Below, in pieces: positions 1-64,000 of a stretch of 64,000 nucleotides of DNA. The notes beneath the pieces were generated by a model, which ran no database searches, was not told the DNA's origin, and was given only the letters and a program-made list of their open reading frames with translations. Source of the DNA: Natronobacterium texcoconense. GTDB taxonomy: Archaea; Halobacteriota; Halobacteria; Halobacteriales; Natrialbaceae. A program made the translations under genes and the position numbers. The first letter of the stretch is position 1; every line of letters begins with the position of its first letter. The stretch spans positions 124,001 through 188,000 of the forward strand of contig NZ_FNLC01000005.1 of the NCBI RefSeq assembly GCF_900104065.1, given 5' to 3'.

Positions 1-1
1 G

Positions 2-280
2 ACGATCGTGACGACCGCAGCGTTCGTCATCAGCTTCGGCGTTACAGCACTCACCATCGATCTACTCGGTGGCACGTCGACTGCCGCCGCAACCGGCATC
101 GCCGTCGGATTCGTGACGCTGGTCGCGGTCGCCGGAACGCTGACAGCCGCCAGTCGACGACTCCGAACCCGTCTCGAGCGTTCCGACCGAGAATCCGAAC
201 GCGACGCGCGCTGTGAGTTCCCCGACGCCGAGTCGCCCGATACCGAGCGGTGTCACGCGACGCGAGCGAGCGTCGACTGA
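2..280 (+). CDS. small membrane protein, 5'-truncated by window edge
   Basis: The frame is open from the first bases of the window, so the true start probably lies outside; an internal GTG at 8 would be the first in-window start. The visible protein has two hydrophobic stretches (about residues 4-22 and 28-48) followed by a charged, Arg/Glu-rich cytoplasmic-looking tail that ends with TGA at 278-280. That pattern is typical of a short two-helix integral membrane protein. I do not recognise a family. It lies 104 bases upstream of the next gene on the same strand, which has its own TATA box, so the two are probably separate units. Confidence 0.55.
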   Translation, partial: TIVTTAAFVISFGVTALTIDLLGGTSTAAATGIAVGFVTLVAVAGTLTAASRRLRTRLERSDRESERDARCEFPDAESPDTERCHATRASVD

Positions 281-353
281 TACTGCCGAACAGCGACGAC
301 GGCGACGTCACCGACCTTCGAACAGGACAACACCGAGTCAGCAGGACAGTTCG

Positions 354-360
354 TTTTTAT
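354..360 (+). promoter_or_regulatory. TATA box of the DUF5787 gene
   Basis: The T-rich box TTTTTAT is centred 27 bases before the GTG at 384, the spacing expected for an archaeal TATA element driving a leaderless transcript. It supports choosing that GTG rather than an upstream ATG at 213, which would lie inside the preceding gene. Confidence 0.5.
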
Positions 361-383
361 CCGCTCGCCGCCACCGATCGGTC

Positions 384-1361
384 GTGAGCGAGTTCGCGTT
401 CGAACTCGAGCTGTGTGCCCATCTCGAGCGCCGCGGCGAAGAAATTCTCGCGCGGCAGCTCGGTGCGAGCGTCGCCGCTCCCGGCGGCCGAATCCTCGAC
501 GTCGTCCGGGTCGAGCCCGGACCGGAGTTCGACGACCGAACCGAGATCACGGGCGAGACGATCCCCGATGCCGCCATCGCAGCCGACGTTGGCCCCGGTC
601 GGGCGCGATACTGGAAGGACGCTTTCGACGGCTTTCACCCCGATCACGCGCGCCGCGCGATGGAACGAGCCTGCGAGATCGGCTTTCTCGAACGCGAACG
701 CCGCAAGGGTCGTGAGTACGTCCGTCAGGTCACGCGGTACCCGGACTGGTACGGCCGCATCGTCGGCATCGAGAACAAACCCGATCTCGGGCGGCCGGGC
801 GACCTCGAGTCACAGCTTCGAACCGACGTCAGTCTCGGACTCGTCGACGAGGTCGTGCTCGCGACCGAGAGCTACGTCACGCGCGCACATCTGAATCGCA
901 TCCCCGAGGAAGTCGGCGTCTGGCGCGTCCACCGAAACGAGACGGGAATCGACCTCGAGGTGATCCGCGAACCGACCTCGCTCGCGGTCGACGAACCCGG
1001 GATCGAACTGCTCGAGTCCCACCCCGGCCGGACGGACGTCGACGTCGTCTCTCGCGAAGAGAAAGCGCGCGCTCGCCGTCGCATCGCCGAGCGAGCGTAC
1101 GGCAAGGGGTGGCGGACGTACGAGTTCCCGGGCTGTACCGCCTGCAGCGCGAAGCAAACTCAGAACGCGACCCTGCCTCACTGCGAGTGGCACGGCCGGA
1201 TCGTCGACGCCAACGCCGAGTGTGGACCGTCGTGTCCGGGATACGAGCCCGGTTCGGCTCCGGACGTCGACCTCGAGGCCGAACGCGACCGGGAGACGGC
1301 GTGGCGGGCGGAGCCGGACGGCAGGCGGCGACGACAATCGGGATTAGACCAGTTTCGATAA
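384..1361 (+). CDS. DUF5787-type haloarchaeal protein with C-terminal Cys/His cluster
   Basis: A 325-residue acidic protein beginning VSEFAFELELCAHLE, the N-terminal signature I associate with the haloarchaeal DUF5787 family; its function is unknown. The start is a GTG with a TATA box 27 bases upstream. The last 90 residues hold Cys and His residues in CTAC, HCEWH, ECGPSC order, which could bind zinc. The middle part contains regularly spaced acidic and aromatic residues and a conserved-looking GIENKPDLG segment, reminiscent of nuclease-like folds, but this is only an impression. Family assignment is from memory of the N-terminal motif; that the gene is real is clear from codon use. Confidence 0.8.
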   Translation: MSEFAFELELCAHLERRGEEILARQLGASVAAPGGRILDVVRVEPGPEFDDRTEITGETIPDAAIAADVGPGRARYWKDAFDGFHPDHARRAMERACEIGFLERERRKGREYVRQVTRYPDWYGRIVGIENKPDLGRPGDLESQLRTDVSLGLVDEVVLATESYVTRAHLNRIPEEVGVWRVHRNETGIDLEVIREPTSLAVDEPGIELLESHPGRTDVDVVSREEKARARRRIAERAYGKGWRTYEFPGCTACSAKQTQNATLPHCEWHGRIVDANAECGPSCPGYEPGSAPDVDLEAERDRETAWRAEPDGRRRRQSGLDQFR

Positions 1362-1392
1362 TCGCAATCGAGGTTCAGGGATTCGATGGCCG

Positions 1393-1590
1393 TTACTCGC
1401 TCGAGTCGAGTCGCGTCGGGACGAAAGAATGGACCACGAGAACGACGGTTCCGAGGAAGAGCCACAGTCCGAGCACGTCGTTTCCGCCGTGAAGAAACCC
1501 GACGGCCAGTGCTGCAAGGGCCAGGGCAGCTATCGCGGTCCGAATCGCATGGAGGGCGGTGACTATCTCCGAGTCGCTGGTTTCCGGCAT
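1393..1590 (-). CDS. small two-helix membrane protein
   Basis: A 65-residue protein with an acidic N-terminus (MPETSDSE) and two transmembrane segments, roughly residues 16-33 and 38-57, ending in a short charged tail. It is convergent with the DUF5787 gene. No family is recognised. The start ATG is at 1590-1588, followed upstream by an AT-rich stretch (about 1597-1620) that could hold its promoter. Confidence 0.6.
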   Translation of the reverse strand: MPETSDSEIVTALHAIRTAIAALALAALAVGFLHGGNDVLGLWLFLGTVVLVVHSFVPTRLDSSE

Positions 1591-1635
1591 GATCGAATAC
1601 TGTAACCGTAATTAAATAAGTCCAAATGGTCGACC

Positions 1636-2460
1636 TTACAGCACGTACTCCTCGCCGTCGACCGCAAGCGGCTCCTCGAACGCCTCGTCGACCGGATAGT
1701 AGTGAGCGGCGTGGACCAGCCGCGTCCGATCGGCGTTCAAGTCCTCCGCGAGCGCGAGCGCGCCCTCTCGAGTCATGTGTTTCGTTCCGAACGTCCGGGG
1801 CACACCATCTGGCCCCTCGTGACGGCCGCCGACGGGGTGGTACTCGCAGAAGTCGGCGGGAACGATCGCGTCGGCCAACAGGAGGTCGGGATCGGCGAGC
1901 ACCGCCCGCGATTCGGCGGGCACGTCGTAGCTCGTATCACCCGAGAGGGACAGCTTCGCGCCCGTCTCGGGATCTTCGATCGCGAGGCCGTAACAGAGCA
2001 GTGGCGGGTGTTCGACCGGAACCAGCGTCACGTCGAACCCGCACGTTCGGACCGGCTCGAGCGGCGTCGTCGGCTGTACCTCGAGCGCCCTGAGATAGTG
2101 ATAGTCCTCGGCGACGGTCTCGGCGACGCTTTGGCCGGTCTGGGGATCGGTCTCGTCGGCCGCGTACACGTCGAGCGAGTCGAGAATCCGGAAGACGTTG
2201 CCCAGCCCGTCGAGGTGGTCGAAGTGGACGTGCGTGACGACGGCGGCGTCGGGAAGCGAGACGTCCTCCCGGAGGAACTGGTAGCGAAAGTCGGGGCTGA
2301 AATCGACCAGCAGCGCCTCGCCGGTTCGCTCGTTCGCGACGTGGACCGAGAACCGGGTGCGCTCGATTCCTCGTTCGCGGGCGGCCTCGCAGGTGTCACA
2401 GTCACAGCCGACGGTGGGCGTCCCTGTCGTATCGCCGGTTCCGAGCAGCGTTACTCGCAT
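1636..2460 (-). CDS. MBL-fold metallohydrolase, PhnP-like phosphodiesterase
   Basis: A 274-residue metallo-beta-lactamase-fold enzyme. The N-terminus has the glycine motif GTGDTTGTP and then C19, C21 and C24, the cysteine cluster that binds a structural zinc in PhnP (phosphoribosyl 1,2-cyclic phosphate phosphodiesterase). The HxHxDH metal motif is H77, H79, D81, H82, with a later metal-ligand segment SGDTSYD near 173 and a C-terminal His in LVHAAHYYP. Sequence features therefore point to the PhnP/RNase Z-like branch. No other phn genes are visible nearby, so the natural substrate may be another cyclic phosphodiester. It starts 9 bases after the stop of the nucleotidyltransferase-like gene and is probably cotranscribed with it. 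Confidence 0.85.
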   Translation of the reverse strand: MRVTLLGTGDTTGTPTVGCDCDTCEAARERGIERTRFSVHVANERTGEALLVDFSPDFRYQFLREDVSLPDAAVVTHVHFDHLDGLGNVFRILDSLDVYAADETDPQTGQSVAETVAEDYHYLRALEVQPTTPLEPVRTCGFDVTLVPVEHPPLLCYGLAIEDPETGAKLSLSGDTSYDVPAESRAVLADPDLLLADAIVPADFCEYHPVGGRHEGPDGVPRTFGTKHMTREGALALAEDLNADRTRLVHAAHYYPVDEAFEEPLAVDGEEYVL

Positions 2461-2469
2461 CGGTCCCGG

Positions 2470-2841
2470 TCAGACATACGAGACGCCCTCCTCGAGTGCC
2501 TCTTCGACGAGCGGATGCTCCTGCTGGTCCTCGAAGCGGTCGGCCGGGAGTACGTAGACTTCGACGACGACCTCGCGTTCGATGCCGACCGTCCTGCCGA
2601 GACGCTCGAGTCGTTGCTCGCGCTCCTCGAGCGTCGGTCCGTCGTCGCCTTCGTCGTCGAGAACGACCAGGAACTCGATCGACGAGTGGACGCCACGATC
2701 GTCGCCCCGCATGGCATCACCGAACGCAATGAGCCGATGGATCGAGTCGCCGTACTCGGCCTGTGCACGCTCGGCGAACGCTGTGGCAGCGTCACCGTCG
2801 CCGCCGTCGCCTGCCTGCTCGAGTCGCGTCTCCTCTCTCAT
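2470..2841 (-). CDS. degenerate nucleotidyltransferase-fold protein
   Basis: A 123-residue acidic protein. Residues about 36-60 read FGDAMRGDDRGVHSSIEFLV, which aligns with the Gly-Ser/Arg-Gly ... Asp-x-Asp core of Pol-beta-type nucleotidyltransferases (MNT family). The usual catalytic pair D-x-D is replaced by S-I-E, so nucleotidyl transfer looks unlikely as written. It is the first gene of a two-gene unit with the PhnP-like hydrolase, with a 9-base gap. Related intact proteins are toxin-antitoxin (MNT/HEPN) or aminoglycoside-type transferases; no HEPN partner is present here. Confidence 0.6.
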   Translation of the reverse strand: MREETRLEQAGDGGDGDAATAFAERAQAEYGDSIHRLIAFGDAMRGDDRGVHSSIEFLVVLDDEGDDGPTLEEREQRLERLGRTVGIEREVVVEVYVLPADRFEDQQEHPLVEEALEEGVSYV

Positions 2842-2912
2842 TGTGGCCTCATTAGCAGTCGAACCGTAAGGACGTTGCCACTGGATTCTATAAGAACTCC
2901 CGAGAACAATTG

Positions 2913-2920
2913 CTATATTA
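2913..2920 (+). promoter_or_regulatory. TATA box for the membrane protein at 2943
   Basis: CTATATTA is centred about 26 bases before the ATG at 2943. This makes the ATG at 2943 the likely start of a leaderless message rather than the in-frame ATG at 2928. Confidence 0.5.
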
Positions 2921-2942
2921 GTAACATATGGGCGAGCGAATT

Positions 2943-3332
2943 ATGAACGGCGGTGAGAGCGCAAAGATCGGTGTAACCTTCTACCTTGCCCTGATCCTGT
3001 GGTATCTCCTGCTCGTCGGAATCCGTTCACTATTCGCTGGCGACCTCACGGGGCCGTACGAAGGACCGTTCTTCGTCGCTCTCTACGGCAGTGTACCGCT
3101 CGTCGCAGGATGGGCTGGATTTACGGATAAAACGCTTCTCACCGCTGCTGTCGTCGCACTCGTCCCATTAGCAGTCCTTCTTACAGTTGGGCTGGTCGGT
3201 ACTGTACTCGAGCCACTCGGCGGCGAACAGGAGCCGTACGCTCCCCTGCTCGTATATTTGTTCGCCTACCAACTCGTAGCGAGCGTACTACTCAGCGGAC
3301 TCGGATATGGGATCGGATCGTATCTCGGCTGA
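2943..3332 (+). CDS. four-helix integral membrane protein
   Basis: A 129-residue hydrophobic protein starting MNGGESAKIG, with about four membrane segments separated by short loops and a long acidic-poor loop after the first helix. The start was chosen from the TATA position; an extension of five residues to 2928 is possible. Its codon use is slightly less GC-rich than its neighbours. No family is recognised; short integral membrane proteins of this kind are common in haloarchaea and mostly uncharacterised. It is convergent with the DUF2237 gene. Confidence 0.7.
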   Translation: MNGGESAKIGVTFYLALILWYLLLVGIRSLFAGDLTGPYEGPFFVALYGSVPLVAGWAGFTDKTLLTAAVVALVPLAVLLTVGLVGTVLEPLGGEQEPYAPLLVYLFAYQLVASVLLSGLGYGIGSYLG

Positions 3333-3369
3333 TTCTCGCTCGAGTCCGACCTGAGTGTTCTTTCACGAC

Positions 3370-3792
3370 CTATCGGAGTTCGTCGCTGTCCCCGGGTTCG
3401 TACTCGTACTCCCGGAGCAGATCCGGTTCGACGTCGCGCAACACGGCTTCGTGGGTCGCCTCGAGCACGACCGGCGGCGCACAGCCGGCTTCCTCGGCCT
3501 CGAGCCATCTGCCCAGGCAGAGACACCAGCGATCACCCGGCTCGAGCCCCGGAAAGTCGAACTTGGGTTTCGGGGAGACGAGGTCGTTGCCCTGCGCTCG
3601 GCTGAACTCGAGGAATTCCTCGGTCATCACCGCACAGATCTCGTGTCGGCCGCGATCGGAGTCGACGCGCCGACAGCAGCCATCCCGCAGGAAGCCGGTC
3701 ATCGGATCGGTGCTACATGGCTCGAGTTCGGTGCCGTAGACGTTGCGGTCGCCTCGCTCGTCGTCGCCCCGCGCTCCCGGATCGTCCGCCAT
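3370..3792 (-). CDS. DUF2237 family protein
   Basis: A 140-residue protein that matches the DUF2237 family along its length: NVYGTELEPCSTDPMTGF, then DGCC, then ICAVMTEEFLEF, then GDRWCLC. The family is found in bacteria and archaea and is functionally uncharacterised; its conserved Cys residues (C26, C39, C40, C53, C90, C92) suggest metal binding or redox use. The start is ATG at 3792-3790, giving a protein that begins MADDPGARGDD and enters the family core at about residue 17. It is divergent from the rhodanese gene, leaving about 110 bases for both promoters. Confidence 0.85.
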   Translation of the reverse strand: MADDPGARGDDERGDRNVYGTELEPCSTDPMTGFLRDGCCRRVDSDRGRHEICAVMTEEFLEFSRAQGNDLVSPKPKFDFPGLEPGDRWCLCLGRWLEAEEAGCAPPVVLEATHEAVLRDVEPDLLREYEYEPGDSDELR

Positions 3793-3872
3793 ACCCGCGA
3801 CATCGACTGCCGGGTCCGAAAAGGCTGGTGCTGTGGCAGTTCTTTGCCGCCACCCGCTCGTTCCATCCGTGA

Positions 3873-3879
3873 TCTTATT
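3873..3879 (+). promoter_or_regulatory. TATA box of the rhodanese gene
   Basis: TCTTATT is centred about 29 bases upstream of the ATG at 3905, consistent with a leaderless or nearly leaderless transcript. Confidence 0.4.
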
Positions 3880-3904
3880 CCGCCCGGGCGTCAACGTCTG
3901 CCCG

Positions 3905-4267
3905 ATGGACGGCGAAATCACCACCGACGAGGTCAAGGAACTCCTCGAGACAGACGCCGACGTCCGGATCGTCGACATCCGGGACCGGCCGAGTTTCGAG
4001 CGGAGCCACATTCCCGGGAGCGAGAACGTTCCGTTCCACGAACTCACGAACCGAGTCGAGGAGTTCGAGGGCGCAGACCGCATCGTCACCGTCTGCCCCC
4101 ACGGAGAAGCGAGCGTCCAGGCCGCACGACTCATCGGCTCCTACGAGGGGATCGAGGATGCTCGCGTGGAGAGCATGGCCGGTGGCCTCGAGAAGTACGG
4201 AATGAAGTTCGGCCTCGTCCGCGAAGAACGCGAGGAGGAGTCGGCGGACGTCGAGTCGCCGTTCTGA
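3905..4267 (+). CDS. single-domain rhodanese-like sulfurtransferase
   Basis: A 120-residue rhodanese-fold protein. The family landmarks are visible in order: VRIVDIRDRPSFERSHIPGS (residues 20-39) and the active-site loop VTVCPHGEAS, with catalytic Cys64. It would carry a persulfide on Cys64 and move sulfane sulfur to an acceptor. The C-terminus is acidic (EEREEESADVE). It stands alone, convergent with aIF1, so its acceptor is not indicated by context. The chosen ATG has a TATA box upstream and gives the usual single-domain length. Confidence 0.9.
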   Translation: MDGEITTDEVKELLETDADVRIVDIRDRPSFERSHIPGSENVPFHELTNRVEEFEGADRIVTVCPHGEASVQAARLIGSYEGIEDARVESMAGGLEKYGMKFGLVREEREEESADVESPF

Positions 4268-4394
4268 TCGAGTGCGGGTACCGTTCGAACGGCGACGCCT
4301 CTCGAGAGACCGATCGCTGTCGATGTTGGAAACAGTTGGAAGGATGTGCGACGGTGAGCCGCGGGTTCGGAAGTCGGCGTCTACCGCCGACCGG

Positions 4395-4424
4395 CTGCCC
4401 GACGGGTTCGAACTCGTCGGGCAG
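4395..4424. terminator. 10-bp perfect hairpin between convergent genes
   Basis: CTGCCCGACG at 4395-4404 is the exact reverse complement of CGTCGGGCAG at 4415-4424, with a 10-base loop GGTTCGAACT. It lies between the 3' ends of the rhodanese and aIF1 genes, so it could end or protect transcripts from either side. The loop resembles a tRNA T-loop, but no cloverleaf can be drawn around it. Confidence 0.4.
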
Positions 4425-4454
4425 TAGGTTCGACGGTATCAGATCATCGCGGGC

Positions 4455-4748
4455 TCATGCGACGTTGAAGCCGCGATCCCGAAGGAACTCTTCGATGCGG
4501 CCGGTGTGGTTGCCCTGTAGTTCGATCTGGCCGTCTTCGACTGTGCCACCACAGGCGAACTTGGACTTGAGATCCGACGACAGGCTGTCCAGATCGACGT
4601 CCTTCGGATCGAATCCTTCGACGATCGTTACCTCTTTACCGTATCTGCGCTCGTCAATGCGGATGTTGAGTTGCTGTTGTCCCTTGGCCACGTCCTCGCA
4701 GACGCAGAGTTCCTCGGGCAGCCCGCACGTCGAGCAGACTTCCGACAT
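4455..4748 (-). CDS. translation initiation factor aIF1 (SUI1 family)
   Basis: A 97-residue SUI1/eIF1 family protein. The N-terminus has a four-cysteine zinc-like cluster (C5, C8, C15, C17), as in archaeal and haloarchaeal members, followed by the SUI1 core: [18 protein letters not shown], then [18 protein letters not shown], and [10 protein letters not shown]. aIF1 binds the small ribosomal subunit and supports correct start-codon selection. The length is normal. A TATA element at 4773-4781 lies about 27 bases upstream of the ATG, so the mRNA is probably leaderless. Confidence 0.93.
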
Positions 4749-4772
4749 TACGTTCCCTGCTACGAAATGGCC

Positions 4773-4781
4773 ATATTAAAC
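4773..4781 (-). promoter_or_regulatory. TATA box of the aIF1 gene
   Basis: On the minus strand the box reads TTTAATATG, centred about 28 bases before the aIF1 start codon. Confidence 0.5.
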
Positions 4782-4829
4782 ACTATCGGGACCCGCATGC
4801 CGTCGTGTGGTTCTTTTTGAGTGATCGCC

Positions 4830-7163
4830 TCAGTTTCGGGTTCGGCCCGCTCCTGGCAGGCGTTCTCGCGCAATTTCGTCGACGATTTCGATCGCACGGT
4901 CTGCCTCCTCGCGACTGATACCACCGCCGTAAACGGCACGTTCGTACCGCTCTAAGACGCGTTCGGTCCGGGGATCGAGACTGTTCTCCGCCGAGAGCAC
5001 TGCCAGATAACTGCGTGCCGTTTCCTGCGGACGGCGCGGCCGGTACTCGTCCTCGAGCAGGGACTCGAGTCGTCGGAACGCGCGTTCGGCGTCCCGGTCG
5101 GGGTCGTCGGTCGGACGCTGCCAGTACCGACCGACCAGTCGGCGGGCCCTGACCGTGGCGTCGACCCGGTGGACGGTTGCGACTAGCCCGACCAGGAGGA
5201 CGGACGCGATCACGATCATTTCGCGCGTAATCGGGACGGGGCTGGAGATGTCGTCGTCACCGCTCGTTCCCGGCAGTTCGTCGGGACCGGACGGAATGCC
5301 GTCGTCGGCTCCGGAATCGGAGTCGTTTACCGACGATTCCGTGCCGTTCGACTCCTCGTCGGCCCCCTCGTTCTCGTCGGGTTCGGGGTCGTCGACACCG
5401 TCGTCGCCGTCCTCGTCCTCGGAGTCGCCCGCGTCTCCGGGTTCGACCTGCGGTTCACTCTCGAGGCCGTCCGGATCCATGCTCTCGGTGGCCTCCTCGC
5501 GGGCGTCGGCGAGTCGCTCGGAGTGTTCCTCCTCGCGTGGCTGGGGTGGAGTCGGCTCGAACGCGACCCAGCCGTGATCGGGGAAGTAGACCTCGACCCA
5601 GGCGTGGGCGTCGGTCCCGCGGACGACGTACTCGTTACCGGTGCGTTCGCCGGCAGTGTACCCCGTGACGTATCTGGCCGGGATACCCTCGGTCCGGAGC
5701 ATCTGGGTCATCGTCGTCGCGAAGTAGACGCAGTAGCCCTCGTCCATCTCGAGCAGGAACGCTTCGGCGACGTCGCCGTCGGGCTGTTCGACGTCGAGCG
5801 AGTAGTCGTTCGACGCGCGGAGATGGGTTTCGATCGCCGTCGCTTTCTCGTACGGCGTCTCCGCTTCCGCGTCGGCGGTAATCTCTGCGGTTCGTTCCTC
5901 GAACTCCGAAGAGAGGGTTTCCGGCGTCTGCAGGTAGTTCTCCTCGACTTCGTCGGGGTACTCCGTTCCCGCCGTTTGCATCTCTGCCGGGCTGGGATCG
6001 AGGATCGCGCTTTCGACGGAGTAGGTGTCTCCCTCGAGCAACGTCGTCGCGGGCCGGATCTGCCCGTGGGCCGATAGCTCGGTGTAGTCAGTGATGCCAC
6101 CGTCGACGCCGACGGGCTGGGCGGCGGCAGGCATCACGCCCAGTTCCGTCTCGACGGTGACGGTCTGGTGCACTCGCTCGGCTGACCCGGGTGGTGCCTC
6201 GAGTGCCCCGTCCTCGAGGCCGTACGTCTGACCGGTCCGGACCCACTCGTCGCCGGTGTAGCGGTCGTAGACGCCCGTCCGCCAGTACGACGGCCGGTCC
6301 GATTCGACGGTAAAGCGGACCTCGGGCGAGAGATCCACCTGTCCGGAGATTCCCGACCGCTCGGAGGCCGAGTCGATCGTCCCCTCGAGCGTCCCGTCGC
6401 CTGCGCCACCGGCCGCGGGACTCGCGTTGCCCGTTCCGCCGGGGACGAACGTTACCGACAGCGAGAGCGCGACGATGATCGCGAACAGTACGGCCAGCAG
6501 GTCGGTCTGTGCGATCGAGCCGCCGCGTCGCTCGAGGTCGCCGAACGCGACCGTTCCGAGGGCGGCGAGGACGCCGACGAGCGTCACCGTCGTTTCGGCG
6601 TCGCCCGTCAGGACGAGAAAGACAAGTGCGAATCCACCGGGCAGAACGCTCAATGCGTAGCGGCCGCGAAGGGCGAGATACCACGAGAGAAAGACCGGCC
6701 CCGGCGCGAACCCGAGCGTCCAGATGCCGGCCTCGACCATCCGGAGCAACTCGAGGCCGGTCACGAGCGTGACGGTATCGACGGCCAGCGCCTCGAGCGC
6801 GTCGCCGGCCGAGAGAACCGCCTCGACGCCGACGCCGCTTTGCTCGAGGTAGTAACCGAAGCCGGCGGCGGCTGCGACGATCGCGAGCAGTATCGCCGTG
6901 CGTGGTCTGATCGCCCGCGCGAGCACCGTCGCCGCCAGGAGCATGCTGCCGACGAGCGCGAGCAACGTCCGTGTCCCGCCGACGACCTGCGTCACGTCCT
7001 GCAGGACGCTCACGTACGACGCCGTCAGGACCAGCACGCAGCCGAGCGCGAGAAGCCGAAACGCGTCGGGTCCGACCGTCCCGTCCGTCTCGAGCGAGAC
7101 GACTCGCGTTCGGCCGGCCTTCTCCCGGCGCAGACCCGAACGCGAGTCCGTGTCGGTGCTCAC
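4830..7163 (-). CDS. TgpA-type membrane transglutaminase-like protein
   Basis: A 777-residue protein: about eight N-terminal membrane helices (residues 30-230, DUF3488/TgpA-N type), an extracytoplasmic region, a transglutaminase core near 460-540, an Asp/Glu/Ser/Gly-rich linker, one further membrane helix and a cytoplasmic C-terminal helical domain (DUF4129-like). The cysteine-protease-like triad positions are C478 in DEGYCVYF, H520 in DAHAWVEVYF, and E536 in WVAFEPT, where Asp is more usual. The GTG start (7163) overlaps the stop of the DUF58 gene as GTGA, so translation is coupled. MoxR, DUF58 and TgpA genes together form a recurrent module thought to act on cell-surface proteins; the substrate is unknown. 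Confidence 0.9.
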   Translation of the reverse strand: MSTDTDSRSGLRREKAGRTRVVSLETDGTVGPDAFRLLALGCVLVLTASYVSVLQDVTQVVGGTRTLLALVGSMLLAATVLARAIRPRTAILLAIVAAAAGFGYYLEQSGVGVEAVLSAGDALEALAVDTVTLVTGLELLRMVEAGIWTLGFAPGPVFLSWYLALRGRYALSVLPGGFALVFLVLTGDAETTVTLVGVLAALGTVAFGDLERRGGSIAQTDLLAVLFAIIVALSLSVTFVPGGTGNASPAAGGAGDGTLEGTIDSASERSGISGQVDLSPEVRFTVESDRPSYWRTGVYDRYTGDEWVRTGQTYGLEDGALEAPPGSAERVHQTVTVETELGVMPAAAQPVGVDGGITDYTELSAHGQIRPATTLLEGDTYSVESAILDPSPAEMQTAGTEYPDEVEENYLQTPETLSSEFEERTAEITADAEAETPYEKATAIETHLRASNDYSLDVEQPDGDVAEAFLLEMDEGYCVYFATTMTQMLRTEGIPARYVTGYTAGERTGNEYVVRGTDAHAWVEVYFPDHGWVAFEPTPPQPREEEHSERLADAREEATESMDPDGLESEPQVEPGDAGDSEDEDGDDGVDDPEPDENEGADEESNGTESSVNDSDSGADDGIPSGPDELPGTSGDDDISSPVPITREMIVIASVLLVGLVATVHRVDATVRARRLVGRYWQRPTDDPDRDAERAFRRLESLLEDEYRPRRPQETARSYLAVLSAENSLDPRTERVLERYERAVYGGGISREEADRAIEIVDEIARERLPGAGRTRN

Positions 7164-8245
7164 GACACCACCTCCGTCGCGCCGCTCGCGTCGGACGCGT
7201 CGTGCTCGAGGCCGCTCTCGCTCTCCCGGGAGCCAGCGAGCCCCTCGAAGGGAAGCTCTCGTCCGTCGACGACGACTCGCGTTCCCGTCCCGTCCGCGGT
7301 CACGAGCACGTCGGCCTCGTCGCGGTCCCGGTCCGAAAGCTCGCCCGACTCGAGGACGGCGATCGTCCGGAGCAGGTCGCGATGGTGGCTCCGTCCCGCT
7401 TCGGGCCGGAACGCGTCGTCTTCGGTCCGGAGTCCGACTCGCAGTTCCGACTCGAGGAGGAACGTGACGACGCTCGCGAGTGCCTTCGCGAGGTCGTCGT
7501 CGTAGCCGGGCGCACACTCGGCTGCGACGACGGTGGCGTCACGGCCCGCGTCGGTGGCGTACTCCGTCACGAACAGTTCTCCGTCGGGTCGCTTCGCCGC
7601 GGACTTCCAGTGAACGTTCCGCAGCGAATCGCCGCGTCGATACTCCCGGAGGCGATCGAACTCCTCGCGCTCGTGTTCGAGATCCGCCCCGCGACCCTGG
7701 CTACTCGACGATTCGACGAGCGCCCGAAGTCTGTGGCCGCCACCACCGTGCAGGTCGACGGGGCGCGGATAGACGCACACGGACGTCGTCTCCTCGTACT
7801 CGAACCGCCGCTCGACGAGGCCGAACGCATCTCGGACGGTGATCGAAATCGGCCCCACCTCGTGAGCACCACGATCCCCGAGCGTCAGATCGTAGGAGAC
7901 GGTGTTCGTCCCGGACTCGAGGTTGCTGTCCGCAACCGGTCCGTCCGATTCGTCCTCGGCCAGCGCCAGCCCGTCACCGATCGCCTCGCGGATCGTTGCC
8001 GATATCGATCGCTCACACTCCACGTCGATCGTCACGGTCCGTCGCTCGCCGATCGGACCGTCCGCGACGGCGTGGCGCCTGACCGTCGGCCGCTCGAACC
8101 GGAAGGTCAAGACGACGCCCGCTACCAGGACGACGGCAAGCGGCGTGACGACCGCGTTCAGCGCCCGCGGACCGTACTGCCAGCTCATCGCGACCGAGAA
8201 CGCGACGACTGCGAGGGCCGTCCACCCCCTTCGCGTGAGTCTCAT
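7160..8245 (-). CDS. DUF58 domain membrane protein
   Basis: A 361-residue protein with two N-terminal membrane segments (about residues 8-24 and 29-47), a beta-rich domain, and the DUF58 signature YRRGDSLRNVHWKSAAKR near residue 210, followed by a von Willebrand A-like region. DUF58 proteins are the middle partner of the MoxR-ATPase module. Its ATG overlaps the MoxR stop codon (ATGA) and its TGA overlaps the transglutaminase start (GTGA), so the three genes are translationally coupled. Confidence 0.9.
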   Translation of the reverse strand: MRLTRRGWTALAVVAFSVAMSWQYGPRALNAVVTPLAVVLVAGVVLTFRFERPTVRRHAVADGPIGERRTVTIDVECERSISATIREAIGDGLALAEDESDGPVADSNLESGTNTVSYDLTLGDRGAHEVGPISITVRDAFGLVERRFEYEETTSVCVYPRPVDLHGGGGHRLRALVESSSSQGRGADLEHEREEFDRLREYRRGDSLRNVHWKSAAKRPDGELFVTEYATDAGRDATVVAAECAPGYDDDLAKALASVVTFLLESELRVGLRTEDDAFRPEAGRSHHRDLLRTIAVLESGELSDRDRDEADVLVTADGTGTRVVVDGRELPFEGLAGSRESESGLEHDASDASGATEVVS

Positions 8246-9249
8246 GGTGGCTCGACGGGGACGCGCTCGAGGGCGTCGGCGACGATCTCGTCGCCGCTTT
8301 TCGTGTTCCGACCAGCAGTTTCGATCCGATGGCTCAACACCACAGGAGCCTCGGTCTGGAGGTCGTCGGGGACGACGTACTCCCGGCCGTCGATCACGGC
8401 ACGGGCCTGGGCCGCCCGAAGCAACGAGATCGTCGCGCGCGGGCTAGCACCGATGTGGGCGTGATCACGGGTGTAGCCGACCAGCCGGGTCGCGTACTCC
8501 CGGACGGGTTCCTCGACGCGAACGTTCGCGACCGTCTCGCGGGCGCGAACGACCGTCTCACGGTCGGTCACCGACTCGAGCGACTCGATCGGGTGGTTGC
8601 CGACCGTCCGACCGAGCAGTTCGGCCTCTTCGTCCGGGTCGGGGTAACCGAGTCGGAGTTTCTTCATGAACCGGTCGCGCTCGGCGAAGGGGAGTTCGTA
8701 GGTGCGGTCGGGATCGACCGCGTTCTGGGTCGCAATCACGGTGAAGGGATCGGGAAGCGACCGGGTCGTCCCGTCGACCGTCACCTGTTTCTCTTCCATC
8801 GCCTCGAGCAGCGCGGACTGGGTCTTCGGTGGCGCGCGGTTGATTTCGTCGCCCAGCAGGATATTGCCGAAGACGGGGCCGGGCTGGAACTCGAACTCTC
8901 GGCTCTTCTGGTTGAAGACGTTGACGCCGGTGACGTCGGACGGGAGGAGATCGGGCGTAAACTGGATTCGGCTGAACTGACAGTCGACGGAGGTCGCGAT
9001 CGAACGCGCGAGCATCGTCTTGCCGACGCCGGGGACGTCGTCGAGCAGGACGTGTCCCCGGCCGAGCAACGCGACGACGACGTGTTCGATCGCGTCGTCG
9101 TGGCCGACGATCACGCGGGAGACGTTGTCCGTGACGTCGGTACACAGCGTCGACACTGTCGAGATGGGGAGAGGCTCCGGCTTCGACTGCGAGTCCCGGC
9201 TGGTCGATCCGGTCGTTCCGTCGGATACGGGCTCGGGTGCGTCGGTCAT
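8242..9249 (-). CDS. MoxR family AAA+ ATPase
   Basis: A 335-residue AAA+ ATPase of the MoxR branch: Walker A DVPGVGKTML (residues 71-80), Walker B ILLGDEINRAPPKTQ (130-144), sensor and arginine-finger segments in LPFAERDRF and IGASPRATISL. MoxR ATPases act as chaperones that activate or insert cofactors into vWA-domain partners; here the partner is probably the coupled DUF58 protein. The chosen ATG (9249) gives the family start after an acidic 40-residue leader. The upstream gap 9250-9531 contains an AT-rich stretch at about 9370-9395 with a minus-strand TATA-like AACATATATTTC, implying an untranslated leader of nearly 100 bases. Confidence 0.92.
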   Translation of the reverse strand: MTDAPEPVSDGTTGSTSRDSQSKPEPLPISTVSTLCTDVTDNVSRVIVGHDDAIEHVVVALLGRGHVLLDDVPGVGKTMLARSIATSVDCQFSRIQFTPDLLPSDVTGVNVFNQKSREFEFQPGPVFGNILLGDEINRAPPKTQSALLEAMEEKQVTVDGTTRSLPDPFTVIATQNAVDPDRTYELPFAERDRFMKKLRLGYPDPDEEAELLGRTVGNHPIESLESVTDRETVVRARETVANVRVEEPVREYATRLVGYTRDHAHIGASPRATISLLRAAQARAVIDGREYVVPDDLQTEAPVVLSHRIETAGRNTKSGDEIVADALERVPVEPP

Positions 9250-9531
9250 GGCTCGAGTCGACACCCTCCGTCTGCCGGACAGTCGGGGTGGCCACTGGAT
9301 CGGCTGCCCTCTCGAGTGCGGGAGCGGACGGGCTGGCGGCGTCTCATGCGTTGTCTCACCTCGGGCACTCCGAAATATATGTTTTGTGTCAATATAGTTA
9401 TTACTTGGGCCGAGAAGATCGATTGTGATAGTGAACGAGCGCCAGAAACTCGTCGCTTCCGGTTCCAGCAATCGACGCAGCCATCGCTACCCGGTTAGCG
9501 ATCGTAAAACGATACCCCTGACTGGAACAGC

Positions 9532-9726
9532 TTACAGCCGTTCGACGTTCGTCGCGCGCGGGCCCTTCTCGGCCTGCTCGATGTCGAACTCGACTTCCTG
9601 ACCTTCTTCGAGGTCGGGGCCGCCAACGTCTTCCATGTGGAAGAAAACGTCCTCGTCCGCGTCCTCAGTCTCGATGAAACCGTAGCCGCCAGTGTCGTTG
9701 AAGAATGCGACCGTACCTTGCGCCAT
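9532..9726 (-). CDS. cold-shock domain protein
   Basis: A 64-residue CspA-family OB-fold protein with both nucleic-acid-binding motifs, GGYGFIE (RNP1-like) and VFFHMED (RNP2-like). It binds single-stranded RNA or DNA and is thought to keep RNA unstructured. The length is normal for haloarchaeal homologues. A strong TATA box lies at 9752-9760. It is monocistronic by appearance. Confidence 0.95.
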   Translation of the reverse strand: MAQGTVAFFNDTGGYGFIETEDADEDVFFHMEDVGGPDLEEGQEVEFDIEQAEKGPRATNVERL

Positions 9727-9751
9727 TGCAGGTCTACAAAACCACGACTGA

Positions 9752-9760
9752 GATATAAAT
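9752..9760 (-). promoter_or_regulatory. TATA box of the cold-shock gene
   Basis: Minus-strand TTTATATC, centred about 30 bases before the start codon, a near-ideal archaeal TATA element with at most a few bases of leader. Confidence 0.65.
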
Positions 9761-9818
9761 GTTCGGGGCCACTCGCGGGCACGGGCCGTCCGGCCGGGAG
9801 ACGCGAAGCAATCGACGA

Positions 9819-11459
9819 TCAGTCGTCGTCGGTTTTCGGATCGGGATCGGCGTCGTTCGAGGCAACCGCACTAGAACTCGGTACGTCGACTTCGTCTTCC
9901 TCTCGCAGGAACAGCGACCGCTGAGTTCCGAACGCGAGCGCCATCGAGGCGACGGCGATGAGCGTGATGACGGAGAACGGACCGCCGGTGATGATCGCTG
10001 CTGCTTGCAGGGCTTCGACACCGCCCGTAACGATGAGCAACGAAGCGAGCGCACCGATGAGAAAGCCCCAGATAATCCGGTTGACCGTCGATGGCTGGTG
10101 TGTCCCGCCCGTCGTGAGCATGCCGAGTGCGAGCGTCGACGAATCCGCAGACGTGATCAGAAAGAGGAGGACGAGCAGGAGAAACAGCGCCGTCAACAGC
10201 CCACCGAGCGGGAGCGCCTCGAAGAGCGGGTAGCCTGCACCCGCTTCGTCGTACGTCTGGATCGCAGAGAGCACGTCGGCCCGGCCGTCGTCCTGCAGGT
10301 AGATCGCCGTTCCGCCCATCGTCGCGAACCACGGGATCGTAATTCCAGTCGACGCGAGAACGCCCGTTGCAGCGACCTGGCGGACGGTACGTCCGCGCGA
10401 AATCCGCGCGATGAACAGCCCGACGAACGGGGTCCAGGAGAACCACCACGCCCAGTAGAAGATCGTCCAGTCCCCGACCCACCCGGAGACGCCACCGGTC
10501 CCGGTCTCGGCGGTTCCGGTGTAGAAACTCATCGGGATGAACTGGCTGATGTAGGTGCCCAGCGCTTCGGTTCCGATCGCCGTGATGAAGTTCGTCGGCC
10601 CGAGCAGGAAGGTTACGACCGTCAGTAGTCCGAACAGGGACAGGTTAACGTACGATATCCGGCGAATTCCCTTCTGGACCCCGAGCGCGACCGACGCCGT
10701 GAACGCGACGGTCATGCCGGTGATGATGAGGATCGTCCCCAGGTCGCCGACCGAGACGCCCATGGTCCACTCGAGACCGACCAGGAATTGGCTCCCGACC
10801 AGTCCGAGGGTCGTCGCGACTCCGCCGATCGTCGCGAACACCGCCAGGATGTCGACGGCTTTCGCGACGGGGGTATCGAGATTGTCGATGCCGATCCACG
10901 GTGCGAGCACCGTCGAAATTCGCATCGGCGCGTCGTAGCGATACGCACAGTAGGCGATCGGCAAGGCGACGACGACGTACGCTGTCCACGCGGAGACGCC
11001 CCAGTGGAAGAACGTGTACTGAATCGCGCCGACGGCTGCCTCGGAGGACTGCGACTGTGCTCCGACGAAAGGAGATACGTCGTCGTAGTGTGACACCGCC
11101 TCTGCCGGCCCCCAGAAGACGATACCAGCGGCGATTCCCGCCGAATACAGCATCGCGAAATAGGAGAGAAAGGCGAACTCCGGTTCTTCGTCTTCCTCGC
11201 CGAGCTTGATGTTCCCCCAGGGGCCGAAGATCAGGAAGATGACGAACACGACGAGAAAGAACATCACGAGCAGATACCACCAGCCGAACCCGGTCCAGAT
11301 GACGTCGTTCGCGGCATCCATGTACCCCGCTGCCGTCGCCGGCCTGACGACGAACGCGACTACGGCAGCGACGGCAATCGCGAAGCCGACGCCGAAGACG
11401 ACGGGATCGAGTTCCTCGAAAAACCCCTCGTCACCGTCCCGGTGATCTGTATCAGTCAT
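9819..11459 (-). CDS. BCCT family betaine/choline-type transporter
   Basis: A 546-residue transporter with about twelve membrane helices, preceded by an acidic cytoplasmic N-terminus. Diagnostic segments of the betaine/choline/carnitine family are present: GFGWWYLL, SAGIAAGIVFWGPAEA, FFHWGVSAW, and the signature FYWAWWFSWTPFVGLFIARISRGRT. Such carriers import glycine betaine or related compatible solutes with Na+ or H+, which fits osmotic life in brine. The C-terminus is a short acidic tail (DADPDPKTDDD) rather than the long osmosensing tail of bacterial BetP. It is monocistronic, with 400 bases to the next gene upstream. Confidence 0.93.
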   Translation of the reverse strand: MTDTDHRDGDEGFFEELDPVVFGVGFAIAVAAVVAFVVRPATAAGYMDAANDVIWTGFGWWYLLVMFFLVVFVIFLIFGPWGNIKLGEEDEEPEFAFLSYFAMLYSAGIAAGIVFWGPAEAVSHYDDVSPFVGAQSQSSEAAVGAIQYTFFHWGVSAWTAYVVVALPIAYCAYRYDAPMRISTVLAPWIGIDNLDTPVAKAVDILAVFATIGGVATTLGLVGSQFLVGLEWTMGVSVGDLGTILIITGMTVAFTASVALGVQKGIRRISYVNLSLFGLLTVVTFLLGPTNFITAIGTEALGTYISQFIPMSFYTGTAETGTGGVSGWVGDWTIFYWAWWFSWTPFVGLFIARISRGRTVRQVAATGVLASTGITIPWFATMGGTAIYLQDDGRADVLSAIQTYDEAGAGYPLFEALPLGGLLTALFLLLVLLFLITSADSSTLALGMLTTGGTHQPSTVNRIIWGFLIGALASLLIVTGGVEALQAAAIITGGPFSVITLIAVASMALAFGTQRSLFLREEDEVDVPSSSAVASNDADPDPKTDDD

Positions 11460-11859
11460 CGGATCGTGCGATCGATACCGATCGTCGAACGTAGTCCAGA
11501 GGGCCAGCTACCGCCGTCTCTAGACGATCACCACTGGTCGTGACCGGACGAGGGGAGGAGTCTCGAGTCATGCCTGAGACCGTATACCGAGCGCGGGAAA
11601 GTGTACTGGGCTTGCACGAGAGAGCACCGTTCGGAGTAGCCGGTTCCAGTAGTACGTGTGGTCCTGCAATCACGCTCTATAGTGACAACTGCAACTAGTT
11701 ACACACTGATCGCATAGCTGTCGTGCGATCAGGTGTGCATTGACTTGCAGTGGCTACTATAGCGGTTGTCCGATCGGTTTCTGAAGCAGTTTCGGGACCT
11801 GGACGGACAGCCATAGCTCACGGGCAAGATAGAACTGGAACGCCAATCCGAACAGCGCC
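11460..11859. other. 400-bp intergenic region between BCCT and chemoreceptor genes
   Basis: No convincing gene in either strand. It holds the leader and promoter region of the BCCT gene (its near side) and the 86-bp palindromic repeat at 11677-11762, which starts 98 bases after the chemoreceptor stop codon. The remaining sequence shows no clear TATA box at the expected distance from the BCCT start and nothing else that I could name. Confidence 0.6.
11677..11762. repeat. 86-bp palindromic element, copy 1
   Basis: An imperfect inverted repeat bounded by CTATAG at both ends; each arm is about 38 bases and the centre is TAGCTGTCG. A second copy of identical length lies at 42033-42118 and differs at only three positions. 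The arms pair over most of their length, e.g. ACTGCAA with TTGCAGT and CTGATCGCA with TGCGATCAG. It carries no coding frame. Size, palindromy and dispersal suggest a MITE or REP-like element, or a mobile terminator. Both copies lie just 3' of a minus-strand gene in the same orientation. Confidence 0.85.
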
Positions 11860-14286
11860 CTACTCGCCGTCGGTCGTTTCTAGAGCCGATTTCTCGTCGA
11901 TAGTGACTGCAGCCGTCGAGAACTCCTCGAGCAGCGTTTTGAGGCGAACAGACCGGTCGTGCAGGTCGGATGCGCTCTCCGAGACGGTCGAGATCGCTTC
12001 CGTCTGTTCGGTCGCGCTCTCGACGATTTCGTCGGCCTCGGTTGCGGTCGTCTCGCTCAGCGACGTCACGTCGTCGGCCATCGCGACCAGTTCTGCGGCG
12101 GAGTCGGCGATCGCGTCCGTCGCCTCGTCGATGTCCTGGACGCCGTCGTTAGCCTGCCGGACGTCGCTTTCGATCTCGCGGAACGCGGCGACCGAGTCCT
12201 CGATCGTTCCAGTTCCGTCCGCGACGCTCTCGCGCATCCCCTCCATTTCGTCGACGGTCGCTCCTGTGCGGTGCTGGACCGTCTCGATCAGTTCCTCGAT
12301 CTCGTTCGCAGCGGTCTTGGTCTCGGCGGCGAGGCCCTTGACCTCCTCGGCGACGGTCGCGAACCCGCTGCCGTCACTGCTTCCACTGCCTCCCGCGTGT
12401 GCGGCCTCGATCGAGGCGTTCAGCGCGAGAATGCTCGTCTGATCGGCGATGTCCGTCACCGTACCGACGATCTCGTCGATCCGGTCGACCGCTTCCTCGA
12501 GCGTCCGCAGTTCCTCGAGCGCACTCTCCGCCCGTCTCTCGATCCGTTCCATCTCGTCGACGACGTCCTCGGCCGCGTCCATCCCCTCGCCGGCGCGCTC
12601 GGCTGCCTGCCGCGAGGTGTCGGCGACCGAGTCCGCGGTCGACGCGATCTCCTCGACGGTCGCCGACGTATCCTGAACCTCGCTCGCCATCGCCTCCATA
12701 CGCTCGTTCTGTCGCTCCGCGACCGCCGTGATCTCCCGAATCGACTCGGTGACGCTGTCACTGCTCACCTCGAGGTCGGCACACTCGCCCTGCACTTCGT
12801 CGCTCGTCTCGGCCACCTCGCCCGCGAACGCGGCGATCGTCGCGACCGTTCGCTCGAGGTCCGCCACCATCTCGTTGAACGTCGTGGCGATCTCGGCCAT
12901 CGGCTCGTTCTCCTCGTCTGGCTCGAGTCGCCGGGTCAGATCGCCGTCGGCACACGCTCCCATCACCTCGCAGTACTCGGCTGCCGTCCGCTCGAGGTGT
13001 TCGGTCTGTTCCTGTGCCTCCCTGCGAGCTTGCTCTGCCTGTTCTTTCGCTCGCTCGGCCTCCTGACGGGCGTCGTCGGCCTTCGTCTTCGCTCGCTCGG
13101 CTCGCTCGCGCTCCCGTTCGGACTCCTCGAGTTGCGTCACCAGCGAGTCACGCATATCGTCGATCGCCCCGTAAAGCTGGCCGATCTCGTCGGTGCGAGC
13201 GGTCTCGAGGTCGACGTCGTACTCGCCGTCGCGGATCGTGCCCGCCTGTCGCGAGAGCCGTCGAATCGACGTCGCGGTGTTTCGACCCACGACGACGCCG
13301 AAGACGCCGATCAGCGCGACCCCGGCGACCGTGATCAGGTAGCCGAACTGGTTGACCGTGTCGACGAACCCGAGGGCGTCGGCCCGACTCGTGTGGACGA
13401 GAACGGTCCAGTCGTCGTCGGTCGTGTGGTAGCCGACGACGTATCCGTCCGGCCTGAAATCGTACGGTGACTCCTGGAGACTTTCACTCGGCTGGCCGTC
13501 GATCGTCGTTGCGCCCGGTCCGCTCGAGTGCGCCTGGCTCTGGAGCGATTCGTACCCCTCGTACTCCTGCAGGAAACTTGCCGATGTCTCGTCGTCGTCG
13601 TATCCCAGTTGTCGGTCGTCGAAGACGATCCTGCCGTCGTCGTCGAGTATCGTGACGACCGTTTCGTCGCCGGTGTAGTCGACCAGCCGTTCCGACAGCA
13701 CGAAGGTGTAGACGAGTGCCCGATCGTCGCCGACGCCGACGTAGTATGAGACGACGGGATGTTCGTCCGCGGCCAGACCGAGCGCGTCGGGCATCGCGTA
13801 CGGCTCCGTTCGCTGGATCTCGTGTTCCGAAAGGTCGTTCTCGAGGTCGGTGGGGAACTCCATCTCCTCGAGCGTCTCGTGGTCGGCGTCGGCACCGGCC
13901 AGGACGTCCCCGGTTTCGGTGTCCACGTAGAGTGCGTGCATTCGCTCCTCGGGGAGGTCGTAGTAGATCTCCTGAAGGTACGTCTCTATCTCCTCGTTCG
14001 TCCCCGACTGGACGACCGGCGCGCCGGCCGATGCGACGACGAAGTTCTCGTTTCGGTCGTTCCAGTCGTCGAACGCCACTGCCTCGCGGACCGCAGCGTC
14101 CTCCTGGTCCTCGAGCGCGGACGCGGCGACGCTGTCGGTGATCGCCTCGGTCGCGACGAATCCGAGCCCACCGATCGACAGCCCCAGCAGGAGCAAGACG
14201 ATACCGAACTTCAGCGCGTATCGTTGCCTGACGACCGATGGTATCAGCCGACGGACGGTCGTACCCAGATCTATCGCGCCCCTCAT
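11860..14286 (-). CDS. methyl-accepting chemotaxis transducer (Htr type)
   Basis: An 808-residue chemoreceptor. Order of parts: short cytoplasmic N-terminus; TM1 at about 25-47; extracellular sensor of about 260 residues with a Cache-like pattern (LYVDTETGDVLA, VTILDDDGRIVFDD); TM2 near 318-338; HAMP; an Arg/Glu/Ala-rich coiled coil; a second HAMP-like segment (GDLTRRLEPDEENE); and the signalling hairpin with tip LALNASIEAAHAG and FATVAEEVKGLAAET. The hairpin includes a Gly/Ser-rich stretch GSGSSDGS next to the tip. It would pass ligand or taxis information to CheA/CheW. No che genes are in the window and the ligand is unknown. Confidence 0.93.
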   Translation of the reverse strand: MRGAIDLGTTVRRLIPSVVRQRYALKFGIVLLLLGLSIGGLGFVATEAITDSVAASALEDQEDAAVREAVAFDDWNDRNENFVVASAGAPVVQSGTNEEIETYLQEIYYDLPEERMHALYVDTETGDVLAGADADHETLEEMEFPTDLENDLSEHEIQRTEPYAMPDALGLAADEHPVVSYYVGVGDDRALVYTFVLSERLVDYTGDETVVTILDDDGRIVFDDRQLGYDDDETSASFLQEYEGYESLQSQAHSSGPGATTIDGQPSESLQESPYDFRPDGYVVGYHTTDDDWTVLVHTSRADALGFVDTVNQFGYLITVAGVALIGVFGVVVGRNTATSIRRLSRQAGTIRDGEYDVDLETARTDEIGQLYGAIDDMRDSLVTQLEESERERERAERAKTKADDARQEAERAKEQAEQARREAQEQTEHLERTAAEYCEVMGACADGDLTRRLEPDEENEPMAEIATTFNEMVADLERTVATIAAFAGEVAETSDEVQGECADLEVSSDSVTESIREITAVAERQNERMEAMASEVQDTSATVEEIASTADSVADTSRQAAERAGEGMDAAEDVVDEMERIERRAESALEELRTLEEAVDRIDEIVGTVTDIADQTSILALNASIEAAHAGGSGSSDGSGFATVAEEVKGLAAETKTAANEIEELIETVQHRTGATVDEMEGMRESVADGTGTIEDSVAAFREIESDVRQANDGVQDIDEATDAIADSAAELVAMADDVTSLSETTATEADEIVESATEQTEAISTVSESASDLHDRSVRLKTLLEEFSTAAVTIDEKSALETTDGE

Positions 14287-14414
14287 TTGAATTATTAGTG
14301 AAATATTACATCAAACGTATGTAGATTGTGGCCAGCCGGATCGCTCGAGGAGGAAGCCCGGACAGACGGGTTAAAAGTACCGACGGCAGTCACCGGCGAA
14401 CACAGAACGACGCG

Positions 14415-14648
14415 TCACCACTCCTTGCAGTCAGGACAGACGAACGCGTCCTCGTCTCTCCAGACGCGCTCGCTGTCGTCACCACACCGCTCGCACTCGT
14501 GATCGCCCCACGCGTACGTCGATAGCGCGGACCCGCTGACGTCGTCGCCCTCCGGCGATTCAGTCTCCGGTTCCGATCCGACGGCCTCGTCGTCCGTGTC
14601 AGAATCGGTCTCCGCCGTAAACTCAGAGAGGCTCGCGTCGTCGGTCAC
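14415..14648 (-). CDS. small zinc-ribbon-tailed acidic protein (DUF7573-like)
   Basis: A 77-residue protein from a GTG start: an acidic disordered-looking N-terminal half (TDDASLSEF followed by many Glu/Asp/Ser), then STYAWGDHECERCGDD and VCPDCKEW at the extreme C-terminus. The two CxxC pairs would form a single zinc ribbon. This layout matches a family of short haloarchaeal proteins that I believe is called DUF7573; function unknown. An upstream ATG at 14783 would add Arg/Pro-rich residues unlike the family, so the GTG is preferred. Confidence 0.75.
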   Translation of the reverse strand: MTDDASLSEFTAETDSDTDDEAVGSEPETESPEGDDVSGSALSTYAWGDHECERCGDDSERVWRDEDAFVCPDCKEW

Positions 14649-14767
14649 GGCAACCGATACGGCCGGCCGGGGCTTAGTCGCACCGACTCGAGCCTCGGAC
14701 GACCACCCCCACTTCCCGTCTGGGACGGACCGGCACGGCCAAGTACCACCACTGACAACCTCCACGC

Positions 14768-14965
14768 ATGGAACCCACGCCACTGAACGTAATCGTGGAC
14801 AACATCGTCGAGATGAACGAACTATTCACCGACGTCGCAACCGGCGACGGACTCGCAGGACTGCTGGTCCTGCTCGGAACCCTGCTGGTCGTCTTCTCGC
14901 TTGCCGTCTTCGGATTCCTGACGCTCGGTGCTGTCGGTAGTCTCTTCTCCTCAAATTCCAGTTGA
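14768..14965 (+). CDS. small single-pass membrane protein
   Basis: A 65-residue protein with an amphipathic N-terminus (MEPTPLNVIVDNIVEMNEL) and one long hydrophobic region at about residues 29-59, possibly folding as two short helices, ending in SSNSS. Divergent from the zinc-ribbon gene. Family not recognised; codon use is typical for the genome. Confidence 0.65.
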   Translation: MEPTPLNVIVDNIVEMNELFTDVATGDGLAGLLVLLGTLLVVFSLAVFGFLTLGAVGSLFSSNSS

Positions 14966-15049
14966 ATTCGTTCTCGTCCCCGCTCAGCTAGTACCGTTCC
15001 AAGCGTCAACTGAGGGGTCGAATCGAACCACACCGCTGAATTCGACCCA

Positions 15050-16075
15050 TCAGTTCAGGCTTGGACCGCCACTAGTCGCCTGCTCGAGCGCGTCGCTCGC
15101 CCGTTCGATCGCATCCTCCAGGTCCGGACCCAGCGGCGACCCCACCACGATCCCGTCGACGTGCTCGAGCGCCGCTTCGAACTGCTCGGCGACCGTCTCC
15201 GTCGTCCCGGCGATACAGAACGCATCGACCATCTCCGGCGTGACGTGGCCGAACGCCTCGGGGAGGTCGCCAGCCTCGAGCGCCTCGCTGACCGCTGCTG
15301 CCGCCTCGCGATCGATATCGTGACGCTCGAGCACTGGATCGGCTGCGCCGCCGACGATGAAGGCCACCGGCGGGCGCGCGGCTTCGCGGGCCTCGTCTTC
15401 CTCTGCGGCGACGCTGACGCTCGCGAACGCGAGCGACTCGAACTCGCCGTAGTCGTCGGGTCGTTCTTCGAGTCCCTGCTCGATCTGTCCCGCCGCCCAC
15501 TCGAGGTCACGCGGGTGGGCGGCGTTGATCAGGACGCCGTCGGCGTGCTTGCCACTCATCCGGAGCATGTGTGGTCCCTGTGCGCCGACGTAGACCGGAA
15601 TCTCGTCCGATGTGGGCTCGAGGTTCAACGAGGCGTCCCGGGCAGTGAAGGTGCCGTCGTGGGTGACGGTCTCGCCGTCCCACAGATCACGGGCGACGTC
15701 GAACGTCTCGAGGACGCGTCGCAGCGGCCGGTCGTGCTCGACGCCGAGGTTCGCGAGCGAGGATCGGTCGCCTGGCCCGACGCCGAAGACGGCGCGGCCG
15801 TCGCTGACCTCGTCGATCGTCGCCGTCTGTGCGGCCAGCCGTACCGGATGGGTCTCGTAGGGGTTGACGATCCCCGGCCCCAGTCGGATCTCCTCCGTCG
15901 CCTCCGCCATCCGCGAGCAGACGACGAAGGGGTCGCGGTTGAAGTAGTGGCTGCTCGTGAAGGCCACGTCGAACCCCTCGTCCTCCGCGAGTGTCGCGAG
16001 GGACGCCATCCGGTCGGGCGAGTGTTCGGGCGTCAGTTCGATACCCCAGGTCGGTTCGTCGGTGTTGCGTGTCAT
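15050..16075 (-). CDS. mer: F420-dependent methylenetetrahydromethanopterin reductase (Mer-like)
   Basis: A 341-residue luciferase-like (bacterial luciferase family) flavin/F420 enzyme. WGIELTPEHSPDR at the start, FTSSHYFNRDPF, LGPGIVNPYETHPVRLAAQTAT and FGVGPGDRSSL match the Mer group, which reduces methylene-tetrahydromethanopterin with reduced F420. In haloarchaea, which lack methanogenesis, the C1 carrier is a folate and the true reaction is less certain. The ATG overlaps the cofE stop as ATGA, so the F420-making enzyme and this F420-using enzyme are coupled. The C-terminal part (from about residue 215) is acidic and Ala/Glu-rich. Confidence 0.85.
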   Translation of the reverse strand: MTRNTDEPTWGIELTPEHSPDRMASLATLAEDEGFDVAFTSSHYFNRDPFVVCSRMAEATEEIRLGPGIVNPYETHPVRLAAQTATIDEVSDGRAVFGVGPGDRSSLANLGVEHDRPLRRVLETFDVARDLWDGETVTHDGTFTARDASLNLEPTSDEIPVYVGAQGPHMLRMSGKHADGVLINAAHPRDLEWAAGQIEQGLEERPDDYGEFESLAFASVSVAAEEDEAREAARPPVAFIVGGAADPVLERHDIDREAAAAVSEALEAGDLPEAFGHVTPEMVDAFCIAGTTETVAEQFEAALEHVDGIVVGSPLGPDLEDAIERASDALEQATSGGPSLN

Positions 16076-16848
16076 TGGTCGAACTCCCACTCTCGCAGTG
16101 CCTTTCGGACGAGGTCGTCCTCGACCGATCTGAACAGTTCGTCGCTGCCCTCTAAGTCGCCAAAGTCCCAGTCACGAACGACGACCGCGGGCGTGCCGTC
16201 GGCTCCCTCGCCGGTGACGAGATTCGCTGCCGCCGCGAGTTCGTCGACCACCGACTGGACGGTGACGCCGAGTTCCCGGCCATCGCGGTCGCGTTCGCCG
16301 CGCCAGTCACGGCTCGCGGGCATCCCCGCCCAGCCGATCGCGACGCCGCGTTGTCCGTGTCGGAACGGCCGACCACAGGTGTCGGTGACGACGACGGCGA
16401 CGTCCGACAATCCGAGGTCCTCGAGTCCTCGCCGAATTCGCTCGGCGCTCTCGCCCGGTCGTTCGGGCAACAACAGCAAGTCGTGATCGGGCACGTTCGA
16501 CCGATCGATCCCCGCGTTGACCGTAATGTGGCCGAAACGCGTCTCCGTCAGCAGGAAGGGAGCCTCGATCAACAGCTCAGTACTCTCCTCCAAGACCGCC
16601 TGTGCGAACCGCGGGTCCTTCTCCTCGCCCGCGACGTCCTCGATCCGGTCGGCTATCTCCTGGGCGCGGCCGCTGACGGGATAGTCCTCGAGGTCGGCCG
16701 TCCGTCCCTCCGCCTTCGAGACGACCGTACTCGCGACGGTGAGCACGTCCGCCGACTCGAGGTCGTCCCCGGCCCGATCCGCGATCAATTCGGCGAGGTC
16801 GTCGCCGGGACGGATCTCGGGCAGGTCCGTCACTGGCGTCAGTTCCAT
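16072..16848 (-). CDS. cofE: coenzyme F420-0:L-glutamate ligase
   Basis: A 258-residue CofE. Visible family segments: the nucleotide/metal region VVSKAEGRT near residue 44, ETRFGHITVNAGIDRSNV, and TDTCGRPFRHGQRGVAIGWAG. CofE adds L-glutamates to F420-0 using GTP, completing the coenzyme's tail. The length matches archaeal stand-alone CofE (about 250), without the extra nitroreductase-like domain of bacterial FbiB. It is first in the operon with mer. Confidence 0.93.
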   Translation of the reverse strand: MELTPVTDLPEIRPGDDLAELIADRAGDDLESADVLTVASTVVSKAEGRTADLEDYPVSGRAQEIADRIEDVAGEEKDPRFAQAVLEESTELLIEAPFLLTETRFGHITVNAGIDRSNVPDHDLLLLPERPGESAERIRRGLEDLGLSDVAVVVTDTCGRPFRHGQRGVAIGWAGMPASRDWRGERDRDGRELGVTVQSVVDELAAAANLVTGEGADGTPAVVVRDWDFGDLEGSDELFRSVEDDLVRKALREWEFDQ

Positions 16849-16966
16849 ACCGGAGGGTTGGGGAGCGGCGTCAAAAGCGCACCGTCACCGGAGAATAGGA
16901 ACAATAGTGAGACGACTCGGCCCAAACAGGAAAACAGCCATACATCACAAACACGTATATCGACGC

Positions 16967-17332
16967 ATGCCGATCGATATCGAAACGTTCGAGCGGGAAT
17001 CCGAGTTCGACTCTGAGCGGACGAACGCGGAGCGGATTCTCTCTTTTCTTCTCACGAACGACGACAAGGCGTTTCGTCGGCAGGAGATCGCCGATGCGAC
17101 GGATATCGATCCGAATGCCGTCAGTGCAGTGTTGAGTCGGTTGAAGGAGCGAAATCTCGTCCGACACAAGCCACCGTACTGGGCGGTCGGCGATCGGGAG
17201 CGCATCCGAAGAGCAGTCGATTTCAGTCTGAGTCTCGAGACGCTGAACGAGCGACTCGGTACCGAGGATATGGACGAATGGCGCGACGCCGCTGCTGACG
17301 GGCCGCATCCAAACGAACGAGAGCACGAATGA
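16967..17332 (+). CDS. winged-helix (MarR-like) protein, probable antitoxin
   Basis: A 121-residue DNA-binding protein. Residues 19-66 form a winged helix-turn-helix: AERILSFLLTNDDKAFRRQEI, then IDPNAVSAVLSRLKERNLV with a wing at PPYWAVGD. The C-terminal 40 residues are charged and probably bind the toxin. The gene ends inside the start codon of the PemK-like gene (ATGA, 17329-17332), so the two are made together. Antitoxin role is inferred from this coupling and from similar haloarchaeal pairs; by analogy it would repress its own operon. Confidence 0.8.
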   Translation: MPIDIETFERESEFDSERTNAERILSFLLTNDDKAFRRQEIADATDIDPNAVSAVLSRLKERNLVRHKPPYWAVGDRERIRRAVDFSLSLETLNERLGTEDMDEWRDAAADGPHPNEREHE

Positions 17333-17661
17333 AGTACGAACGCGGAGACGTCGTCGAAGTCGGCGATCCGTTCGACGAGGAAAAGCCCAGTCGCCCGTTC
17401 GTCATCTGCAACACCGAAGAACATCCGTTCGACGGCGAGCAATACGTCGCGGTGACGCTCACGACCAGAACGTGGTACGACGAGACGATCTCGGTCACCG
17501 AAGACGACTTTATCGACGGCGAATTGCCAAAGCGGAGTTTCCTCGTTCCCTGGGGTGTCGTATCGCTGAACCACGACGAAATTCTCGAGTGGTTCGGCCG
17601 AATCGAAGACGCTCGCGTAGACGAAGCGGTCGATCGACTCGTCGAATATTTGCGAGAGTAA
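17329..17661 (+). CDS. PemK/MazF-like toxin
   Basis: A 110-residue protein with the PemK/MazF (CcdB-like SH3 barrel) layout: RGDVVEVGDPF near the N-terminus, SRPFVICNTEEHP, YVAVTLTTRTWYDE, and a closing helix EAVDRLVEYL. Active family members are ribosome-associated or free mRNA endonucleases. The start codon overlaps the upstream winged-helix gene. MazF enzymes are usually paired with AbrB- or RHH-type antitoxins; here the partner is a winged-helix protein. Confidence 0.8.
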   Translation: MKYERGDVVEVGDPFDEEKPSRPFVICNTEEHPFDGEQYVAVTLTTRTWYDETISVTEDDFIDGELPKRSFLVPWGVVSLNHDEILEWFGRIEDARVDEAVDRLVEYLRE

Positions 17662-17731
17662 TCGCTGGCTGGAAACAGCCGTGCTGCTACCGAGGACTGG
17701 GACCTATAGGTCGTACGATCGGTGAAACGAA

Positions 17732-17956
17732 CTATTCGTCGGCAAGTCGCTCCAAAGAGTCCGCGATCCGCTCGAGCGCCCGAACGATTCGCCCGATGAC
17801 GTACAGCGCGACGATGAGGAGACAGCCGGCGAGGATGAACTCCGGCCGAACCGCCCAGAACAGTGCCAGGACGACGAACGCGACGATCACGCCGAGCAGA
17901 TAGCCGTATTCCGTGAGTCGATGCCGGTCGCGGACGGAGGGTTCGCTGGTTGCCAT
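17732..17956 (-). CDS. small two-helix membrane protein with amphipathic tail
   Basis: A 74-residue protein: charged N-terminus (MATSEPSVRDRHRLTE), two adjacent membrane helices (about 18-36 and 39-57), and a C-terminal amphipathic helix with heptad-like spacing (RALERIADSLERLADE) that could form a coiled coil. Family unknown. Divergent from the next gene over 71 AT-rich bases. Confidence 0.65.
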   Translation of the reverse strand: MATSEPSVRDRHRLTEYGYLLGVIVAFVVLALFWAVRPEFILAGCLLIVALYVIGRIVRALERIADSLERLADE

Positions 17957-18027
17957 ACGAACTGTTGGACTTTCTCTCTGACTAATATTTTTGGTCCGGG
18001 GTTTCTATACTGTAGTTCACGTCTCAA

Positions 18028-18525
18028 ATGTCGCCCTCGTCACGATCCGACCGTTCCCGTCGTCCACTGGGAGCGTCGATTCTGAGTCTCTGGCTCGTAC
18101 TCGGTAGCGTCGTCAGTATTCCTACTGTCTGGACGCTTTCTACGATACTTCTCCAGCACGACGCGCCTTCTGCAGTAGAACGGGTGGTTTTCACCTCTCT
18201 CGTCCTGTCGCTCTCGCTGATTGTTCTCGGCCTTCTCACTGCGGTCTGGTTGTGGCGAGGGGAGACACGCGTTCGCTACGTCTGGCCCGTGTTCTTCGCG
18301 GTGTATTTCGTAGATATTGCGTTTCTCGCGCTAGTCGACGCAGCGGGACCGTCCTCGTTACAGCAGGAGATGACGTATCGTCTCGGGCCCGATCTCGTCC
18401 TTCCTGGTGTCCTTGGCGTCGTTGCACTCGTCTACGTGTATCGACTGGACGTCGAGTACGGTGTCAGCGAAACCGAAGAATCGGAGGCAGACAACCCCGT
18501 CCTTCCGTCCTGGATGACACGGTAA
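18028..18525 (+). CDS. four-helix membrane protein
   Basis: A 165-residue protein with four membrane helices (about 16-38, 53-74, 83-103, 119-139) and charged termini. The first residues MSPSSRSDRSRRPLG are Arg/Ser-rich. It begins close after a TATA-like TTTCTATAC. No family recognised. Codon use is somewhat less extreme in GC than in neighbouring enzymes. Confidence 0.65.
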   Translation: MSPSSRSDRSRRPLGASILSLWLVLGSVVSIPTVWTLSTILLQHDAPSAVERVVFTSLVLSLSLIVLGLLTAVWLWRGETRVRYVWPVFFAVYFVDIAFLALVDAAGPSSLQQEMTYRLGPDLVLPGVLGVVALVYVYRLDVEYGVSETEESEADNPVLPSWMTR

Positions 18526-18572
18526 TCTTAGCGACTCCAGACGCCCGCTACAGTACACAGCCGATTCATCGG

Positions 18573-18815
18573 CTACGGTGTAGCTCCGGTCCGTCCCTCG
18601 AGCAGGGCGTCGACACCGCGAAACACGACGAGATACGAGTACCAAACGCCGTAGAGTCCAATGGCAGTCATCGCTGGGATCCGTAGGAGGCCAAACAGGT
18701 TCCACGCCAGTAGTATTCCGTAGCCGGTGAAGACGGTGATAAGGAGACTTCTGGTGAATACCCAGGACGCGATCTTTCGTGGGGACTGCGTGGGCTCGGG
18801 TTCGAAGGCGTTCAC
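18573..18815 (-). CDS. small membrane protein
   Basis: An 80-residue protein from a GTG start, with a polar N-terminus (NAFEPEPTQSPRK) and two membrane helices (about 20-42 and 46-68). Short membrane proteins of this shape are widespread and unassigned. It follows the operon-end of the isomerase gene on the same strand by 35 bases upstream, but transcription probably ends in between because of the intervening AT-rich sequence. Confidence 0.6.
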   Translation of the reverse strand: MNAFEPEPTQSPRKIASWVFTRSLLITVFTGYGILLAWNLFGLLRIPAMTAIGLYGVWYSYLVVFRGVDALLEGRTGATP

Positions 18816-18850
18816 TGCTGGCTATTACGAGAAAAAGCCGAAAGTTAAAT

Positions 18851-19567
18851 TTACTGACTCGTAAACAGCGCGCCCGGCCTGTCGACCTCGAGGTCGGTCA
18901 CTCGAGCGACGTCCCACAGCGTCGCGCCGTTGCTCGTCACCACGGGGACTCCGAGGTCGGACTCGAGTTCCTCGACTGCGGCGAGCGACCGGTAGTTCGT
19001 ACAGGAGACGAAGACGGCGTCGACGTCCTCGGCGTCGACTCCCTCGCGAACCTGTTCCGCCGCGTCCTCTGGGGTCAGTGCGCCAATTTCGACGTTCGCC
19101 TCGATGCCGCGCCCGTCGATGCTCGCGACCTCGAATCCCGACTCCTCGAGAAAGTCGCGTTCCTTCTCGTCGAGGTCGGCCGTGTACGGCGTTCGGACGG
19201 CGACTCGGTCGACGTCGAGGCTCTCGAGTGCGCGGACGACCGAGCGGGCGGTCGCGACAGCGGGCGCGTCGGCGACTTCTTCGATCTCTTCCTCGAGTTC
19301 GGCGTCGAAGCCGGGGCCGTGAAGCAGGCTTCCGGTGGTGCAGGCGTAGGCGACGGCGTCGACGTCGGCGTGACCGAGCAGTTCGGCAGCGCGCCGGACG
19401 TCGTCGCTCATCGCGTCGAGCGCGTCGACGGTGACCGACTCGAGGGACATCCGCGCGCCGTGGACAGTCACCGAGTCGGGTAGCGCCGCCCGGAACTCGG
19501 GTTCGGCGGTCGTGTTCGACGACGGGACGATCAGTCCCAGTCGGGTGCTCGGGTCTGTCGCTGGCAT
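18851..19567 (-). CDS. maleate isomerase / arylmalonate decarboxylase-like racemase-fold enzyme
   Basis: A 238-residue Asp/Glu/hydantoin racemase superfamily protein. The two active-site cysteines are visible: C76 in YACTTGS and C189 in SCTNYRS, with the N-terminal signature GLIVPSSNTTAEPE of the maleate cis-trans isomerase group. Such enzymes isomerise maleate to fumarate or decarboxylate/racemise small dicarboxylic substrates through a Cys pair. It is the last gene of a four-gene unit with a NRAMP-like transporter and hydantoinase A/B subunits (9 bases after hyuB), so it may racemise or isomerise the compound handled by that pathway. Confidence 0.85.
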   Translation of the reverse strand: MPATDPSTRLGLIVPSSNTTAEPEFRAALPDSVTVHGARMSLESVTVDALDAMSDDVRRAAELLGHADVDAVAYACTTGSLLHGPGFDAELEEEIEEVADAPAVATARSVVRALESLDVDRVAVRTPYTADLDEKERDFLEESGFEVASIDGRGIEANVEIGALTPEDAAEQVREGVDAEDVDAVFVSCTNYRSLAAVEELESDLGVPVVTSNGATLWDVARVTDLEVDRPGALFTSQ

Positions 19568-19575
19568 ACTGGTAC

Positions 19576-21213
19576 TCAGTCCTCCACGTCAGTACGTTTT
19601 CCGGCGCGCTGGTCGTCCTCGAGTGCGTCCTCGTCGGGGTCGCCGTGTCCGCCGCCGCCGGGCGTCCGGACCGTCACGGTCGTCCCGGCCTCGACGTCGA
19701 CGGTCGTCTTCGCGGGCACCGACTCGCCGTCGATCAGGTTCTCGCCGGTCGCGCCATCTTCACCGCCGGCGACGCCTTTCGGCGCGTGGCGACGACGTTC
19801 GGTCAGCAGCGAAACGGTCGCGTCCTTCTCGACGGTGACGGTGCGCTCGAGGCCGAGGCCCCCGCGATACCGGCCGCGACCACCGCTGTTCTCGCGGAGC
19901 GCGTACCGATTTACGCGAAGCGGGTACTCGGTCTCGATCGACTCGACGGGCGTGTTCAGCGTGTTTGTCATTCCGACCTGGACGCCGTCCATCCCGTCGC
20001 GGCCCGCTCGAGCGCCGAAGCCACCGCCGATCGTCTCGTAGTAGGTAAAGGAGCCGTCGCGCGCACCGATGGTCAGGTTGTTCATCGTCCCCTGGCCCTG
20101 GGCCGGCACGCGGTCGGGCGCGGCCTTCGCGAGTGCGGTGAAGACGACGTCGGTGACGCGCTGGCTGGTCTCGACGTTGCCGCCGACGACGGCCGCCGGT
20201 GGCTCGGGGTTGAGCAACGTCCCCTCGGGTGCGTGGACGCTGACCGGCTCGTAGCAGCCGTGGTTCGGCGGGATCTCGGGGTCGGTCACGCAACGGACGA
20301 CGAAGTAGACCGCGCTCTTTGCGACCGCGACTGGCGCGTTGAGGTTGCCCGCGAGCTGGTCGTCGGTGCCCGAGAAGTCGACGTCGATCGTCTCGCCGTC
20401 GACGGTGACCGTCACAGCGATTTCGACATCTTCGTCCGTGACGCCGTCGCCCTCGAGGACGTCGGTCGCCTCGTACGTGCCGTCGGGCAGTTCAGCGATC
20501 TCGTCGACGATCCGGTCGTGGGAGTAGTCGATCACGGCGTCGAACGCCTCGAGAACCGTCTCGCGGCCGTGTTCGGCGAACAGCGACTCGAGCCGTTCCG
20601 CCGCGCGTTCGTTCGCGGCGAGCTGTGCTCGCAGGTCCGCGCGTCGTTCGCGGGGGTTGCGGACGTTCGCGAGGATAAGCGAGTGGACGTCCTCGCGGAG
20701 TTCGCCACCCTCGACGAGTCGCGTCGGGGGTAGTCGCAGTCCCTCCTGGTAGATCTCCTGTGCGCCGGCGGGCATGCTTCCGGGGGTCATCCCGCCGACG
20801 TCGGCATGGTGGGCGCGAGAGACGGCGTAACCGACGATCTCGTCGTCAGTCTCTTCGTCGCCGTCGCCCGCACTCGAGGGTGCCGCCGAAAGCGTCGACA
20901 CCATCGTCACGTCGGGCAGGTGCGTTCCGCCGGTAAACGGATCGTTGAGCACGAACACGTCGCCCGGCTGGGGGTCGAGGTCGCGGACGGCGTCGACGGC
21001 CGCCGGCATCGCTCCGAGGTGGACCGGGATGTGTTCGGCCTGTGCGATCATCCGGCCTCCAGCGTCGAACAGTGCTGTCGAGCAGTCCCGACGTTCCTTG
21101 ATGTTCGGCGAGTACGCGCCGCGGATCAGGGTCTGGCCCATCTCCTCGGCGATGCTCTCGAGTTGATTTCGTAGCACTTCCAGCGTTACCGGGTCGATTG
21201 TGGTGTCCGTCAT
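19576..21213 (-). CDS. hyuB: hydantoinase/5-oxoprolinase family subunit B
   Basis: A 545-residue HyuB-type protein: DPVTLEVLRNQLESIAEEMG at the start, RRDCSTALFDAGGRMIAQAEHIPVHLG, GDVFVLNDPFTGGTHLPD, and a Gly-rich C-terminus (GGGGHGDP). Family members partner HyuA to open cyclic amides (N-methylhydantoin, 5-oxoproline) at the cost of ATP, or form acetone-carboxylase-like complexes. Its ATG overlaps the hyuA stop (ATGA), supporting an obligate complex. The true substrate cannot be told from sequence. Confidence 0.9.
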   Translation of the reverse strand: MTDTTIDPVTLEVLRNQLESIAEEMGQTLIRGAYSPNIKERRDCSTALFDAGGRMIAQAEHIPVHLGAMPAAVDAVRDLDPQPGDVFVLNDPFTGGTHLPDVTMVSTLSAAPSSAGDGDEETDDEIVGYAVSRAHHADVGGMTPGSMPAGAQEIYQEGLRLPPTRLVEGGELREDVHSLILANVRNPRERRADLRAQLAANERAAERLESLFAEHGRETVLEAFDAVIDYSHDRIVDEIAELPDGTYEATDVLEGDGVTDEDVEIAVTVTVDGETIDVDFSGTDDQLAGNLNAPVAVAKSAVYFVVRCVTDPEIPPNHGCYEPVSVHAPEGTLLNPEPPAAVVGGNVETSQRVTDVVFTALAKAAPDRVPAQGQGTMNNLTIGARDGSFTYYETIGGGFGARAGRDGMDGVQVGMTNTLNTPVESIETEYPLRVNRYALRENSGGRGRYRGGLGLERTVTVEKDATVSLLTERRRHAPKGVAGGEDGATGENLIDGESVPAKTTVDVEAGTTVTVRTPGGGGHGDPDEDALEDDQRAGKRTDVED

Positions 21214-23234
21214 TGGTTTCCCCCCTCTCGCGTCATCACGAGAGTTCCATCGTGTTCGATCTCGCCCGCCCACGTCGGGGGGACGACAGTTGTACTCTCG
21301 GCCTGCTCGAGGATCGCCGGCCCCGAAATCGCCACGCCCGGCGAGAGCCGATCGCGGTCGTAGACGGTCGTCTCCCGCGGCCCGGTGCCGGGGAAGTACG
21401 CCTCGCGCGTGCCGACGAGTGCGTCGCCCTCGCCGTCGTGGCGGACGGTCGGTTCGGTACCAGAGATCGTCGCCGTCGCGCGCAGGTTGACGACCTCGAT
21501 CGCCTCGTCCATCGCGTAGCCGTAGGCCCGTTCGTGAGCGTTGTGGAATCGCTCGGCAACCGCCGCCGCGTCGAACTCCTCGTCGACGGGGACGGTCAGT
21601 TCGAAGCTCTGGCCGGCGTACCGACAGTCCGCGGCGCGTTCGACCTGCGCCGCGTCGGGGTCGGACGCGTCGGCGAGCACGTCCGCGACGAGGTCGTCGT
21701 AGACGTCCTCGAGTGCTGCCGGTGTTGCCTCTTCGAGTCCGACGCCCACGGTACGGACGGCGTCGTAGCTCTCGTCGGCAGCGAGCAGTCCGAATGCCGA
21801 GAGGACGCCGCCCGGCCGTGGGACGACCACGCGGTCGACCTCGAGCGCGTCGGCCAGCGCCGCGGCGTGCATCGGGCCCGCGCCGCCGAACGCGACCAGC
21901 GCGAACTCGCGGGGGTCGTGGCCGCGTTCGACGGTCACCGAGCGGATCGTCCGGGTCATCGTCGCGTTCGCGACCCGGTAGACGCCCTGGGCGGCCTCGA
22001 GCGCGCTCTCGAGGCCGGCCTCGTCCGCCAGGTCCTCGAGAACGTCCTGAGCCGCCTCGACGTCCAGGGTCATCTCGCCGCCGAGCGCAGTCTCGGGGCC
22101 GATGTAGCCCAGCACGACGTTGGCGTCGGTGACGGTAGGTAACGTGCCGCCTTTGCCGTAACAGGCGGGGCCCGGTTCGGCACCCGAGGACTGGGGGCCG
22201 ACCCGGAGCGCGCCGCCGGCGTCGACCCAGGCGATCGAGCCGCCGCCCGCACCGACGGTGTTGACGTCGACCATCGGCGTCCGGATCGGCAGGCCGGCGA
22301 TTTCGGCGTCGGTGGTTCGTTCAGCCTGGCCGTCGCGGACGAGGCTCACGTCGCTCGAGGTGCCGCCCATGTCGAAGGTAACGAGCCCCTCAACAGCGTC
22401 GTCGGAGACGGTCGCGGCCGCGCCGACGACGCCGGCCGCGGGGCCGGACATCGTCGTCGTAACGGCGTGTTCGCGGACCGTCTCGGGGTCGGCGATGCCG
22501 CCGTTGGCCTGCATGATCCGTGGAGCCGGAATCCCCGCGTCCTCGGACTCGTCGACGAGTCGCCCGACGTAGCTGTCGATCGCCGGCCGAACGTAGGCGT
22601 CGACGGCCGTCGTCGACGTGCGCTCGAACTCGCGAAACTCCGCGAGCACCTCGTGGGACGCCGAAACTGGAACCTCGAGTTCCTCGCGCAGCGTCTCCGC
22701 GACGACGCGTTCGTTCTCGGTGTCCGCGTAGGCGTGCAGCAGACAGATGGCGACGGCCTCGACGTCGCGTTCCTCGATCGATTCTGCCAGATCGCGGATC
22801 TCGTCGGGATCGACCTCGGACTCGATTCCGTCGTCGGTCGTCCGCTCGTCCACCTCGAACCGGAGTTCGCGCGGGACGAGCGGATCGGGTTTCTCTGCCT
22901 CGAGGTCGTACAGATCGGGGCGGTCCTGTCGTCCGATCTCGAGGACGTCCCGGAACCCCTCCGTCGTTACGAGCGCAGTTCTCGCGCCGCCGCGCTCTAA
23001 GAGGGCGTTGACCGAGACCGTCATCGCGTGGGCGAAGTCGTCGATCTCGCCGGGATCGATATCGGCGCGCTCGCAGGCCTTGTCGATCCCCTCGAGGACG
23101 CCGACGCTCTGGTCGTCGGTGGTCGGCACCTTCGCGGTGACGAGTCGGTCGTCGACCGAGAGGGCGACGTCGGTGAAGGTGCCGCCGACGTCGACGCCGA
23201 TTCGGGTGTCGTCGGTCGTGTCGTTCGAGTTCAT
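21210..23234 (-). CDS. hyuA: hydantoinase/5-oxoprolinase family subunit A
   Basis: A 674-residue HyuA-type ATP-dependent subunit with the actin-like ATPase motif IGVDVGGTFTDVAL at residues 9-22, the central FDMGGTSSDVSLV, and FGGAGPMHA. The start was set at the ATG giving MNSNDTTDDTRIGVDVGG; an upstream in-frame ATG at 23285 would add 17 polar residues. It is followed by hyuB with a 4-base overlap and preceded at 129 bases by the NRAMP-like transporter gene. ATP is used to phosphorylate or activate the cyclic amide. Confidence 0.9.
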   Translation of the reverse strand: MNSNDTTDDTRIGVDVGGTFTDVALSVDDRLVTAKVPTTDDQSVGVLEGIDKACERADIDPGEIDDFAHAMTVSVNALLERGGARTALVTTEGFRDVLEIGRQDRPDLYDLEAEKPDPLVPRELRFEVDERTTDDGIESEVDPDEIRDLAESIEERDVEAVAICLLHAYADTENERVVAETLREELEVPVSASHEVLAEFREFERTSTTAVDAYVRPAIDSYVGRLVDESEDAGIPAPRIMQANGGIADPETVREHAVTTTMSGPAAGVVGAAATVSDDAVEGLVTFDMGGTSSDVSLVRDGQAERTTDAEIAGLPIRTPMVDVNTVGAGGGSIAWVDAGGALRVGPQSSGAEPGPACYGKGGTLPTVTDANVVLGYIGPETALGGEMTLDVEAAQDVLEDLADEAGLESALEAAQGVYRVANATMTRTIRSVTVERGHDPREFALVAFGGAGPMHAAALADALEVDRVVVPRPGGVLSAFGLLAADESYDAVRTVGVGLEEATPAALEDVYDDLVADVLADASDPDAAQVERAADCRYAGQSFELTVPVDEEFDAAAVAERFHNAHERAYGYAMDEAIEVVNLRATATISGTEPTVRHDGEGDALVGTREAYFPGTGPRETTVYDRDRLSPGVAISGPAILEQAESTTVVPPTWAGEIEHDGTLVMTREGGNQ

Positions 23235-23363
23235 TCGGTGGTCGTGTGATACTACGGGTTCGTCGTTTGTGTCAGTCTCGTTCATCTGCTGGAGGTCGGT
23301 GTGGTTGCCGGCGAAAAGACGCCGGGCGGTGCCAGGACGGTCGGTACGTCACCGATTATCGCC

Positions 23364-24590
23364 CTACACTGGCAACAGGGCGATCAGCGCATCCAGATTG
23401 TCGAGGAGCGTCTGCAGTCCGATTACGACGACGACGATCGTGACGATACCGCCGAGCACGTTCTGGAGCGTGGTGTTCGTGTACTCGCCGAGCAGGTCGT
23501 CGTTGTTCATCGCGTAGATGAGGAACACGGCGAGGATCGGCAACAGGAGCCCGTTGAAGACCTGCGCGAGCACGATGACTTCCACGGGATCGTAGCCGAG
23601 GCCGGAAAAGACGACGCCGACGCCGAGGATCGTCACCCAGATCGCGCGGAACTTCGTCGAGGTGAGGTCGCGTTCCCAGCCGAGCGCGCCGGCGGTCGCG
23701 TACGCACCGGCGAGTGGTGCGCTCATCGCGCTCGTGAAGCCGGCCGCGAAGAGCCCGATTGCGAAGAACGTCAGCGCGTAGCCGCCCAGTACGGGTTCTA
23801 GCTGGTCGGCCATCGCGCCGACGTCCTCGATCGACGTCCCTTCGGGGAAGACGGCCGCGGCCGTGACGACGATCGCCGTCGTGATGAGTCCGCCGACGAC
23901 GATCATGCCGACTGTGTCGATACGACACTCCGTGAGGTCGTCGGCGTCGTCCCACCGCTCCTGGACAGTACTGGCGTGCAGGAACAGGTTGTAGCCGACG
24001 ACGGTCGTTCCGACGAGGCCGACGATGAGGTAGGCCGATCCCTCGGGGATCGTCGGGACGAGACCGAGCGAGAACGCGGTGACGTCTGGCTGGACAACGA
24101 TCGCGTTCACGACGAACGCGAGTCCCATAATCACGACGAGGCCGATGAAGACCCGTTCGATCAGTTTGTAGTTGCCCGACCAGAGTAACACGCCGGCGAC
24201 GAGACCGATCAGCGGCCCCCAGATGTTCTCGCTGATGCCGGTGATCGTCGCGAGACCCGCGGCCCCGCCGACGATGTTACCGGTCTGGAACGCGGCCGTG
24301 CCGACGCCGATCGCTCCCACGACCAGCAGGACAGATCCCCACTTCGCGATCGGGTTCGAGAACTCGTTTCGAAGCGCTTCGCCCAGTCCCTCCCGCGTGA
24401 TCAGGCCGAGTCGCGCACTCATCTCTTGCAGAACGATCGTCGCCAGGATCGAGAACGCGATCGTCCACACGAGCAGGTACGCGTACTCTGCCCCGATTAC
24501 ACTTGCAGTCGTGACGGTTCCCGGTCCGACGAACGCCGCGGCGACGAGTGCCCCCGGACCGATTGCCTTCAGTCTGTCTATCACACCCAT
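23364..24590 (-). CDS. NRAMP-family transporter lacking the metal-binding motifs
   Basis: A 408-residue NRAMP-fold carrier with about eleven membrane helices. In true metal transporters helix 1 carries DPGN and helix 6 carries MPH; here the equivalent places read VGPGTVTTAS (residues 21-30) and TTVVGYNLFLHAS. The Asp, Asn and Met ligands are thus absent. Bacillus YcsG, a divergent NRAMP protein, sits with 5-oxoprolinase genes; by analogy this protein may import the organic substrate of the adjacent HyuA/HyuB enzyme. An AT-rich promoter with TATA-like sequence lies at about 24615-24632. Confidence 0.85.
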   Translation of the reverse strand: MGVIDRLKAIGPGALVAAAFVGPGTVTTASVIGAEYAYLLVWTIAFSILATIVLQEMSARLGLITREGLGEALRNEFSNPIAKWGSVLLVVGAIGVGTAAFQTGNIVGGAAGLATITGISENIWGPLIGLVAGVLLWSGNYKLIERVFIGLVVIMGLAFVVNAIVVQPDVTAFSLGLVPTIPEGSAYLIVGLVGTTVVGYNLFLHASTVQERWDDADDLTECRIDTVGMIVVGGLITTAIVVTAAAVFPEGTSIEDVGAMADQLEPVLGGYALTFFAIGLFAAGFTSAMSAPLAGAYATAGALGWERDLTSTKFRAIWVTILGVGVVFSGLGYDPVEVIVLAQVFNGLLLPILAVFLIYAMNNDDLLGEYTNTTLQNVLGGIVTIVVVVIGLQTLLDNLDALIALLPV

Positions 24591-24618
24591 GTTACGGTCT
24601 CACACTTCTCCACAGATA

Positions 24619-24632
24619 CAATAAAAATATTG
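24619..24632. promoter_or_regulatory. AT-rich core promoter and short inverted repeat before the NRAMP-hyu operon
   Basis: CAATA AAAA TATTG is a 5-4-5 inverted repeat centred about 35 bases before the NRAMP start codon and overlapping the best minus-strand TATA-like sequence. A protein bound here would block TBP. Confidence 0.4.
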
Positions 24633-24684
24633 TTAAGAAGCGTAGGTGTATTCACCTATTTCACTGCCTTCTGAACATACGGAT

Positions 24685-24710
24685 TATGAATTCGTATGAA
24701 TCTGTATGAA
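24685..24710. promoter_or_regulatory. three phased TATGAA direct repeats
   Basis: TATGAA occurs at 24685-24690, 24695-24700 and 24705-24710, exactly 10 bases apart, so all three copies face the same side of the helix. The cluster lies between the stop of the ribbon-helix-helix gene and the promoter of the NRAMP-hyu operon. Tandem short repeats with near-helical spacing are typical operators for ribbon-helix-helix proteins. Confidence 0.5.
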
Positions 24711-24735
24711 CTTCTCTAGATGAGTCACGAGTCGA

Positions 24736-25281
24736 TCAATCGTCTGTCCGTTCGGTAACGATCACTTTCGAGACGCCCTGATCGATCTCGATTTCAGCCG
24801 GCAGGTCGACGGTGCTCCGTTCGATAAAGCGCGTCATGAACCACCGGATCGGTTCCGAAGGAAAGACCACGTGATAGACGCCGTCGCCTTCGCAGCGCAC
24901 CTCGAGAAAACCACAGAAGGATAGCCACTCGAGTATCTCGCCGACCTCGTCGAACCGTTCGGCGTACTCGCGTGCGTGGTAGTCCGAAACGCGATCGGCC
25001 GCCGCGACGAACTCGGGGTCGGGATCGCCGCCTGCGTAGCAGTGCTCGAGAAACGCGTGCAGAAAGTCGATATCCAGTAAGACGTGCTCCCCCGAGGAAA
25101 GCATCTTGTAGTACTGTTCTAAGTTCTCGCTCGGTTTCCCGCTTGCCGCCTCGAGGTTCGCCGCGTAGAAGGTCAGTGCACGCCGCACGACTTCGCTTTG
25201 TCCCTCCCCCGTCTCGGCGAGTAGCGTCTCGAGTGCCGTCGCCGAGTCATCGTCAAGTGATACCGTGACACGTCTGGTCAT
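24736..25281 (-). CDS. ribbon-helix-helix regulator with C-terminal effector domain
   Basis: A 181-residue protein. Residues 1-42 (MTRRVTVSLDDDSATALETL, then GQSEVVRRALTFYA) form a CopG/Arc-type ribbon-helix-helix. The remaining 135 residues are an alpha/beta region with EHVLLDIDFLHAFLEHCY, EWLSFCGFLEVRCEG and FPSEPIRWFMTRFIERS, which may sense a ligand; the domain is shared among haloarchaeal proteins but I cannot name it. The ATG at 25281 starts directly at the ribbon strand. It sits immediately upstream of the NRAMP-hyu operon, separated by 145 bases holding three TATGAA repeats, so local control of that operon is plausible. Confidence 0.75.
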   Translation of the reverse strand: MTRRVTVSLDDDSATALETLLAETGEGQSEVVRRALTFYAANLEAASGKPSENLEQYYKMLSSGEHVLLDIDFLHAFLEHCYAGGDPDPEFVAAADRVSDYHAREYAERFDEVGEILEWLSFCGFLEVRCEGDGVYHVVFPSEPIRWFMTRFIERSTVDLPAEIEIDQGVSKVIVTERTDD

Positions 25282-25333
25282 GGCCCCGACGATGAACCCG
25301 AGACGGGTATAGTTCACGGAGCCTCGGTCTTGA

Positions 25334-25837
25334 CTACCGGGTTTGCAGTTCTACCTCGAGGTCGGTCCCATCGACCGTCGCGACGAACATCGACTCTCGA
25401 TTCGCGGGACTGGCACCCGTCGCACTTCCGGGATTGAGCACGCGCGTTCCGTCGACGGTCGTGTCGACCACTTCGTGGGTGTGACCCGCGACGACCACCG
25501 GATCGACGTCGGAATCGGTCTTCCCGTCGGCCGTCTCGGTCACCCGGCGGTGCCAGCCCTCGGGCGATCCGGTACCGTGGGTGACGACGAACGTGACGTC
25601 CTCGAGCCGTTTCACTGCCGCGGACGGCACCTCGAGCGTCGCGGGATCCATATTGCCTCGCGCACAGGTCAGGTTTCCGTCGGCGAGTTCCTCGATGCGG
25701 TCGTAGGCTCGTCTCGAGTCGAAGTCGCCCGCGTGGATCGTGTGGTCCGCTTGCCGAATCTCGTCTGCGATCCAGTCCGGAATCTCGCTCGCGCGGGACG
25801 GGACGTGCGTGTCGCTGACAATGGCGACGCGTTTCAT
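25334..25837 (-). CDS. YfcE/MJ0936-type metallophosphodiesterase
   Basis: A 167-residue calcineurin-like phosphoesterase. Metal-binding motifs are in order: SDTHV (D9, H11), HAGDFD, RGNMD, VVTHGTG and VAGHTHE. The compact length fits the YfcE/MJ0936 group, which cleaves phosphodiesters such as cyclic or model substrates with Mn/Ni; the physiological substrate is unknown. The ATG at 25837 begins directly at the first beta strand (MKRVAIVSDTH). It is divergent from the Nudix-eIF2B gene. Confidence 0.9.
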   Translation of the reverse strand: MKRVAIVSDTHVPSRASEIPDWIADEIRQADHTIHAGDFDSRRAYDRIEELADGNLTCARGNMDPATLEVPSAAVKRLEDVTFVVTHGTGSPEGWHRRVTETADGKTDSDVDPVVVAGHTHEVVDTTVDGTRVLNPGSATGASPANRESMFVATVDGTDLEVELQTR

Positions 25838-25897
25838 GGGCGGCGGTTCGGCGTCCAGTCCCGAAAGCGATTCCCTCCCGGGAATCGTTGCGCCGGT

Positions 25898-27250
25898 ATG
25901 AACGATTCCGACGAGATCGACGCGGACCACGTCGTCACCGCCTTCCTCCGGCGGCGAGGCGAGGTCCTTCTACTGTGTCGCAGCGACGCCGTCGGCACCT
26001 ACCAGGGTGTGTGGGGTGGCGTCTCCGGGTTCGCGGAGGACGATCCGGACGAGCAGGTGCAGGTCGAGATCCGCGAGGAGACCGGCCTCGCAGCGGAGGA
26101 CGTCTCGCTCGTCCGCTCCGGCCGCCCTGTAGAGTTCACCGACGAGGACGTAGAGCGCGAGTGGGTCGTCCATCCCTACCTGTTCGACTGCGACGCCGAA
26201 CTCGAGATCGAACTGAGCGACGAACACGACGAGTACGCCTGGTTCCCGCCGACGACGCTCTTCGAGTCGGTCGGCGAAGACCTCGAGACGGTACCGAAGC
26301 TCTGGACGGCGTACGAACGCGTCGCGCCCACGGTACGCTCTATCGCCGCGGACGGCGAGCACGGCGCGGCCGCGCTCTCGATCCGCGCGCTCGAGGTGCT
26401 GCGGGACCGGGCGGGACTGCTCGTTGCCGAACGAGAGGAGTTCGGCGAGGATCCGGAGGGCGAACGCGACGAACTCGCGGAACTCGCCGGTCGATTGCTC
26501 GAGGCCCGACCCTCGATGGCCGTCCTCCGCAACCGGGTGAACCGGGCGATGGCAGAAGCCGACCCCAGCGAGGGTGCGCCCGGCGTTCTCGAGACCACGC
26601 TCGAGGGGATCGACCGCGCGCTCGCGGCCGACGAGGAGGCCGCGGCGACCGCGGGCGAGATCGTCGACGGCACCGTCCTGACGCTCTCGCGGTCCGGAAC
26701 CGTCGCCGAGGCGCTCCGGCAGGGCGATCCCTCCCGCGTCTTCGTCGGCGAATCCAGGCCAGCACGCGAGGGGATCGACGTGGCCGAGGAACTGGCCGAC
26801 GATCTCGACTGTCCCGTCACCGTCCACACCGACGCGGCGATGGCTCACGTCCTCGAGCGCGAAGACGTCGACCGCGTGCTCGTCGGCGCGGACACCGTTC
26901 GGGCGGACGGCGCCGTCGTAAACAAGACCGGCACGCGCACCGCCGCGCTCGCAGCCAGCCACGAAGACGTCCCCGTCACCGTCGTCGCCGCCATCGACAA
27001 GGTCTCCACTCGCGAGGAACTCAACCTCGAGTCTGGCGATCGAACGGCAGTCTACGACGGTGACTCCGCCCTCGACGTCCTGAATCCGACGTTCGACGTG
27101 ACGCCCGCCGACTGTATCGACGAGATTGCGACCGAACGCGGACTGCTCGAAGCCGGGGCGATCGGGGATGTGGTCGAGGAGTTGCGCGAACTCGAGTCGT
27201 GGCGGAACGGATCGACGGAAGCGATAGACGGAAACCCCTCGAGGGAGTAG
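25898..27250 (+). CDS. Nudix domain fused to eIF2B-alpha-like domain
   Basis: A 450-residue two-domain protein. Residues about 8-135 are a Nudix fold with the box GGVSGF ... VEIREETGL; the metal-binding Glu triplet is kept, but the usual Arg before the first Glu is Val and the spacing is one residue off consensus. Residues about 150-440 form an eIF2B-alpha/delta-like (ribose-1,5-bisphosphate isomerase-related) domain with LTLSRSGTVAEAL, VLVGADTVRADGAVVNKTGT and DVTPADCIDEIATE. Archaeal relatives act in nucleotide/ribose phosphate metabolism rather than translation. Fusion suggests hydrolysis and isomerisation or sensing of one sugar-nucleotide. The ATG was chosen by the Nudix start. Confidence 0.85.
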   Translation: MNDSDEIDADHVVTAFLRRRGEVLLLCRSDAVGTYQGVWGGVSGFAEDDPDEQVQVEIREETGLAAEDVSLVRSGRPVEFTDEDVEREWVVHPYLFDCDAELEIELSDEHDEYAWFPPTTLFESVGEDLETVPKLWTAYERVAPTVRSIAADGEHGAAALSIRALEVLRDRAGLLVAEREEFGEDPEGERDELAELAGRLLEARPSMAVLRNRVNRAMAEADPSEGAPGVLETTLEGIDRALAADEEAAATAGEIVDGTVLTLSRSGTVAEALRQGDPSRVFVGESRPAREGIDVAEELADDLDCPVTVHTDAAMAHVLEREDVDRVLVGADTVRADGAVVNKTGTRTAALAASHEDVPVTVVAAIDKVSTREELNLESGDRTAVYDGDSALDVLNPTFDVTPADCIDEIATERGLLEAGAIGDVVEELRELESWRNGSTEAIDGNPSRE

Positions 27251-27425
27251 CCAGAGATGGCGGCCGTGACGAAGAGTTACCCCCTCTGAGCCCCTTGTGA
27301 TGAGGGATTTTCCCGAGCCGCCGTCCTATATTTGGGAGCGTCGGCTACACCGTTCGCCGAACTCGAGTTATACCTGTCGACGAATTGCACAAAGTTTGAA
27401 CCTCGAGTCGTTCTTACCCCAATCC

Positions 27426-28355
27426 ATGTCACTCGATCTCGAGCGAATCGGCGTCCACGAATCGGTCGGCAACGTATTCCCGCCGGCGGAACTGGAATCG
27501 TACCTCTCGGATCTTCCAGCCACCGTCGAGACCGTCGACGACGACGGAGCCAGGGACTGTGACGCCGTCGTCACCTTCGCGTACCGCGAGGCGTTTCTCG
27601 ACTGTGATTGGATTCACTCGATCCAGGCCGGCGTCGACCGATTCCCGTTCGACGACCTCGAGGCAGAGGATGTCGTCCTCACCAACAGCACCGGAATCCA
27701 CGACCGGACCGTCGGCGAGACGGTCGCGGGCTACCTGCTCGCCTTTTCCCGTCGGCTCCACGCCCACGTCGCCGCCCAGAAGGAGGGTGAGTGGGAGAAA
27801 CCCGCCTGGGACGAGGCCTTTACGCTGCCCGGCAAGACGGCCTGCATCCTCGGTACGGGCACGCTCGGGAGCGGCGTCGCCGACGTCGTCGGTTCGCTGG
27901 GTGTTCGAACCGTTGGCGTTCGCCGTTCGGCCGATCCCGTCCCCGGCTTCGACGAGATTTACGCGACCGACGACCTGCTCGAGGCGGTCGCCGATGCCGA
28001 CTTCGTGATCGTCACGCTCCCGCTAACCGACGAGACGCACCAGCTCGTCGATAGTGAGGTGTTCGAGACCATGCGCGAGGACGCCTACTTCGTCAACGTC
28101 GGTCGGGGTCCGATCGTCGACGAGCATGCGTTGATCGACGCCCTCGAGTCGGGAGCGATCGAGGGCGCGGCGCTGGACGTCTTCGAGGAAGAGCCGCTGC
28201 CCGAGGAGTCGCCGCTGTGGGAGATGGACGAGGTCATCGTCACGCCCCACTGTGCGGCATTCACCCGGGACTACTTCCGGGACGTCGGCGACCTCGTCGA
28301 GGAGAACGTGGGGCGACTCGAGGACGAGGAGGAGTTCTACAACCGAGTCGTCTGA
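27426..28355 (+). CDS. D-2-hydroxyacid dehydrogenase
   Basis: A 309-residue NAD(P)-dependent D-isomer specific 2-hydroxyacid dehydrogenase. The dinucleotide fold motif is ILGTGTLGSGVADVVG; catalytic residues are the Arg in VNVGRGPIVDEHAL, the Glu in DVFEEEPLP and the His in VTPHCAAF. It interconverts a 2-keto acid and the D-hydroxyacid. Substrate is not evident; haloarchaeal paralogues act on D-lactate, glyoxylate or phosphoglycerate-like acids. The ATG at 27426 starts the conserved N-terminal strand; an upstream in-frame ATG at 27297 gives an unlikely basic extension. Confidence 0.92.
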   Translation: MSLDLERIGVHESVGNVFPPAELESYLSDLPATVETVDDDGARDCDAVVTFAYREAFLDCDWIHSIQAGVDRFPFDDLEAEDVVLTNSTGIHDRTVGETVAGYLLAFSRRLHAHVAAQKEGEWEKPAWDEAFTLPGKTACILGTGTLGSGVADVVGSLGVRTVGVRRSADPVPGFDEIYATDDLLEAVADADFVIVTLPLTDETHQLVDSEVFETMREDAYFVNVGRGPIVDEHALIDALESGAIEGAALDVFEEEPLPEESPLWEMDEVIVTPHCAAFTRDYFRDVGDLVEENVGRLEDEEEFYNRVV

Positions 28356-28449
28356 ACCTGCGCATCAGACGTACGATTCGACCGACTACGACGGTGCAGG
28401 ACGTGCCGCGACCGAATAGTACAAACCCCTCTCGAGTCAGGGCCGAGGT

Positions 28450-29358
28450 ATGGAGGTCGTCGGACGACTGGTCGCGATGCTCGCGTTGCTACTCGCGGGC
28501 ACTGCTCTCCGTCGGGGCGGCGTGCTCGGAGCCGAGCGAACTGCACGGCTGAACGCGCTCGCCTACTACGTCGCGTTGCCGGCAGTCGTGTTCGTCTCCA
28601 CGTACGACCAGTCCGCCGACGAGTTGCTCTCGAGGGCGTTGCTCGTCGGCCTCATCGTCGTCATGCTGGGGACGGCCGGAATCGCCTGGGTCGTCCACCG
28701 GAATCGCTCGTCGCGACCCCGACGGAGCGTCGCGGTCGTCCAGTCCTATCACTCCAATCTCGGCTACCTCGGGCTGCCGCTGGTGGCGGCGACGTTCGAT
28801 TCGGGGATCGCGGCGATCGCGAGCGTGATCTACGGCGTGCTCTCGCTGATCCAGTTGCCACTGACGATCGGAATCTTCAGTCTGCTCGGGAGTACGAGTA
28901 CCTCGATCCGCGGGGAAGTTCGCCGACTCCTGACCGATCCCGTGCTCGGGGCGCTGGCAGTCGGACTCGTCGTCGGCGCGGTCGGACTCGTCCCGCCGTC
29001 GCCCGCTATCGTCGGGCTGGACGCCATCGGGACGCTCGCGTTGCCGCTGGCGCTGATCTGCGTCGGCTCCTCGTTGCGGCTCGGTTCGTCGTCGCTCGAC
29101 GTCGGCGCTACCGGCTCCGTCATGGCGCTGAAAGTCGGTTGCATGCCCGCGCTGGCCTGGATCGTCTTCTCTACACTCGCGGTCGATCACGCTGTCTTCG
29201 CGGCGAGTATCGTCATGCTCGGCACGCCGACCTCGGTGTCGACGTACCTCTTCGCACAGGAGTTCGGCGGCGACGCCGCGTTCGCGTCGGTGAACGTCTT
29301 CGTCACGACGCTGGTCTCGATCGTGACGCTGTCGTTGCTCGTGGTGCTCGTCGGCTAG
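28450..29358 (+). CDS. AEC family (auxin efflux carrier-type) transporter
   Basis: A 302-residue carrier with about ten membrane helices. The first half has TARLNALAYYVALPAVVF and the conserved SYHSNLGYLGLPL (the Asn-x-Gly-x-x-Gly-x-Pro signature of the family); the second half has LALPLALICVGSSLRL and GTPTSVSTYLFAQEF. AEC proteins export or import organic anions such as malate. It follows the dehydrogenase by 94 bases on the same strand and may share its physiology, for example hydroxyacid export. Confidence 0.9.
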   Translation: MEVVGRLVAMLALLLAGTALRRGGVLGAERTARLNALAYYVALPAVVFVSTYDQSADELLSRALLVGLIVVMLGTAGIAWVVHRNRSSRPRRSVAVVQSYHSNLGYLGLPLVAATFDSGIAAIASVIYGVLSLIQLPLTIGIFSLLGSTSTSIRGEVRRLLTDPVLGALAVGLVVGAVGLVPPSPAIVGLDAIGTLALPLALICVGSSLRLGSSSLDVGATGSVMALKVGCMPALAWIVFSTLAVDHAVFAASIVMLGTPTSVSTYLFAQEFGGDAAFASVNVFVTTLVSIVTLSLLVVLVG

Positions 29359-29365
29359 CCGCTGC

Positions 29366-29983
29366 TCAGAAGAATTTGAACAGGTCGTCTCGCTGCTGTT
29401 CGTGGAGATGCTCCCGGACGGCCTCGTTCAGCGGTTCGATCCGTCCCTTCTTCGCGGTGATCGGTGCGATCGTCTCCTGCCACTGTTTCCACGGCGGGTA
29501 GAGACCGAGTCGGTCACAGAGCTCGTTCAGGCGTTCGTCTTTGTCGTCGACCTTGTCCATCTTGTTGACCGCGACGACGACCGGGACCTCCAGATCCCGA
29601 AGGAAGTGAAACATCTCCACGTCGTAGGGGACCTCGTCGGGACCGGAGTGACGATCGATGATGTCGATCACGCTCTTGCCGTCGACGACCAGAATCGCGA
29701 CGAGGACGTTATCGGCGTACTCCTCTAAGTAGTGGACGATGTCCGTCTTGATCTGCTCGCGGTGATCCTCGTCGACGCCGCTCATGAACCCGAAGCCGGG
29801 CAGATCGGTGATGACGAAGTCCTCCGCTGTCCAGTCGTAGTGGTTGGGCTGGCGGGTGACGCCGGGGTTCCCGCCGGTGTCGAATTTGTGACCGGTCAAC
29901 TCGCGCATGAGCGTGGACTTGCCCACGTTCGAACGACCGACGAGTGCGACCTCGGCTTCGCGGTCGGGACGCGTATCGAACAT
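29366..29983 (-). CDS. engB: EngB-type ribosome-associated GTPase
   Basis: A 205-residue small GTPase. G1 is [10 protein letters not shown]2 region [12 protein letters not shown]3 DLPGFGF, G4 NKMDK and G5-like ITAKKG. In bacteria EngB (YihA) helps large-subunit assembly; archaeal homologues are annotated the same way and are presumed to do likewise. Length is normal. It has a clear TATA box at 30007-30014 and is monocistronic, convergent with the AEC transporter with only 7 bases between stops. Confidence 0.93.
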
Positions 29984-30006
29984 ACCCGCCCGTACGGGTG
30001 TCGCGG

Positions 30007-30014
30007 GTATATAC
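30007..30014 (-). promoter_or_regulatory. TATA box of engB
   Basis: The palindromic GTATATAC is centred about 27 bases before the engB ATG, giving a leaderless transcript. Confidence 0.6.
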
Positions 30015-30063
30015 GCGGTGATCGGCTTCGTCGCCGACCGAGAGCGGTTCGCCCGCTAACGAC

Positions 30064-30534
30064 TCAGACGTACGAGACGAGGACGGCACCGAAACCGAAC
30101 GAAACCGCCACGAGAGCGGCGACCGTGACGATCCGTTTCGTGGATGGGGTGTCCTCGAGTTCGACGTGTCGGCTGTCGCGTGCCGTCTGGACTCCGAGCC
30201 AGGCGAGCGACACGCTGCTGACGAGCAGTCCTGCCCCGGCGACCACGGGTGCTGTACCGCCGGTTCCGATCACTCTAATTCCGGACGGAGCGATGCCGAC
30301 TGCCAGCACGACGCTCGAGGCACCGAGGAAGACGTTCCGCGGGATCGTTCGCGAGCCGATCGTCACCGACTCTCTCGTCCCGCCGACGATGGACAGGAGT
30401 CCGGCACAGGCGAAGCCGACGAGCAAGGCGGCAGTGACTGGATCGACGAGTACGGTGCGTCCGAATCCGACGAGGAGGGCGACGGTGAACACGAGCAGGA
30501 GGACACCGAACCACGGCGCCGATCGTCTGATCAT
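30064..30534 (-). CDS. membrane protein of about five helices
   Basis: A 156-residue integral membrane protein beginning MIRRSAPWFGVLLL. It has about five hydrophobic segments with short polar loops and one Arg/Asp/Thr-rich cytoplasmic loop (ARDSRHVELEDTPSTKR). The ATG at 30534 was preferred to upstream 30627, whose extra residues are polar and unlike a signal. Function unknown; related proteins occur in other haloarchaea by overall look. It is divergent from the DUF389 gene. Confidence 0.7.
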   Translation of the reverse strand: MIRRSAPWFGVLLLVFTVALLVGFGRTVLVDPVTAALLVGFACAGLLSIVGGTRESVTIGSRTIPRNVFLGASSVVLAVGIAPSGIRVIGTGGTAPVVAGAGLLVSSVSLAWLGVQTARDSRHVELEDTPSTKRIVTVAALVAVSFGFGAVLVSYV

Positions 30535-30690
30535 CGCCCGTAGGTCTATGCTATTGACAAAAGTACTACCGGTGGCCTCGTTCGATCGGTCCGATCTCCG
30601 TCGATACGGTCGAGTCACGACCGGCAAAACTCGAGCGGCGCATTCCGAAAGCGCCGCAAGTTATGAGCCCCCAGGTACTCACCAATCCAC

Positions 30691-31977
30691 GTGCGTCTCG
30701 TACAGTTGACGGTTCCGACGGGGAAGCGGGAGACGGTCCTCGATGCGCTCGAGGATCGCGAGATCGACTACGTCGTGACTGACGAGGAGGGGAGACGGGA
30801 GTACACGGCCGTCATCTACTTTCCGTTGCCGTCGCCGGCCGTCGAACCCGTCCTCGACGAACTGCAGGACGCGGGGATCGACGAGGACGCCTATACGGTC
30901 GTCGTCGATGCGGAGACTGTCGTTTCCCGCCGGTTCGAGGCGCTTCGCGAGGAATACGAGAACGGCGACGTCGACTCCGATCGCATCTCGCGCCAGGAAC
31001 TTCAGGCCGAGGCGGAGTCGCTGACGCCGACGTTCAGCGTCTACGCGATCATGACGATCATCAGCGCCGTCGTCGCGACCGCGGGACTCCTGCTCGACTC
31101 GCCGGCGGTCGTCGTCGGCTCGATGGTGATCGCGCCGCTGATCGGGCCGGCACTCGGGCTGAGCGTCGGCTCCGTGATCGACGACGAGGACCTGTTCCGA
31201 AAGAGTCTGCGCTACCAGATCCTCGGGATCGTCCTCGCGATCGCGGCGGCCGCCGTCTTCGCGTGGCTGGTCCGTGTGACCAACATCGTCCCGCCCGGAC
31301 TCGACATCAGTGCGGTCGGCGAAATCTCCGAGCGACTTGCGCCGGACCTGCTCTCGCTTGCGATCGCGCTCGGAGCCGGCGTCGCGGGGATCATCAGCAT
31401 TGCGACCGGTACGGCCGTCGCCCTCGTCGGCGTCATGATCGCCGCGGCGCTGATCCCGCCAGCGGCCGCCGCGGGGATCGCTATCGCGTGGGGGCAGCCC
31501 TCGGCCGCCATCGGTTCGACGGCGCTCGTATTGGTCAACGTCCTCTCGGTGAACCTCGCGGGCCTGCTCACGCTGTGGTACGTCGGCTACCGGCCCGAGA
31601 ACCTCTTCTCGCTCGGCGAGACCGAACAGCGCGTCCGTCGTCGAGTCGTCGGACTCGCCGCGATCGTCTTCATCTTCGCGCTCTTCCTCGGCGGCATCAC
31701 GTACGCCTCCTACGTCACCGCGACGTTCGAAGAGAACGCCCGCGAGGAGGTCGAACTCGTCCTCTCGGAGGAGGAGTTCGAACAGTACCAGCTACTCGAG
31801 TTCGAGGTCGTGATGGACGACGACTACCCCTTCGTGAGTCCGGAGCGGGTGATCGTCACGATCGGTGGCCCGCCCGGGGAATCGCCGCCGGAACTCGCGG
31901 AGACGTTACGCGACCGGATCAACCAGCACACCGACGACCCGGTCGAGGTCGAGGTCAGGTACGTCAACGTGATGTAA
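30691..31977 (+). CDS. DUF389 (TIGR00341) membrane protein
   Basis: A 428-residue protein starting at a GTG. Residues 1-105 are a soluble ACT-like domain (VRLVQLTVPTGKRETVLDAL), then about eight membrane helices containing the DUF389 core (DSPAVVVGSMVIAPLIGPALGL near residue 147; ALIPPAAAAGIAIAWG), then a soluble C-terminal domain ending ELAETLRDRI ... VEVRYVNVM. The family is widespread and uncharacterised. A partial duplicate of the C-terminal domain follows 64 bases downstream. Confidence 0.9.
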   Translation: MRLVQLTVPTGKRETVLDALEDREIDYVVTDEEGRREYTAVIYFPLPSPAVEPVLDELQDAGIDEDAYTVVVDAETVVSRRFEALREEYENGDVDSDRISRQELQAEAESLTPTFSVYAIMTIISAVVATAGLLLDSPAVVVGSMVIAPLIGPALGLSVGSVIDDEDLFRKSLRYQILGIVLAIAAAAVFAWLVRVTNIVPPGLDISAVGEISERLAPDLLSLAIALGAGVAGIISIATGTAVALVGVMIAAALIPPAAAAGIAIAWGQPSAAIGSTALVLVNVLSVNLAGLLTLWYVGYRPENLFSLGETEQRVRRRVVGLAAIVFIFALFLGGITYASYVTATFEENAREEVELVLSEEEFEQYQLLEFEVVMDDDYPFVSPERVIVTIGGPPGESPPELAETLRDRINQHTDDPVEVEVRYVNVM

Positions 31978-32040
31978 CTGATCGTATCGACGCGCTGTCG
32001 CTCTTATCGGCGTCGAACCCGCTCGAGCAGACTCGAGTCG

Positions 32041-32238
32041 TTGGAGCTAGTGGTTCGAGTTTCGGGGTCGGGTTCGGACTCGTCGGCAGAACTCGCGGAG
32101 ACGTTACGGGAACGGACCGCCCAGCAGTTGGACGAAGACGTGTCGATCGAGGTGCGATACGTCGTCTTCGAGGGACGACCTCCTCGAGTCGGGATTGAAA
32201 ACGGATCAGCGGACACGAACGACGCGTTCGGCGTCTAG
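32041..32238 (+). pseudogene. orphan copy of the DUF389 C-terminal tail
   Basis: A 65-codon frame (first possible start TTG) whose residues 4-43 match the last 44 residues of the preceding DUF389 protein: both have SAELAETLRER/PELAETLRDR then a Val-rich strand VEVRYV/IEVRYV. The 20-base string GAACTCGCGGAGACGTTACG is identical in both. No membrane region or upstream start belongs to it. It looks like the 3' remnant of a second DUF389 gene or a partial tandem duplication. It runs 33 bases into the end of the convergent gene. Confidence 0.7.
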
Positions 32239-32880
32239 GTCGACGACGGCGATGTCGGTCGTTGCACTGTCGCCGACCTCGTGGTTCGGATCGTCGATTT
32301 CGACGGCGACGAGACGACCGTCGTCCGTCGATTTCCGATCGAACGTGACCGCGCCGCTCACGTCCTGAATCGAGAGTTCGTCGACCGTATCCGTCTCGTT
32401 GACCTCGAAGTCGAGTGATTCGTTTTGCTCCAGATCGCTCTCCCGGACGGTGACGTTGTAGGTCGCCGCGTTCGCCTCGCCAGCGTCGCTTCCGAATTCG
32501 TCGATCGGTTCGACGGTGAGATCGTACTCTCCGAGTTCCTCGAGTCGCTCCCGGACGGTGTCGTTCTCGCGGGCGATCTCTTTCGCCCGCTCGCGATCCC
32601 TGTCGGTCAACGGCTCGCGTTCCTCGGTCATCACGGCGAACCCGTCCGGGGACTCCGTGATTTCGATGATTTCGGCCGTCTCCGGGTTCTCGAGGACTGT
32701 AACCTCCTGGTCGACGCTCGAGAGGGTGAGCCGGTCGTCCGAGAGTTCGAACTCGGCGGTCGGCTCGTCGCCGGTGACCGGTTCGCCGATACCGAGTGCG
32801 GTTCCGATGCCGGCGAGGCCGATGCCGAGCGCTGCGAGGCCGACGAGCAGCACGATCTGGCCGCTCCCGTTCGCGGTCAT
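32206..32880 (-). CDS. membrane-anchored acidic extracytoplasmic protein
   Basis: A 224-residue protein with one N-terminal hydrophobic segment (residues 8-31, LLVGLAALGIGLAGIGTALGIG) that could be an uncleaved anchor, and a very acidic beta-rich remainder ending AERVVRVR. Motif-like pieces such as NATFNVTVRESD-type strands suggest an extracellular Ig-like fold, but no family is recognised. Its start is divergent from the membrane wHTH gene over 143 bases. Its last bases overlap the DUF389-tail remnant. Confidence 0.7.
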   Translation of the reverse strand: MTANGSGQIVLLVGLAALGIGLAGIGTALGIGEPVTGDEPTAEFELSDDRLTLSSVDQEVTVLENPETAEIIEITESPDGFAVMTEEREPLTDRDRERAKEIARENDTVRERLEELGEYDLTVEPIDEFGSDAGEANAATYNVTVRESDLEQNESLDFEVNETDTVDELSIQDVSGAVTFDRKSTDDGRLVAVEIDDPNHEVGDSATTDIAVVDLDAERVVRVR

Positions 32881-33023
32881 CGTCTACTCGTTGCGTGAAA
32901 GCCCTCATGAGCGCTGGGGTGAAACGTAACGAAACGCGTTCGAAACGCGTTTCAGCGGCGTTTCATCGCCAGTTTTGGCGGTGGATCGATACTTCTTAGA
33001 GGAACAGTTCGAAGCGTTGACCT

Positions 33024-33596
33024 ATGGACCTGCGAGCCCTCCACGGAACGCAACTGCTCGTCGCAGCCGTCTTCGTCGCCTCGACGGTCGTCCTGACGGT
33101 ACAGTTGATCAACCCCTCGCCCGTCGTCGTCACCGCCGGCAGCGACGGCACCGAGGTCGCCGAACTTTCGGGCTACTTCGGCTATCGCGACATGGCCGTC
33201 GCCACCGTCGCAGCGTGTCTGCTCGGCGCGACGGGAACGTATCTCGTGACCGCGGACGGCACCGACTCGAGCGAGTCATCGACTTCGACTGTCGAGTCGG
33301 GCCTGTCTCGGCGGAACGTGGCGGAACCGACCGCCCCGGACGATGACGAGCGCTCCGACGAGTTGCTCGAGACGCGCCGCGAGGAGTGGGAGCGAACCGC
33401 CGAGGAACTGGTGAAAAACGAACGCGAGGTCTACGATACTGTCCTCGAGGCCGACGGTGTGCTCGGCCAGAGCGAGATCGTCGAGCGGACCGATCTCTCG
33501 AAGGCGACCGTCAGCAGGACACTCGATGGACTCGAGAGCAAGAATCTCGTCGAGCGGAAACGACGGGGGATGGGAAACGTCGTCCTGTTGCTGTAG
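33024..33596 (+). CDS. membrane-anchored winged-helix regulator
   Basis: A 190-residue protein. Two membrane helices lie at about 9-28 and 55-74 with a 25-residue extracytoplasmic loop; a disordered Asp/Ser/Thr/Glu linker follows; and a C-terminal winged helix-turn-helix occupies about 132-190 (NEREVYDTVLEADGVLGQSE, LSKATVSRTLDGLESKNLV, RRGMGNVVLLL). This architecture of one-component membrane regulators is common in haloarchaea and couples an envelope signal to transcription. Targets are unknown. Confidence 0.8.
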   Translation: MDLRALHGTQLLVAAVFVASTVVLTVQLINPSPVVVTAGSDGTEVAELSGYFGYRDMAVATVAACLLGATGTYLVTADGTDSSESSTSTVESGLSRRNVAEPTAPDDDERSDELLETRREEWERTAEELVKNEREVYDTVLEADGVLGQSEIVERTDLSKATVSRTLDGLESKNLVERKRRGMGNVVLLL

Positions 33597-33716
33597 CGTT
33601 CCCAACCGCTTTCCAACGGGTAGCTAAGGGGGCTTTCACACGAGGATGAAACGGAGCGATAGACGACGGGGCTCCGTACGCCGTGCCTACCTCGTCTGGT
33701 CGCTCTACACGAACTC

Positions 33717-34028
33717 ATGCGATCGAAAGCATTCACGCTCGCAGTCGTCGCACTCGCGCTCGTTGGCTTCGCGGCCAGCGGTGCGATCGCAGCGGCGGAT
33801 GCGGGTTCCGACCGCTCTGACGTATCGCCAGACGAAGACGACGCGCTCGAGATCGTCACCTACGATGTCGAGTTGGTCCCGCTCGACTCGAACGAGTCAG
33901 ATCTCGAAGCTGTCGAGTTGTCGAACGAGAGCGCCGAATCCTACGGTGCTTCCATTACCGAAACCGACGGAAGCAACGATATCGCGTTCGAAGTCGAGAT
34001 GAACGAGTCGGAGGAGGAGACCGAGTAG
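33717..34028 (+). CDS. small exported acidic protein
   Basis: A 103-residue protein with a Sec-type signal peptide: MRSK, a hydrophobic core (AFTLAVVALALVGFAASG) and an Ala-rich cleavage region near AIAAADAG. The mature part is highly acidic, Asp/Glu/Ser/Asn-rich, with ESNESAES-like low complexity and no recognised domain. It could be a secreted or surface protein; nothing further is visible. Confidence 0.65.
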   Translation: MRSKAFTLAVVALALVGFAASGAIAAADAGSDRSDVSPDEDDALEIVTYDVELVPLDSNESDLEAVELSNESAESYGASITETDGSNDIAFEVEMNESEEETE

Positions 34029-34093
34029 GCGACGTCCAGCCGTTTCGACTCGATTCGGTGCTGCCCCGTTGACGAGACGCTCTCCGTTTTTTC

Positions 34094-34411
34094 TTATCGT
34101 CGCCGAACCCGGCCCAGGAGACTCGAGTGATCCGCATCTGTGTCGGAATCGGAGTCGAGATTACGATTACTATCGTCGTTTTCACTCTCGTCGTTGCGTC
34201 CGAGCCGTCGGCGAATCCACGCCCGTGGGCCGCCGATCCGGTTGATGAAGTACGTCGGGAGGTACAGCGCGATGGCACCCAGGACGAGAAAGCCGATGCC
34301 GCCGGGGTACTGGCCCGACCGGAGGTACGAGAAGCCGATGACGAACATCGGCCCGGCCATCGAGAGGCCGGCCGCTGTCTGTAACATCCAGAGGATTCCC
34401 GGGCCTTTCAT
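34094..34411 (-). CDS. small two-helix membrane protein with charged tail
   Basis: A 105-residue protein starting MKGPGILWMLQTAAG with two membrane helices (about 5-25 and 38-56), then RIGGPRAWIRRRLGRN and a long acidic Asp/Asn/Ser tail. It begins one base after the stop of the NOG1-like GTPase gene, so the two are cotranscribed. Haloarchaeal neighbours of the GTPase gene often include a protein of this sort; no function is assigned. Confidence 0.7.
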   Translation of the reverse strand: MKGPGILWMLQTAAGLSMAGPMFVIGFSYLRSGQYPGGIGFLVLGAIALYLPTYFINRIGGPRAWIRRRLGRNDESENDDSNRNLDSDSDTDADHSSLLGRVRRR

Positions 34412-34412
34412 G

Positions 34413-35405
34413 TCACTCCTCGAACGGCAGTTCGGGTTCGTGGTCGACCGCTTCGATTGTGGCTTCAAGAACCGTCTCGACGTTCTCGTCGGTCTCGATG
34501 CTCATGGTGTAGTCGGCGTCCATCTCCTCGACGTCGCTGTTCCAGACCTCTTCGCGGTCGATTTTGTTCGCGACCGTGAGGACGGGTACCTCCTCGAACT
34601 GGGCGGCGATCGAATCCCGGAGCTCGAGCTGTGACTCGATCGGGTAGCCACACTCTCCGCTGGGGTCGACCATCACGAGCATACAGTCCGCGAGGTGTTC
34701 GATGGCGCTGACGGCCTGCGATTCGATCTCGTTTCGCTCCGCCGGCGGGCGGTCGAGCAACCCTGGCGTGTCGACGAGCTGGTAGCGGATGTGTTCGTGC
34801 TCGAAGTGACCGACACCGATTCCTCTCGTCGTGAACGGGTAGGAGGCCGTTTCGCCGCGGGCGCGGGTGACGCCGTTGACGAACGAGGATTTGCCGACGT
34901 TGGGGTAGCCGGCGACGACGATCGTCGGCTCCTCGGGATCGATCTCGGGCAGGTCCCGGAGGTCGTTGCGCGCCTCGTTGATGTACAACAGGTGATCGTC
35001 GACCTGTTCGACGATGTCCGCGAGGCGTGCAAAGGCCTGCTTGCGGTGCTTCCGGGCCGTATCGACGTCGGTCTTCCGGAGCCGCGGCTGGTACTCCTCG
35101 TGGATCTCGCGGGCCTTTCGGCTGGCCCACATCACCTCGGAGAGGCTCTGGCGCAGTTCGTCGACGTCCACGATCGCGTCCGCGAGTTCGTAGTAGAACG
35201 GGTGGACGTCGTCCTCGTACGCGAAGTCCGGCCACGCCGTGACGACGTTTTCCAGGTTGTCCGAGATGATGTTCGACGCCGTCTGGAGCATCGACTGCTG
35301 GGCCTCGAGGCCGCCCTGGGCTTTGCCGGCCCGCGCTGCCCGCGAAAACGCCTTGTCGATCAGCTCTTCCGACGTGGGCGTCGTCGGAAGGTCTTCGAAA
35401 ATCAT
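34413..35405 (-). CDS. NOG1/Obg-like GTPase
   Basis: A 330-residue GTPase of the NOG1 branch. N-terminal helical domain of about 155 residues (MIFEDLPTTPTSEELIDKAF), then the G domain: G1 AGYPNVGKSS, G2 ASYPFTTRGIGVGH, G3 DTPGLLDRPP, G4 NKID. NOG1 proteins act in large ribosomal subunit biogenesis, and archaeal members are half the length of eukaryotic ones, as here. The ATG chosen gives this standard archaeal N-terminus. The following small membrane protein gene starts one base after its stop. Confidence 0.92.
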   Translation of the reverse strand: MIFEDLPTTPTSEELIDKAFSRAARAGKAQGGLEAQQSMLQTASNIISDNLENVVTAWPDFAYEDDVHPFYYELADAIVDVDELRQSLSEVMWASRKAREIHEEYQPRLRKTDVDTARKHRKQAFARLADIVEQVDDHLLYINEARNDLRDLPEIDPEEPTIVVAGYPNVGKSSFVNGVTRARGETASYPFTTRGIGVGHFEHEHIRYQLVDTPGLLDRPPAERNEIESQAVSAIEHLADCMLVMVDPSGECGYPIESQLELRDSIAAQFEEVPVLTVANKIDREEVWNSDVEEMDADYTMSIETDENVETVLEATIEAVDHEPELPFEE

Positions 35406-35486
35406 AGCGTGAGCTAGAACGCGCGGTCTTATAAGGTCGTTCGTTACGCGGCGAGGGCTTATCTCCGCGGACCGTCTATTTCGTGT

Positions 35487-35894
35487 ATGACCAACTGGCG
35501 AGCCGTCCTCGTCGGCTTTCTCGTCGCGGCCGTTCTCGGCGTCGTCGGACTCGCGGTGCCGGGTATCGGCCAACTGGCCGCCGGCCTGATCGGTGGCTTC
35601 GTGGCCGGCTATCTCGCCGGCGGCGGCCTCGCACGCGGATTCTGGCACGGCCTCCTCGCTGGCGCGCTCGGTGGCATCCTCGGCGGACTGGTGATCGCGC
35701 TCTTCGTCGCCATCGCGGGCTGGGCGGCCGGTCCCGCAGGTGGTGCGCTCGGCGGTCTCGCGGGCCTGAGCATCCTCACTGTGGCAGTGCTCGTCGCGTT
35801 CGTGATGGCCCTCGAGAGCGCGATTGCGGGTGCCATCGGCGGGCTTCTCAATCCCGATCGGCCGGCCCGGTCGACGAGCCGAGACTACTACTGA
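35487..35894 (+). CDS. DUF5518-type glycine-rich membrane protein
   Basis: A 135-residue hydrophobic protein with four glycine-rich membrane helices (GLIGGFVAGYLAGGGLARGF, LLAGALGGILGGLVIALF) and a short polar C-terminus. The pattern matches the haloarchaeal DUF5518 family; function unknown. Glycine zippers suggest tight helix packing or oligomers. It is divergent from the GTPase gene. Confidence 0.75.
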   Translation: MTNWRAVLVGFLVAAVLGVVGLAVPGIGQLAAGLIGGFVAGYLAGGGLARGFWHGLLAGALGGILGGLVIALFVAIAGWAAGPAGGALGGLAGLSILTVAVLVAFVMALESAIAGAIGGLLNPDRPARSTSRDYY

Positions 35895-36107
35895 CACAGT
35901 GGCTCCGTGCCGTCCAGCCGGTGCCGGACACTGCAAGCGATTTCGTAACGACTCGAGCGAGTGTTTCGACGCACGACGTGATACGGCAGTATTCGACGGC
36001 GATCGACCGGATCGATCGGTTGCCGTCACTGGCAGGGTCTCGTTGCACCACGAGAAACGCCCCGAAAACGGCTCCACCCGTCACACAGTAGCCCAACTCG
36101 AGCACGG

Positions 36108-37400
36108 ATGAATCGTCGCCAGATCCTGCTGCTGGGGCTCGTCGTTCTCGGGGCCAGTTATCTGATCGCCGGCGGCGTCCTCGATCTGACGGACGAACCG
36201 GCCGAACCCGAGACGCTCGAACGCGACCAGCTCGTTCAGCCCGAGGAAAACGGGAGCTACGTCTGGCCCTACACCAGCCGCGACCGATCGGCCGAGGAGC
36301 GAACGCTCGCGATCAATCTCCTCGTTCACGGCGACGACGAGCGGGTCCAGCAGACGCTCGTCGATCAGGAAGAACTCGAGTGGGAAGAACTGGATCCCGA
36401 GGAAGAAGACGAGCCGGAAGTCTACGAGGACACCGAGGACGGGATTCAGTGGGACGACGCCCACGGCTCGACGCGGTACACCTACGTCGACGCCGGCCCA
36501 CACGACGAGGAAGTCGCCTGGATCGAGGAGAGCTATCAGCTCCATACGGGGACCTATCTCGGCAGTCGATACCACATCCGTGCGTACACGACGGAGTACG
36601 ACAACTGGACGGCGATTCAGGTCCACGAGGAGTACTTCGATTTCTTTCGCCTGCGACACTCGGTGACCGACATTCAGGACTCCCAGACCGCGCTCGAGGC
36701 GGAGTTCCTGGAGGAACCCTACGTCGACGAGGTGCGACGCGAGTATCACGGCACACACGGCGGGTGGAACGACGGCTGGCTCTCGGTCGTCGAACTGGCG
36801 GCGATCGTCCCAGTCCTCGCCGGGAGCGTCCTCGGGCTGCTCGGGTTGATCGGCGGCGAAACGACGCGCGGGGTCGTTCGGGGGACCCGGAACCTGCTCG
36901 GCTGGACGTACCGGAACATTCGCGGCTTCATCCTCGTCGGGACGCTCGCGGGACTGGTCGTCGGCGTTCGAAGCGCCGGTCTCGCCGTCGAAGCGGCGGT
37001 GCCGTGGATCACGCCACAGGCCTTCGTCGTCGTCCTCTATCCGGCGCTGGTGGTCGGCCTGCCGGTGACGGCGATCGTTCTCACCCAGCCGCTCGAGCGG
37101 GCGACCCGCTTTCTCCGGCTGCAACGCGTCGCGAGCTGGCTGGGCGGCCCGCTGGAACCCCAGGCCGCGTTCGCGTTCAGTATCGTCGGGCTCGGACTCG
37201 GATTCATCGTGGACTTCGTCGCGATCGGGATCACGACGCTCCCGCTCCAGTTGCTCGTCCACCGGCTCGGACTGATGGTCGCGCTCGGCCTGCTCGCGGC
37301 GGGAGCCGCCCGCAGCGACGCCGAAGGAGCCGTCGTCTTCGGAATCGGCCTGCTGGGATGGATCGTCGGCCTCGCGATGCCGCTTTTCGGGTATCTGTAG
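36108..37400 (+). CDS. multi-pass membrane protein with N-terminal extracytoplasmic domain
   Basis: A 430-residue protein. One helix at about 6-24, a very acidic extracytoplasmic domain to about residue 215 rich in Glu/Asp/Tyr/Trp (for example QPEENGSYVWPYTSRDRS), then six or seven membrane helices to the C-terminus. No enzyme motif is visible. It may be a haloarchaea-specific surface-sensing or envelope protein. An AT-rich stretch lacking clear signals covers 35895-36107. Confidence 0.75.
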   Translation: MNRRQILLLGLVVLGASYLIAGGVLDLTDEPAEPETLERDQLVQPEENGSYVWPYTSRDRSAEERTLAINLLVHGDDERVQQTLVDQEELEWEELDPEEEDEPEVYEDTEDGIQWDDAHGSTRYTYVDAGPHDEEVAWIEESYQLHTGTYLGSRYHIRAYTTEYDNWTAIQVHEEYFDFFRLRHSVTDIQDSQTALEAEFLEEPYVDEVRREYHGTHGGWNDGWLSVVELAAIVPVLAGSVLGLLGLIGGETTRGVVRGTRNLLGWTYRNIRGFILVGTLAGLVVGVRSAGLAVEAAVPWITPQAFVVVLYPALVVGLPVTAIVLTQPLERATRFLRLQRVASWLGGPLEPQAAFAFSIVGLGLGFIVDFVAIGITTLPLQLLVHRLGLMVALGLLAAGAARSDAEGAVVFGIGLLGWIVGLAMPLFGYL

Positions 37401-37495
37401 GGAATCCCGTCGGTTCGACCAAGAACAATCAAGCGCTCTACAAAAACTAATTCCCGGAAAAAGTGACTACGTCGGCTCCCCTCCGAGCGAACGAG

Positions 37496-38341
37496 ATGAC
37501 CGATCTCCCACCGTGTACTCGAGTCGAGAGCGGAGTCGACCTGTCCGTCGAAGCGTACGTAGAACGCATCGGCCTCGAACCGGAAACGATCGAAACGCCG
37601 AACCTGGAGACGCTCGAGCGGCTCCAACGGGCCCACGTCACGTCGGTGCCGTTCGAGAATCTGGACATCGTCGGCGGACTCGACGGTCGGTGGGAGACGC
37701 GACCGGTAACGCTCTCGATACCGCGTCTCTACGAGAAGATCGTCTCGTCGAACCGCGGCGGCTACTGTTTCGAACTCAACGGACTGTTCCACTGGTTGCT
37801 AGACGAACTCGGGTTCGAGGTCGACCGCGTCGCTGCACGAGTCGTCACCGAGAGTAACGCTTCGCCACCCGCGAACCACCACGCGAACGTGGTCCATCTG
37901 GATCGGCGGTACGTCGTCGACGTGGGAATGGGAACGCCGGTGATGCGCCGGCCGACGCCGCTCGACGGCTCCACCCGTACCGACGAGGCAGGCGTCGAAT
38001 GGCGCGTCACCGAGTGTGACTGGCCGAGCGAGACCCATCAGACGGCGTACTGTCCGTCACAGGCAGACGAGTGGACGACCCGGTACGTGTTCGACGACGA
38101 ACCGCGGGATCTGCGATACTTCGAGGCGACCAACGACTACCTCCAGCAGGCCCGAGAGTCCCCGTTCACGGGCGATCCGATCGTCTCGATCGCCACCGAC
38201 GACGGTCACCGGAAACTGACCGGCGAGACGTTACTCGAGACGATCCGGGGTGACGAACGCGAACAGCCGATCGCCGACGACGAGTGGCAGGCGACGTTGG
38301 CACGAGCGTTTGGCCTTCGACTCGACCGGGATTCGCCGTAA
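37496..38341 (+). CDS. arylamine N-acetyltransferase
   Basis: A 281-residue NAT-family enzyme that transfers acetyl from acetyl-CoA to arylamines or hydrazines through an acyl-cysteine. The Cys-His-Asp triad is visible: C91 in RGGYCFELN, H129 in NHHANVV, D142 in VVDVGMG, with family spacing. The N-terminal motif LQRAHVTSVPFENLDI is also typical. The ATG at 37496 is preferred; a GTG at 37463 would add 11 residues. Natural substrate in haloarchaea is unknown. Confidence 0.92.
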   Translation: MTDLPPCTRVESGVDLSVEAYVERIGLEPETIETPNLETLERLQRAHVTSVPFENLDIVGGLDGRWETRPVTLSIPRLYEKIVSSNRGGYCFELNGLFHWLLDELGFEVDRVAARVVTESNASPPANHHANVVHLDRRYVVDVGMGTPVMRRPTPLDGSTRTDEAGVEWRVTECDWPSETHQTAYCPSQADEWTTRYVFDDEPRDLRYFEATNDYLQQARESPFTGDPIVSIATDDGHRKLTGETLLETIRGDEREQPIADDEWQATLARAFGLRLDRDSP

Positions 38342-38359
38342 CCCTGCTCTCGGGCGAGG

Positions 38360-38506
38360 CTACCGGCGAGTTCGATCGAGCACCGTCAACTCCTCGTCGA
38401 CGGCCAGTTCGAGCGTCTCGTCGCCACACGACACCTCGAGTTCGGCCAGCCGATCGTCGATCTCGTCGGGACGCGTTCGGCGGTCCCCGGTAGTGGTGTA
38501 GCCATG
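38360..38506 (-). pseudogene. coding-like fragment without a start codon
   Basis: On the minus strand directly after the copper-storage-like gene, 48 codons reading HGYTTTGDRRTRPDEIDDRL and then LAELEVSCGDETLELAVDEE, ending with TAG, have strongly haloarchaeal codon use and acidic composition. No ATG, GTG or TTG starts this frame; the ATG just upstream (38507-38505) is in the wrong frame. It is either a decayed gene, a frameshifted short gene, or uses an unusual start. Confidence 0.35.
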
Positions 38507-38534
38507 GTGACGGAAAACGGGAATGTGGAACCGC

Positions 38535-38882
38535 TCAACTCGAGGCCATCTCCCGACAGCTCTCGGCACACTCCGGCAGGATCTCCGCACAGGCCTGGCA
38601 GTGCTCGTGGTCGTGCTGGGTACACTCGTCGGCACACTCCTCGCAGAGGTCGGCACAGAGTTCGCCCAGTTCCTGGTGGTAGCTCGAGTTGCGAGCCATG
38701 AACCGTGCGTGCAGTGCCGCGACGTCGGCCACGTCCCGACAGAGTCGGATACAGCGGGCCATCTCCTCGCCCTCACCCGCACAGGCGTCTGCACACCACT
38801 CACAGACCTGGGCCGCCTCGAGGCAGTTGTCGATACACTCCTGCATGTGGTCGTCCGCGTGATCGATCCGTTGGAGCGCCAT
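38535..38882 (-). CDS. four-helix-bundle copper-storage-like protein (Csp/DUF326)
   Basis: A 115-residue protein with 15 cysteines (C16, 20, 27, 30, 34, 44, 48, 76, 80, 83, 87, 95, 98, 105, 109), spaced three or four residues apart along predicted helices so that they face one side. This is the pattern of the Csp copper storage proteins, in which the Cys-lined core of a four-helix bundle binds many Cu(I) ions. Extra His residues occur at 90-94. No signal peptide, so it would store or buffer copper in the cytosol. No copper ATPase or regulator is adjacent. Confidence 0.88.
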   Translation of the reverse strand: MALQRIDHADDHMQECIDNCLEAAQVCEWCADACAGEGEEMARCIRLCRDVADVAALHARFMARNSSYHQELGELCADLCEECADECTQHDHEHCQACAEILPECAESCREMASS

Positions 38883-38977
38883 GCGGTCAACCCACGTCTA
38901 TCAGCGGTATCAACCCGGACCGGGCGACTGCAAGTCCGTCTCCGCGGTCGAAACGGCACACGCGATCGATACACGGA

Positions 38978-40384
38978 TCAGGAATCGAACTCGGGAACTG
39001 CTAGCGATACCACGAACGGATAGGACGACGACTCGGTGTCGTCACTAGGCCCCTCGAGGTCGCCGCCCCATTCGACCGACAGCGCGTCCTCGAATCGGTA
39101 GTGGCCGCCCTCGAACCCCCACTCGTCGCGAATCTCGTAGATCTCGCTCATCGAGTCGCCTGGCTCGAGGCGGGTGGTGATACCGATGTCGTTGACGCCG
39201 ATCGACGGCTCGCCGTCGCGCTCGCCGACGTGGACGTGACCGTCCTCCTCGTAGGTGTCGGTCCAGAGGATCGCGCGGCCGTCGTCGGTGCTCGCATCGC
39301 CGTCTTCGGTCACTGGATACGCGCCGACGACACCGAACGGTTCGGGTGCACCACTGAACAGTGAGATCGGTTCGTCGTCGGCCGAAACCTCGAGCGTGAA
39401 CGCCCGATCGTCCGAATCGACGTCGGTGATCTCGAGCGAGACCGGCACCGCGTCGTGGTCGACGCTCTCGAGGGCCGGTTCGTAGACGCCGTCGCCGATC
39501 CGGACGTAGGCGTCGTCCTCGAGAGCCACGTCGATCCCCTCGGGTCGTTCGTCGGTTCGGAGCGATCGTCGTTCCGCGGCGGCATGGAGCGCATCGGCGG
39601 CTGGGTCGGGATACGTCGCCACGTCGACGACGGGTCGGCCGTACCGTTGTTCGTCGGTCACCTCCGTGACCGAGACGGTGTAGGGTGGCCCCGGGTCCTC
39701 GTGGTCGAGTTCGAGTTCGACGTACCCTTCCGGTTCGGGTTCGTCGTCGCCGTCGCTCGGATAGACGACGTAATCGTACGTCTCGAGGAACTCCTCGAGG
39801 TGGTCGTCGAGGATCGTCGCCCGGTAGTCGTGGTCGCTCGCGCCGCCCTCGTTGGTCGAACCCCGGAACGGTTCGAGGACGGCGTTGACCGCCCGAATAG
39901 TCTCCCGGTTGTCGACGCCCATGACGCGAAGGGTGTCGTCCATCGCGGAGATCGTCCGATCGGAATCGACCTCGTCCTCGGAGACGTCGCGGCTCGAGAC
40001 GACGTACTCGGGCATCGAGTACGAAATTTCGTAGACCGTACCACCGCGCTCGACGTACTGGAGTCCGAACAGTCCCTCGAGGACGTCGTCGTCGGCCTCC
40101 TCGGTCTCGTAGGGGCCGTCGTCGATGGCTTCCTCGAGGGTCTCAGCGACTGGCTCCTCGAGATCCGCGAAGTCCGTGATCTGGCCCGAACTCGCTTCGT
40201 CGGCGAGCTGTTCGCTCATCGAGAGGACGTACGAGGGAAACGAGAGCGTCGCGTCGAACGTCGACGGGATCTCGTCCGTCTCGGACGGAGTAGGGTCGGT
40301 GCCGGGACTCGGATTGGAGGGATCGGCAATGCAGCCGGCGACTGCCGCGAAACCGGCTGTCGCGAGGACCGTTCGTCGGTGCAT
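38978..40384 (-). CDS. large haloarchaeal lipoprotein
   Basis: A 468-residue protein with a Tat-like lipoprotein signal: MHRRTVLATAG, hydrophobic core and lipobox VAGC with C18, then a Pro/Ser/Thr/Asp linker. The mature part is very acidic, with no recognised enzyme motif; repeated strand-like pieces (VSVTEVTDEQRYGRPVVDVA, SLEITDVDSDDRAFTLEVS) suggest beta-sandwich domains. It would be anchored on the outer face of the membrane by a diacylglyceryl-type lipid on the Cys. Monocistronic by appearance. Confidence 0.8.
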   Translation of the reverse strand: MHRRTVLATAGFAAVAGCIADPSNPSPGTDPTPSETDEIPSTFDATLSFPSYVLSMSEQLADEASSGQITDFADLEEPVAETLEEAIDDGPYETEEADDDVLEGLFGLQYVERGGTVYEISYSMPEYVVSSRDVSEDEVDSDRTISAMDDTLRVMGVDNRETIRAVNAVLEPFRGSTNEGGASDHDYRATILDDHLEEFLETYDYVVYPSDGDDEPEPEGYVELELDHEDPGPPYTVSVTEVTDEQRYGRPVVDVATYPDPAADALHAAAERRSLRTDERPEGIDVALEDDAYVRIGDGVYEPALESVDHDAVPVSLEITDVDSDDRAFTLEVSADDEPISLFSGAPEPFGVVGAYPVTEDGDASTDDGRAILWTDTYEEDGHVHVGERDGEPSIGVNDIGITTRLEPGDSMSEIYEIRDEWGFEGGHYRFEDALSVEWGGDLEGPSDDTESSSYPFVVSLAVPEFDS

Positions 40385-40484
40385 ACGCTTCTGTTCGAAA
40401 CCCTCGGTAATGTGTTTTGTGCGAACACGAAGTGATCGTGAAAATCGACTCGTCGACTCCCGACACTGGTTCCAGCAGTCCGTC

Positions 40485-40769
40485 TCAGCGACGCGCCTCG
40501 AGTTCCGCCTCGAGATCGTCCAGCTCCATGTCTTTCATCGAGAGCAGGACGAGCAGGTGATAGACGATATCGGCAGATTCGTAGGCGATTTCGTCGCGGT
40601 CGTCGTCTTTGGCCGCGAGCACCAGTTCCGTCGTCTCCTCGCCGAGTTTCTCCAGGACTGCGTTCTCGCCTTTCTCGTGGGTGAACAGCGAGGCAGTGTA
40701 GGAGTCCTCGGGCAGCGTTTCCTTGCGGTCCTCGATCACGGCGAACAGTTCTTCGAGTGTGTCCTCCAT
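40485..40769 (-). CDS. hisE: phosphoribosyl-ATP pyrophosphatase
   Basis: A 94-residue HisE (MazG-like all-alpha) enzyme for the second step of histidine synthesis, removing pyrophosphate from phosphoribosyl-ATP. Typical segments: LEELFAVIEDRKETLPEDSYTASL, KLGEETTELVLAAKDDD and ADIVYHLLVLL. Length fits monofunctional HisE. It abuts the DUF151 nuclease gene with no gap, so the pair is cotranscribed. No other his gene is in view. Confidence 0.93.
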   Translation of the reverse strand: MEDTLEELFAVIEDRKETLPEDSYTASLFTHEKGENAVLEKLGEETTELVLAAKDDDRDEIAYESADIVYHLLVLLSMKDMELDDLEAELEARR

Positions 40770-41237
40770 CTACATTTCACCGGCGACGTTGCGGATGTCT
40801 TGCAACTCGTCGAACTTTTCGCTGTCGTCTCGGCCGTCCTCGAAGACGTCCTCCGTGACTTCGATCGAGGCGTTGGTTCTGGCAGCGAGCGCGAGCGAGT
40901 CACTGGGCCGTGCGTCGACGATCGTCTCGCCGCGGGGCGTCTCGAGGTGCAGATCGGCGATGTAGGTGCCGCCCTGTCCGTCTTCGCGCTGTTCGATCTC
41001 ACTGACGACGACGCGGTCGATCCGACTGCCGAGTTCCTCCATCACGTCGAGCAGGAGGTCGTGGGTCAGCGGCCGTCCGATGTCCTCGGCCTCGAGGCCG
41101 CGGGCGATACTCGTCGCTTCGTCGAACCCGATGAAGATGGGGACGACGTCGTCTTCGTCTTCGACTGCGAGGACGACCACCGGAACCGGTCCCTGGGGGG
41201 TCCCCGCGACGCGTACCGCGTCGATCGATGCGTGCAT
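40770..41237 (-). CDS. DUF151 bifunctional nuclease-family protein
   Basis: A 155-residue protein of the DUF151/BFN family: PVVVLAVEDEDDVVPIFIG, RPLTHDLLLDVMEELG, and the closing RPSDSLALAARTNASIEV are the recognisable blocks. Plant members show nuclease activity, and thermophile members are uncharacterised. It directly precedes hisE, with the stop codon touching the hisE start. The ATG at 41237 begins the conserved N-terminus MHASIDAVRV. Confidence 0.88.
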   Translation of the reverse strand: MHASIDAVRVAGTPQGPVPVVVLAVEDEDDVVPIFIGFDEATSIARGLEAEDIGRPLTHDLLLDVMEELGSRIDRVVVSEIEQREDGQGGTYIADLHLETPRGETIVDARPSDSLALAARTNASIEVTEDVFEDGRDDSEKFDELQDIRNVAGEM

Positions 41238-41320
41238 GTCCCTATCGATGGGAGCAAGGGAGAAAAACGTGTTCGGTCGCGAATGCATGCACGAGGTCGA
41301 TCCAACCTTCCGCTCCGTCG

Positions 41321-41938
41321 TTACTGGGGGTTCTCGAGCGCAGGCACCGACGCCGCCTCGTTTGCGAAGAAGGCCAGGTCGTGGATGCGGCTGTCGGGCG
41401 TCAGTTCCGGGTGAAAAGAGGTGCCGACGACAGGCCCGTCGCGGACGGCGACCGGCCGGCCGTCCCAGGACGCCAGCACGTCGGCGTCGCCGACGGCGTC
41501 AATAGCTGGCGCGCGAATGAAGACCGCCGGATAGGGCTCCTCGAGACCGTCGACCTCGAGCGGTGCCTCGAAGCTGTCCTTCTGGCGGCCGAAGGCGTTG
41601 CGTTCGACTGTGACGTCGAGCAGGTCGAGTTCGTCGACGCGGTCATCGCCGGCGTCGCTCGACGCGACGATCAGACCGGCACAGGTGGCGAGCAGCGGTT
41701 TACCGGCCGTGACGTGCTCCTGTATCTCGGTGGCGATTCCTTCGCCGTGGATCAGCCGCGAGATGGTCGTCGACTCGCCGCCGGGCATCGCCAGCAGATC
41801 GCAGTCGGGGACGATGCCGGACTCGCGGATCTCGTGGACGGTAACCTCGCGGCCGTGGGCGCTCGCAGCGCGTTCGATCGCGTCGGCGTGTTCTTCGACG
41901 TCGCCCTGGACGGCGACGACGCCTGCCTCGAGAGTCAT
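41321..41938 (-). CDS. pdxT: pyridoxal 5'-phosphate synthase glutaminase subunit
   Basis: A 205-residue class I glutamine amidotransferase. VVAVQGDVEEHADAI at the start, GGESTT oxyanion strand, the nucleophile C86 in LLATCAGLI, and the His-Glu pair in GTSFHPELT. PdxT releases ammonia from glutamine for PdxS, which makes vitamin B6. The pdxS partner is not adjacent. The ATG at 41938 starts exactly at the family core. Confidence 0.93.
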   Translation of the reverse strand: MTLEAGVVAVQGDVEEHADAIERAASAHGREVTVHEIRESGIVPDCDLLAMPGGESTTISRLIHGEGIATEIQEHVTAGKPLLATCAGLIVASSDAGDDRVDELDLLDVTVERNAFGRQKDSFEAPLEVDGLEEPYPAVFIRAPAIDAVGDADVLASWDGRPVAVRDGPVVGTSFHPELTPDSRIHDLAFFANEAASVPALENPQ

Positions 41939-42032
41939 GACTGGCGATAGGGACGAACCGTTCAAAAAGGACGCGCATAGGATCGCTCACCGACGACTCG
42001 CGAGACTGGCCAGTAGTGGCTCGAAGCAGCCG

Positions 42033-42118
42033 CTATAGTAACAACTGCAACTATTTACACACTGATCGCACAGCTGTCGTGCGATCAGGTGTGCATTGAC
42101 TTGCAGTGGCTACTATAG
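42033..42118. repeat. 86-bp palindromic element, copy 2
   Basis: Same 86 bases as the copy at 11677-11762 apart from three substitutions (positions 8, 22 and 39 of the element), bounded by CTATAG on both sides and able to form a long imperfect hairpin. It lies 32 bases downstream of the secG stop, in the same orientation as copy 1, which also follows a minus-strand gene. No target-site duplication can be fixed because the flanks differ. Confidence 0.85.
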
Positions 42119-42150
42119 AAGACGGTGTCCGAAGAAAGACGGTGCGGCGT

Positions 42151-42312
42151 CTACGAGACGAACGTCAGCAGCTGAACGAGCACGCCCAGCATGACGCCGC
42201 TCGCGATGACCGTCTTCGGGTTGATGAGAATCGCGTTCGAGTCCTCCGCGTCGAAGTACCGGACGAGCCCGGCACTGGACATCAATCCGCCAGTGTTCTG
42301 TCCTCTGTCCAT
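42151..42312 (-). CDS. secG: Sec61-beta / SecG preprotein translocase subunit
   Basis: A 53-residue protein, [20 protein letters not shown] followed by [12 protein letters not shown] and one C-terminal membrane helix (about 36-52). The [12 protein letters not shown](D/E)E block and the single C-terminal helix are hallmarks of archaeal Sec61-beta, which sits beside SecY/SecE in the translocon. Too short to stand out by length alone but unambiguous in sequence. The 86-bp repeat follows it. Confidence 0.92.
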
Positions 42313-42374
42313 ACGCGTCCATACGGAGCGGCGAAACTAAACCTTTCGACCCAGCCGTATCGCCTCTCGAGTTC

Positions 42375-43019
42375 TCACTCGTCGGTCACGTCGGCGATCC
42401 GGGTCGTTCCGGTCGCTCGCGAGATGTGGACGTTGAACGCCCGGTCGTCAGTCTCCGCGCGAACGATCCAGTACCCGCCCATCTCGTGTGGGTCGTCTGC
42501 AAGGTGCAACTGGTCGGCGTCGACCCCGTCGGCTGCCTCGAGCGCGTCCCGGGCGGCGTCGATCGCAGTGGTGGCGTCGTCGACCGATTCCTCGTCGGCG
42601 TCTGCCCGCGTGACCAGAACCGAACAGTCCGCGTTTCGCATCACGTGTTCGGCGACGCTGCCCAGCAGGAGTCGATCCACCCCGCGACGGCCGTGCGTCC
42701 CCATCACGATGACGTCGATGCCCTCGTCCTCGGCGTACGCGCGGATCGCGTCGCGTGGATCACCGTCGACGACAGCCGTCGTGACCTCGAGGTCGTCGGG
42801 TGCGCGTTCGGCGACGCCGTCGACGAGTGCCTGGCCGTGGTCGCGAACCGACTCGACGACCTGGCTCCCCGAGAGGTCCCAGGGCGTTCGATCGTCGACG
42901 TCGGCCGCGAACAGTACGTGCAACGTCGCGTCGAACCGGTCGGCGATTTCGACCGCCTGTTCGACTGCGCGTGCTGCGGGTTCGCTGCCGTCGGTGGGTA
43001 CCAGAACGTTGCGGTACAT
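42375..43019 (-). CDS. universal stress protein with C-terminal extension
   Basis: A 214-residue protein. Residues 1-140 are a UspA domain (MYRNVLVPTDGSEPA, then the ATP-binding pattern GTHGRRGVDRLLLGSVAEHV). About 70 further residues contain ATTAIDAARDALEAADGV, MGGYWIVRAETDDRAFNVHIS and a final acidic tail, an added domain seen in some haloarchaeal stress proteins. Probably a cytosolic ATP- or nucleotide-sensing protein. The ATG at 43019 starts the domain directly. Confidence 0.9.
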   Translation of the reverse strand: MYRNVLVPTDGSEPAARAVEQAVEIADRFDATLHVLFAADVDDRTPWDLSGSQVVESVRDHGQALVDGVAERAPDDLEVTTAVVDGDPRDAIRAYAEDEGIDVIVMGTHGRRGVDRLLLGSVAEHVMRNADCSVLVTRADADEESVDDATTAIDAARDALEAADGVDADQLHLADDPHEMGGYWIVRAETDDRAFNVHISRATGTTRIADVTDE

Positions 43020-43194
43020 ACTCGTACGTTCGGGAGACGCCCCATAAGTCACCACGGCAAATATTCAGTCACTTGGAACGTCCCGCAACCGGCCACTACT
43101 GGACGATCTCTCACCTGACTTGGTGGTCACGATCACAATTGCGTCCAACTGGGAAACCCTTATGCGCGGCCGGTAGCAACCTAGTAATGACCAC

Positions 43195-43467
43195 ATGACT
43201 GTTACGCTCAAGGACTTCTACGCGGACTGGTGTGGCCCGTGCAAGACGCAGGATCCGATTCTACAGGAACTCGAGGAGGATCTGGACGACCGACTTTCCG
43301 TCGAGAAAATCAACGTTGACGAGCGCCAGGACGTTGCGAACGAGTACCAGGTCAGATCGCTGCCGACGCTCATCGTAGAGGACGAAGACGAGAACATCGT
43401 CGAGCGGTTCGTCGGAGTTACCCAGCGCGAGGATATCGAAGACGCGGTCGAACGCGCCGAAGCGTAG
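43195..43467 (+). CDS. thioredoxin-family protein
   Basis: A 90-residue thioredoxin-fold protein with the redox motif WCGPC (C13, C16) and the cis-Pro segment RSLPTLIV. It is shorter than standard thioredoxin because the N-terminal strand is reduced, a common haloarchaeal form. It would reduce disulfides in the cytosol. TATA-like CTTATGC lies about 32 bases upstream. Convergent with the pentapeptide-like gene with a 4-base gap. Confidence 0.9.
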   Translation: MTVTLKDFYADWCGPCKTQDPILQELEEDLDDRLSVEKINVDERQDVANEYQVRSLPTLIVEDEDENIVERFVGVTQREDIEDAVERAEA

Positions 43468-43471
43468 GTCG

Positions 43472-45772
43472 TTAGCGATTGACCGACCGGGTTAGTGAGA
43501 AGACGAACAGCGCAATGAGAAACGCACCCAGGAACCCCTGAATCGAGCTTGCGAGACTGATCGAGAGCGTGATAGCGTCGTCCTCGATCGGAGAGCCGAC
43601 GATGAACGTCACGAACGACTGGATGCTGAATAGCAGGTTGGTCCCGAATTCCTCGAGTGTCAGGGCTTCCGTCCCGAGAAACGTGTAGTACCCACTGAAT
43701 AGCCCGATGACGGCGAGCGAGGTAAGGATCACCCGTCCGGGGTGTTCGCCGTAGCCCGCAGTGGCAGCGAAGAGGAGACTGGCAACGTATCGGTAGCCCG
43801 CCTGAAGACGCTCAAGTCCTGTCCGTTGGCTGATGTTGGCTCGGTAGTTCGCGCGACCGTGCCGTCGTTCCCGCAGGAAACACGCCGCTGCAGAGCCGTT
43901 GTCGCCTACGTCGTTCGCCCCGTTTTTCGCCTTCAGGTACGTCGACTCCCGGGTTTCCGGTGACGGCTCTCGGCGCTCGCCAAACTGCTGGGCGACGACA
44001 CTTGCCAGTCGGTCTGCCGGGGTCGGCGGTTTCGTCTCGTCGCCCTGTCCGCTTTCTCCAGCATCCTCGTTCCGATCGTCGCCTCGATCGGCAACGACTG
44101 GCTCGTTTCCATCACCGCCGTCGATAGCCACGTCAGCGCCGGTGTCGTCGTCCGCTTGGCCGGTTATGAACGCCGCGAGCAGCACCCGGAGATCGTCCGT
44201 AAACGTCAGTCGACCCAGTTTGGGTGCCGTCTCCACGGCTCTCGACTGGGCCGCCTCGAACAACTCTTCGGTTGTCGCCGCTTCCTCGTGCAGGTCGTCG
44301 ACCGCCGCGGCGAACGCGCGGCCACTTTCGAGATGTGGCGTTCCCGCTAGCGTTCGCTCGGCGTCGTCTGGAAGCACGTCGAGAGCCCATCCGATATCGT
44401 CGAACGCCTGTCGGTAGTCACCAAAGGGGAAGCCGTCGAAGGTCGTCCGTTCGAACAGGACGAACGCGGCCGGATTGACGCCGTCGTTCTCGTGGTCGAG
44501 CGGCGTGCTACGAAGTGAGATCGACCCGAGCGTTGCGTCGGTGAAATCGTAGACGAGAGGGTTGCCTTCTGGCTGGCTCACGACCCCGTCGGCCAGGTTG
44601 CTGCTCGAGAGGTCGACGACCGGGTGACCAACCGTCGGTTCGCACCGAAACGCTCCGTCGACGGCGAGGCCGGTGAAGGCACAGTAGCCGCCGATTGTCG
44701 GTCCGGCGTCTGCTTCCTCATCGCAAGCGAACTGGAAGTCGCCGCCGACACGGGTGTCGATGAAGGAGATGTCGTCGGCGACGGCGACGCCGGAAACCGT
44801 CGCCCCGTATCTGTGGATACCGTCACAGCGCACGTCGCCGGCCACCGTCGCCTGACGAAACGTCAGTCGCCCGCCGACGGTCGCGTCGCGACACTCGACC
44901 CGTCCGTCGATCGTAACGCTCTCGAAACTTGCAGTTGCGCCGGTCTCGGTTCCGTTCCACGTCACGTCGCCGCGGATGTCGCTTCCGTTGCAGTCGAGGC
45001 GACCGCCGATGGCGTTCCGGTCACACTCCAGGTCGCCCTCGAGCGTCGCGTGCCGAACCGAGAGGTCGTCGTCGATCTCGGTGTTCCGGACAGTGAGCGT
45101 ACCTGCCGTTACCCGGTTGATCGCAACTTTGCTCTCGCACTCGGACTCTTTCAGTTCGATCGCGCCACGGACTTCGCTGTCCGACAGGGAGAGGCCACCG
45201 TCGATCGTCGCACGCTTGCAGACGACGTCACCGGTGATCGTCGCGTCGTTCATCCGAAAGCGGTTCGAGATCTCGATGTCGCGAACGACGACGTCGGCGT
45301 CTGCCCGGACGTGATCGAACGTGAGCGTCTCGACCGTGGCCCCGTCGAGCAACACGCGTTCCCCGAACTGCGTCCAGTTCCACTCGAGCAGGGTCGCCGT
45401 GGCGCCGCGCAGGTCGATCGGGTACGTGTCGGTTGCCTCGAGCCGTTCGTAGGAGAGTCGCAGCGTGCCGATTCGAGCACCGATGAACTGTTTCGCCGCG
45501 CGCTGGAGCGTCTTTCGACTCGCCGAAATCGCGAACGCCTCCGGATCGGGATCGTCGGTGATCGCCGTCGCGAAGGCGGACGCAAACTCGTCGTGCGAAC
45601 AGTTTCGGTCCGCAGGTCGCTGGTGGAAGAGACAGCAATCGTCGCCGTCGACTGCTGCCCGCGGACAGCGCCACCGGCCGTCCTCGAGTTCCTCGTCGGA
45701 GAGCGGAAACCGACGGTCGTGGTGTGCGTGCCACTCCTCGCGATCGAAGACGAACGAACAGCGGCGCGTCAC
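43472..45772 (-). CDS. pentapeptide/beta-helix protein with channel-like C-terminus
   Basis: A 766-residue protein. The N-terminus has a Cys/His cluster (C5, C35, C46, C47, H50) that could bind zinc. Residues about 110-420 are a right-handed beta-helix of short degenerate repeats (TLTVRNTEIDDDLSVRHATL type). A disordered Asp/Gly region follows, and residues about 650-766 have two or three membrane helices with the re-entrant-looking LLFSIQSFVTFIVGSP, placed as in two-helix K+ channels but without TVGYG. The GTG start overlaps the npdG stop (GTGA). Function is unknown. Confidence 0.8.
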   Translation of the reverse strand: MTRRCSFVFDREEWHAHHDRRFPLSDEELEDGRWRCPRAAVDGDDCCLFHQRPADRNCSHDEFASAFATAITDDPDPEAFAISASRKTLQRAAKQFIGARIGTLRLSYERLEATDTYPIDLRGATATLLEWNWTQFGERVLLDGATVETLTFDHVRADADVVVRDIEISNRFRMNDATITGDVVCKRATIDGGLSLSDSEVRGAIELKESECESKVAINRVTAGTLTVRNTEIDDDLSVRHATLEGDLECDRNAIGGRLDCNGSDIRGDVTWNGTETGATASFESVTIDGRVECRDATVGGRLTFRQATVAGDVRCDGIHRYGATVSGVAVADDISFIDTRVGGDFQFACDEEADAGPTIGGYCAFTGLAVDGAFRCEPTVGHPVVDLSSSNLADGVVSQPEGNPLVYDFTDATLGSISLRSTPLDHENDGVNPAAFVLFERTTFDGFPFGDYRQAFDDIGWALDVLPDDAERTLAGTPHLESGRAFAAAVDDLHEEAATTEELFEAAQSRAVETAPKLGRLTFTDDLRVLLAAFITGQADDDTGADVAIDGGDGNEPVVADRGDDRNEDAGESGQGDETKPPTPADRLASVVAQQFGERREPSPETRESTYLKAKNGANDVGDNGSAAACFLRERRHGRANYRANISQRTGLERLQAGYRYVASLLFAATAGYGEHPGRVILTSLAVIGLFSGYYTFLGTEALTLEEFGTNLLFSIQSFVTFIVGSPIEDDAITLSISLASSIQGFLGAFLIALFVFSLTRSVNR

Positions 45773-46437
45773 AGGAACTTCACGCCGACGTCTTCCATCT
45801 CGTCGTTGTACTTCGCGATGTTGATGACGAGCGGCGTGACGCTTTCGACCTCGGCCGAGTTCGCGAGTGGGCCGGCGTCGAGCGCGCGCAGTCCCTCGAT
45901 TTCGTTCGCGAGATCCAGAACGCGTTTTTTCGCGTCCGCGTCGTCGGCGACCACGAGCGTATCGAGGTCGAATTCGATCTCGAGATCGGCGAGTTTGCCC
46001 GCCGCGAGGTTGTGGAATGCACCGACCACGGGCACCTCGTCGGGCGCTCGCTGGGCGACCAGTTCGGTGACGCTGCCGACGCCGGGCGGGTGGTAGTGAA
46101 GCCCGTCTTCGTCGCCTTGCATCCCGACTGCGGGCGTGACGAGGATCGTGTCGGCGTCGAGTTCGTCGGCGACTGCTTCGACGGTGTCACCGGCGTAGTA
46201 CGGCGGGACCGCGAGAACGGCGACGTCGGCACGGTCGGCTGCCATCTCGTTGGCGAACCCCTTGACGTTCGCGTCGACGCCCTGGCGCTCGAGGTCCTCC
46301 TCGTAGCTCTCGACTGCGTCCCTGGCCTTCTCGGGATCGCGCGAGCCGATCAGAATCTCGTGGTCCGTATCACGGCCGAAGCGCAACGCGAGTCCTTCGC
46401 CGATGTCACCAGTGCCACCGAGTAGTGCGATTCGCAT
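45769..46437 (-). CDS. npdG: F420H2:NADP oxidoreductase
   Basis: A 222-residue NADPH-dependent F420 reductase. MRIALLGGTGDIGEGLALRF is the Rossmann Gly motif, IGSRDPEKA the NADP phosphate-binding turn, then VLAVPPYYAGDTV and PVVGAFHNLAAGKL, all typical of the Fno/NpdG family. It moves hydride between F420 and NADP. Translationally coupled (GTGA) to the downstream channel-like beta-helix protein, an unexpected partner. The upstream ATG at 46437 is clear. Confidence 0.92.
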   Translation of the reverse strand: MRIALLGGTGDIGEGLALRFGRDTDHEILIGSRDPEKARDAVESYEEDLERQGVDANVKGFANEMAADRADVAVLAVPPYYAGDTVEAVADELDADTILVTPAVGMQGDEDGLHYHPPGVGSVTELVAQRAPDEVPVVGAFHNLAAGKLADLEIEFDLDTLVVADDADAKKRVLDLANEIEGLRALDAGPLANSAEVESVTPLVINIAKYNDEMEDVGVKFL

Positions 46438-46525
46438 ACCCGATGCTGTGGACGGCAGTCGAATAAAAGGGTGGGAGTTCGGCCGAACTCGCCGGGATTC
46501 GTGGACTGGCTCGAGCGGTCTGACC

Positions 46526-46789
46526 TCACTCGTCGGCGAGTTGGATGCCGCGAGCGACGATGTACAGCAGGACGACGCCGGCTCCGACCGCGAGGACGAG
46601 CTGGGTGAGGACCGTAAATAGCCAGGTCCCGAACTGGAACCCGAGTCCTGCGAACACGAACGCGACCGCAAATGGGACGAACGCGAGCAGGGCAAACGAC
46701 GCGATCAGTTCGGCGATAGGATACGCTTCAGCAAACAGTTGACTCGTATCGAGTTCCCCGGCGTCGAAAAACGGTCTGGAGGGCGACAT
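46526..46789 (-). CDS. small membrane protein with two or three helices
   Basis: An 87-residue protein: polar N-terminus (MSPSRPFFDAGELDTSQLF), then hydrophobic segments at about 27-47 and 55-80. It lies 88 bases upstream of npdG on the same strand and may be cotranscribed with it. No family recognised. Confidence 0.6.
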   Translation of the reverse strand: MSPSRPFFDAGELDTSQLFAEAYPIAELIASFALLAFVPFAVAFVFAGLGFQFGTWLFTVLTQLVLAVGAGVVLLYIVARGIQLADE

Positions 46790-46863
46790 GCCCGACCGTT
46801 CAGACTACGAATATTTTACGCTACTGATAGTCGTCGAGTTCGAACGGTCTCGGTTTCGGACGA

Positions 46864-48216
46864 TCAGGCGACGGCTTCGACCAGCGTCTCGACCTCGTCG
46901 TCGCTGCCGACCACGCGAACCGGAAACTCCTGATCGTGCCTGACCGGATACGTCTCGAACTCGAGCGTCGCCGCCCCGCTTTCGCCACCGTCGAGCGAGA
47001 CCTGCTGGGTGTCGACGAGTTCCGGCTCGTGGCCGACGTACAGTTCGAGTTCGTCTTCTCTGTACTCCGTCCCCGTGTTCTCGAGGTCGACGATCACCTC
47101 GAGGACGTCGCCGGCGGGAACCGGCGAGTTGGTCGTCCGGATGGAAAGTTCGAGTCTTCCGGCGGGTTCGTCCTGGAGTTCGTCGATGATCCACGCCGAC
47201 TCCGTGCTGGCGACGGTTCCGTCCTCGCAGATCACCCACGGATAGACCCGGCAGGTGTGACAGAACGAGTCGGTCGAGAGCCGCGCCGTGGCCGTCTCCC
47301 CTTCGAGGTCGGTGACGCCGATGATCGTGTCCGCCTGCGTGAGCCACCAGACGACCCGGTCGAGGGTGCCGCCGGGGTGGTCGGCCTCGAGTTCGAACTC
47401 GACGGTCTCCCCGCGTCCGACCGAGATCGTGTCCTGGCTCGGGCTGACGGCGTCGACGGTCGGCGATCCGAGGCCGGTTTCCGAGACGTCGACTTCCCAG
47501 TGAGCCGCGTACGTCTCCGTTTCGTCCTGTGGAATCACGGCTACCGCCACCTCGTGCGTTCCGGACTCCTCGAACGTCTCCCAGTGATAGTGATGGTCGA
47601 ATTCGGCGTAGTAGGTCGATACCCACGGACCTCCGACGGGGCCGCTGACGCGTTCGCCGTCGATCCACCAGACGGTCGTCTGGGATTCCCCGGGTTCGAG
47701 CGCTCCAGCCTCGAAGATGACGTCGGTTCCTGGCTGGACGGAGAGTTCCGGTCCGGGCCGTGTCGTCGGCAGTTCCTGTGCGCCGCCGACGCCAGCCATC
47801 GTCTCGGCGACGTCACCCTCGATTGCAACGCCGACCGGAAACTCGTCGTCCGTCGACACGGGATACGTGTAGAAGTCGAACCTGGCCGTTCGCGTCTCGC
47901 CGGCCGAAACCGGCATCTCCCGGCGACCCACCACTTCTGTATCGTAGCCGACGAGAAACTCGACATCGGTTCGGACGTCGTTGGTCCCGTGGTTCTCGAT
48001 CTCCGCGACCACGCGCAACCGGCCACCGGCGGAAACCGGCGACGACGTCTCGACGATCGATACCTCGAGAGTCGAGTCTCCCGCCTCGAGTGGCTCGAAT
48101 CGGTCGGAACTCGTGGTCGTCGCTCGATACCGCTCGTTACCCCACCGCCAGGTCCCCAGTACGGCGCCGCCACTCGAGAGTCCGTACAGCACCCGTCGTC
48201 GAGTCGGTCCCCGCAT
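46864..48216 (-). CDS. Tat-exported protein with CARDB-like repeats
   Basis: A 450-residue protein with a Tat signal (GPTRRRVLYGLSSGGAV). Two cell-adhesion-related CARDB-type beta domains (about 48-130 and 350-445, each with VxVxIxNxGT and ETRTARF/ESGAATL strands) flank a middle region with a Trp-rich beta domain (VWWIDGERVSGPVGG; VVWWLTQADTIIGVTD) and a CHTC pair. It would be extracellular, folded before export, and probably part of the surface layer or secreted matrix. Confidence 0.8.
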   Translation of the reverse strand: MRGPTRRRVLYGLSSGGAVLGTWRWGNERYRATTTSSDRFEPLEAGDSTLEVSIVETSSPVSAGGRLRVVAEIENHGTNDVRTDVEFLVGYDTEVVGRREMPVSAGETRTARFDFYTYPVSTDDEFPVGVAIEGDVAETMAGVGGAQELPTTRPGPELSVQPGTDVIFEAGALEPGESQTTVWWIDGERVSGPVGGPWVSTYYAEFDHHYHWETFEESGTHEVAVAVIPQDETETYAAHWEVDVSETGLGSPTVDAVSPSQDTISVGRGETVEFELEADHPGGTLDRVVWWLTQADTIIGVTDLEGETATARLSTDSFCHTCRVYPWVICEDGTVASTESAWIIDELQDEPAGRLELSIRTTNSPVPAGDVLEVIVDLENTGTEYREDELELYVGHEPELVDTQQVSLDGGESGAATLEFETYPVRHDQEFPVRVVGSDDEVETLVEAVA

Positions 48217-48381
48217 AATGAGGGCTTAGCGACGATTGGAGCAAAAACTGGCCGTACCGTTTCGGGGCCAAACGGCGTATTTCGAGAAACGGGCACGGAG
48301 AAGCCACGATACCTCCTGACTCGGGATTACTGTAGGGTCGGGCTACCGTTCTCGAGGCACTTTGGCCGCCCGCTCGAGCGG

Positions 48382-48639
48382 CTACGGCGCGTCCTCATCG
48401 CCCGGGTTCATCGACGCGCCCAGTTCGCCGTCGTAGGCGTCGCGGTTCTCGACCTCGCGGAGTCGCTGGCTCACCCGATCTTCGAGTTCCTGGCGGTGCG
48501 ATTCGTCGACGTCGGGATCGTTACCCAGCGCTTCCAAGTCTTCGTGGGCGGCCCGCAGGACCGACATCGCCTCCTCGGTCTCGAGTTCCGTCGCCCGATC
48601 GAGTCGGCGCTGTACGTCCTCGAGGGTGAGTTCGGTCAT
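48382..48639 (-). CDS. small coiled-coil-like acidic protein
   Basis: An 85-residue protein rich in Leu/Glu/Arg heptads (LTLEDVQRRLDRATELETEE, SHRQELEDRVSQRLREVEN), ending ASMNPGDEDAP. It would be a cytosolic helical protein, perhaps a dimer. Seen in other haloarchaea by its C-terminal NPGDEDAP signature, I believe, but without a known role. It sits upstream of, and on the same strand as, nothing obviously related. Confidence 0.65.
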   Translation of the reverse strand: MTELTLEDVQRRLDRATELETEEAMSVLRAAHEDLEALGNDPDVDESHRQELEDRVSQRLREVENRDAYDGELGASMNPGDEDAP

Positions 48640-48707
48640 ATCCGCTCTCCGGTCGCCGGCGGGTTCAAGGAACTGCTGGCAGTCGAAACGTCCGCCAGAT
48701 CCGTCGC

Positions 48708-49304
48708 TTAGAAGCCGTCGAGTCGCGTCTGGCCGCTCTCGCTACCGTCGACGTCCGCGAGGTCGGCCGCTCGTTCGATCGTCTCCTCGAAGGTCGTTTC
48801 CTGGCTCCGGTCGTACAGCGTCGCCGCTGGGTGGACACAGATCAGCAGACGGTACGGTGTTCCCCGAACGCGGACGTCCTCGACGGAGCCCGCTTCCTTC
48901 GTCACCGCGACCGACCGCTCGAGCAGGTGTTCGCTCGGGACCTTTCCGAGCGTGACGATCACCTCCGGATCGAGCCGTTCGATCTCGGTCTCGAGGTACT
49001 CCCGGCAGTTCTCGAGTTCCTCGTCGCTCGGGTCGCGGTTCTCGGGCGGGCGACACCGAACGCAGTTGGTGATACGGACGGTCTCGCGGTCGAGGCCGGC
49101 GATCCGAAGCTGTTCGTCGAGGACGGAACCGCTGCGGCCGACGAACGGTTCGCCGTCTTCGTCCTCCTGGGCGCCCGGTCCCTCGCCGACGAAGAGAACG
49201 TCGGCGTCCTCGGGGCCGGTCCCGTTGACGATCCGACTTCGGCAGTCGACCAGTTTCGGACACCGCGTACACTCGGTGACCCGGAGGTCCTCCATCGTTC
49301 CCAT
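48708..49304 (-). CDS. udg4: family 4 uracil-DNA glycosylase
   Basis: A 198-residue type-4 (iron-sulfur) uracil-DNA glycosylase. Cys ligands C12 and C15 (CTRCP) plus NCVRC and ENCRE later supply the [4Fe-4S] cluster; motif A is VGEGPGAQEDE, the helix RSGSVLDEQL follows, and motif B is VHPAATL. It removes uracil from DNA to start base-excision repair. Next to DUF99 and DUF5786 on the same strand. Starts ATG at 49304; an in-frame ATG three codons later is possible. Confidence 0.92.
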   Translation of the reverse strand: MGTMEDLRVTECTRCPKLVDCRSRIVNGTGPEDADVLFVGEGPGAQEDEDGEPFVGRSGSVLDEQLRIAGLDRETVRITNCVRCRPPENRDPSDEELENCREYLETEIERLDPEVIVTLGKVPSEHLLERSVAVTKEAGSVEDVRVRGTPYRLLICVHPAATLYDRSQETTFEETIERAADLADVDGSESGQTRLDGF

Positions 49305-49353
49305 GGTGGTGGCTCAGGTGGGCGCCTACTACGTCTTTCGGGTCGCGGTCGTC

Positions 49354-49917
49354 CTACTCGCGGACGGCGTACTCGTCCGCCGCTCGAGCAGCGAGCCGTG
49401 CCACTCGGATCGGCTCCGGCCGGCCACCCTCCGGCGTGAACTCTCGGACGACCTCGTCGACGGCATCGTCTTCGAGTCCGCAGGCCCGGACGTAGACCGT
49501 CTCGTCGTTTACCGACAGCTCTCGGCGGTCGGGTAACGACCGGTACTGCTCGAGTCGCTGCCGGCGTTTCTCTCCGGAAAAGGCGTCTCGAATCCCAGCC
49601 TCGAGACCGCCGCTCTCCTCGAAGGTGACGGCGATCACGGGCCGGTCGGCAGCCTCCGCAATCTGTGAGAGCGAGAGGAGGTTGTACCACGCGGGTGCGA
49701 TGGCGCCGACCAGCACGTAGCGAACGTCGGGGCGGTCGAGGTCGTCGAGCACGGAGACGACGGCGTCGGTCGCGTCGGACCCGCCGACGGTACACGTGCC
49801 GTAGGCGAGTCCGTCGACGACGCTATCGGCGCGAACGACGGCCCCTGCGAGCGTGCTCTTCTCCCGACCGCTTCGGTACGACTCGGCGAGTCCCAGCGCC
49901 CGCACCCCGGGCTTCAC
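49354..49917 (-). CDS. DUF99 family protein (endonuclease V-related fold)
   Basis: A 187-residue DUF99 protein, GTG start. GVRALGLAESYRSG, DVRYVLVGAIAPAWYN and VIAVTFEESGGLEAGI are typical. DUF99 is related to endonuclease V in fold and is suspected to be a nuclease acting on damaged nucleic acid. It starts 3 bases after the DUF5786 stop and lies 49 bases before the UDG gene, so the three probably share a transcript, strengthening a repair link. Confidence 0.85.
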   Translation of the reverse strand: MKPGVRALGLAESYRSGREKSTLAGAVVRADSVVDGLAYGTCTVGGSDATDAVVSVLDDLDRPDVRYVLVGAIAPAWYNLLSLSQIAEAADRPVIAVTFEESGGLEAGIRDAFSGEKRRQRLEQYRSLPDRRELSVNDETVYVRACGLEDDAVDEVVREFTPEGGRPEPIRVARLAARAADEYAVRE

Positions 49918-49920
49918 GAC

Positions 49921-50100
49921 TCAGTCCTCGTCGTCGTCTTTGATCTCCTGGAGCCGATCGAGGAGTTCGTCGCTCGAGGCCCCGTTCTCGAACTCGATCG
50001 TTCCGTCGTGTTCACTTTCGGATGACTGGACCGCGTCGTCGTCGTCAAAATCAGCCTCGACTTCCTGTTGCTCGGATTCGTCGTAACTCCCGAATCCCAT
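49921..50100 (-). CDS. DUF5786 small acidic protein
   Basis: A 59-residue protein, MGFGSYDESEQQEVEADFDD and then a Ser/Glu/Asp region ending SDELLDRLQEIKDDDED. The opening MGFGSYDESEQ and the closing DELLDRLQEIKDDD match the haloarchaeal DUF5786 family. It has no known function. First gene of the DUF5786-DUF99-UDG row and 92 bases from the divergent MBL gene start. Confidence 0.85.
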   Translation of the reverse strand: MGFGSYDESEQQEVEADFDDDDAVQSSESEHDGTIEFENGASSDELLDRLQEIKDDDED

Positions 50101-50192
50101 ACAGGTTTCAGTACGTGCTTGGAGGTGAAAAATTCCATGGTCGAACAGGAGACGACGCCAGGACTTTACTGTCGGACGACGAGACGACGAGC

Positions 50193-50810
50193 ATGGAGGT
50201 CCATCACGTCACCGAAGACGCGGAGACGTTCACGTGCAACGCCTTCCTTGCTATCGGCGAGGACGGAACGACCACGCTGGTCGACGCCGGCGGCTGGGAG
50301 GGCGTCGTCGACGAGATTCGCAGCCACACCGACGACCTCGACAGCGTCGTGATGACCCACCAGCACGGCGACCACGTCGCCCAGCTCGAGGCCGTCGCCG
50401 ACGCCTTCGATCCAGACGTCTACGCCTACGACGACCATTCGACGCGGACTCACGAACTCGCAGACGGCGACAGCGTCCGGATCGGCGACGAAACGTTCGA
50501 CGTCGTCTACACGCCCGGCCACGCCGACGACCACGTTTCGTTCGTCTCCGAATCGTCGCTGTTCTCGGGTGACGTGGTCGTCCACGACGACGGCGCGTTC
50601 GACTACGGGAGCTTCGGCCGCACCGACATGGCTGGGCAATCACGGGAGCGACTCATCGAGAGCATCCGGGAGCTACTCGAGCGAATGCCGGAGGGTGTCG
50701 AGCACATGTACGCCGGCCACGGCAGCGTCTTTCACGGCGACGTGCGGGACGTGGTCGAGACGGCACTCGAGCGTGCGGAGAAGCGGGAGCCGAAGTATCC
50801 TGACGAGTGA
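50193..50810 (+). CDS. MBL-fold hydrolase (glyoxalase II-like)
   Basis: A 205-residue metallo-beta-lactamase-fold protein with HxHxDH at H56, H58, D60, H61 (VMTHQHGDHV), a downstream metal His in YTPGHADDH, Asp in LFSGDVV, and a C-terminal His in YAGHGSVF. The length and YTPGH/SGD/GHG order fit glyoxalase II-like thioester hydrolases. Substrate unknown. The ATG at 50193 begins the core strand (MEVHHVTEDAETF). Confidence 0.88.
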   Translation: MEVHHVTEDAETFTCNAFLAIGEDGTTTLVDAGGWEGVVDEIRSHTDDLDSVVMTHQHGDHVAQLEAVADAFDPDVYAYDDHSTRTHELADGDSVRIGDETFDVVYTPGHADDHVSFVSESSLFSGDVVVHDDGAFDYGSFGRTDMAGQSRERLIESIRELLERMPEGVEHMYAGHGSVFHGDVRDVVETALERAEKREPKYPDE

Positions 50811-50869
50811 AAGGGCTGACGCTGTTGAAACGGAAGCGAGAGAATTGATCGGGGACCGGCGCGAGTCGG

Positions 50870-51019
50870 TTATGCGGCTCGGGGTTCCTTGGCCTTGGGC
50901 CGAAGGTTCTTGTAACCGCACTTGCGACAGCTGTCGGCGTCCTTGGCGTTGCGTGCGTTACAGCGCATACAGATCATCTTCTCGAGGGATCGCTTCTCGG
51001 CAGCGTCGAAACTTGGCAT
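50870..51019 (-). CDS. rpl40e: 50S ribosomal protein L40e
   Basis: A 49-residue protein [20 protein letters not shown] followed by [20 protein letters not shown] and a basic tail. The two CxxC pairs (CMRC, CRKC) bind one zinc. This is archaeal L40e, a ubiquitous small large-subunit protein. It ends TAA at 50870-50872 and lies between the MBL gene and the Tsr3 gene, read in the opposite direction to the former. Confidence 0.93.
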
Positions 51020-51142
51020 AGAGAGCCGTTGGCTCGTGGTGCATTTAACCGCTGTGGTCCGAGCCGTTCGGACGGTTGCTGTATCCGGAACGGGCGCAGG
51101 GTGGCTCGCGGTCGGTTCAGGAAACCGGGACAGCAGATCGTG

Positions 51143-51655
51143 TCACTCCGTCGTCTCGTCATCCGCGAGATAGTCGTCCTGAACGGCGACGACCTCGGTC
51201 GAGTCGTCACACTCGCTGTACCGCCGCAGGGGTTCTTCGTTGAGCGTCAGGAACGTCTCACCCCAGCGGAACGGCTCGAGCAGGTCCTCGGCTGCTTCCC
51301 GCTCGCCGAAGATACAGAGCGCGCCGGCCAGGGCTTCGACGGTCGTCAGTCGAAACGGCCGCCCGTAGTTGACCGGATTCGCGGCGACCAGGAACGGAAG
51401 CGCCCGGTGGACGCCGTTCATCCGGAACGAGGCTTCCTCGGCGGACTCCCACGAGCAGTCGAGCGCGACGAGCGTCTCGAGGCCTTCCTCGCGGTCGGCC
51501 GGCGAGAGCGCCTGGTCAGCGTGGGGGTTGAGGACGACTCCGTAGGGCACCTGGGCCATCTTTCGGTAGAGGATCGCTTTGTCGAACTTCTCGAGGCGAC
51601 GTGCGGTACACTTCTCGGGGTCGTCGTCGCCCTCGTAGTAGACGTGACACTCCAC
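51143..51655 (-). CDS. Tsr3-type rRNA aminocarboxypropyltransferase (DUF367)
   Basis: A 170-residue DUF367 protein, homologous to Tsr3, the enzyme that transfers an aminocarboxypropyl group from S-adenosylmethionine to a small-subunit rRNA uridine. Visible blocks: [19 protein letters not shown] at the start, [44 protein letters not shown]. The GTG at 51655 was chosen because the TATA box at 51676-51685 is 26 bases upstream and the protein then has family length. Confidence 0.9.
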
Positions 51656-51675
51656 GACCGACCAATTGTTCTCCA

Positions 51676-51685
51676 CTATAAAAAC
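51676..51685 (-). promoter_or_regulatory. TATA box of the Tsr3 gene
   Basis: Minus-strand GTTTTTATAG, centred about 26 bases upstream of the GTG start, giving a leaderless message and fixing the start. Confidence 0.6.
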
Positions 51686-51814
51686 GATTCCCTTAAAGAA
51701 AATACCACCCACTAACTGATATAGATTAATTACTGTCGAAAGTGGGTGACGGGAGAGGGAACATGAAGTGGCAGTAATATAGAATTGCGACTGTTTCTCA
51801 CTCAATACGTGAGG

Positions 51815-51822
51815 TTTAAATA
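51815..51822 (+). promoter_or_regulatory. TATA box of the ABC importer operon
   Basis: TTTAAATA centred about 32 bases before the substrate-binding protein ATG; transcription would start about 6 bases before it. The region 51656-51849 is otherwise AT-rich with no other gene. Confidence 0.5.
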
Positions 51823-51849
51823 GTATGGGTCGGAGTAACGTATGTAGAA

Positions 51850-53508
51850 ATGGTAGAAGATAGCAAATCACGGAGAACGGTGCTGAAGGGTGCTGGAATC
51901 GCGGGGGTTACGGGACTCACCGCGAGTCTTGCCGGGTGTACCGGCGGTGAGAACGGTTCGGACGTCGACGGTGCAGACGAACTCGGAGACGAAGTTCCGG
52001 AAATCGAGCTGGTTGCGCCGACGGCGGGTACGAACCCGTTCCGAAACGAACTCGCACAGATCGTCGCCGAGAACTGGGAAGAGATCGGATTCGACGTCGA
52101 ACTCGAGGAACTCGAGTTCGGTGCTCACGTCGACAAAGCCGTCGTTCAGCAGGATTACGACGCGTCGCTGCTGGGCTGGGGTGGCACGCCGGAGCGGATC
52201 GACCCCCACACGTTCATCTACGACATGCACCACTCCGACAACACGCAGGAGGGTGGCCGGAACACGCCGGGCTGGGAGAACGACGAGTACGACGAACTGG
52301 CGGAGCTGCAGGTTACGCAGGTCGACGAGGAAGAACGCCAGCAGACCGTCTACGACGCCCAGGAGATGATCGCCGAAGCGCAGCCACGAACGTACATCGC
52401 GAACGAAGGTGGTTACCACCCGTACGCGAGTGCTCGCGTGGAGAACGTCGATCCGACGCTCGGTGAGGGGCTCAACTCGTTCTGGAACATGATTTCGGCG
52501 ACCCCGACCGACGACGATACGGTTCGATTCGGCTACCCGTCCGAGATCATCTCGCTGAACCCGATGCAGGACCTGGCGACGCCGGACCGTCAGTTCGTCC
52601 GCCTTCTCTACGATCAGCTGTACCGCATCGGTCCGGACGGCTTCCCACAGCCGTGGCTCGCCACGGACGACCCCGAAATCGAAGACGACGGAATGACCTA
52701 CACCGTCGAGATTCGCGACGACGTCACGTTCCACGACGGCGAGGACCTCACGATCGACGACGTCGAGTTCACGTACGAACTGTACGCCGACTCGCCGACC
52801 TACGGCTCGCTCGTCGAGATCATCGACGAGATCGAGACCTCGGGCAACGAGATCACCTTCCACCTCGAGGAGCAGTACGCCCCGTTCACGGCGAACGTCC
52901 TCGGGCAGGTGTACATCTTCCCCGAGCATATCTGGGGCGACGTCGCTCCGGACGAACTCGTCGACTTCGAAGACGAGAACTGGACCGGCAGCGGTCCGTT
53001 CCAGTTCCGCGACTGGGAGCGCCAGTCCGAACTGCAACTCGAGGCGTTCGACGACCACTTCGAGACGCCGAACGCGGACAACTTCATCCGCATCCCCGGC
53101 GCCGACACCGCACAGCTCGTCAACGACCTCGAAGCCGGTCAGATCGACATGGTCGGTGCGGTCCCGCAGCCGACGGCCGTCGACCGCGTCAGGGACGACG
53201 ACGACCTCGCTCTCGCGGAGTTCGAGGCTATCGGCTACGCGATGATCGAGTACAACACGCGTCGCGAACCGTTCGACGACCGTCACGTCCGCCGCGCACT
53301 CTCCTACGGTGTGCCGAAAGAGGAGTACGTCGAGTTCATCCGCGACGGGATGGGTACCGTCACCCACACGACGATCTCGGAACACAACGAGTTCTGGCAC
53401 AACCCGGACGTCGAGGAGTTCTACGAGGACCTCGAGGCCGCACGCGAAGAGCTCGCCGAGGGCGGCTACGGCTGGGACGACGACGACCGCCTCCACTACG
53501 GCGCATAA
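51850..53508 (+). CDS. circularly permuted family-5 substrate-binding lipoprotein
   Basis: A 552-residue solute-binding lipoprotein: Tat-like signal [14 protein letters not shown] and lipobox with C30. In the canonical dipeptide/oligopeptide (SBP_bac_5) order, the N-lobe comes first and the lobe with an amidating-strand ELVAP...[17 protein letters not shown]...DASLLGWGG...QEMIAEAQP is last. Here that second lobe is residues 51-219, and the first lobe ([75 protein letters not shown]) is residues 224-552. The protein stops where the canonical chain would continue. The downstream genes are a full oligopeptide importer. Confidence 0.88.
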
Positions 53509-53546
53509 GAGCGGACGAAACGGCTCGAACCTCCACTACGACTAAC

Positions 53547-53558
53547 GTATTTCAATAC
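53547..53558 (+). other. short inverted repeat between binding protein and permease genes
   Basis: GTATT TC AATAC forms a 5-bp stem in the 90-base gap after the binding-protein stop. Importer operons often place a hairpin here so that the binding protein is made in excess; this one is short and AT-rich, so it is only suggestive. Confidence 0.25.
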
Positions 53559-53598
53559 GACATATGATACTCAACAGAGAGACGGGGTGCGGTGACGG

Positions 53599-54579
53599 AT
53601 GGGACTGAGAGCGTACGTCGTCAGACGGATCCTCCAGCTCGTCGTCACCTTCTGGGCGTTCTTCACGCTCCTGTTTGTTCTCTTTCGGATGATGCCAGGC
53701 GATCCGACGTCGATGTTCATCATGGACGGCATGACTCCGGAACAGCGCGAACAGCGGATCGCAGAACTGGGACTTGATCAGCCGCTGTACGTACAGTACG
53801 TCGAGTACATTCGACAGCTGCTCACCGGTGACTTCGGTCAATCGTTCATCTACCGCGAGCCGGTGCTCGACATCATCGCCGTCCGGTTTATGAACACGAT
53901 CGTCCTGATGGGGACGGCGCTGTTCTTTGCGTACCTCATCGGGGTTACGTTCGGCGCACTGATGGGCTGGTGGCGCGACTCGAAGTTCGAACGCGGCGGG
54001 ATCATCGTGACGCTGATGGCCCGTTCCTCGCCGGAGTTCTGGGTTGGAATCGTCCTCGTGTCCGTGTTCGTCTTCTGGCTCGGCTGGTTCCCTTCGAGCG
54101 GGATGCGGACGACCGGGGGCGAACTCGGCGGTGGCTTCCTCGCCAGGTACGGTTCGGTGGACTTCCTGCGCCACCTGTTCCTCCCGGCGTTGACCGGGGC
54201 GATCGTCTATCTGGCGACGCCGACGCTGCTGATGCGGTCGACGATGCTCGACGTGTTGAACGCCGACTTCATCGAGATCAAGAAGGCGGAGGGACTGCCC
54301 GAACGGACGGTGCTGTACAAACACGCCGCCCGGAACTCGATTCTCCCCATCGTGACGGTGGCAGCGATTGCGACCGGCGCCGCAATGGGCGGATCCGTCG
54401 TCATCGAGACGGTGTTCAACTGGCCCGGTATGGGCCGCGAGATGGTGAGTGCGGTGAACCAGAACGACTATCCGCTGGCAATGGCGGCGTTCTTCCTCAT
54501 GGGATCGGTCGTGATCATCATGAACTTCGTCGCTGACCTGGCCTACGTCTACCTCGATCCGAGGGTGGAGTACGAATGA
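53599..54579 (+). CDS. dppB: oligopeptide ABC transporter permease (DppB-like)
   Basis: A 326-residue permease with six membrane helices and a large loop after helix 1 typical of DppB. The ABC-contact loop is in the region ADFIEIKKAEGLPERTVLYKHAARNS, the EAA-type motif (AEGL...HA.RN). It follows the binding-protein gene by 90 bases. Its last bases overlap the next permease start (ATGA, 54576-54579). Confidence 0.93.
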   Translation: MGLRAYVVRRILQLVVTFWAFFTLLFVLFRMMPGDPTSMFIMDGMTPEQREQRIAELGLDQPLYVQYVEYIRQLLTGDFGQSFIYREPVLDIIAVRFMNTIVLMGTALFFAYLIGVTFGALMGWWRDSKFERGGIIVTLMARSSPEFWVGIVLVSVFVFWLGWFPSSGMRTTGGELGGGFLARYGSVDFLRHLFLPALTGAIVYLATPTLLMRSTMLDVLNADFIEIKKAEGLPERTVLYKHAARNSILPIVTVAAIATGAAMGGSVVIETVFNWPGMGREMVSAVNQNDYPLAMAAFFLMGSVVIIMNFVADLAYVYLDPRVEYE

Positions 54580-55514
54580 GTACCGAACGAACGTCACCGA
54601 CCGACCGCGCAACGGAAACCACCAGGAACGGCCTCGAGTACGCCCGTTCGAAACTCGAGATATTCGAGGGAGACAGGCTCGGCCAGATCGGGCTCGCTAT
54701 CCTGGCAGTATTCATCCTGATCGGGATCTTCGCCCGGCCGTACACGATCGAGTTCCTCGATCTGACGATCCCCGGACTCGCACCGCACGATCCAAGCGAG
54801 CGAGCCGTCGGAGGCCGTCTCGAGTCGCCGTCGGCCGACCACCCGCTCGGAACGACGGACATGGGCCGGGACGTGCTCTCACAGCTGATTGCGGGCACTC
54901 GCGTAACGCTGATCGTCGGCAGCCTCGCGGCGTTCATGGCGGTCTTCATCGGGACGAACGTCGGCCTGATCAGTGCCTACTTCGGCGGCTGGGTCGACGA
55001 CACGCTGATGCGGATTACTGACATCGTCTACGGGGTTCCGTTCCTGCCCTTTGCGATCGTCCTCGTGGCGATCCTGGGCAGCAGCCTCGTCAACATCATC
55101 GTCGCGATCGTGTTGATCCTGTGGCGGTCGACGGCACGGGTGATCCGCTCGCAGGTGTTGAGTCACAAACAGCGGCCGTACGTCGAGAGCGCACAGGCGA
55201 TCGGTGCCGGCCACGTACGGATCATGTACCGACACATCCTGCCGAACGTCCTGCCGCTTACGTTCCTGTATGCAGCCTTCGCTGTCGCGTGGGCGGTGAT
55301 CGCCGAGGCGAGTCTCTCGTTCCTCGGCTTCGGTGACCCCAGCATGCTCTCGTGGGGTGAGATGATCTACAACGTTCACACGGCAAACGCGATCCGCGAA
55401 GCCTGGTGGTGGGTCTTCCCACCGGGTATCTGCATCATGCTGTTCGTGATGTCGGTGTTCTTCATCGGTCGCACCCTCGAGAAAGAGGTTAATCCGGAGC
55501 TGAAACATCAATAA
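54576..55514 (+). CDS. dppC: oligopeptide ABC transporter permease (DppC-like)
   Basis: A 312-residue permease. A cytoplasmic N-terminal helix and one TM segment, then GTTDMGRDVLSQLIAGTRV (DppC-typical), four further helices and the EAA motif YVESAQAIGAGHVRIMYRHILPN. Partner of DppB in the membrane channel. Starts inside the DppB stop and shares a TAATG junction with the ATPase gene. Confidence 0.93.
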   Translation: MSTERTSPTDRATETTRNGLEYARSKLEIFEGDRLGQIGLAILAVFILIGIFARPYTIEFLDLTIPGLAPHDPSERAVGGRLESPSADHPLGTTDMGRDVLSQLIAGTRVTLIVGSLAAFMAVFIGTNVGLISAYFGGWVDDTLMRITDIVYGVPFLPFAIVLVAILGSSLVNIIVAIVLILWRSTARVIRSQVLSHKQRPYVESAQAIGAGHVRIMYRHILPNVLPLTFLYAAFAVAWAVIAEASLSFLGFGDPSMLSWGEMIYNVHTANAIREAWWWVFPPGICIMLFVMSVFFIGRTLEKEVNPELKHQ

Positions 55515-56602
55515 TGACGCTACTCGATATCAACGAACTGAAGACGTACTACCGGGCCGACGACGGCTGGGTTCGTGCGACTGACGACGCGTCGCTCTCT
55601 ATCGAACGCGGCGAGACGGTCGGTCTGGTCGGCGAAAGTGGCAGCGGCAAGACGACGCTCGCGAAATCGATCATTCGGCTGTTGCCGGACAACGCCGAAA
55701 TCAAGGGCGGCTCGATCGACTTCGACGGGACCGAGGTAACGGAACTCTCGGATCGGCAACTGCGCAAGCAGATCCGCTGGTCGGAGGTGTCGATGATCCC
55801 GCAGAACGCGATGAACGGGTTCGACCCGGTCTACACCGTCGGCGAGCAGATCGTTGAAGTAATCACGTACCACGAGGACACCTCGAAAGCGGAGGCGAAA
55901 GAGCGCGCCCGCGAACTGTTCGACGACCTCGGGATCGATCCCGACCGCGTCGACGACTACCCCCACCAGTTCTCCGGTGGGATGGCACAGCGAGCGATGA
56001 TCGCGCTCGCGCTCGCGCTGTCGCCGTCGCTCGTGCTCGCCGACGAGCCGACGACGGCACTGGACGTCGTGATTCAGGATCGCATTCTGGACACGATCAA
56101 GGAGATGCAAGAGGAGATAAACAGCGCGATGATCATGATCACCCACGACATGTCGGTCGTCAGCGAAACCTGCGACCGCATCGCGGTGGTCTACGGTGGT
56201 CGGATCGTCGAAATCGCCGACGCCGAGACGATCATCTCGAACCCTCGCCACCCCTACACGCTCGGGCTGCGAAACGCCTTCCCGGACATCAGCGACGACG
56301 ACAAGGAACTCATCTCCATCCCCGGCACGCCACCGGATCTCGTCGATCCTGGCGAAGGATGCCGATTCGCCCCGCGCTGTCCGTTCGCCCAGGAGGAGTG
56401 CTGGGAAGTAACTCCCGAGGCCGAACCCTACGGCGACGGCCACGAGGTCGAGTGCCATCGTGCCGACGAGATCGAACTCCTGCAGGAGGAAGCCGCCAAG
56501 AAGTCGACCTGGTACGACCAGGAACTCGGCGAGCAGGACGCCGCTGTACCGGCGGCCGACACCGCAAGCGAAACGGAACCGGAGGTGGAACTCGATGACT
56601 GA
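55514..56602 (+). CDS. dppD: oligopeptide ABC transporter ATPase (DppD-like)
   Basis: A 362-residue ATPase: Walker A GESGSGKTT, Q-loop MIPQNAMNGFDP, signature FSGGMAQR, Walker B VLADEPTTALD, H-loop THD; C-terminal oligopeptide transporter segment HPYTLGLRNAFP ... CRFAPRCPFAQEEC with cysteines that can hold an iron-sulfur cluster. An acidic tail of about 60 residues follows. Starts with TAATG overlap and ends 8 bases inside the next gene. Confidence 0.93.
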   Translation: MTLLDINELKTYYRADDGWVRATDDASLSIERGETVGLVGESGSGKTTLAKSIIRLLPDNAEIKGGSIDFDGTEVTELSDRQLRKQIRWSEVSMIPQNAMNGFDPVYTVGEQIVEVITYHEDTSKAEAKERARELFDDLGIDPDRVDDYPHQFSGGMAQRAMIALALALSPSLVLADEPTTALDVVIQDRILDTIKEMQEEINSAMIMITHDMSVVSETCDRIAVVYGGRIVEIADAETIISNPRHPYTLGLRNAFPDISDDDKELISIPGTPPDLVDPGEGCRFAPRCPFAQEECWEVTPEAEPYGDGHEVECHRADEIELLQEEAAKKSTWYDQELGEQDAAVPAADTASETEPEVELDD

Positions 56603-57926
56603 CACACTCGCGGCCGAACACGACCGAAGCGACGACGACCACTCGTACAAGCTCCGGGTCGAAAACCTGGAGAAACACTTCCCGGTCAACACCGGGCTCG
56701 TCTCCCGAATTCTCCACGGTGAGAGCAACGACGCGGTCAAAGCCGTCGACGGCGTTTCGCTCGGCATTCGAGAGGGGGAGGCGTTCGGTCTCGCCGGCGA
56801 ATCCGGCTGTGGGAAGACCACTCTCGGCAAGAGTGCCATTCGGCTGCTCGAGCCGACGGGCGGTGACATTTACTTCGACGGGAAGGCGATCACCGACGTC
56901 GGTGGCCAGGAACTCAACGAGTTCCGCCGCGAGGCCCAGATCATCCACCAGGACCCGTACAAGTCGCTCAACCCGCGATTCACGGTCTACGAGTGGGTGA
57001 AGGAGCCGCTGGACGTCCACGACATCGGCACCGCCGAGGAACGGGACGCACGGGTCTACGAGACGATCGAACAGGCGGGACTCGAGCCCGCAGAGGCGTA
57101 CGCCCACGAGTATCCGAGCGAACTGAGCGGTGGTGAACGCCAGCGCGTCGGCATCGCCCGGGCGCTCGCGCTCGAGCCGTCGTTCCTGCTGGCGGACGAA
57201 CCCGCGAGCATGCTCGACGTGTCGATCCGTGCGAGCATCCTCGACCTGTTCAAGCGGCTGCAGTCGGAACTCGGGTTGACCGCGGTCTACATCAGCCACG
57301 ACCTCTCCCTGCTCAAGCACATGTGCGACCGGATCGGCATCATGTACCTCGGCGAACTGGTCGAGGTCGGTCCGGCCGACCAGATCATCAACGATCCGAA
57401 ACACCCCTACACGCAGGCGCTGGTCTCCTCGGTCCCCCGAATCGATCCGAGCGAGAACCGCGAACGGATCGAACTCGTCGGTGAGGTACCGGACCCCGTC
57501 GACGTCCCGAGCGGCTGTCGGTTCCACCCGCGCTGTCCGAAACTCGTCCAGCCCGAGGGCTACGAGTTCGACCAGGACGACTGGCGCGCGGTCGCGAACC
57601 TGCGCCACGACCTGTTACAGGGCGAGATCACCCTCACGGAGGAAGACGAGACGGAGACGCCGGAAGCGATCCGCGAGGCCTACGACGTTCCGGTCCAGCT
57701 TTCGGACGCCGACGCCGAACAGGTGCTCTCGGAGGCCCTCGAGACCGCCATCACGGGCGACCGCGACGCCGCTCGAGAGCGTCTCGAGACGGAGTTTGCG
57801 ACGCCGTGTGAGCGAGATGGGCTCGAGACCTATCAGGTCACCTCCGAGCAGACTGCGAAGTGCGTTCGGTACGACGACGACCCACGGTACGGTCCCGAGG
57901 GCGGCGGCAGCTACGACCCGAACTGA
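56595..57926 (+). CDS. dppF: oligopeptide ABC transporter ATPase (DppF-like) with C-terminal extension
   Basis: A 443-residue ATPase: Walker A GESGCGKTT, Q-loop IIHQDPYKSLNP, signature LSGGERQR, Walker B LLADEPASMLD, H-loop SHD, then HPYTQALVSSVP and the CRFHPRCP Cys motif. About 105 residues beyond the usual end include DADAEQVLSEALETAITGDRDA and a Cys in TPCERDGL. Standard DppF ends near residue 335, so the tail is extra. Starts 8 bases before the DppD stop. Confidence 0.92.
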   Translation: MTDTLAAEHDRSDDDHSYKLRVENLEKHFPVNTGLVSRILHGESNDAVKAVDGVSLGIREGEAFGLAGESGCGKTTLGKSAIRLLEPTGGDIYFDGKAITDVGGQELNEFRREAQIIHQDPYKSLNPRFTVYEWVKEPLDVHDIGTAEERDARVYETIEQAGLEPAEAYAHEYPSELSGGERQRVGIARALALEPSFLLADEPASMLDVSIRASILDLFKRLQSELGLTAVYISHDLSLLKHMCDRIGIMYLGELVEVGPADQIINDPKHPYTQALVSSVPRIDPSENRERIELVGEVPDPVDVPSGCRFHPRCPKLVQPEGYEFDQDDWRAVANLRHDLLQGEITLTEEDETETPEAIREAYDVPVQLSDADAEQVLSEALETAITGDRDAARERLETEFATPCERDGLETYQVTSEQTAKCVRYDDDPRYGPEGGGSYDPN

Positions 57927-57927
57927 G

Positions 57928-59736
57928 CTACTCTCCACTTCCGCTTCCGTTTTCGTGTACGGTCTCGCCGCGATTGAGTCGCGTCGCTATCGAGAACGTC
58001 TGTTCTGCCTCGCGGCGCGTCGGGAAGTGTGCGGCCATGTAGCGAGCGGTCGCGATCAATGGCCGGCGTCGGCGCTGCTCGAGGGCGACGCCCTCCGAGT
58101 CCTCTCGCTCATCGACCAAATCGAACTGCCGGAACGCCGCCTCGAGATTTTGCAGCGTGTGGAAGCCGGCGTCCTCGCGTAACAGTCCGTGACCGAGCGT
58201 TCGCTTCAGTGCCGCCGGATCGCCGCCGCAGTCGAAGAACTCGCCGACCAGACGGGCGGCCTCGTTCACGCCGCCCTCGGCGTCGAAGGTCTCGAGCAGG
58301 TCTTCACGGATCGCGTCCGGCTCTCGGCCGGTGTCGTCGCCCGGTTCCGGCATCGGTGCTGGCGGCGTGTTGAGGAACCGATCGAGGTAGACGCTGAGCG
58401 CGGCGTCGAAGACGCCTCTGTAGAGTTCGATGGCGTCGGTTCGTCGCGTCGAGACGTGGACCGCGTTAGCGTACGTAAAGGTGTGGTGGACGGTATTCCA
58501 GTCGCCGAACTCGTTGCCGGTGCCGAACTGGGCGACTCGCGTCGTAGCTGCTGCTGCGACTTCGGCGGCGAGGTCCTCCGTCGTCGCACCCTCGCGAACG
58601 GCGTCGGCCAGCGCGTCGACGATCGCTTCGGGGTCGTCGCCCAGCAGCGTCTCCTGAAACTCTGCCGGCGGTGACCAGGACTTCCCCTTGCCCTCGCTCG
58701 CGAGGTCCTCGAGTCCGCTCGTCTCCGTCACCGATCCGCCGTAGACGTCCTCGAGCAGCGCCACGAGGTCGACGGGCTGGCGCCACGACGAACGCTCGTC
58801 GCTCCGGTCGGCGGTGACCAGTGGCTGGACGAGACTCGCGAGCGCGTCCGCGGTGTGCTCGGAGTCGACGTGCTCGAGCGTCTCGAAGGCCGTGTTCGCG
58901 AAGTCGAGTACGTGGCCGGTCGAGAGGTAGGGGTGGTCGGTTGCGGCGGCAAAGACCAGTTCCGCGAGTTCGGCCTCCGAGTGGCCGGCGGCGACGGCCG
59001 TCCGAAGACAGCGTTCGGCACCGTCGGGGTCCCGGAGTTCGACGCAGTCCCGGAACCACGACTTCAATCGGTCGAACGGAACGTCCTCGGTCGACAGCGA
59101 CGGCTGGTGGAAGTCCGGCGGCTGGCCAGCGCAGTCGTCCGCGACGTGACGAACGCCGGTGTACAGCGCCCGTTTTCGGTCTCTGGGCTCGAGGTCGTCG
59201 ATCACGTTCGCCATACAGCCGAGAATCGTGAGTCCCGGTCCCCAGCCCGATTCGCGGAACTGCGTGCCGAACTCGAGGGCCTGTGCCGTCGGCTCTCGGT
59301 AGTCGACGCCGGCGTCGAGCGTCCCTATCGTCGCCTTTGCGACGACCAGCCGCAGGTTCTCCTCGAGGCCGGTCTCGAGACGGTCGGCCCAGTGTTCTTC
59401 GGGCGGCAGGTCACGCGGCGGGTTCGGGTTCACGTAGACCGTTCCGTCCCGGACCTCGACCGGGTAGGTGGGGAGGTCGTCGGCCCACGGATCGAACGTG
59501 TCGCCGCAAGCGAGTTCGAACCGCGCGTGGTGCCAGTGACAGGTCAACAGGCCGTCCTCGACGGTCCCCTCGACGAGGGGAAAGCCCATGTGTGGACAGC
59601 GGTTGTTCACCGCCCGAATCTCCCCTTCGTGGTGAAAGAGGACGATCGGGATGCCGTCGAGAGCCACCAGTTCGCGACCGGACTCCTCGAGGCCTTCGAG
59701 CGAAACGGTTTCTCGAAACTCGTCGGACGTTGCCAT
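57928..59736 (-). CDS. Rieske [2Fe-2S] protein with long helical C-terminal region
   Basis: A 602-residue protein. Residues 5-110 form a small Rieske domain with cluster ligands C47 and H49 (RCPHMG) and C66 and H69 (CHWHH), as in ferredoxin-type or oxygenase Rieske proteins. The following 490 residues are largely alpha-helical, His/Asp/Glu-rich, with segments such as ELVFAAATDHPYLSTGHVLD and WNTVHHTFTYANAV. I do not recognise a catalytic iron-binding triad of ring-hydroxylating oxygenases. No signal peptide. It is convergent with DppF. Confidence 0.8.
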   Translation of the reverse strand: MATSDEFRETVSLEGLEESGRELVALDGIPIVLFHHEGEIRAVNNRCPHMGFPLVEGTVEDGLLTCHWHHARFELACGDTFDPWADDLPTYPVEVRDGTVYVNPNPPRDLPPEEHWADRLETGLEENLRLVVAKATIGTLDAGVDYREPTAQALEFGTQFRESGWGPGLTILGCMANVIDDLEPRDRKRALYTGVRHVADDCAGQPPDFHQPSLSTEDVPFDRLKSWFRDCVELRDPDGAERCLRTAVAAGHSEAELAELVFAAATDHPYLSTGHVLDFANTAFETLEHVDSEHTADALASLVQPLVTADRSDERSSWRQPVDLVALLEDVYGGSVTETSGLEDLASEGKGKSWSPPAEFQETLLGDDPEAIVDALADAVREGATTEDLAAEVAAAATTRVAQFGTGNEFGDWNTVHHTFTYANAVHVSTRRTDAIELYRGVFDAALSVYLDRFLNTPPAPMPEPGDDTGREPDAIREDLLETFDAEGGVNEAARLVGEFFDCGGDPAALKRTLGHGLLREDAGFHTLQNLEAAFRQFDLVDEREDSEGVALEQRRRRPLIATARYMAAHFPTRREAEQTFSIATRLNRGETVHENGSGSGE

Positions 59737-59850
59737 ACAGCACGACACGACGAGAGATCGTGTAAACGTTCCCTGAAGCGAGTTATTGTAGCTATCTTGA
59801 TGTTACGTCGAGTACCAGGCTTTTGGCACTCGAGTCGAAACCCTCTCGAC

Positions 59851-60180
59851 ATGGATTCGGCCGCCCTCGTCCGGCAGTACTACGACGCACTGGACGACCA
59901 CGACTACGAGTCGCTCGAGTCGGTACTCGCTGCTGGGTTCGTCCAGCGCCGTCCTGATCGGACGTTCGAGAGCCGCGAGGCGTTCGTCCGGTTCATGCGC
60001 GAAGAGCGGCCGAACCCCGACACGAATCACGAACTCGAGTCGGTGGTCGTCGATACCGGTGGCGACCGGGTGGCCGCTCGCGGGCGCGTGATCGACGCCG
60101 AAACGACTCTGTTCGAGTTCGCCGACTTCTTCGAACTCGCGGACGGCCGAATCGGTCGACTCGAAACCTACTCTCGCTAG
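59851..60180 (+). CDS. NTF2/SnoaL-fold protein
   Basis: A 109-residue protein of the NTF2-like (SnoaL) fold: ALVRQYYDALDDHDYESLES, FVQRRPDRTFESREAFVRFM, EFADFFELADGRIGRL. Such small cone-shaped folds are either isomerase/hydratase-like or binding modules. Divergent from the Rieske gene (114 bases between starts); its stop overlaps the end of the rhodanese-MBL gene. Confidence 0.8.
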   Translation: MDSAALVRQYYDALDDHDYESLESVLAAGFVQRRPDRTFESREAFVRFMREERPNPDTNHELESVVVDTGGDRVAARGRVIDAETTLFEFADFFELADGRIGRLETYSR

Positions 60181-61325
60181 GCCGAACAGTTGTTCGGCCC
60201 CATCTCGAGTTCGATCCGCTCTTCGGGTGCGATCTCGAGCGCGCCGCGGTTGCGGTCGATGATCTCCTCGTAGTTCGCGGGCTTCTCGCCGGCGTCGGCC
60301 ATCCGGTCGACGAAGTCCTCGCGCTCGAGCGAGAGGAGATCGATTTCCCCTCGAGCGTCCCTGATCGTCGTCGCGATCGGTTCGCCGGCCGACCCGTGTT
60401 CGAACTCGCCCTCCGCGGTGACCGTGACGTGACCCGGTAGGACGACGACCGACTCGGGTTCGGCGAGGATCGTCCGGTGAAGCGTCTCGTAGAGCATCTC
60501 TGCGCCCTCCTTTCCGGCGTCTTCGCTAAATTCGAGTTCCGTTCGTCCCGTCGAGTTCACGTGCAGCGTGTCGGCCGTCAGCAGCGCCCGGTCGTCGACC
60601 AGCAGGTTGATCATGTCGCTGGTGTGTCCCGGCGCGTACAGCGCCTTGATCTCGCGTTCGCCCACCGCGAGCACCTCGTTTCGCTCGAGCGTCGTGAACT
60701 CGAGTTTCACGTCCCGCTCGGCCGCCCACTCGCCCAAGTAGTACGGGACCTCGAGGTCGTCGGAGAGTTCCCGGCCGCCGGAGACGTGATCGGCGTGGAC
60801 GTGCGTGTCGATCACGCCGACGATCGAGAGATCCGCTTCCTCGGCGGCGACGGCGTACTCGTTGGTGTCCGCGGTGGGATCGACGACGACGGCCTCGCCC
60901 GTCTCCTTGCAGCCGACGACGTAGCCGAGACAGCCTTTCGCGCGACGCTGGACCTGGACGACCTGCACGTCGCCGCCGACGTCGACCGGCACGTGGTCGT
61001 AGACGCCGCTCCAGGCTTTCATCCCGCCGTCGACGGCCTGGACCTCGTACGCGTCGGTCGCCGACTCGAGTTGTGTCGCCAGGTTCCCCGACGAGATTCC
61101 CTTCGCACAGATGGTGATCACGCGGTCTCTATCGCCGACGACCTCGTCGAACGCCTCGAGCTGGCCGTCGACCTCGAGATCTTCTTCCGGGCCGAACGGG
61201 AAGTGTTTCGCTCCGGGAACGTGCCAGGACTCGTAGCTCTCCTCCGGTCGGGTGTCGACGAGCGCGAAGTCGGCGTCCTCGTCGAGCAGGTCGGCGAGTC
61301 GGCCGGCGGTAATCGTGGTGACCAT
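60177..61325 (-). CDS. rhodanese-MBL fusion (persulfide dioxygenase-like)
   Basis: A 382-residue fusion. Residues 1-110 are a rhodanese domain with Cys73 (ITICAKG); residues 120-370 are an MBL domain with HxHxDH at H175, H177, D179, H180 (DTHVHADHVSGG), then YAPGHTSD, LLTADTLHV and VLPGHVTV. ETHE1-like MBL enzymes fused to a rhodanese oxidise or transfer sulfane sulfur. The ATG at 61325 starts the rhodanese core (MVTTITAGRL). Divergent from the DoxX gene over 179 bases. Confidence 0.88.
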   Translation of the reverse strand: MVTTITAGRLADLLDEDADFALVDTRPEESYESWHVPGAKHFPFGPEEDLEVDGQLEAFDEVVGDRDRVITICAKGISSGNLATQLESATDAYEVQAVDGGMKAWSGVYDHVPVDVGGDVQVVQVQRRAKGCLGYVVGCKETGEAVVVDPTADTNEYAVAAEEADLSIVGVIDTHVHADHVSGGRELSDDLEVPYYLGEWAAERDVKLEFTTLERNEVLAVGEREIKALYAPGHTSDMINLLVDDRALLTADTLHVNSTGRTELEFSEDAGKEGAEMLYETLHRTILAEPESVVVLPGHVTVTAEGEFEHGSAGEPIATTIRDARGEIDLLSLEREDFVDRMADAGEKPANYEEIIDRNRGALEIAPEERIELEMGPNNCSA

Positions 61326-61504
61326 GGGGGTTTCTACGGGTCCGAGGCTCGTAAACGTCGTCGCGCAGCCGCCAGCGACATAAATTAAGGCAACATGTTC
61401 GGTCTTCGTTCTCAGTCGTCTGGAGTCGCTCCTGTCGGCTGGGAACTGCAATCCCCGTACAAGTGGGTCGACGGCCAACGTCTATCTGTAAGAGGTGACC
61501 CCCA

Positions 61505-62071
61505 ATGGCAGCAACTTCCGCAAATCGTCTCGAAGGCCGTCTCGGTGGGGTAACGCTCGAGGGCAGCCCACACGCGCTGAGTGCGTGGTTCGTGGTCGCC
61601 CTGCGATTCGTCATGGGCGGCATGATACTGTTCGCGGGACTGGGGAAGTTCGCGTTCGTTAGCGGGGAGCCGTTCGACGCGAGCGGCTTTCTCGTCCACG
61701 GCGTCGATCCAGCCAGCCCCGTTAGCGGGCTCTACGCTGCGATGGCGGGTAACGCCGCGTTGCTCGAGGTCATCAACGTGATCGTCCCGGTTACGCAGGT
61801 GCTGATCGGCGTCGCCCTCATTGCGGGGGCATTCGTCCGCCTGGCCGCCCTTGGTGGAGCCATGCAGATGGGCATGTTCTACCTCGGTGGCTGGGAAGGC
61901 CAGTGGCTCGCGCTGTTCGACTCGACGCTGATCTACGCGGTCGTCTTCCTCGCACTCGGCGCGCTCGCTGCGGGCCGCATCGCGGGACTCGACCGCTACA
62001 TCGAACAGATCGAGGTCGGCGACCAGACACTGGTCGAACGCTACCCCAAACTCCGGTACGTCCTGGGTTGA
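61505..62071 (+). CDS. DoxX-family membrane protein
   Basis: A 188-residue DoxX protein: four membrane helices with VVALRFVMGGMILFAGLGKFAF, VLIGVALIAGAFVRLAALGGAMQM and a final helix before RIAGLDRYIEQ. DoxX/DoxD proteins are linked to thiosulfate:quinone oxidation or to redox protection. Divergent from the rhodanese-MBL gene, supporting a shared sulfur-handling role. Confidence 0.85.
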   Translation: MAATSANRLEGRLGGVTLEGSPHALSAWFVVALRFVMGGMILFAGLGKFAFVSGEPFDASGFLVHGVDPASPVSGLYAAMAGNAALLEVINVIVPVTQVLIGVALIAGAFVRLAALGGAMQMGMFYLGGWEGQWLALFDSTLIYAVVFLALGALAAGRIAGLDRYIEQIEVGDQTLVERYPKLRYVLG

Positions 62072-62098
62072 TCCGGTCTGCTGTAACGATCTACCGGT

Positions 62099-62124
62099 GC
62101 ACCCGCAAGACGGTTCGCGGGTGC
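62099..62124. terminator. 8-bp perfect hairpin after doxX
   Basis: GCACCCGC at 62099-62106 pairs with GCGGGTGC at 62117-62124 across a 10-base loop. It lies 28 bases after the doxX stop and about 130 bases before the next start, so it may end the doxX transcript or act in the leader of the next. Confidence 0.45.
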
Positions 62125-62223
62125 GCCGTCAGTGACTTACAGGAGATCGGACGACCGGACACCGGTCCCGTTCGCTGACCCTCTTTCTCCCAGTTTCCGC
62201 CATCGCCGAGAAACACAGCACAG

Positions 62224-62230
62224 TTTTTAC
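62224..62230 (+). promoter_or_regulatory. TATA box of the MBL gene at 62252
   Basis: TTTTTAC centred about 25 bases before the ATG at 62252. Confidence 0.45.
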
Positions 62231-62251
62231 CTCGATGTTCGAACGGAACCT

Positions 62252-63232
62252 ATGGAACGGATCCCGCTGTCCAACTCCGCGTTCGAGGGGGCCAACAATG
62301 CGTACCTATTCCACGAGGGCGACGAGACGGCGCTGATCGACACGGGCGACTGGCTGCCCGAGACGCGCGAACAACTCGAGGCCGGACTCGCGGACCACGG
62401 CGTCGGGTTCGCGGACGTCGATCGAATCTTCCTGACTCACTGGCACCACGACCATACGGGACTCGCCGGCGAGATACAGGCCGAGAGCGGTGCCGACGTC
62501 TACGTCCACCGCGAAGACGCCCCGCTCGTCGAAGGCGACCGTGAGGCCTGGGAAGAACTGTTCGACCTCCAGGAAGAGTACTTCGAGCAGTGGGGGATGC
62601 CCGAACCGGACCGCGAGGTCCTTCGCGATCGAATGGTCGGTCCCGACGAAACCTCCCGAAAACCGTCTGTGACCCCAATCGACGGCGGCGACACGTTCAC
62701 CGTCGGCGACACCGACCTCGAGGTCGTCCACGCCTCCGGTCACGCGGCCGGACTCTGTCTGTTCGAGGCCGGCGACGAGGTCTTCTCCGGCGACGCGCTC
62801 CTGCCTGTCTACACGCCCAACGTCGGCGGTGCCGACGTCCGCGTCGACGATCCGCTCGAGAAGTACCTTCGGGCGCTCCGGCAGATTGCGGACGCCGACT
62901 ACGACCGGGCCTGGCCGGGCCATCGTGATCCGATCGACGATCCGACGGATCGGGCCGAACACATCATCCACCACCACGAGGAACGGGCCTACCGCGTCCT
63001 CGACGCACTCGACCGGATCGGCCCCTGTGACACCTGGACCGTCAGCGCCGACCTCTTCGGCGACCTCGAGGACATCCACATCCTGCACGGTCCCGGCGAG
63101 TCCTCCGCTCACCTCGAACACCTCGAGCGAGCGGGTACCGTCGTTCGAGACGGGACGGAGTACCGGCTCGTCGAGGGCGTCGCTGACGAACTCGCGGCGA
63201 TCGACGACGAGTGCTGGCCGCTCGAGTACTGA
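62252..63232 (+). CDS. MBL-fold hydrolase with C-terminal winged helix
   Basis: A 326-residue metallo-beta-lactamase-fold protein with HxHHDH at residues 63-68 (THWHHDHTG), metal His in ASGHAAG, Asp in FSGDALL, and WPGHRDP. A C-terminal helical/winged region (TVSADLFGDLEDIHI, then HLERAGTVVRDGTEYRLVEG) resembles the LACTB2 and Hydroxyacylglutathione-related branch. Substrate unknown; nuclease or thioester hydrolysis are both possible. Confidence 0.88.
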   Translation: MERIPLSNSAFEGANNAYLFHEGDETALIDTGDWLPETREQLEAGLADHGVGFADVDRIFLTHWHHDHTGLAGEIQAESGADVYVHREDAPLVEGDREAWEELFDLQEEYFEQWGMPEPDREVLRDRMVGPDETSRKPSVTPIDGGDTFTVGDTDLEVVHASGHAAGLCLFEAGDEVFSGDALLPVYTPNVGGADVRVDDPLEKYLRALRQIADADYDRAWPGHRDPIDDPTDRAEHIIHHHEERAYRVLDALDRIGPCDTWTVSADLFGDLEDIHILHGPGESSAHLEHLERAGTVVRDGTEYRLVEGVADELAAIDDECWPLEY

Positions 63233-63358
63233 TACGAAACGTACAGCAGGTCGTGTGACTCCTGGCGGATCGACGAAGGTTTCATCCCATTGCCCACTAG
63301 TCTTCTGGTATGAACGTCCGAATCCGGGCCCGCCACGCCGTCGCTGGAGGCGATCGCG

Positions 63359-63817
63359 ATGCTCGATGAGGTCGACGAGCTACTCGAGGACATCGGGTTC
63401 GAACCGGGGGCGAGCGTGCTGACCTACCGGCAGGCACAGGTGCTCGCGCTTCGCGAACGGGATATTTCGCAGGCGGATATCGCCGACGAACTCGGGACGT
63501 CGCGGGCGAACGTCTCCTCGATCGAGTCCAGTGCCCGCGAAAACCTGCAGAAAGCACGCGAAACGGTCGCGTTCGCGGAGGCGCTCCGGGCACCGGTTCG
63601 CGTCCGCGTTCCGGAAGGCACCGACCTCTACGACGTGCCGGACCTCGTCTACGAGGCCTGCGACGAGGCCGGCGTCAAAGTCGACTACACTGCGCCCGAC
63701 CTGATGAAAGCCGTCAGCGACGCCGCGGGAGCGGCCGTCTCCGGCCGCCAGGTCTCGACGCCGTTGATCGTCGGCGTCACCTCGGACGGCATGGTGCGAG
63801 TTCGTCACCAGGAGTAA
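63359..63817 (+). CDS. tfx: Tfx family DNA-binding regulator
   Basis: A 152-residue protein with the Tfx helix-turn-helix LTYRQAQVLALRERDISQADIA, then DELGTSRANVSSIESSARENLQKARETV and a C-terminal sensory-like domain (PAPVRVRVPEGTDLYDVPDL ... VTSDGMVRVRHQE). In Methanothermobacter, Tfx binds downstream of the molybdenum formylmethanofuran dehydrogenase promoter and is molybdate-linked. Convergent with the ubaA end. A 19-codon frame starting at 63310 overlaps its start. Confidence 0.9.
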   Translation: MLDEVDELLEDIGFEPGASVLTYRQAQVLALRERDISQADIADELGTSRANVSSIESSARENLQKARETVAFAEALRAPVRVRVPEGTDLYDVPDLVYEACDEAGVKVDYTAPDLMKAVSDAAGAAVSGRQVSTPLIVGVTSDGMVRVRHQE

Positions 63818-63831
63818 CGGACTTGAGTGAG

Positions 63832-64000
63832 TCAATCCGCGGGCAGCGAACAGGTGCCGTCGTAGGAAACGTCTTCGACGGAGTCGATCGCTGGATCGTC
63901 GCCACAGACCGGACAGTCCGGATTCGAGAGGACGTCGACGGTCTCGAAACTCATGTCCATCGCGTCGTACATCAGGAGCCGTCCCTCGAGGGATTCTCCT
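63832..64000 (-). CDS. ubaA: UbaA/MoeB/ThiF-type E1-like enzyme, C-terminal end
   Basis: The last 55 residues of a HesA/MoeB/ThiF-family adenylyltransferase, cut by the window edge on its N-terminal side: ESLEGRLLMYDAMDMSFETV, the CPVCGD zinc pair, and a final Cys in YDGTCSLPAD. The GRLLMYDAMDMSF and CPVCG blocks are characteristic. In haloarchaea the single UbaA activates SAMP ubiquitin-like proteins, molybdopterin synthase sulfur carrier and tRNA thiolation. The full domain is outside the window. Confidence 0.85.
   Translation of the reverse strand, partial: GESLEGRLLMYDAMDMSFETVDVLSNPDCPVCGDDPAIDSVEDVSYDGTCSLPAD

Follow-up and report, generated by a model that had tools for sequence, protein, structure and literature searches.

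Our sequence comparisons and structural model confirm that the 552-aa open reading frame (ORF) at positions 51850 to 53508 of a 64,000-nucleotide stretch of Natronobacterium texcoconense DNA (the whole stretch is referred to here as the window) encodes a family-5 (cluster C) solute-binding protein (SBP) whose chain is circularly permuted. We consider it very probable that the product is a working, membrane-anchored binding protein of a Dpp/Opp-type importer, that it belongs to an old and widespread permuted clade, and that cluster C has been permuted repeatedly near the same spot. The chain would begin in the C-lobe (domain III), run to the old C terminus, pass through a linker of about 10 residues into the old N terminus, and end at a hairpin/helix halfway through domain III, and it is predicted to adopt the usual bilobed flytrap fold. 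The features of the gene and the adjoining operon are as follows.

51850 to 53508 (+), 552-aa substrate-binding protein of SBP_bac_5 (cluster C) in circularly permuted order, predicted lipoprotein (ORF, Pfam, PDB sequence searches, rotation control, and model)
51850 to 51939 (+), signal region with twin-arginine motif and lipobox LAGC, Cys30 (sequence; lipobox scan of relatives)
51976 to 52506 (+), canonical C-terminal part (the last section of the C-lobe plus the closing section of the N-lobe), now in front, residues 43 to 219 (profile and pairwise matches, fold of the first part)
52504 to 52509 (+), join at residues 219/220, where the canonical C terminus runs into the mature N terminus of canonical chains, in the short linker SATPTDDDT
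52507 to 53505 (+), canonical N-terminal part, residues 220 to 552 (Pfam, phmmer, and model on AppA)
53599 to 54579 (+), DppB-like permease, BPD_transp_1 with BPD_transp_1_N (Pfam)
54576 to 55514 (+), DppC-like permease, BPD_transp_1 (Pfam)
55514 to 56602 (+), DppD-like ATPase, ABC_tran and oligo_HPY (Pfam)
56595 to 57926 (+), DppF-like ATPase, ABC_tran and oligo_HPY (Pfam and ORF list); the start at 56460 given in the ORF list is probably too far upstream

SBP_bac_5 was the sole Pfam-A family matched by the protein (235.4 bits against a cut-off of 32.4). Positions 2 to 284 of the Pfam-A profile corresponded to residues 266 to 546, and a search of the genome placed positions 287 to 366 in the same open frame at residues 43 to 132 (window 51976 to 52245; E value, 4.9e-11). 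The single run through profile positions 1 to 366 that defines the canonical order is thus replaced by one in which positions 287 to 366 precede positions 2 to 284, which are the two matches in swapped order that the first-pass annotation of this DNA had expected from a split search. Judged from these matches, the protein is a homolog of the SBP_bac_5 (cluster C) proteins and represents a permuted branch of the family. In native order, phmmer aligned it with AppA (1xoc) in two broken matches with a total of 144.6 bits, residues 270 to 544 with AppA 69 to 346 and residues 52 to 184 with AppA 360 to 487; the rotated sequence (residues 220 to 552 followed by 43 to 219) gave a single colinear match to AppA 70 to 487 with 155.4 bits. 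Residues 220 to 552 stop at the hairpin where canonical chains continue into the strand now found at residues 52 to 57. Both segments derive from one ancestor, their order is exchanged, and the canonical ends are joined, as in a natural circular permutant. The circular permutation itself is therefore borne out by the swapped Pfam and PDB sequence matches, the rotated-sequence control, and the AlphaFold model, and its join, previously placed near residue 220, by the pairwise matches to AppA and the rotation control. A GWTGD motif had also been listed, and the window sequence reads otherwise at that detail.

The default best Pfam match is limited to residues 266 to 546, and the match of the first part is much weaker, as would be seen if the first 170 or so residues were an unrelated or duplicated domain ahead of a truncated SBP. 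This explanation is highly improbable, as the only match of the first part is to the canonical C-terminal region that would otherwise be missing, and the two parts together span the canonical chain once, with neither present twice. It is refuted by a profile built from the first part only (A3), which matched residues of about 355 to 510 in 54 solved canonical SBPs with E values down to 1e-18; these residues therefore do not come from another family, the finding that the first-pass annotation had named as fatal to its proposal. An assembly or annotation artefact is still less credible, to the point of being negligible, and is refuted by the dozens of independently sequenced genomes, some of them from isolates, that encode relatives colinear over their full length, and by an intact frame with low dN/dS.

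The full chain, modeled with AlphaFold2 and 59 relatives, gave a confident prediction (mean pLDDT, 90.9; pTM, 0.86) with the first 35 residues disordered, and its two parts aligned separately to canonical structures, pointing to a bilobed AppA/DppA-like fold. Residues 220 to 552 of the model were superimposed on AppA 19 to 357 by VIA-align with a Z score of 25.4 (rmsd, 4.1; 329 residues aligned). When folded alone, the first part reached a pLDDT of 75.5 and matched the C-terminal third of canonical proteins (residues of about 350 to 515) with a modest best Z score of 8.7 (rmsd, 6.1; 150 residues aligned), and every structural match listed for it was a family-5 type protein aligned over this same range. 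Comparison of the whole model with solved structures gave no chain that was colinear over the full length (best TM-score by query length, 0.52), and no permuted member turned up among the solved structures, although one may exist. The cut site is the hairpin after helix 528 to 537, with the C-terminal strand of the model at residues 548 to 551 and the first strands at residues 45 to 48 and 52 to 57. From the alignment and the known anatomy of DppA, we infer that both new termini are located in the C-lobe, in contrast to canonical termini, which are in the N-lobe.

In its signal region the window protein carries both a twin-arginine motif and a lipobox, the motifs that suggest an archaeal lipoprotein exported by Tat; the arginines at residues 8 and 9 are invariant and Cys30 is nearly invariant in the A1 set. 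Because both new termini would be in the C-lobe, the lipid anchor would sit on the lobe opposite to that of canonical lipoprotein relatives, and the change of tethered lobe proposed earlier thus follows from the aligned cut point. For TpMglB-2, tethering was put forward by its authors as a possible driver of permutation (PMC4990184), and selection for moving the anchor to the other lobe might be invoked here as well. In a simple pattern scan, a lipobox was present in the haloarchaeal members and most monoderm permuted members, and one independently permuted member has a hydrophobic C-terminal tail instead, both of which favor such selection. However, the same scan recognized no lipobox in diderm members (Pseudomonadota and Spirochaetota), which keep the permuted order, and the same picture would result from neutral drift if a cut in the hairpin is tolerated. 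The diderm members make the anchor change an unlikely general reason for permutation, for which tethering alone is not sufficient; as the selected cause, we regard it as doubtful. The independently permuted member with the tail, L220 (genome G212), lacks a lipobox and ends in a charged linker and the tail PGFGVIAVIAG...RRRR, and it may be anchored at its new C terminus.

Two permeases and two oligo_HPY ATPases, the set expected of a Dpp/Opp-type importer, adjoin the SBP gene, and dppBCDF-like permeases and ATPases were found downstream in nearly all permuted loci with enough flank. The permuted genes are under purifying selection with dN/dS of about 0.1, and values of 0.10 to 0.18 were obtained for the close orthologues of the window gene. 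The DppBCDF-like set and these values support the earlier claim that the operon is intact and the gene functional. A TATA-like TTTAAATA at window 51817 to 51850, about 30 nt 5' of the SBP start codon, suggests a nearly leaderless SBP transcript. On the reverse strand, the longest ORF for a ribosome-biogenesis protein (51143 to 51871; Ribo_biogen_C with Fer4_RLI) shares 22 nt with the start of the SBP gene, which probably reflects a start called too early, and a Rieske-domain protein with an extension of about 500 residues without a Pfam match is convergent to the operon (57928 to 59748).

The window protein is most likely a lipid-anchored receptor of this importer; the operon is observed, and the protein would hand a captured ligand to the DppBCDF-like transporter whose genes directly follow. 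In DppA, R383 and D436 (precursor numbering) hold the ends of the dipeptide (PMC12136057). The columns aligned to these residues hold A and E in the window protein, in a gapped and uncertain part of the alignment, so that the dipeptide-end residues do not appear to be clearly conserved, and we have dropped ligand inference from these ambiguous positions. Neighboring genes in other genomes, encoding M20/M28/M81 peptidases, hydantoinase/oxoprolinase, creatininase, and Rid-type proteins, point to amino-acid or cyclic-amide catabolism; by Pfam, no peptidase, hydantoinase/oxoprolinase, creatininase, or Rid-type gene was seen beside the window operon.

The permuted arrangement is widespread and recurrent, which goes beyond the first-pass annotation. 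Two profiles, in native and rotated order, were made from one alignment; permuted relatives scored 35 to 244 bits higher with the native order, and canonical relatives up to 103 bits higher with the rotated one. This gave a clean split of the relatives used for the trees, with 134 in permuted and about 51 in canonical order. Members of the main permuted clade, colinear from end to end, occur in at least 34 of the roughly 53 Halobacteria genomes sampled and are thus common there. In bacteria the clade is patchy, with members in six phyla (Pseudomonadota, Bacillota, Actinomycetota, Spirochaetota, Deinococcota, and Chloroflexota), including some on plasmids of Rhizobiales and Rhodobacterales. Salt and soda lakes are the source of many of these relatives. 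The genome that contains the window harbors four permuted proteins (the window protein, L009 twice, and L010) along with several canonical paralogues. The phylum scans (A2) detected at least 1 of 299 Pseudomonadota (the seed itself) and at least 6 of 249 Bacillota (seed included), counts that are lower bounds because only the top 4 to 5 candidates per genome were scored; the class scan with the first-part profile (A3) cannot tell permuted from canonical proteins. In Neorhizobium galegae (L197; CP090555.1, 575232 to 576885), the annotation divides a permuted SBP gene into two ORFs, which a frameshift probably explains.

Trees built from rotated sequences placed the window protein in the main clade and revealed a second haloarchaeal permuted clade (L031, L047, L141, and L142), along with two permuted groups, L221 to L223 and L220, in an archaeal family of the same phylum (f18). 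On rotated alignments and with groups named after the first tree had been seen, AU tests rejected a single clade of all permuted proteins (a cost of 451 log units; p-AU, 3.7e-5), a single clade of the two f18 groups (p-AU, 3e-48), and the joining of L220 with the main clade (p-AU, 1.8e-5). Uniting the main and second haloarchaeal clades gave a p-AU of 0.017 with 29 rows, which is only suggestive of separate origins. The second haloarchaeal clade is also cut about 20 residues earlier than the main clade; the helix that ends the first half of canonical proteins (AEQLLEDAG) starts these proteins (AQQIQRGLEAAG), and their chain ends before that helix. The AU tests and the differing cut together therefore support at least three permutation origins well and make four likely. 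A single ancient permutation behind all permuted relatives, with the nested canonical proteins being reversions or tree errors, would agree with cut points that all fall within about 20 residues and with several deep-branching clades on long branches. We nevertheless consider it improbable, in view of the rejected topologies, the different cut in the second haloarchaeal clade, and an f18 permuted group nested inside canonical f18 proteins at 83 to 86% identity. The nearest canonical relatives of the main clade are an Evansella protein (L202) and archaeal L216 to L219, a tie that is weak in the reduced tree, and this raises the possibility of a reversion there. Repeated permutation is the likely reading, in which cluster C has a permutation hot spot, a domain III hairpin/helix where the chain has been reopened independently at least four times (in the main archaeal-bacterial clade, the second haloarchaeal clade, and the two f18 groups), one of these events being so young that a single genus contains both permuted and canonical orthologues.

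In that genus of f18, the canonical protein is found in genomes G113 and G128 and the permuted one in G133, G143, and G189, with no canonical orthologue of the latter three genomes among the matches listed. Permuted L222 and canonical L225 are 86% identical over residues 196 to 520 and 29 to 353, 83% identical over residues 30 to 192 and 353 to 515, and 60% identical between residues 1 to 30 and the signal peptide, respectively. The cut lies between KAGYSE and DNKLKLELWW, the permuted genes have dN/dS values of 0.04 to 0.07, and no further gene fragments were seen near them by tblastn. A permuted gene is divergent to the adjoining operon (L241:7324-8886, reverse strand), whereas a canonical relative is colinear with its own operon (L246:2046-3653, forward strand), and a local rearrangement therefore took place. 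The swap within this genus happened recently and agrees with a scheme in which the gene was duplicated, the copies were fused in frame, the second signal peptide was lost, and both ends were cut back. Haloarchaeon G021 harbors a 1292-aa ORF (L253:1611-5489, reverse strand) with two canonical SBP_bac_5 copies in tandem fusion, such as a duplication-based route to permutation would pass through. The earlier proposal of duplication and truncation is thus strongly suggested by the same-genus pair and the tandem fusion, and for the window's own clade it would hold by analogy only. For the cluster C permutations as a whole, the simplest route would be tandem duplication and in-frame fusion, after which the outer parts were lost but the signal peptide was retained.

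To our knowledge, natural circular permutations are rarely caught near their origin and are rarely repeated. With an old and successful permuted lineage and a young event at 83 to 86% identity in both segments, all in a very large family of transporter proteins, the mechanism, tolerance, and selective value of permutation become testable by direct comparison. Two cautions also follow: in domain annotation, permuted proteins show up as incomplete matches to SBP_bac_5, and the position of their anchor and their docking may not be those of textbook DppA.

The window protein shares with canonical cluster C proteins (AppA, DppA, OppA, and NikA) homology over nearly the full chain, the predicted lobes, and the kind of transporter operon, but differs in its swapped segments, in having its termini in the C-lobe rather than the N-lobe, and in dipeptide-end residues that are not clearly kept. 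Permutation by duplication is a textbook model (PMC3320104), and the G021 tandem fusion and the same-genus pair fit its intermediates and outcome; here, unlike in that model, the signal peptide must stay at the new N terminus, and an internal deletion behind it is therefore needed. We found no published cluster C permutant in the open-access literature. TpMglB-2 (Tp0684) of Treponema pallidum and its relatives is a permuted cluster B glucose-binding lipoprotein for which a cluster Bc was proposed (PMC4990184). Both are natural circular permutations of ABC-importer binding proteins that are mostly tethered and have both termini in one lobe. The SBP cluster and the cut are different, and the window protein falls outside cluster Bc, with SBP_bac_5 as its only Pfam match and family-5 type proteins as the PDB sequence matches listed. 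Furthermore, the moved part of TpMglB-2 is 13% identical to its canonical counterpart, whereas the present case offers clear homology in both parts as well as recent canonical counterparts. A permuted binding protein thus has a precedent in cluster B, and its recurrence is the surprising part.
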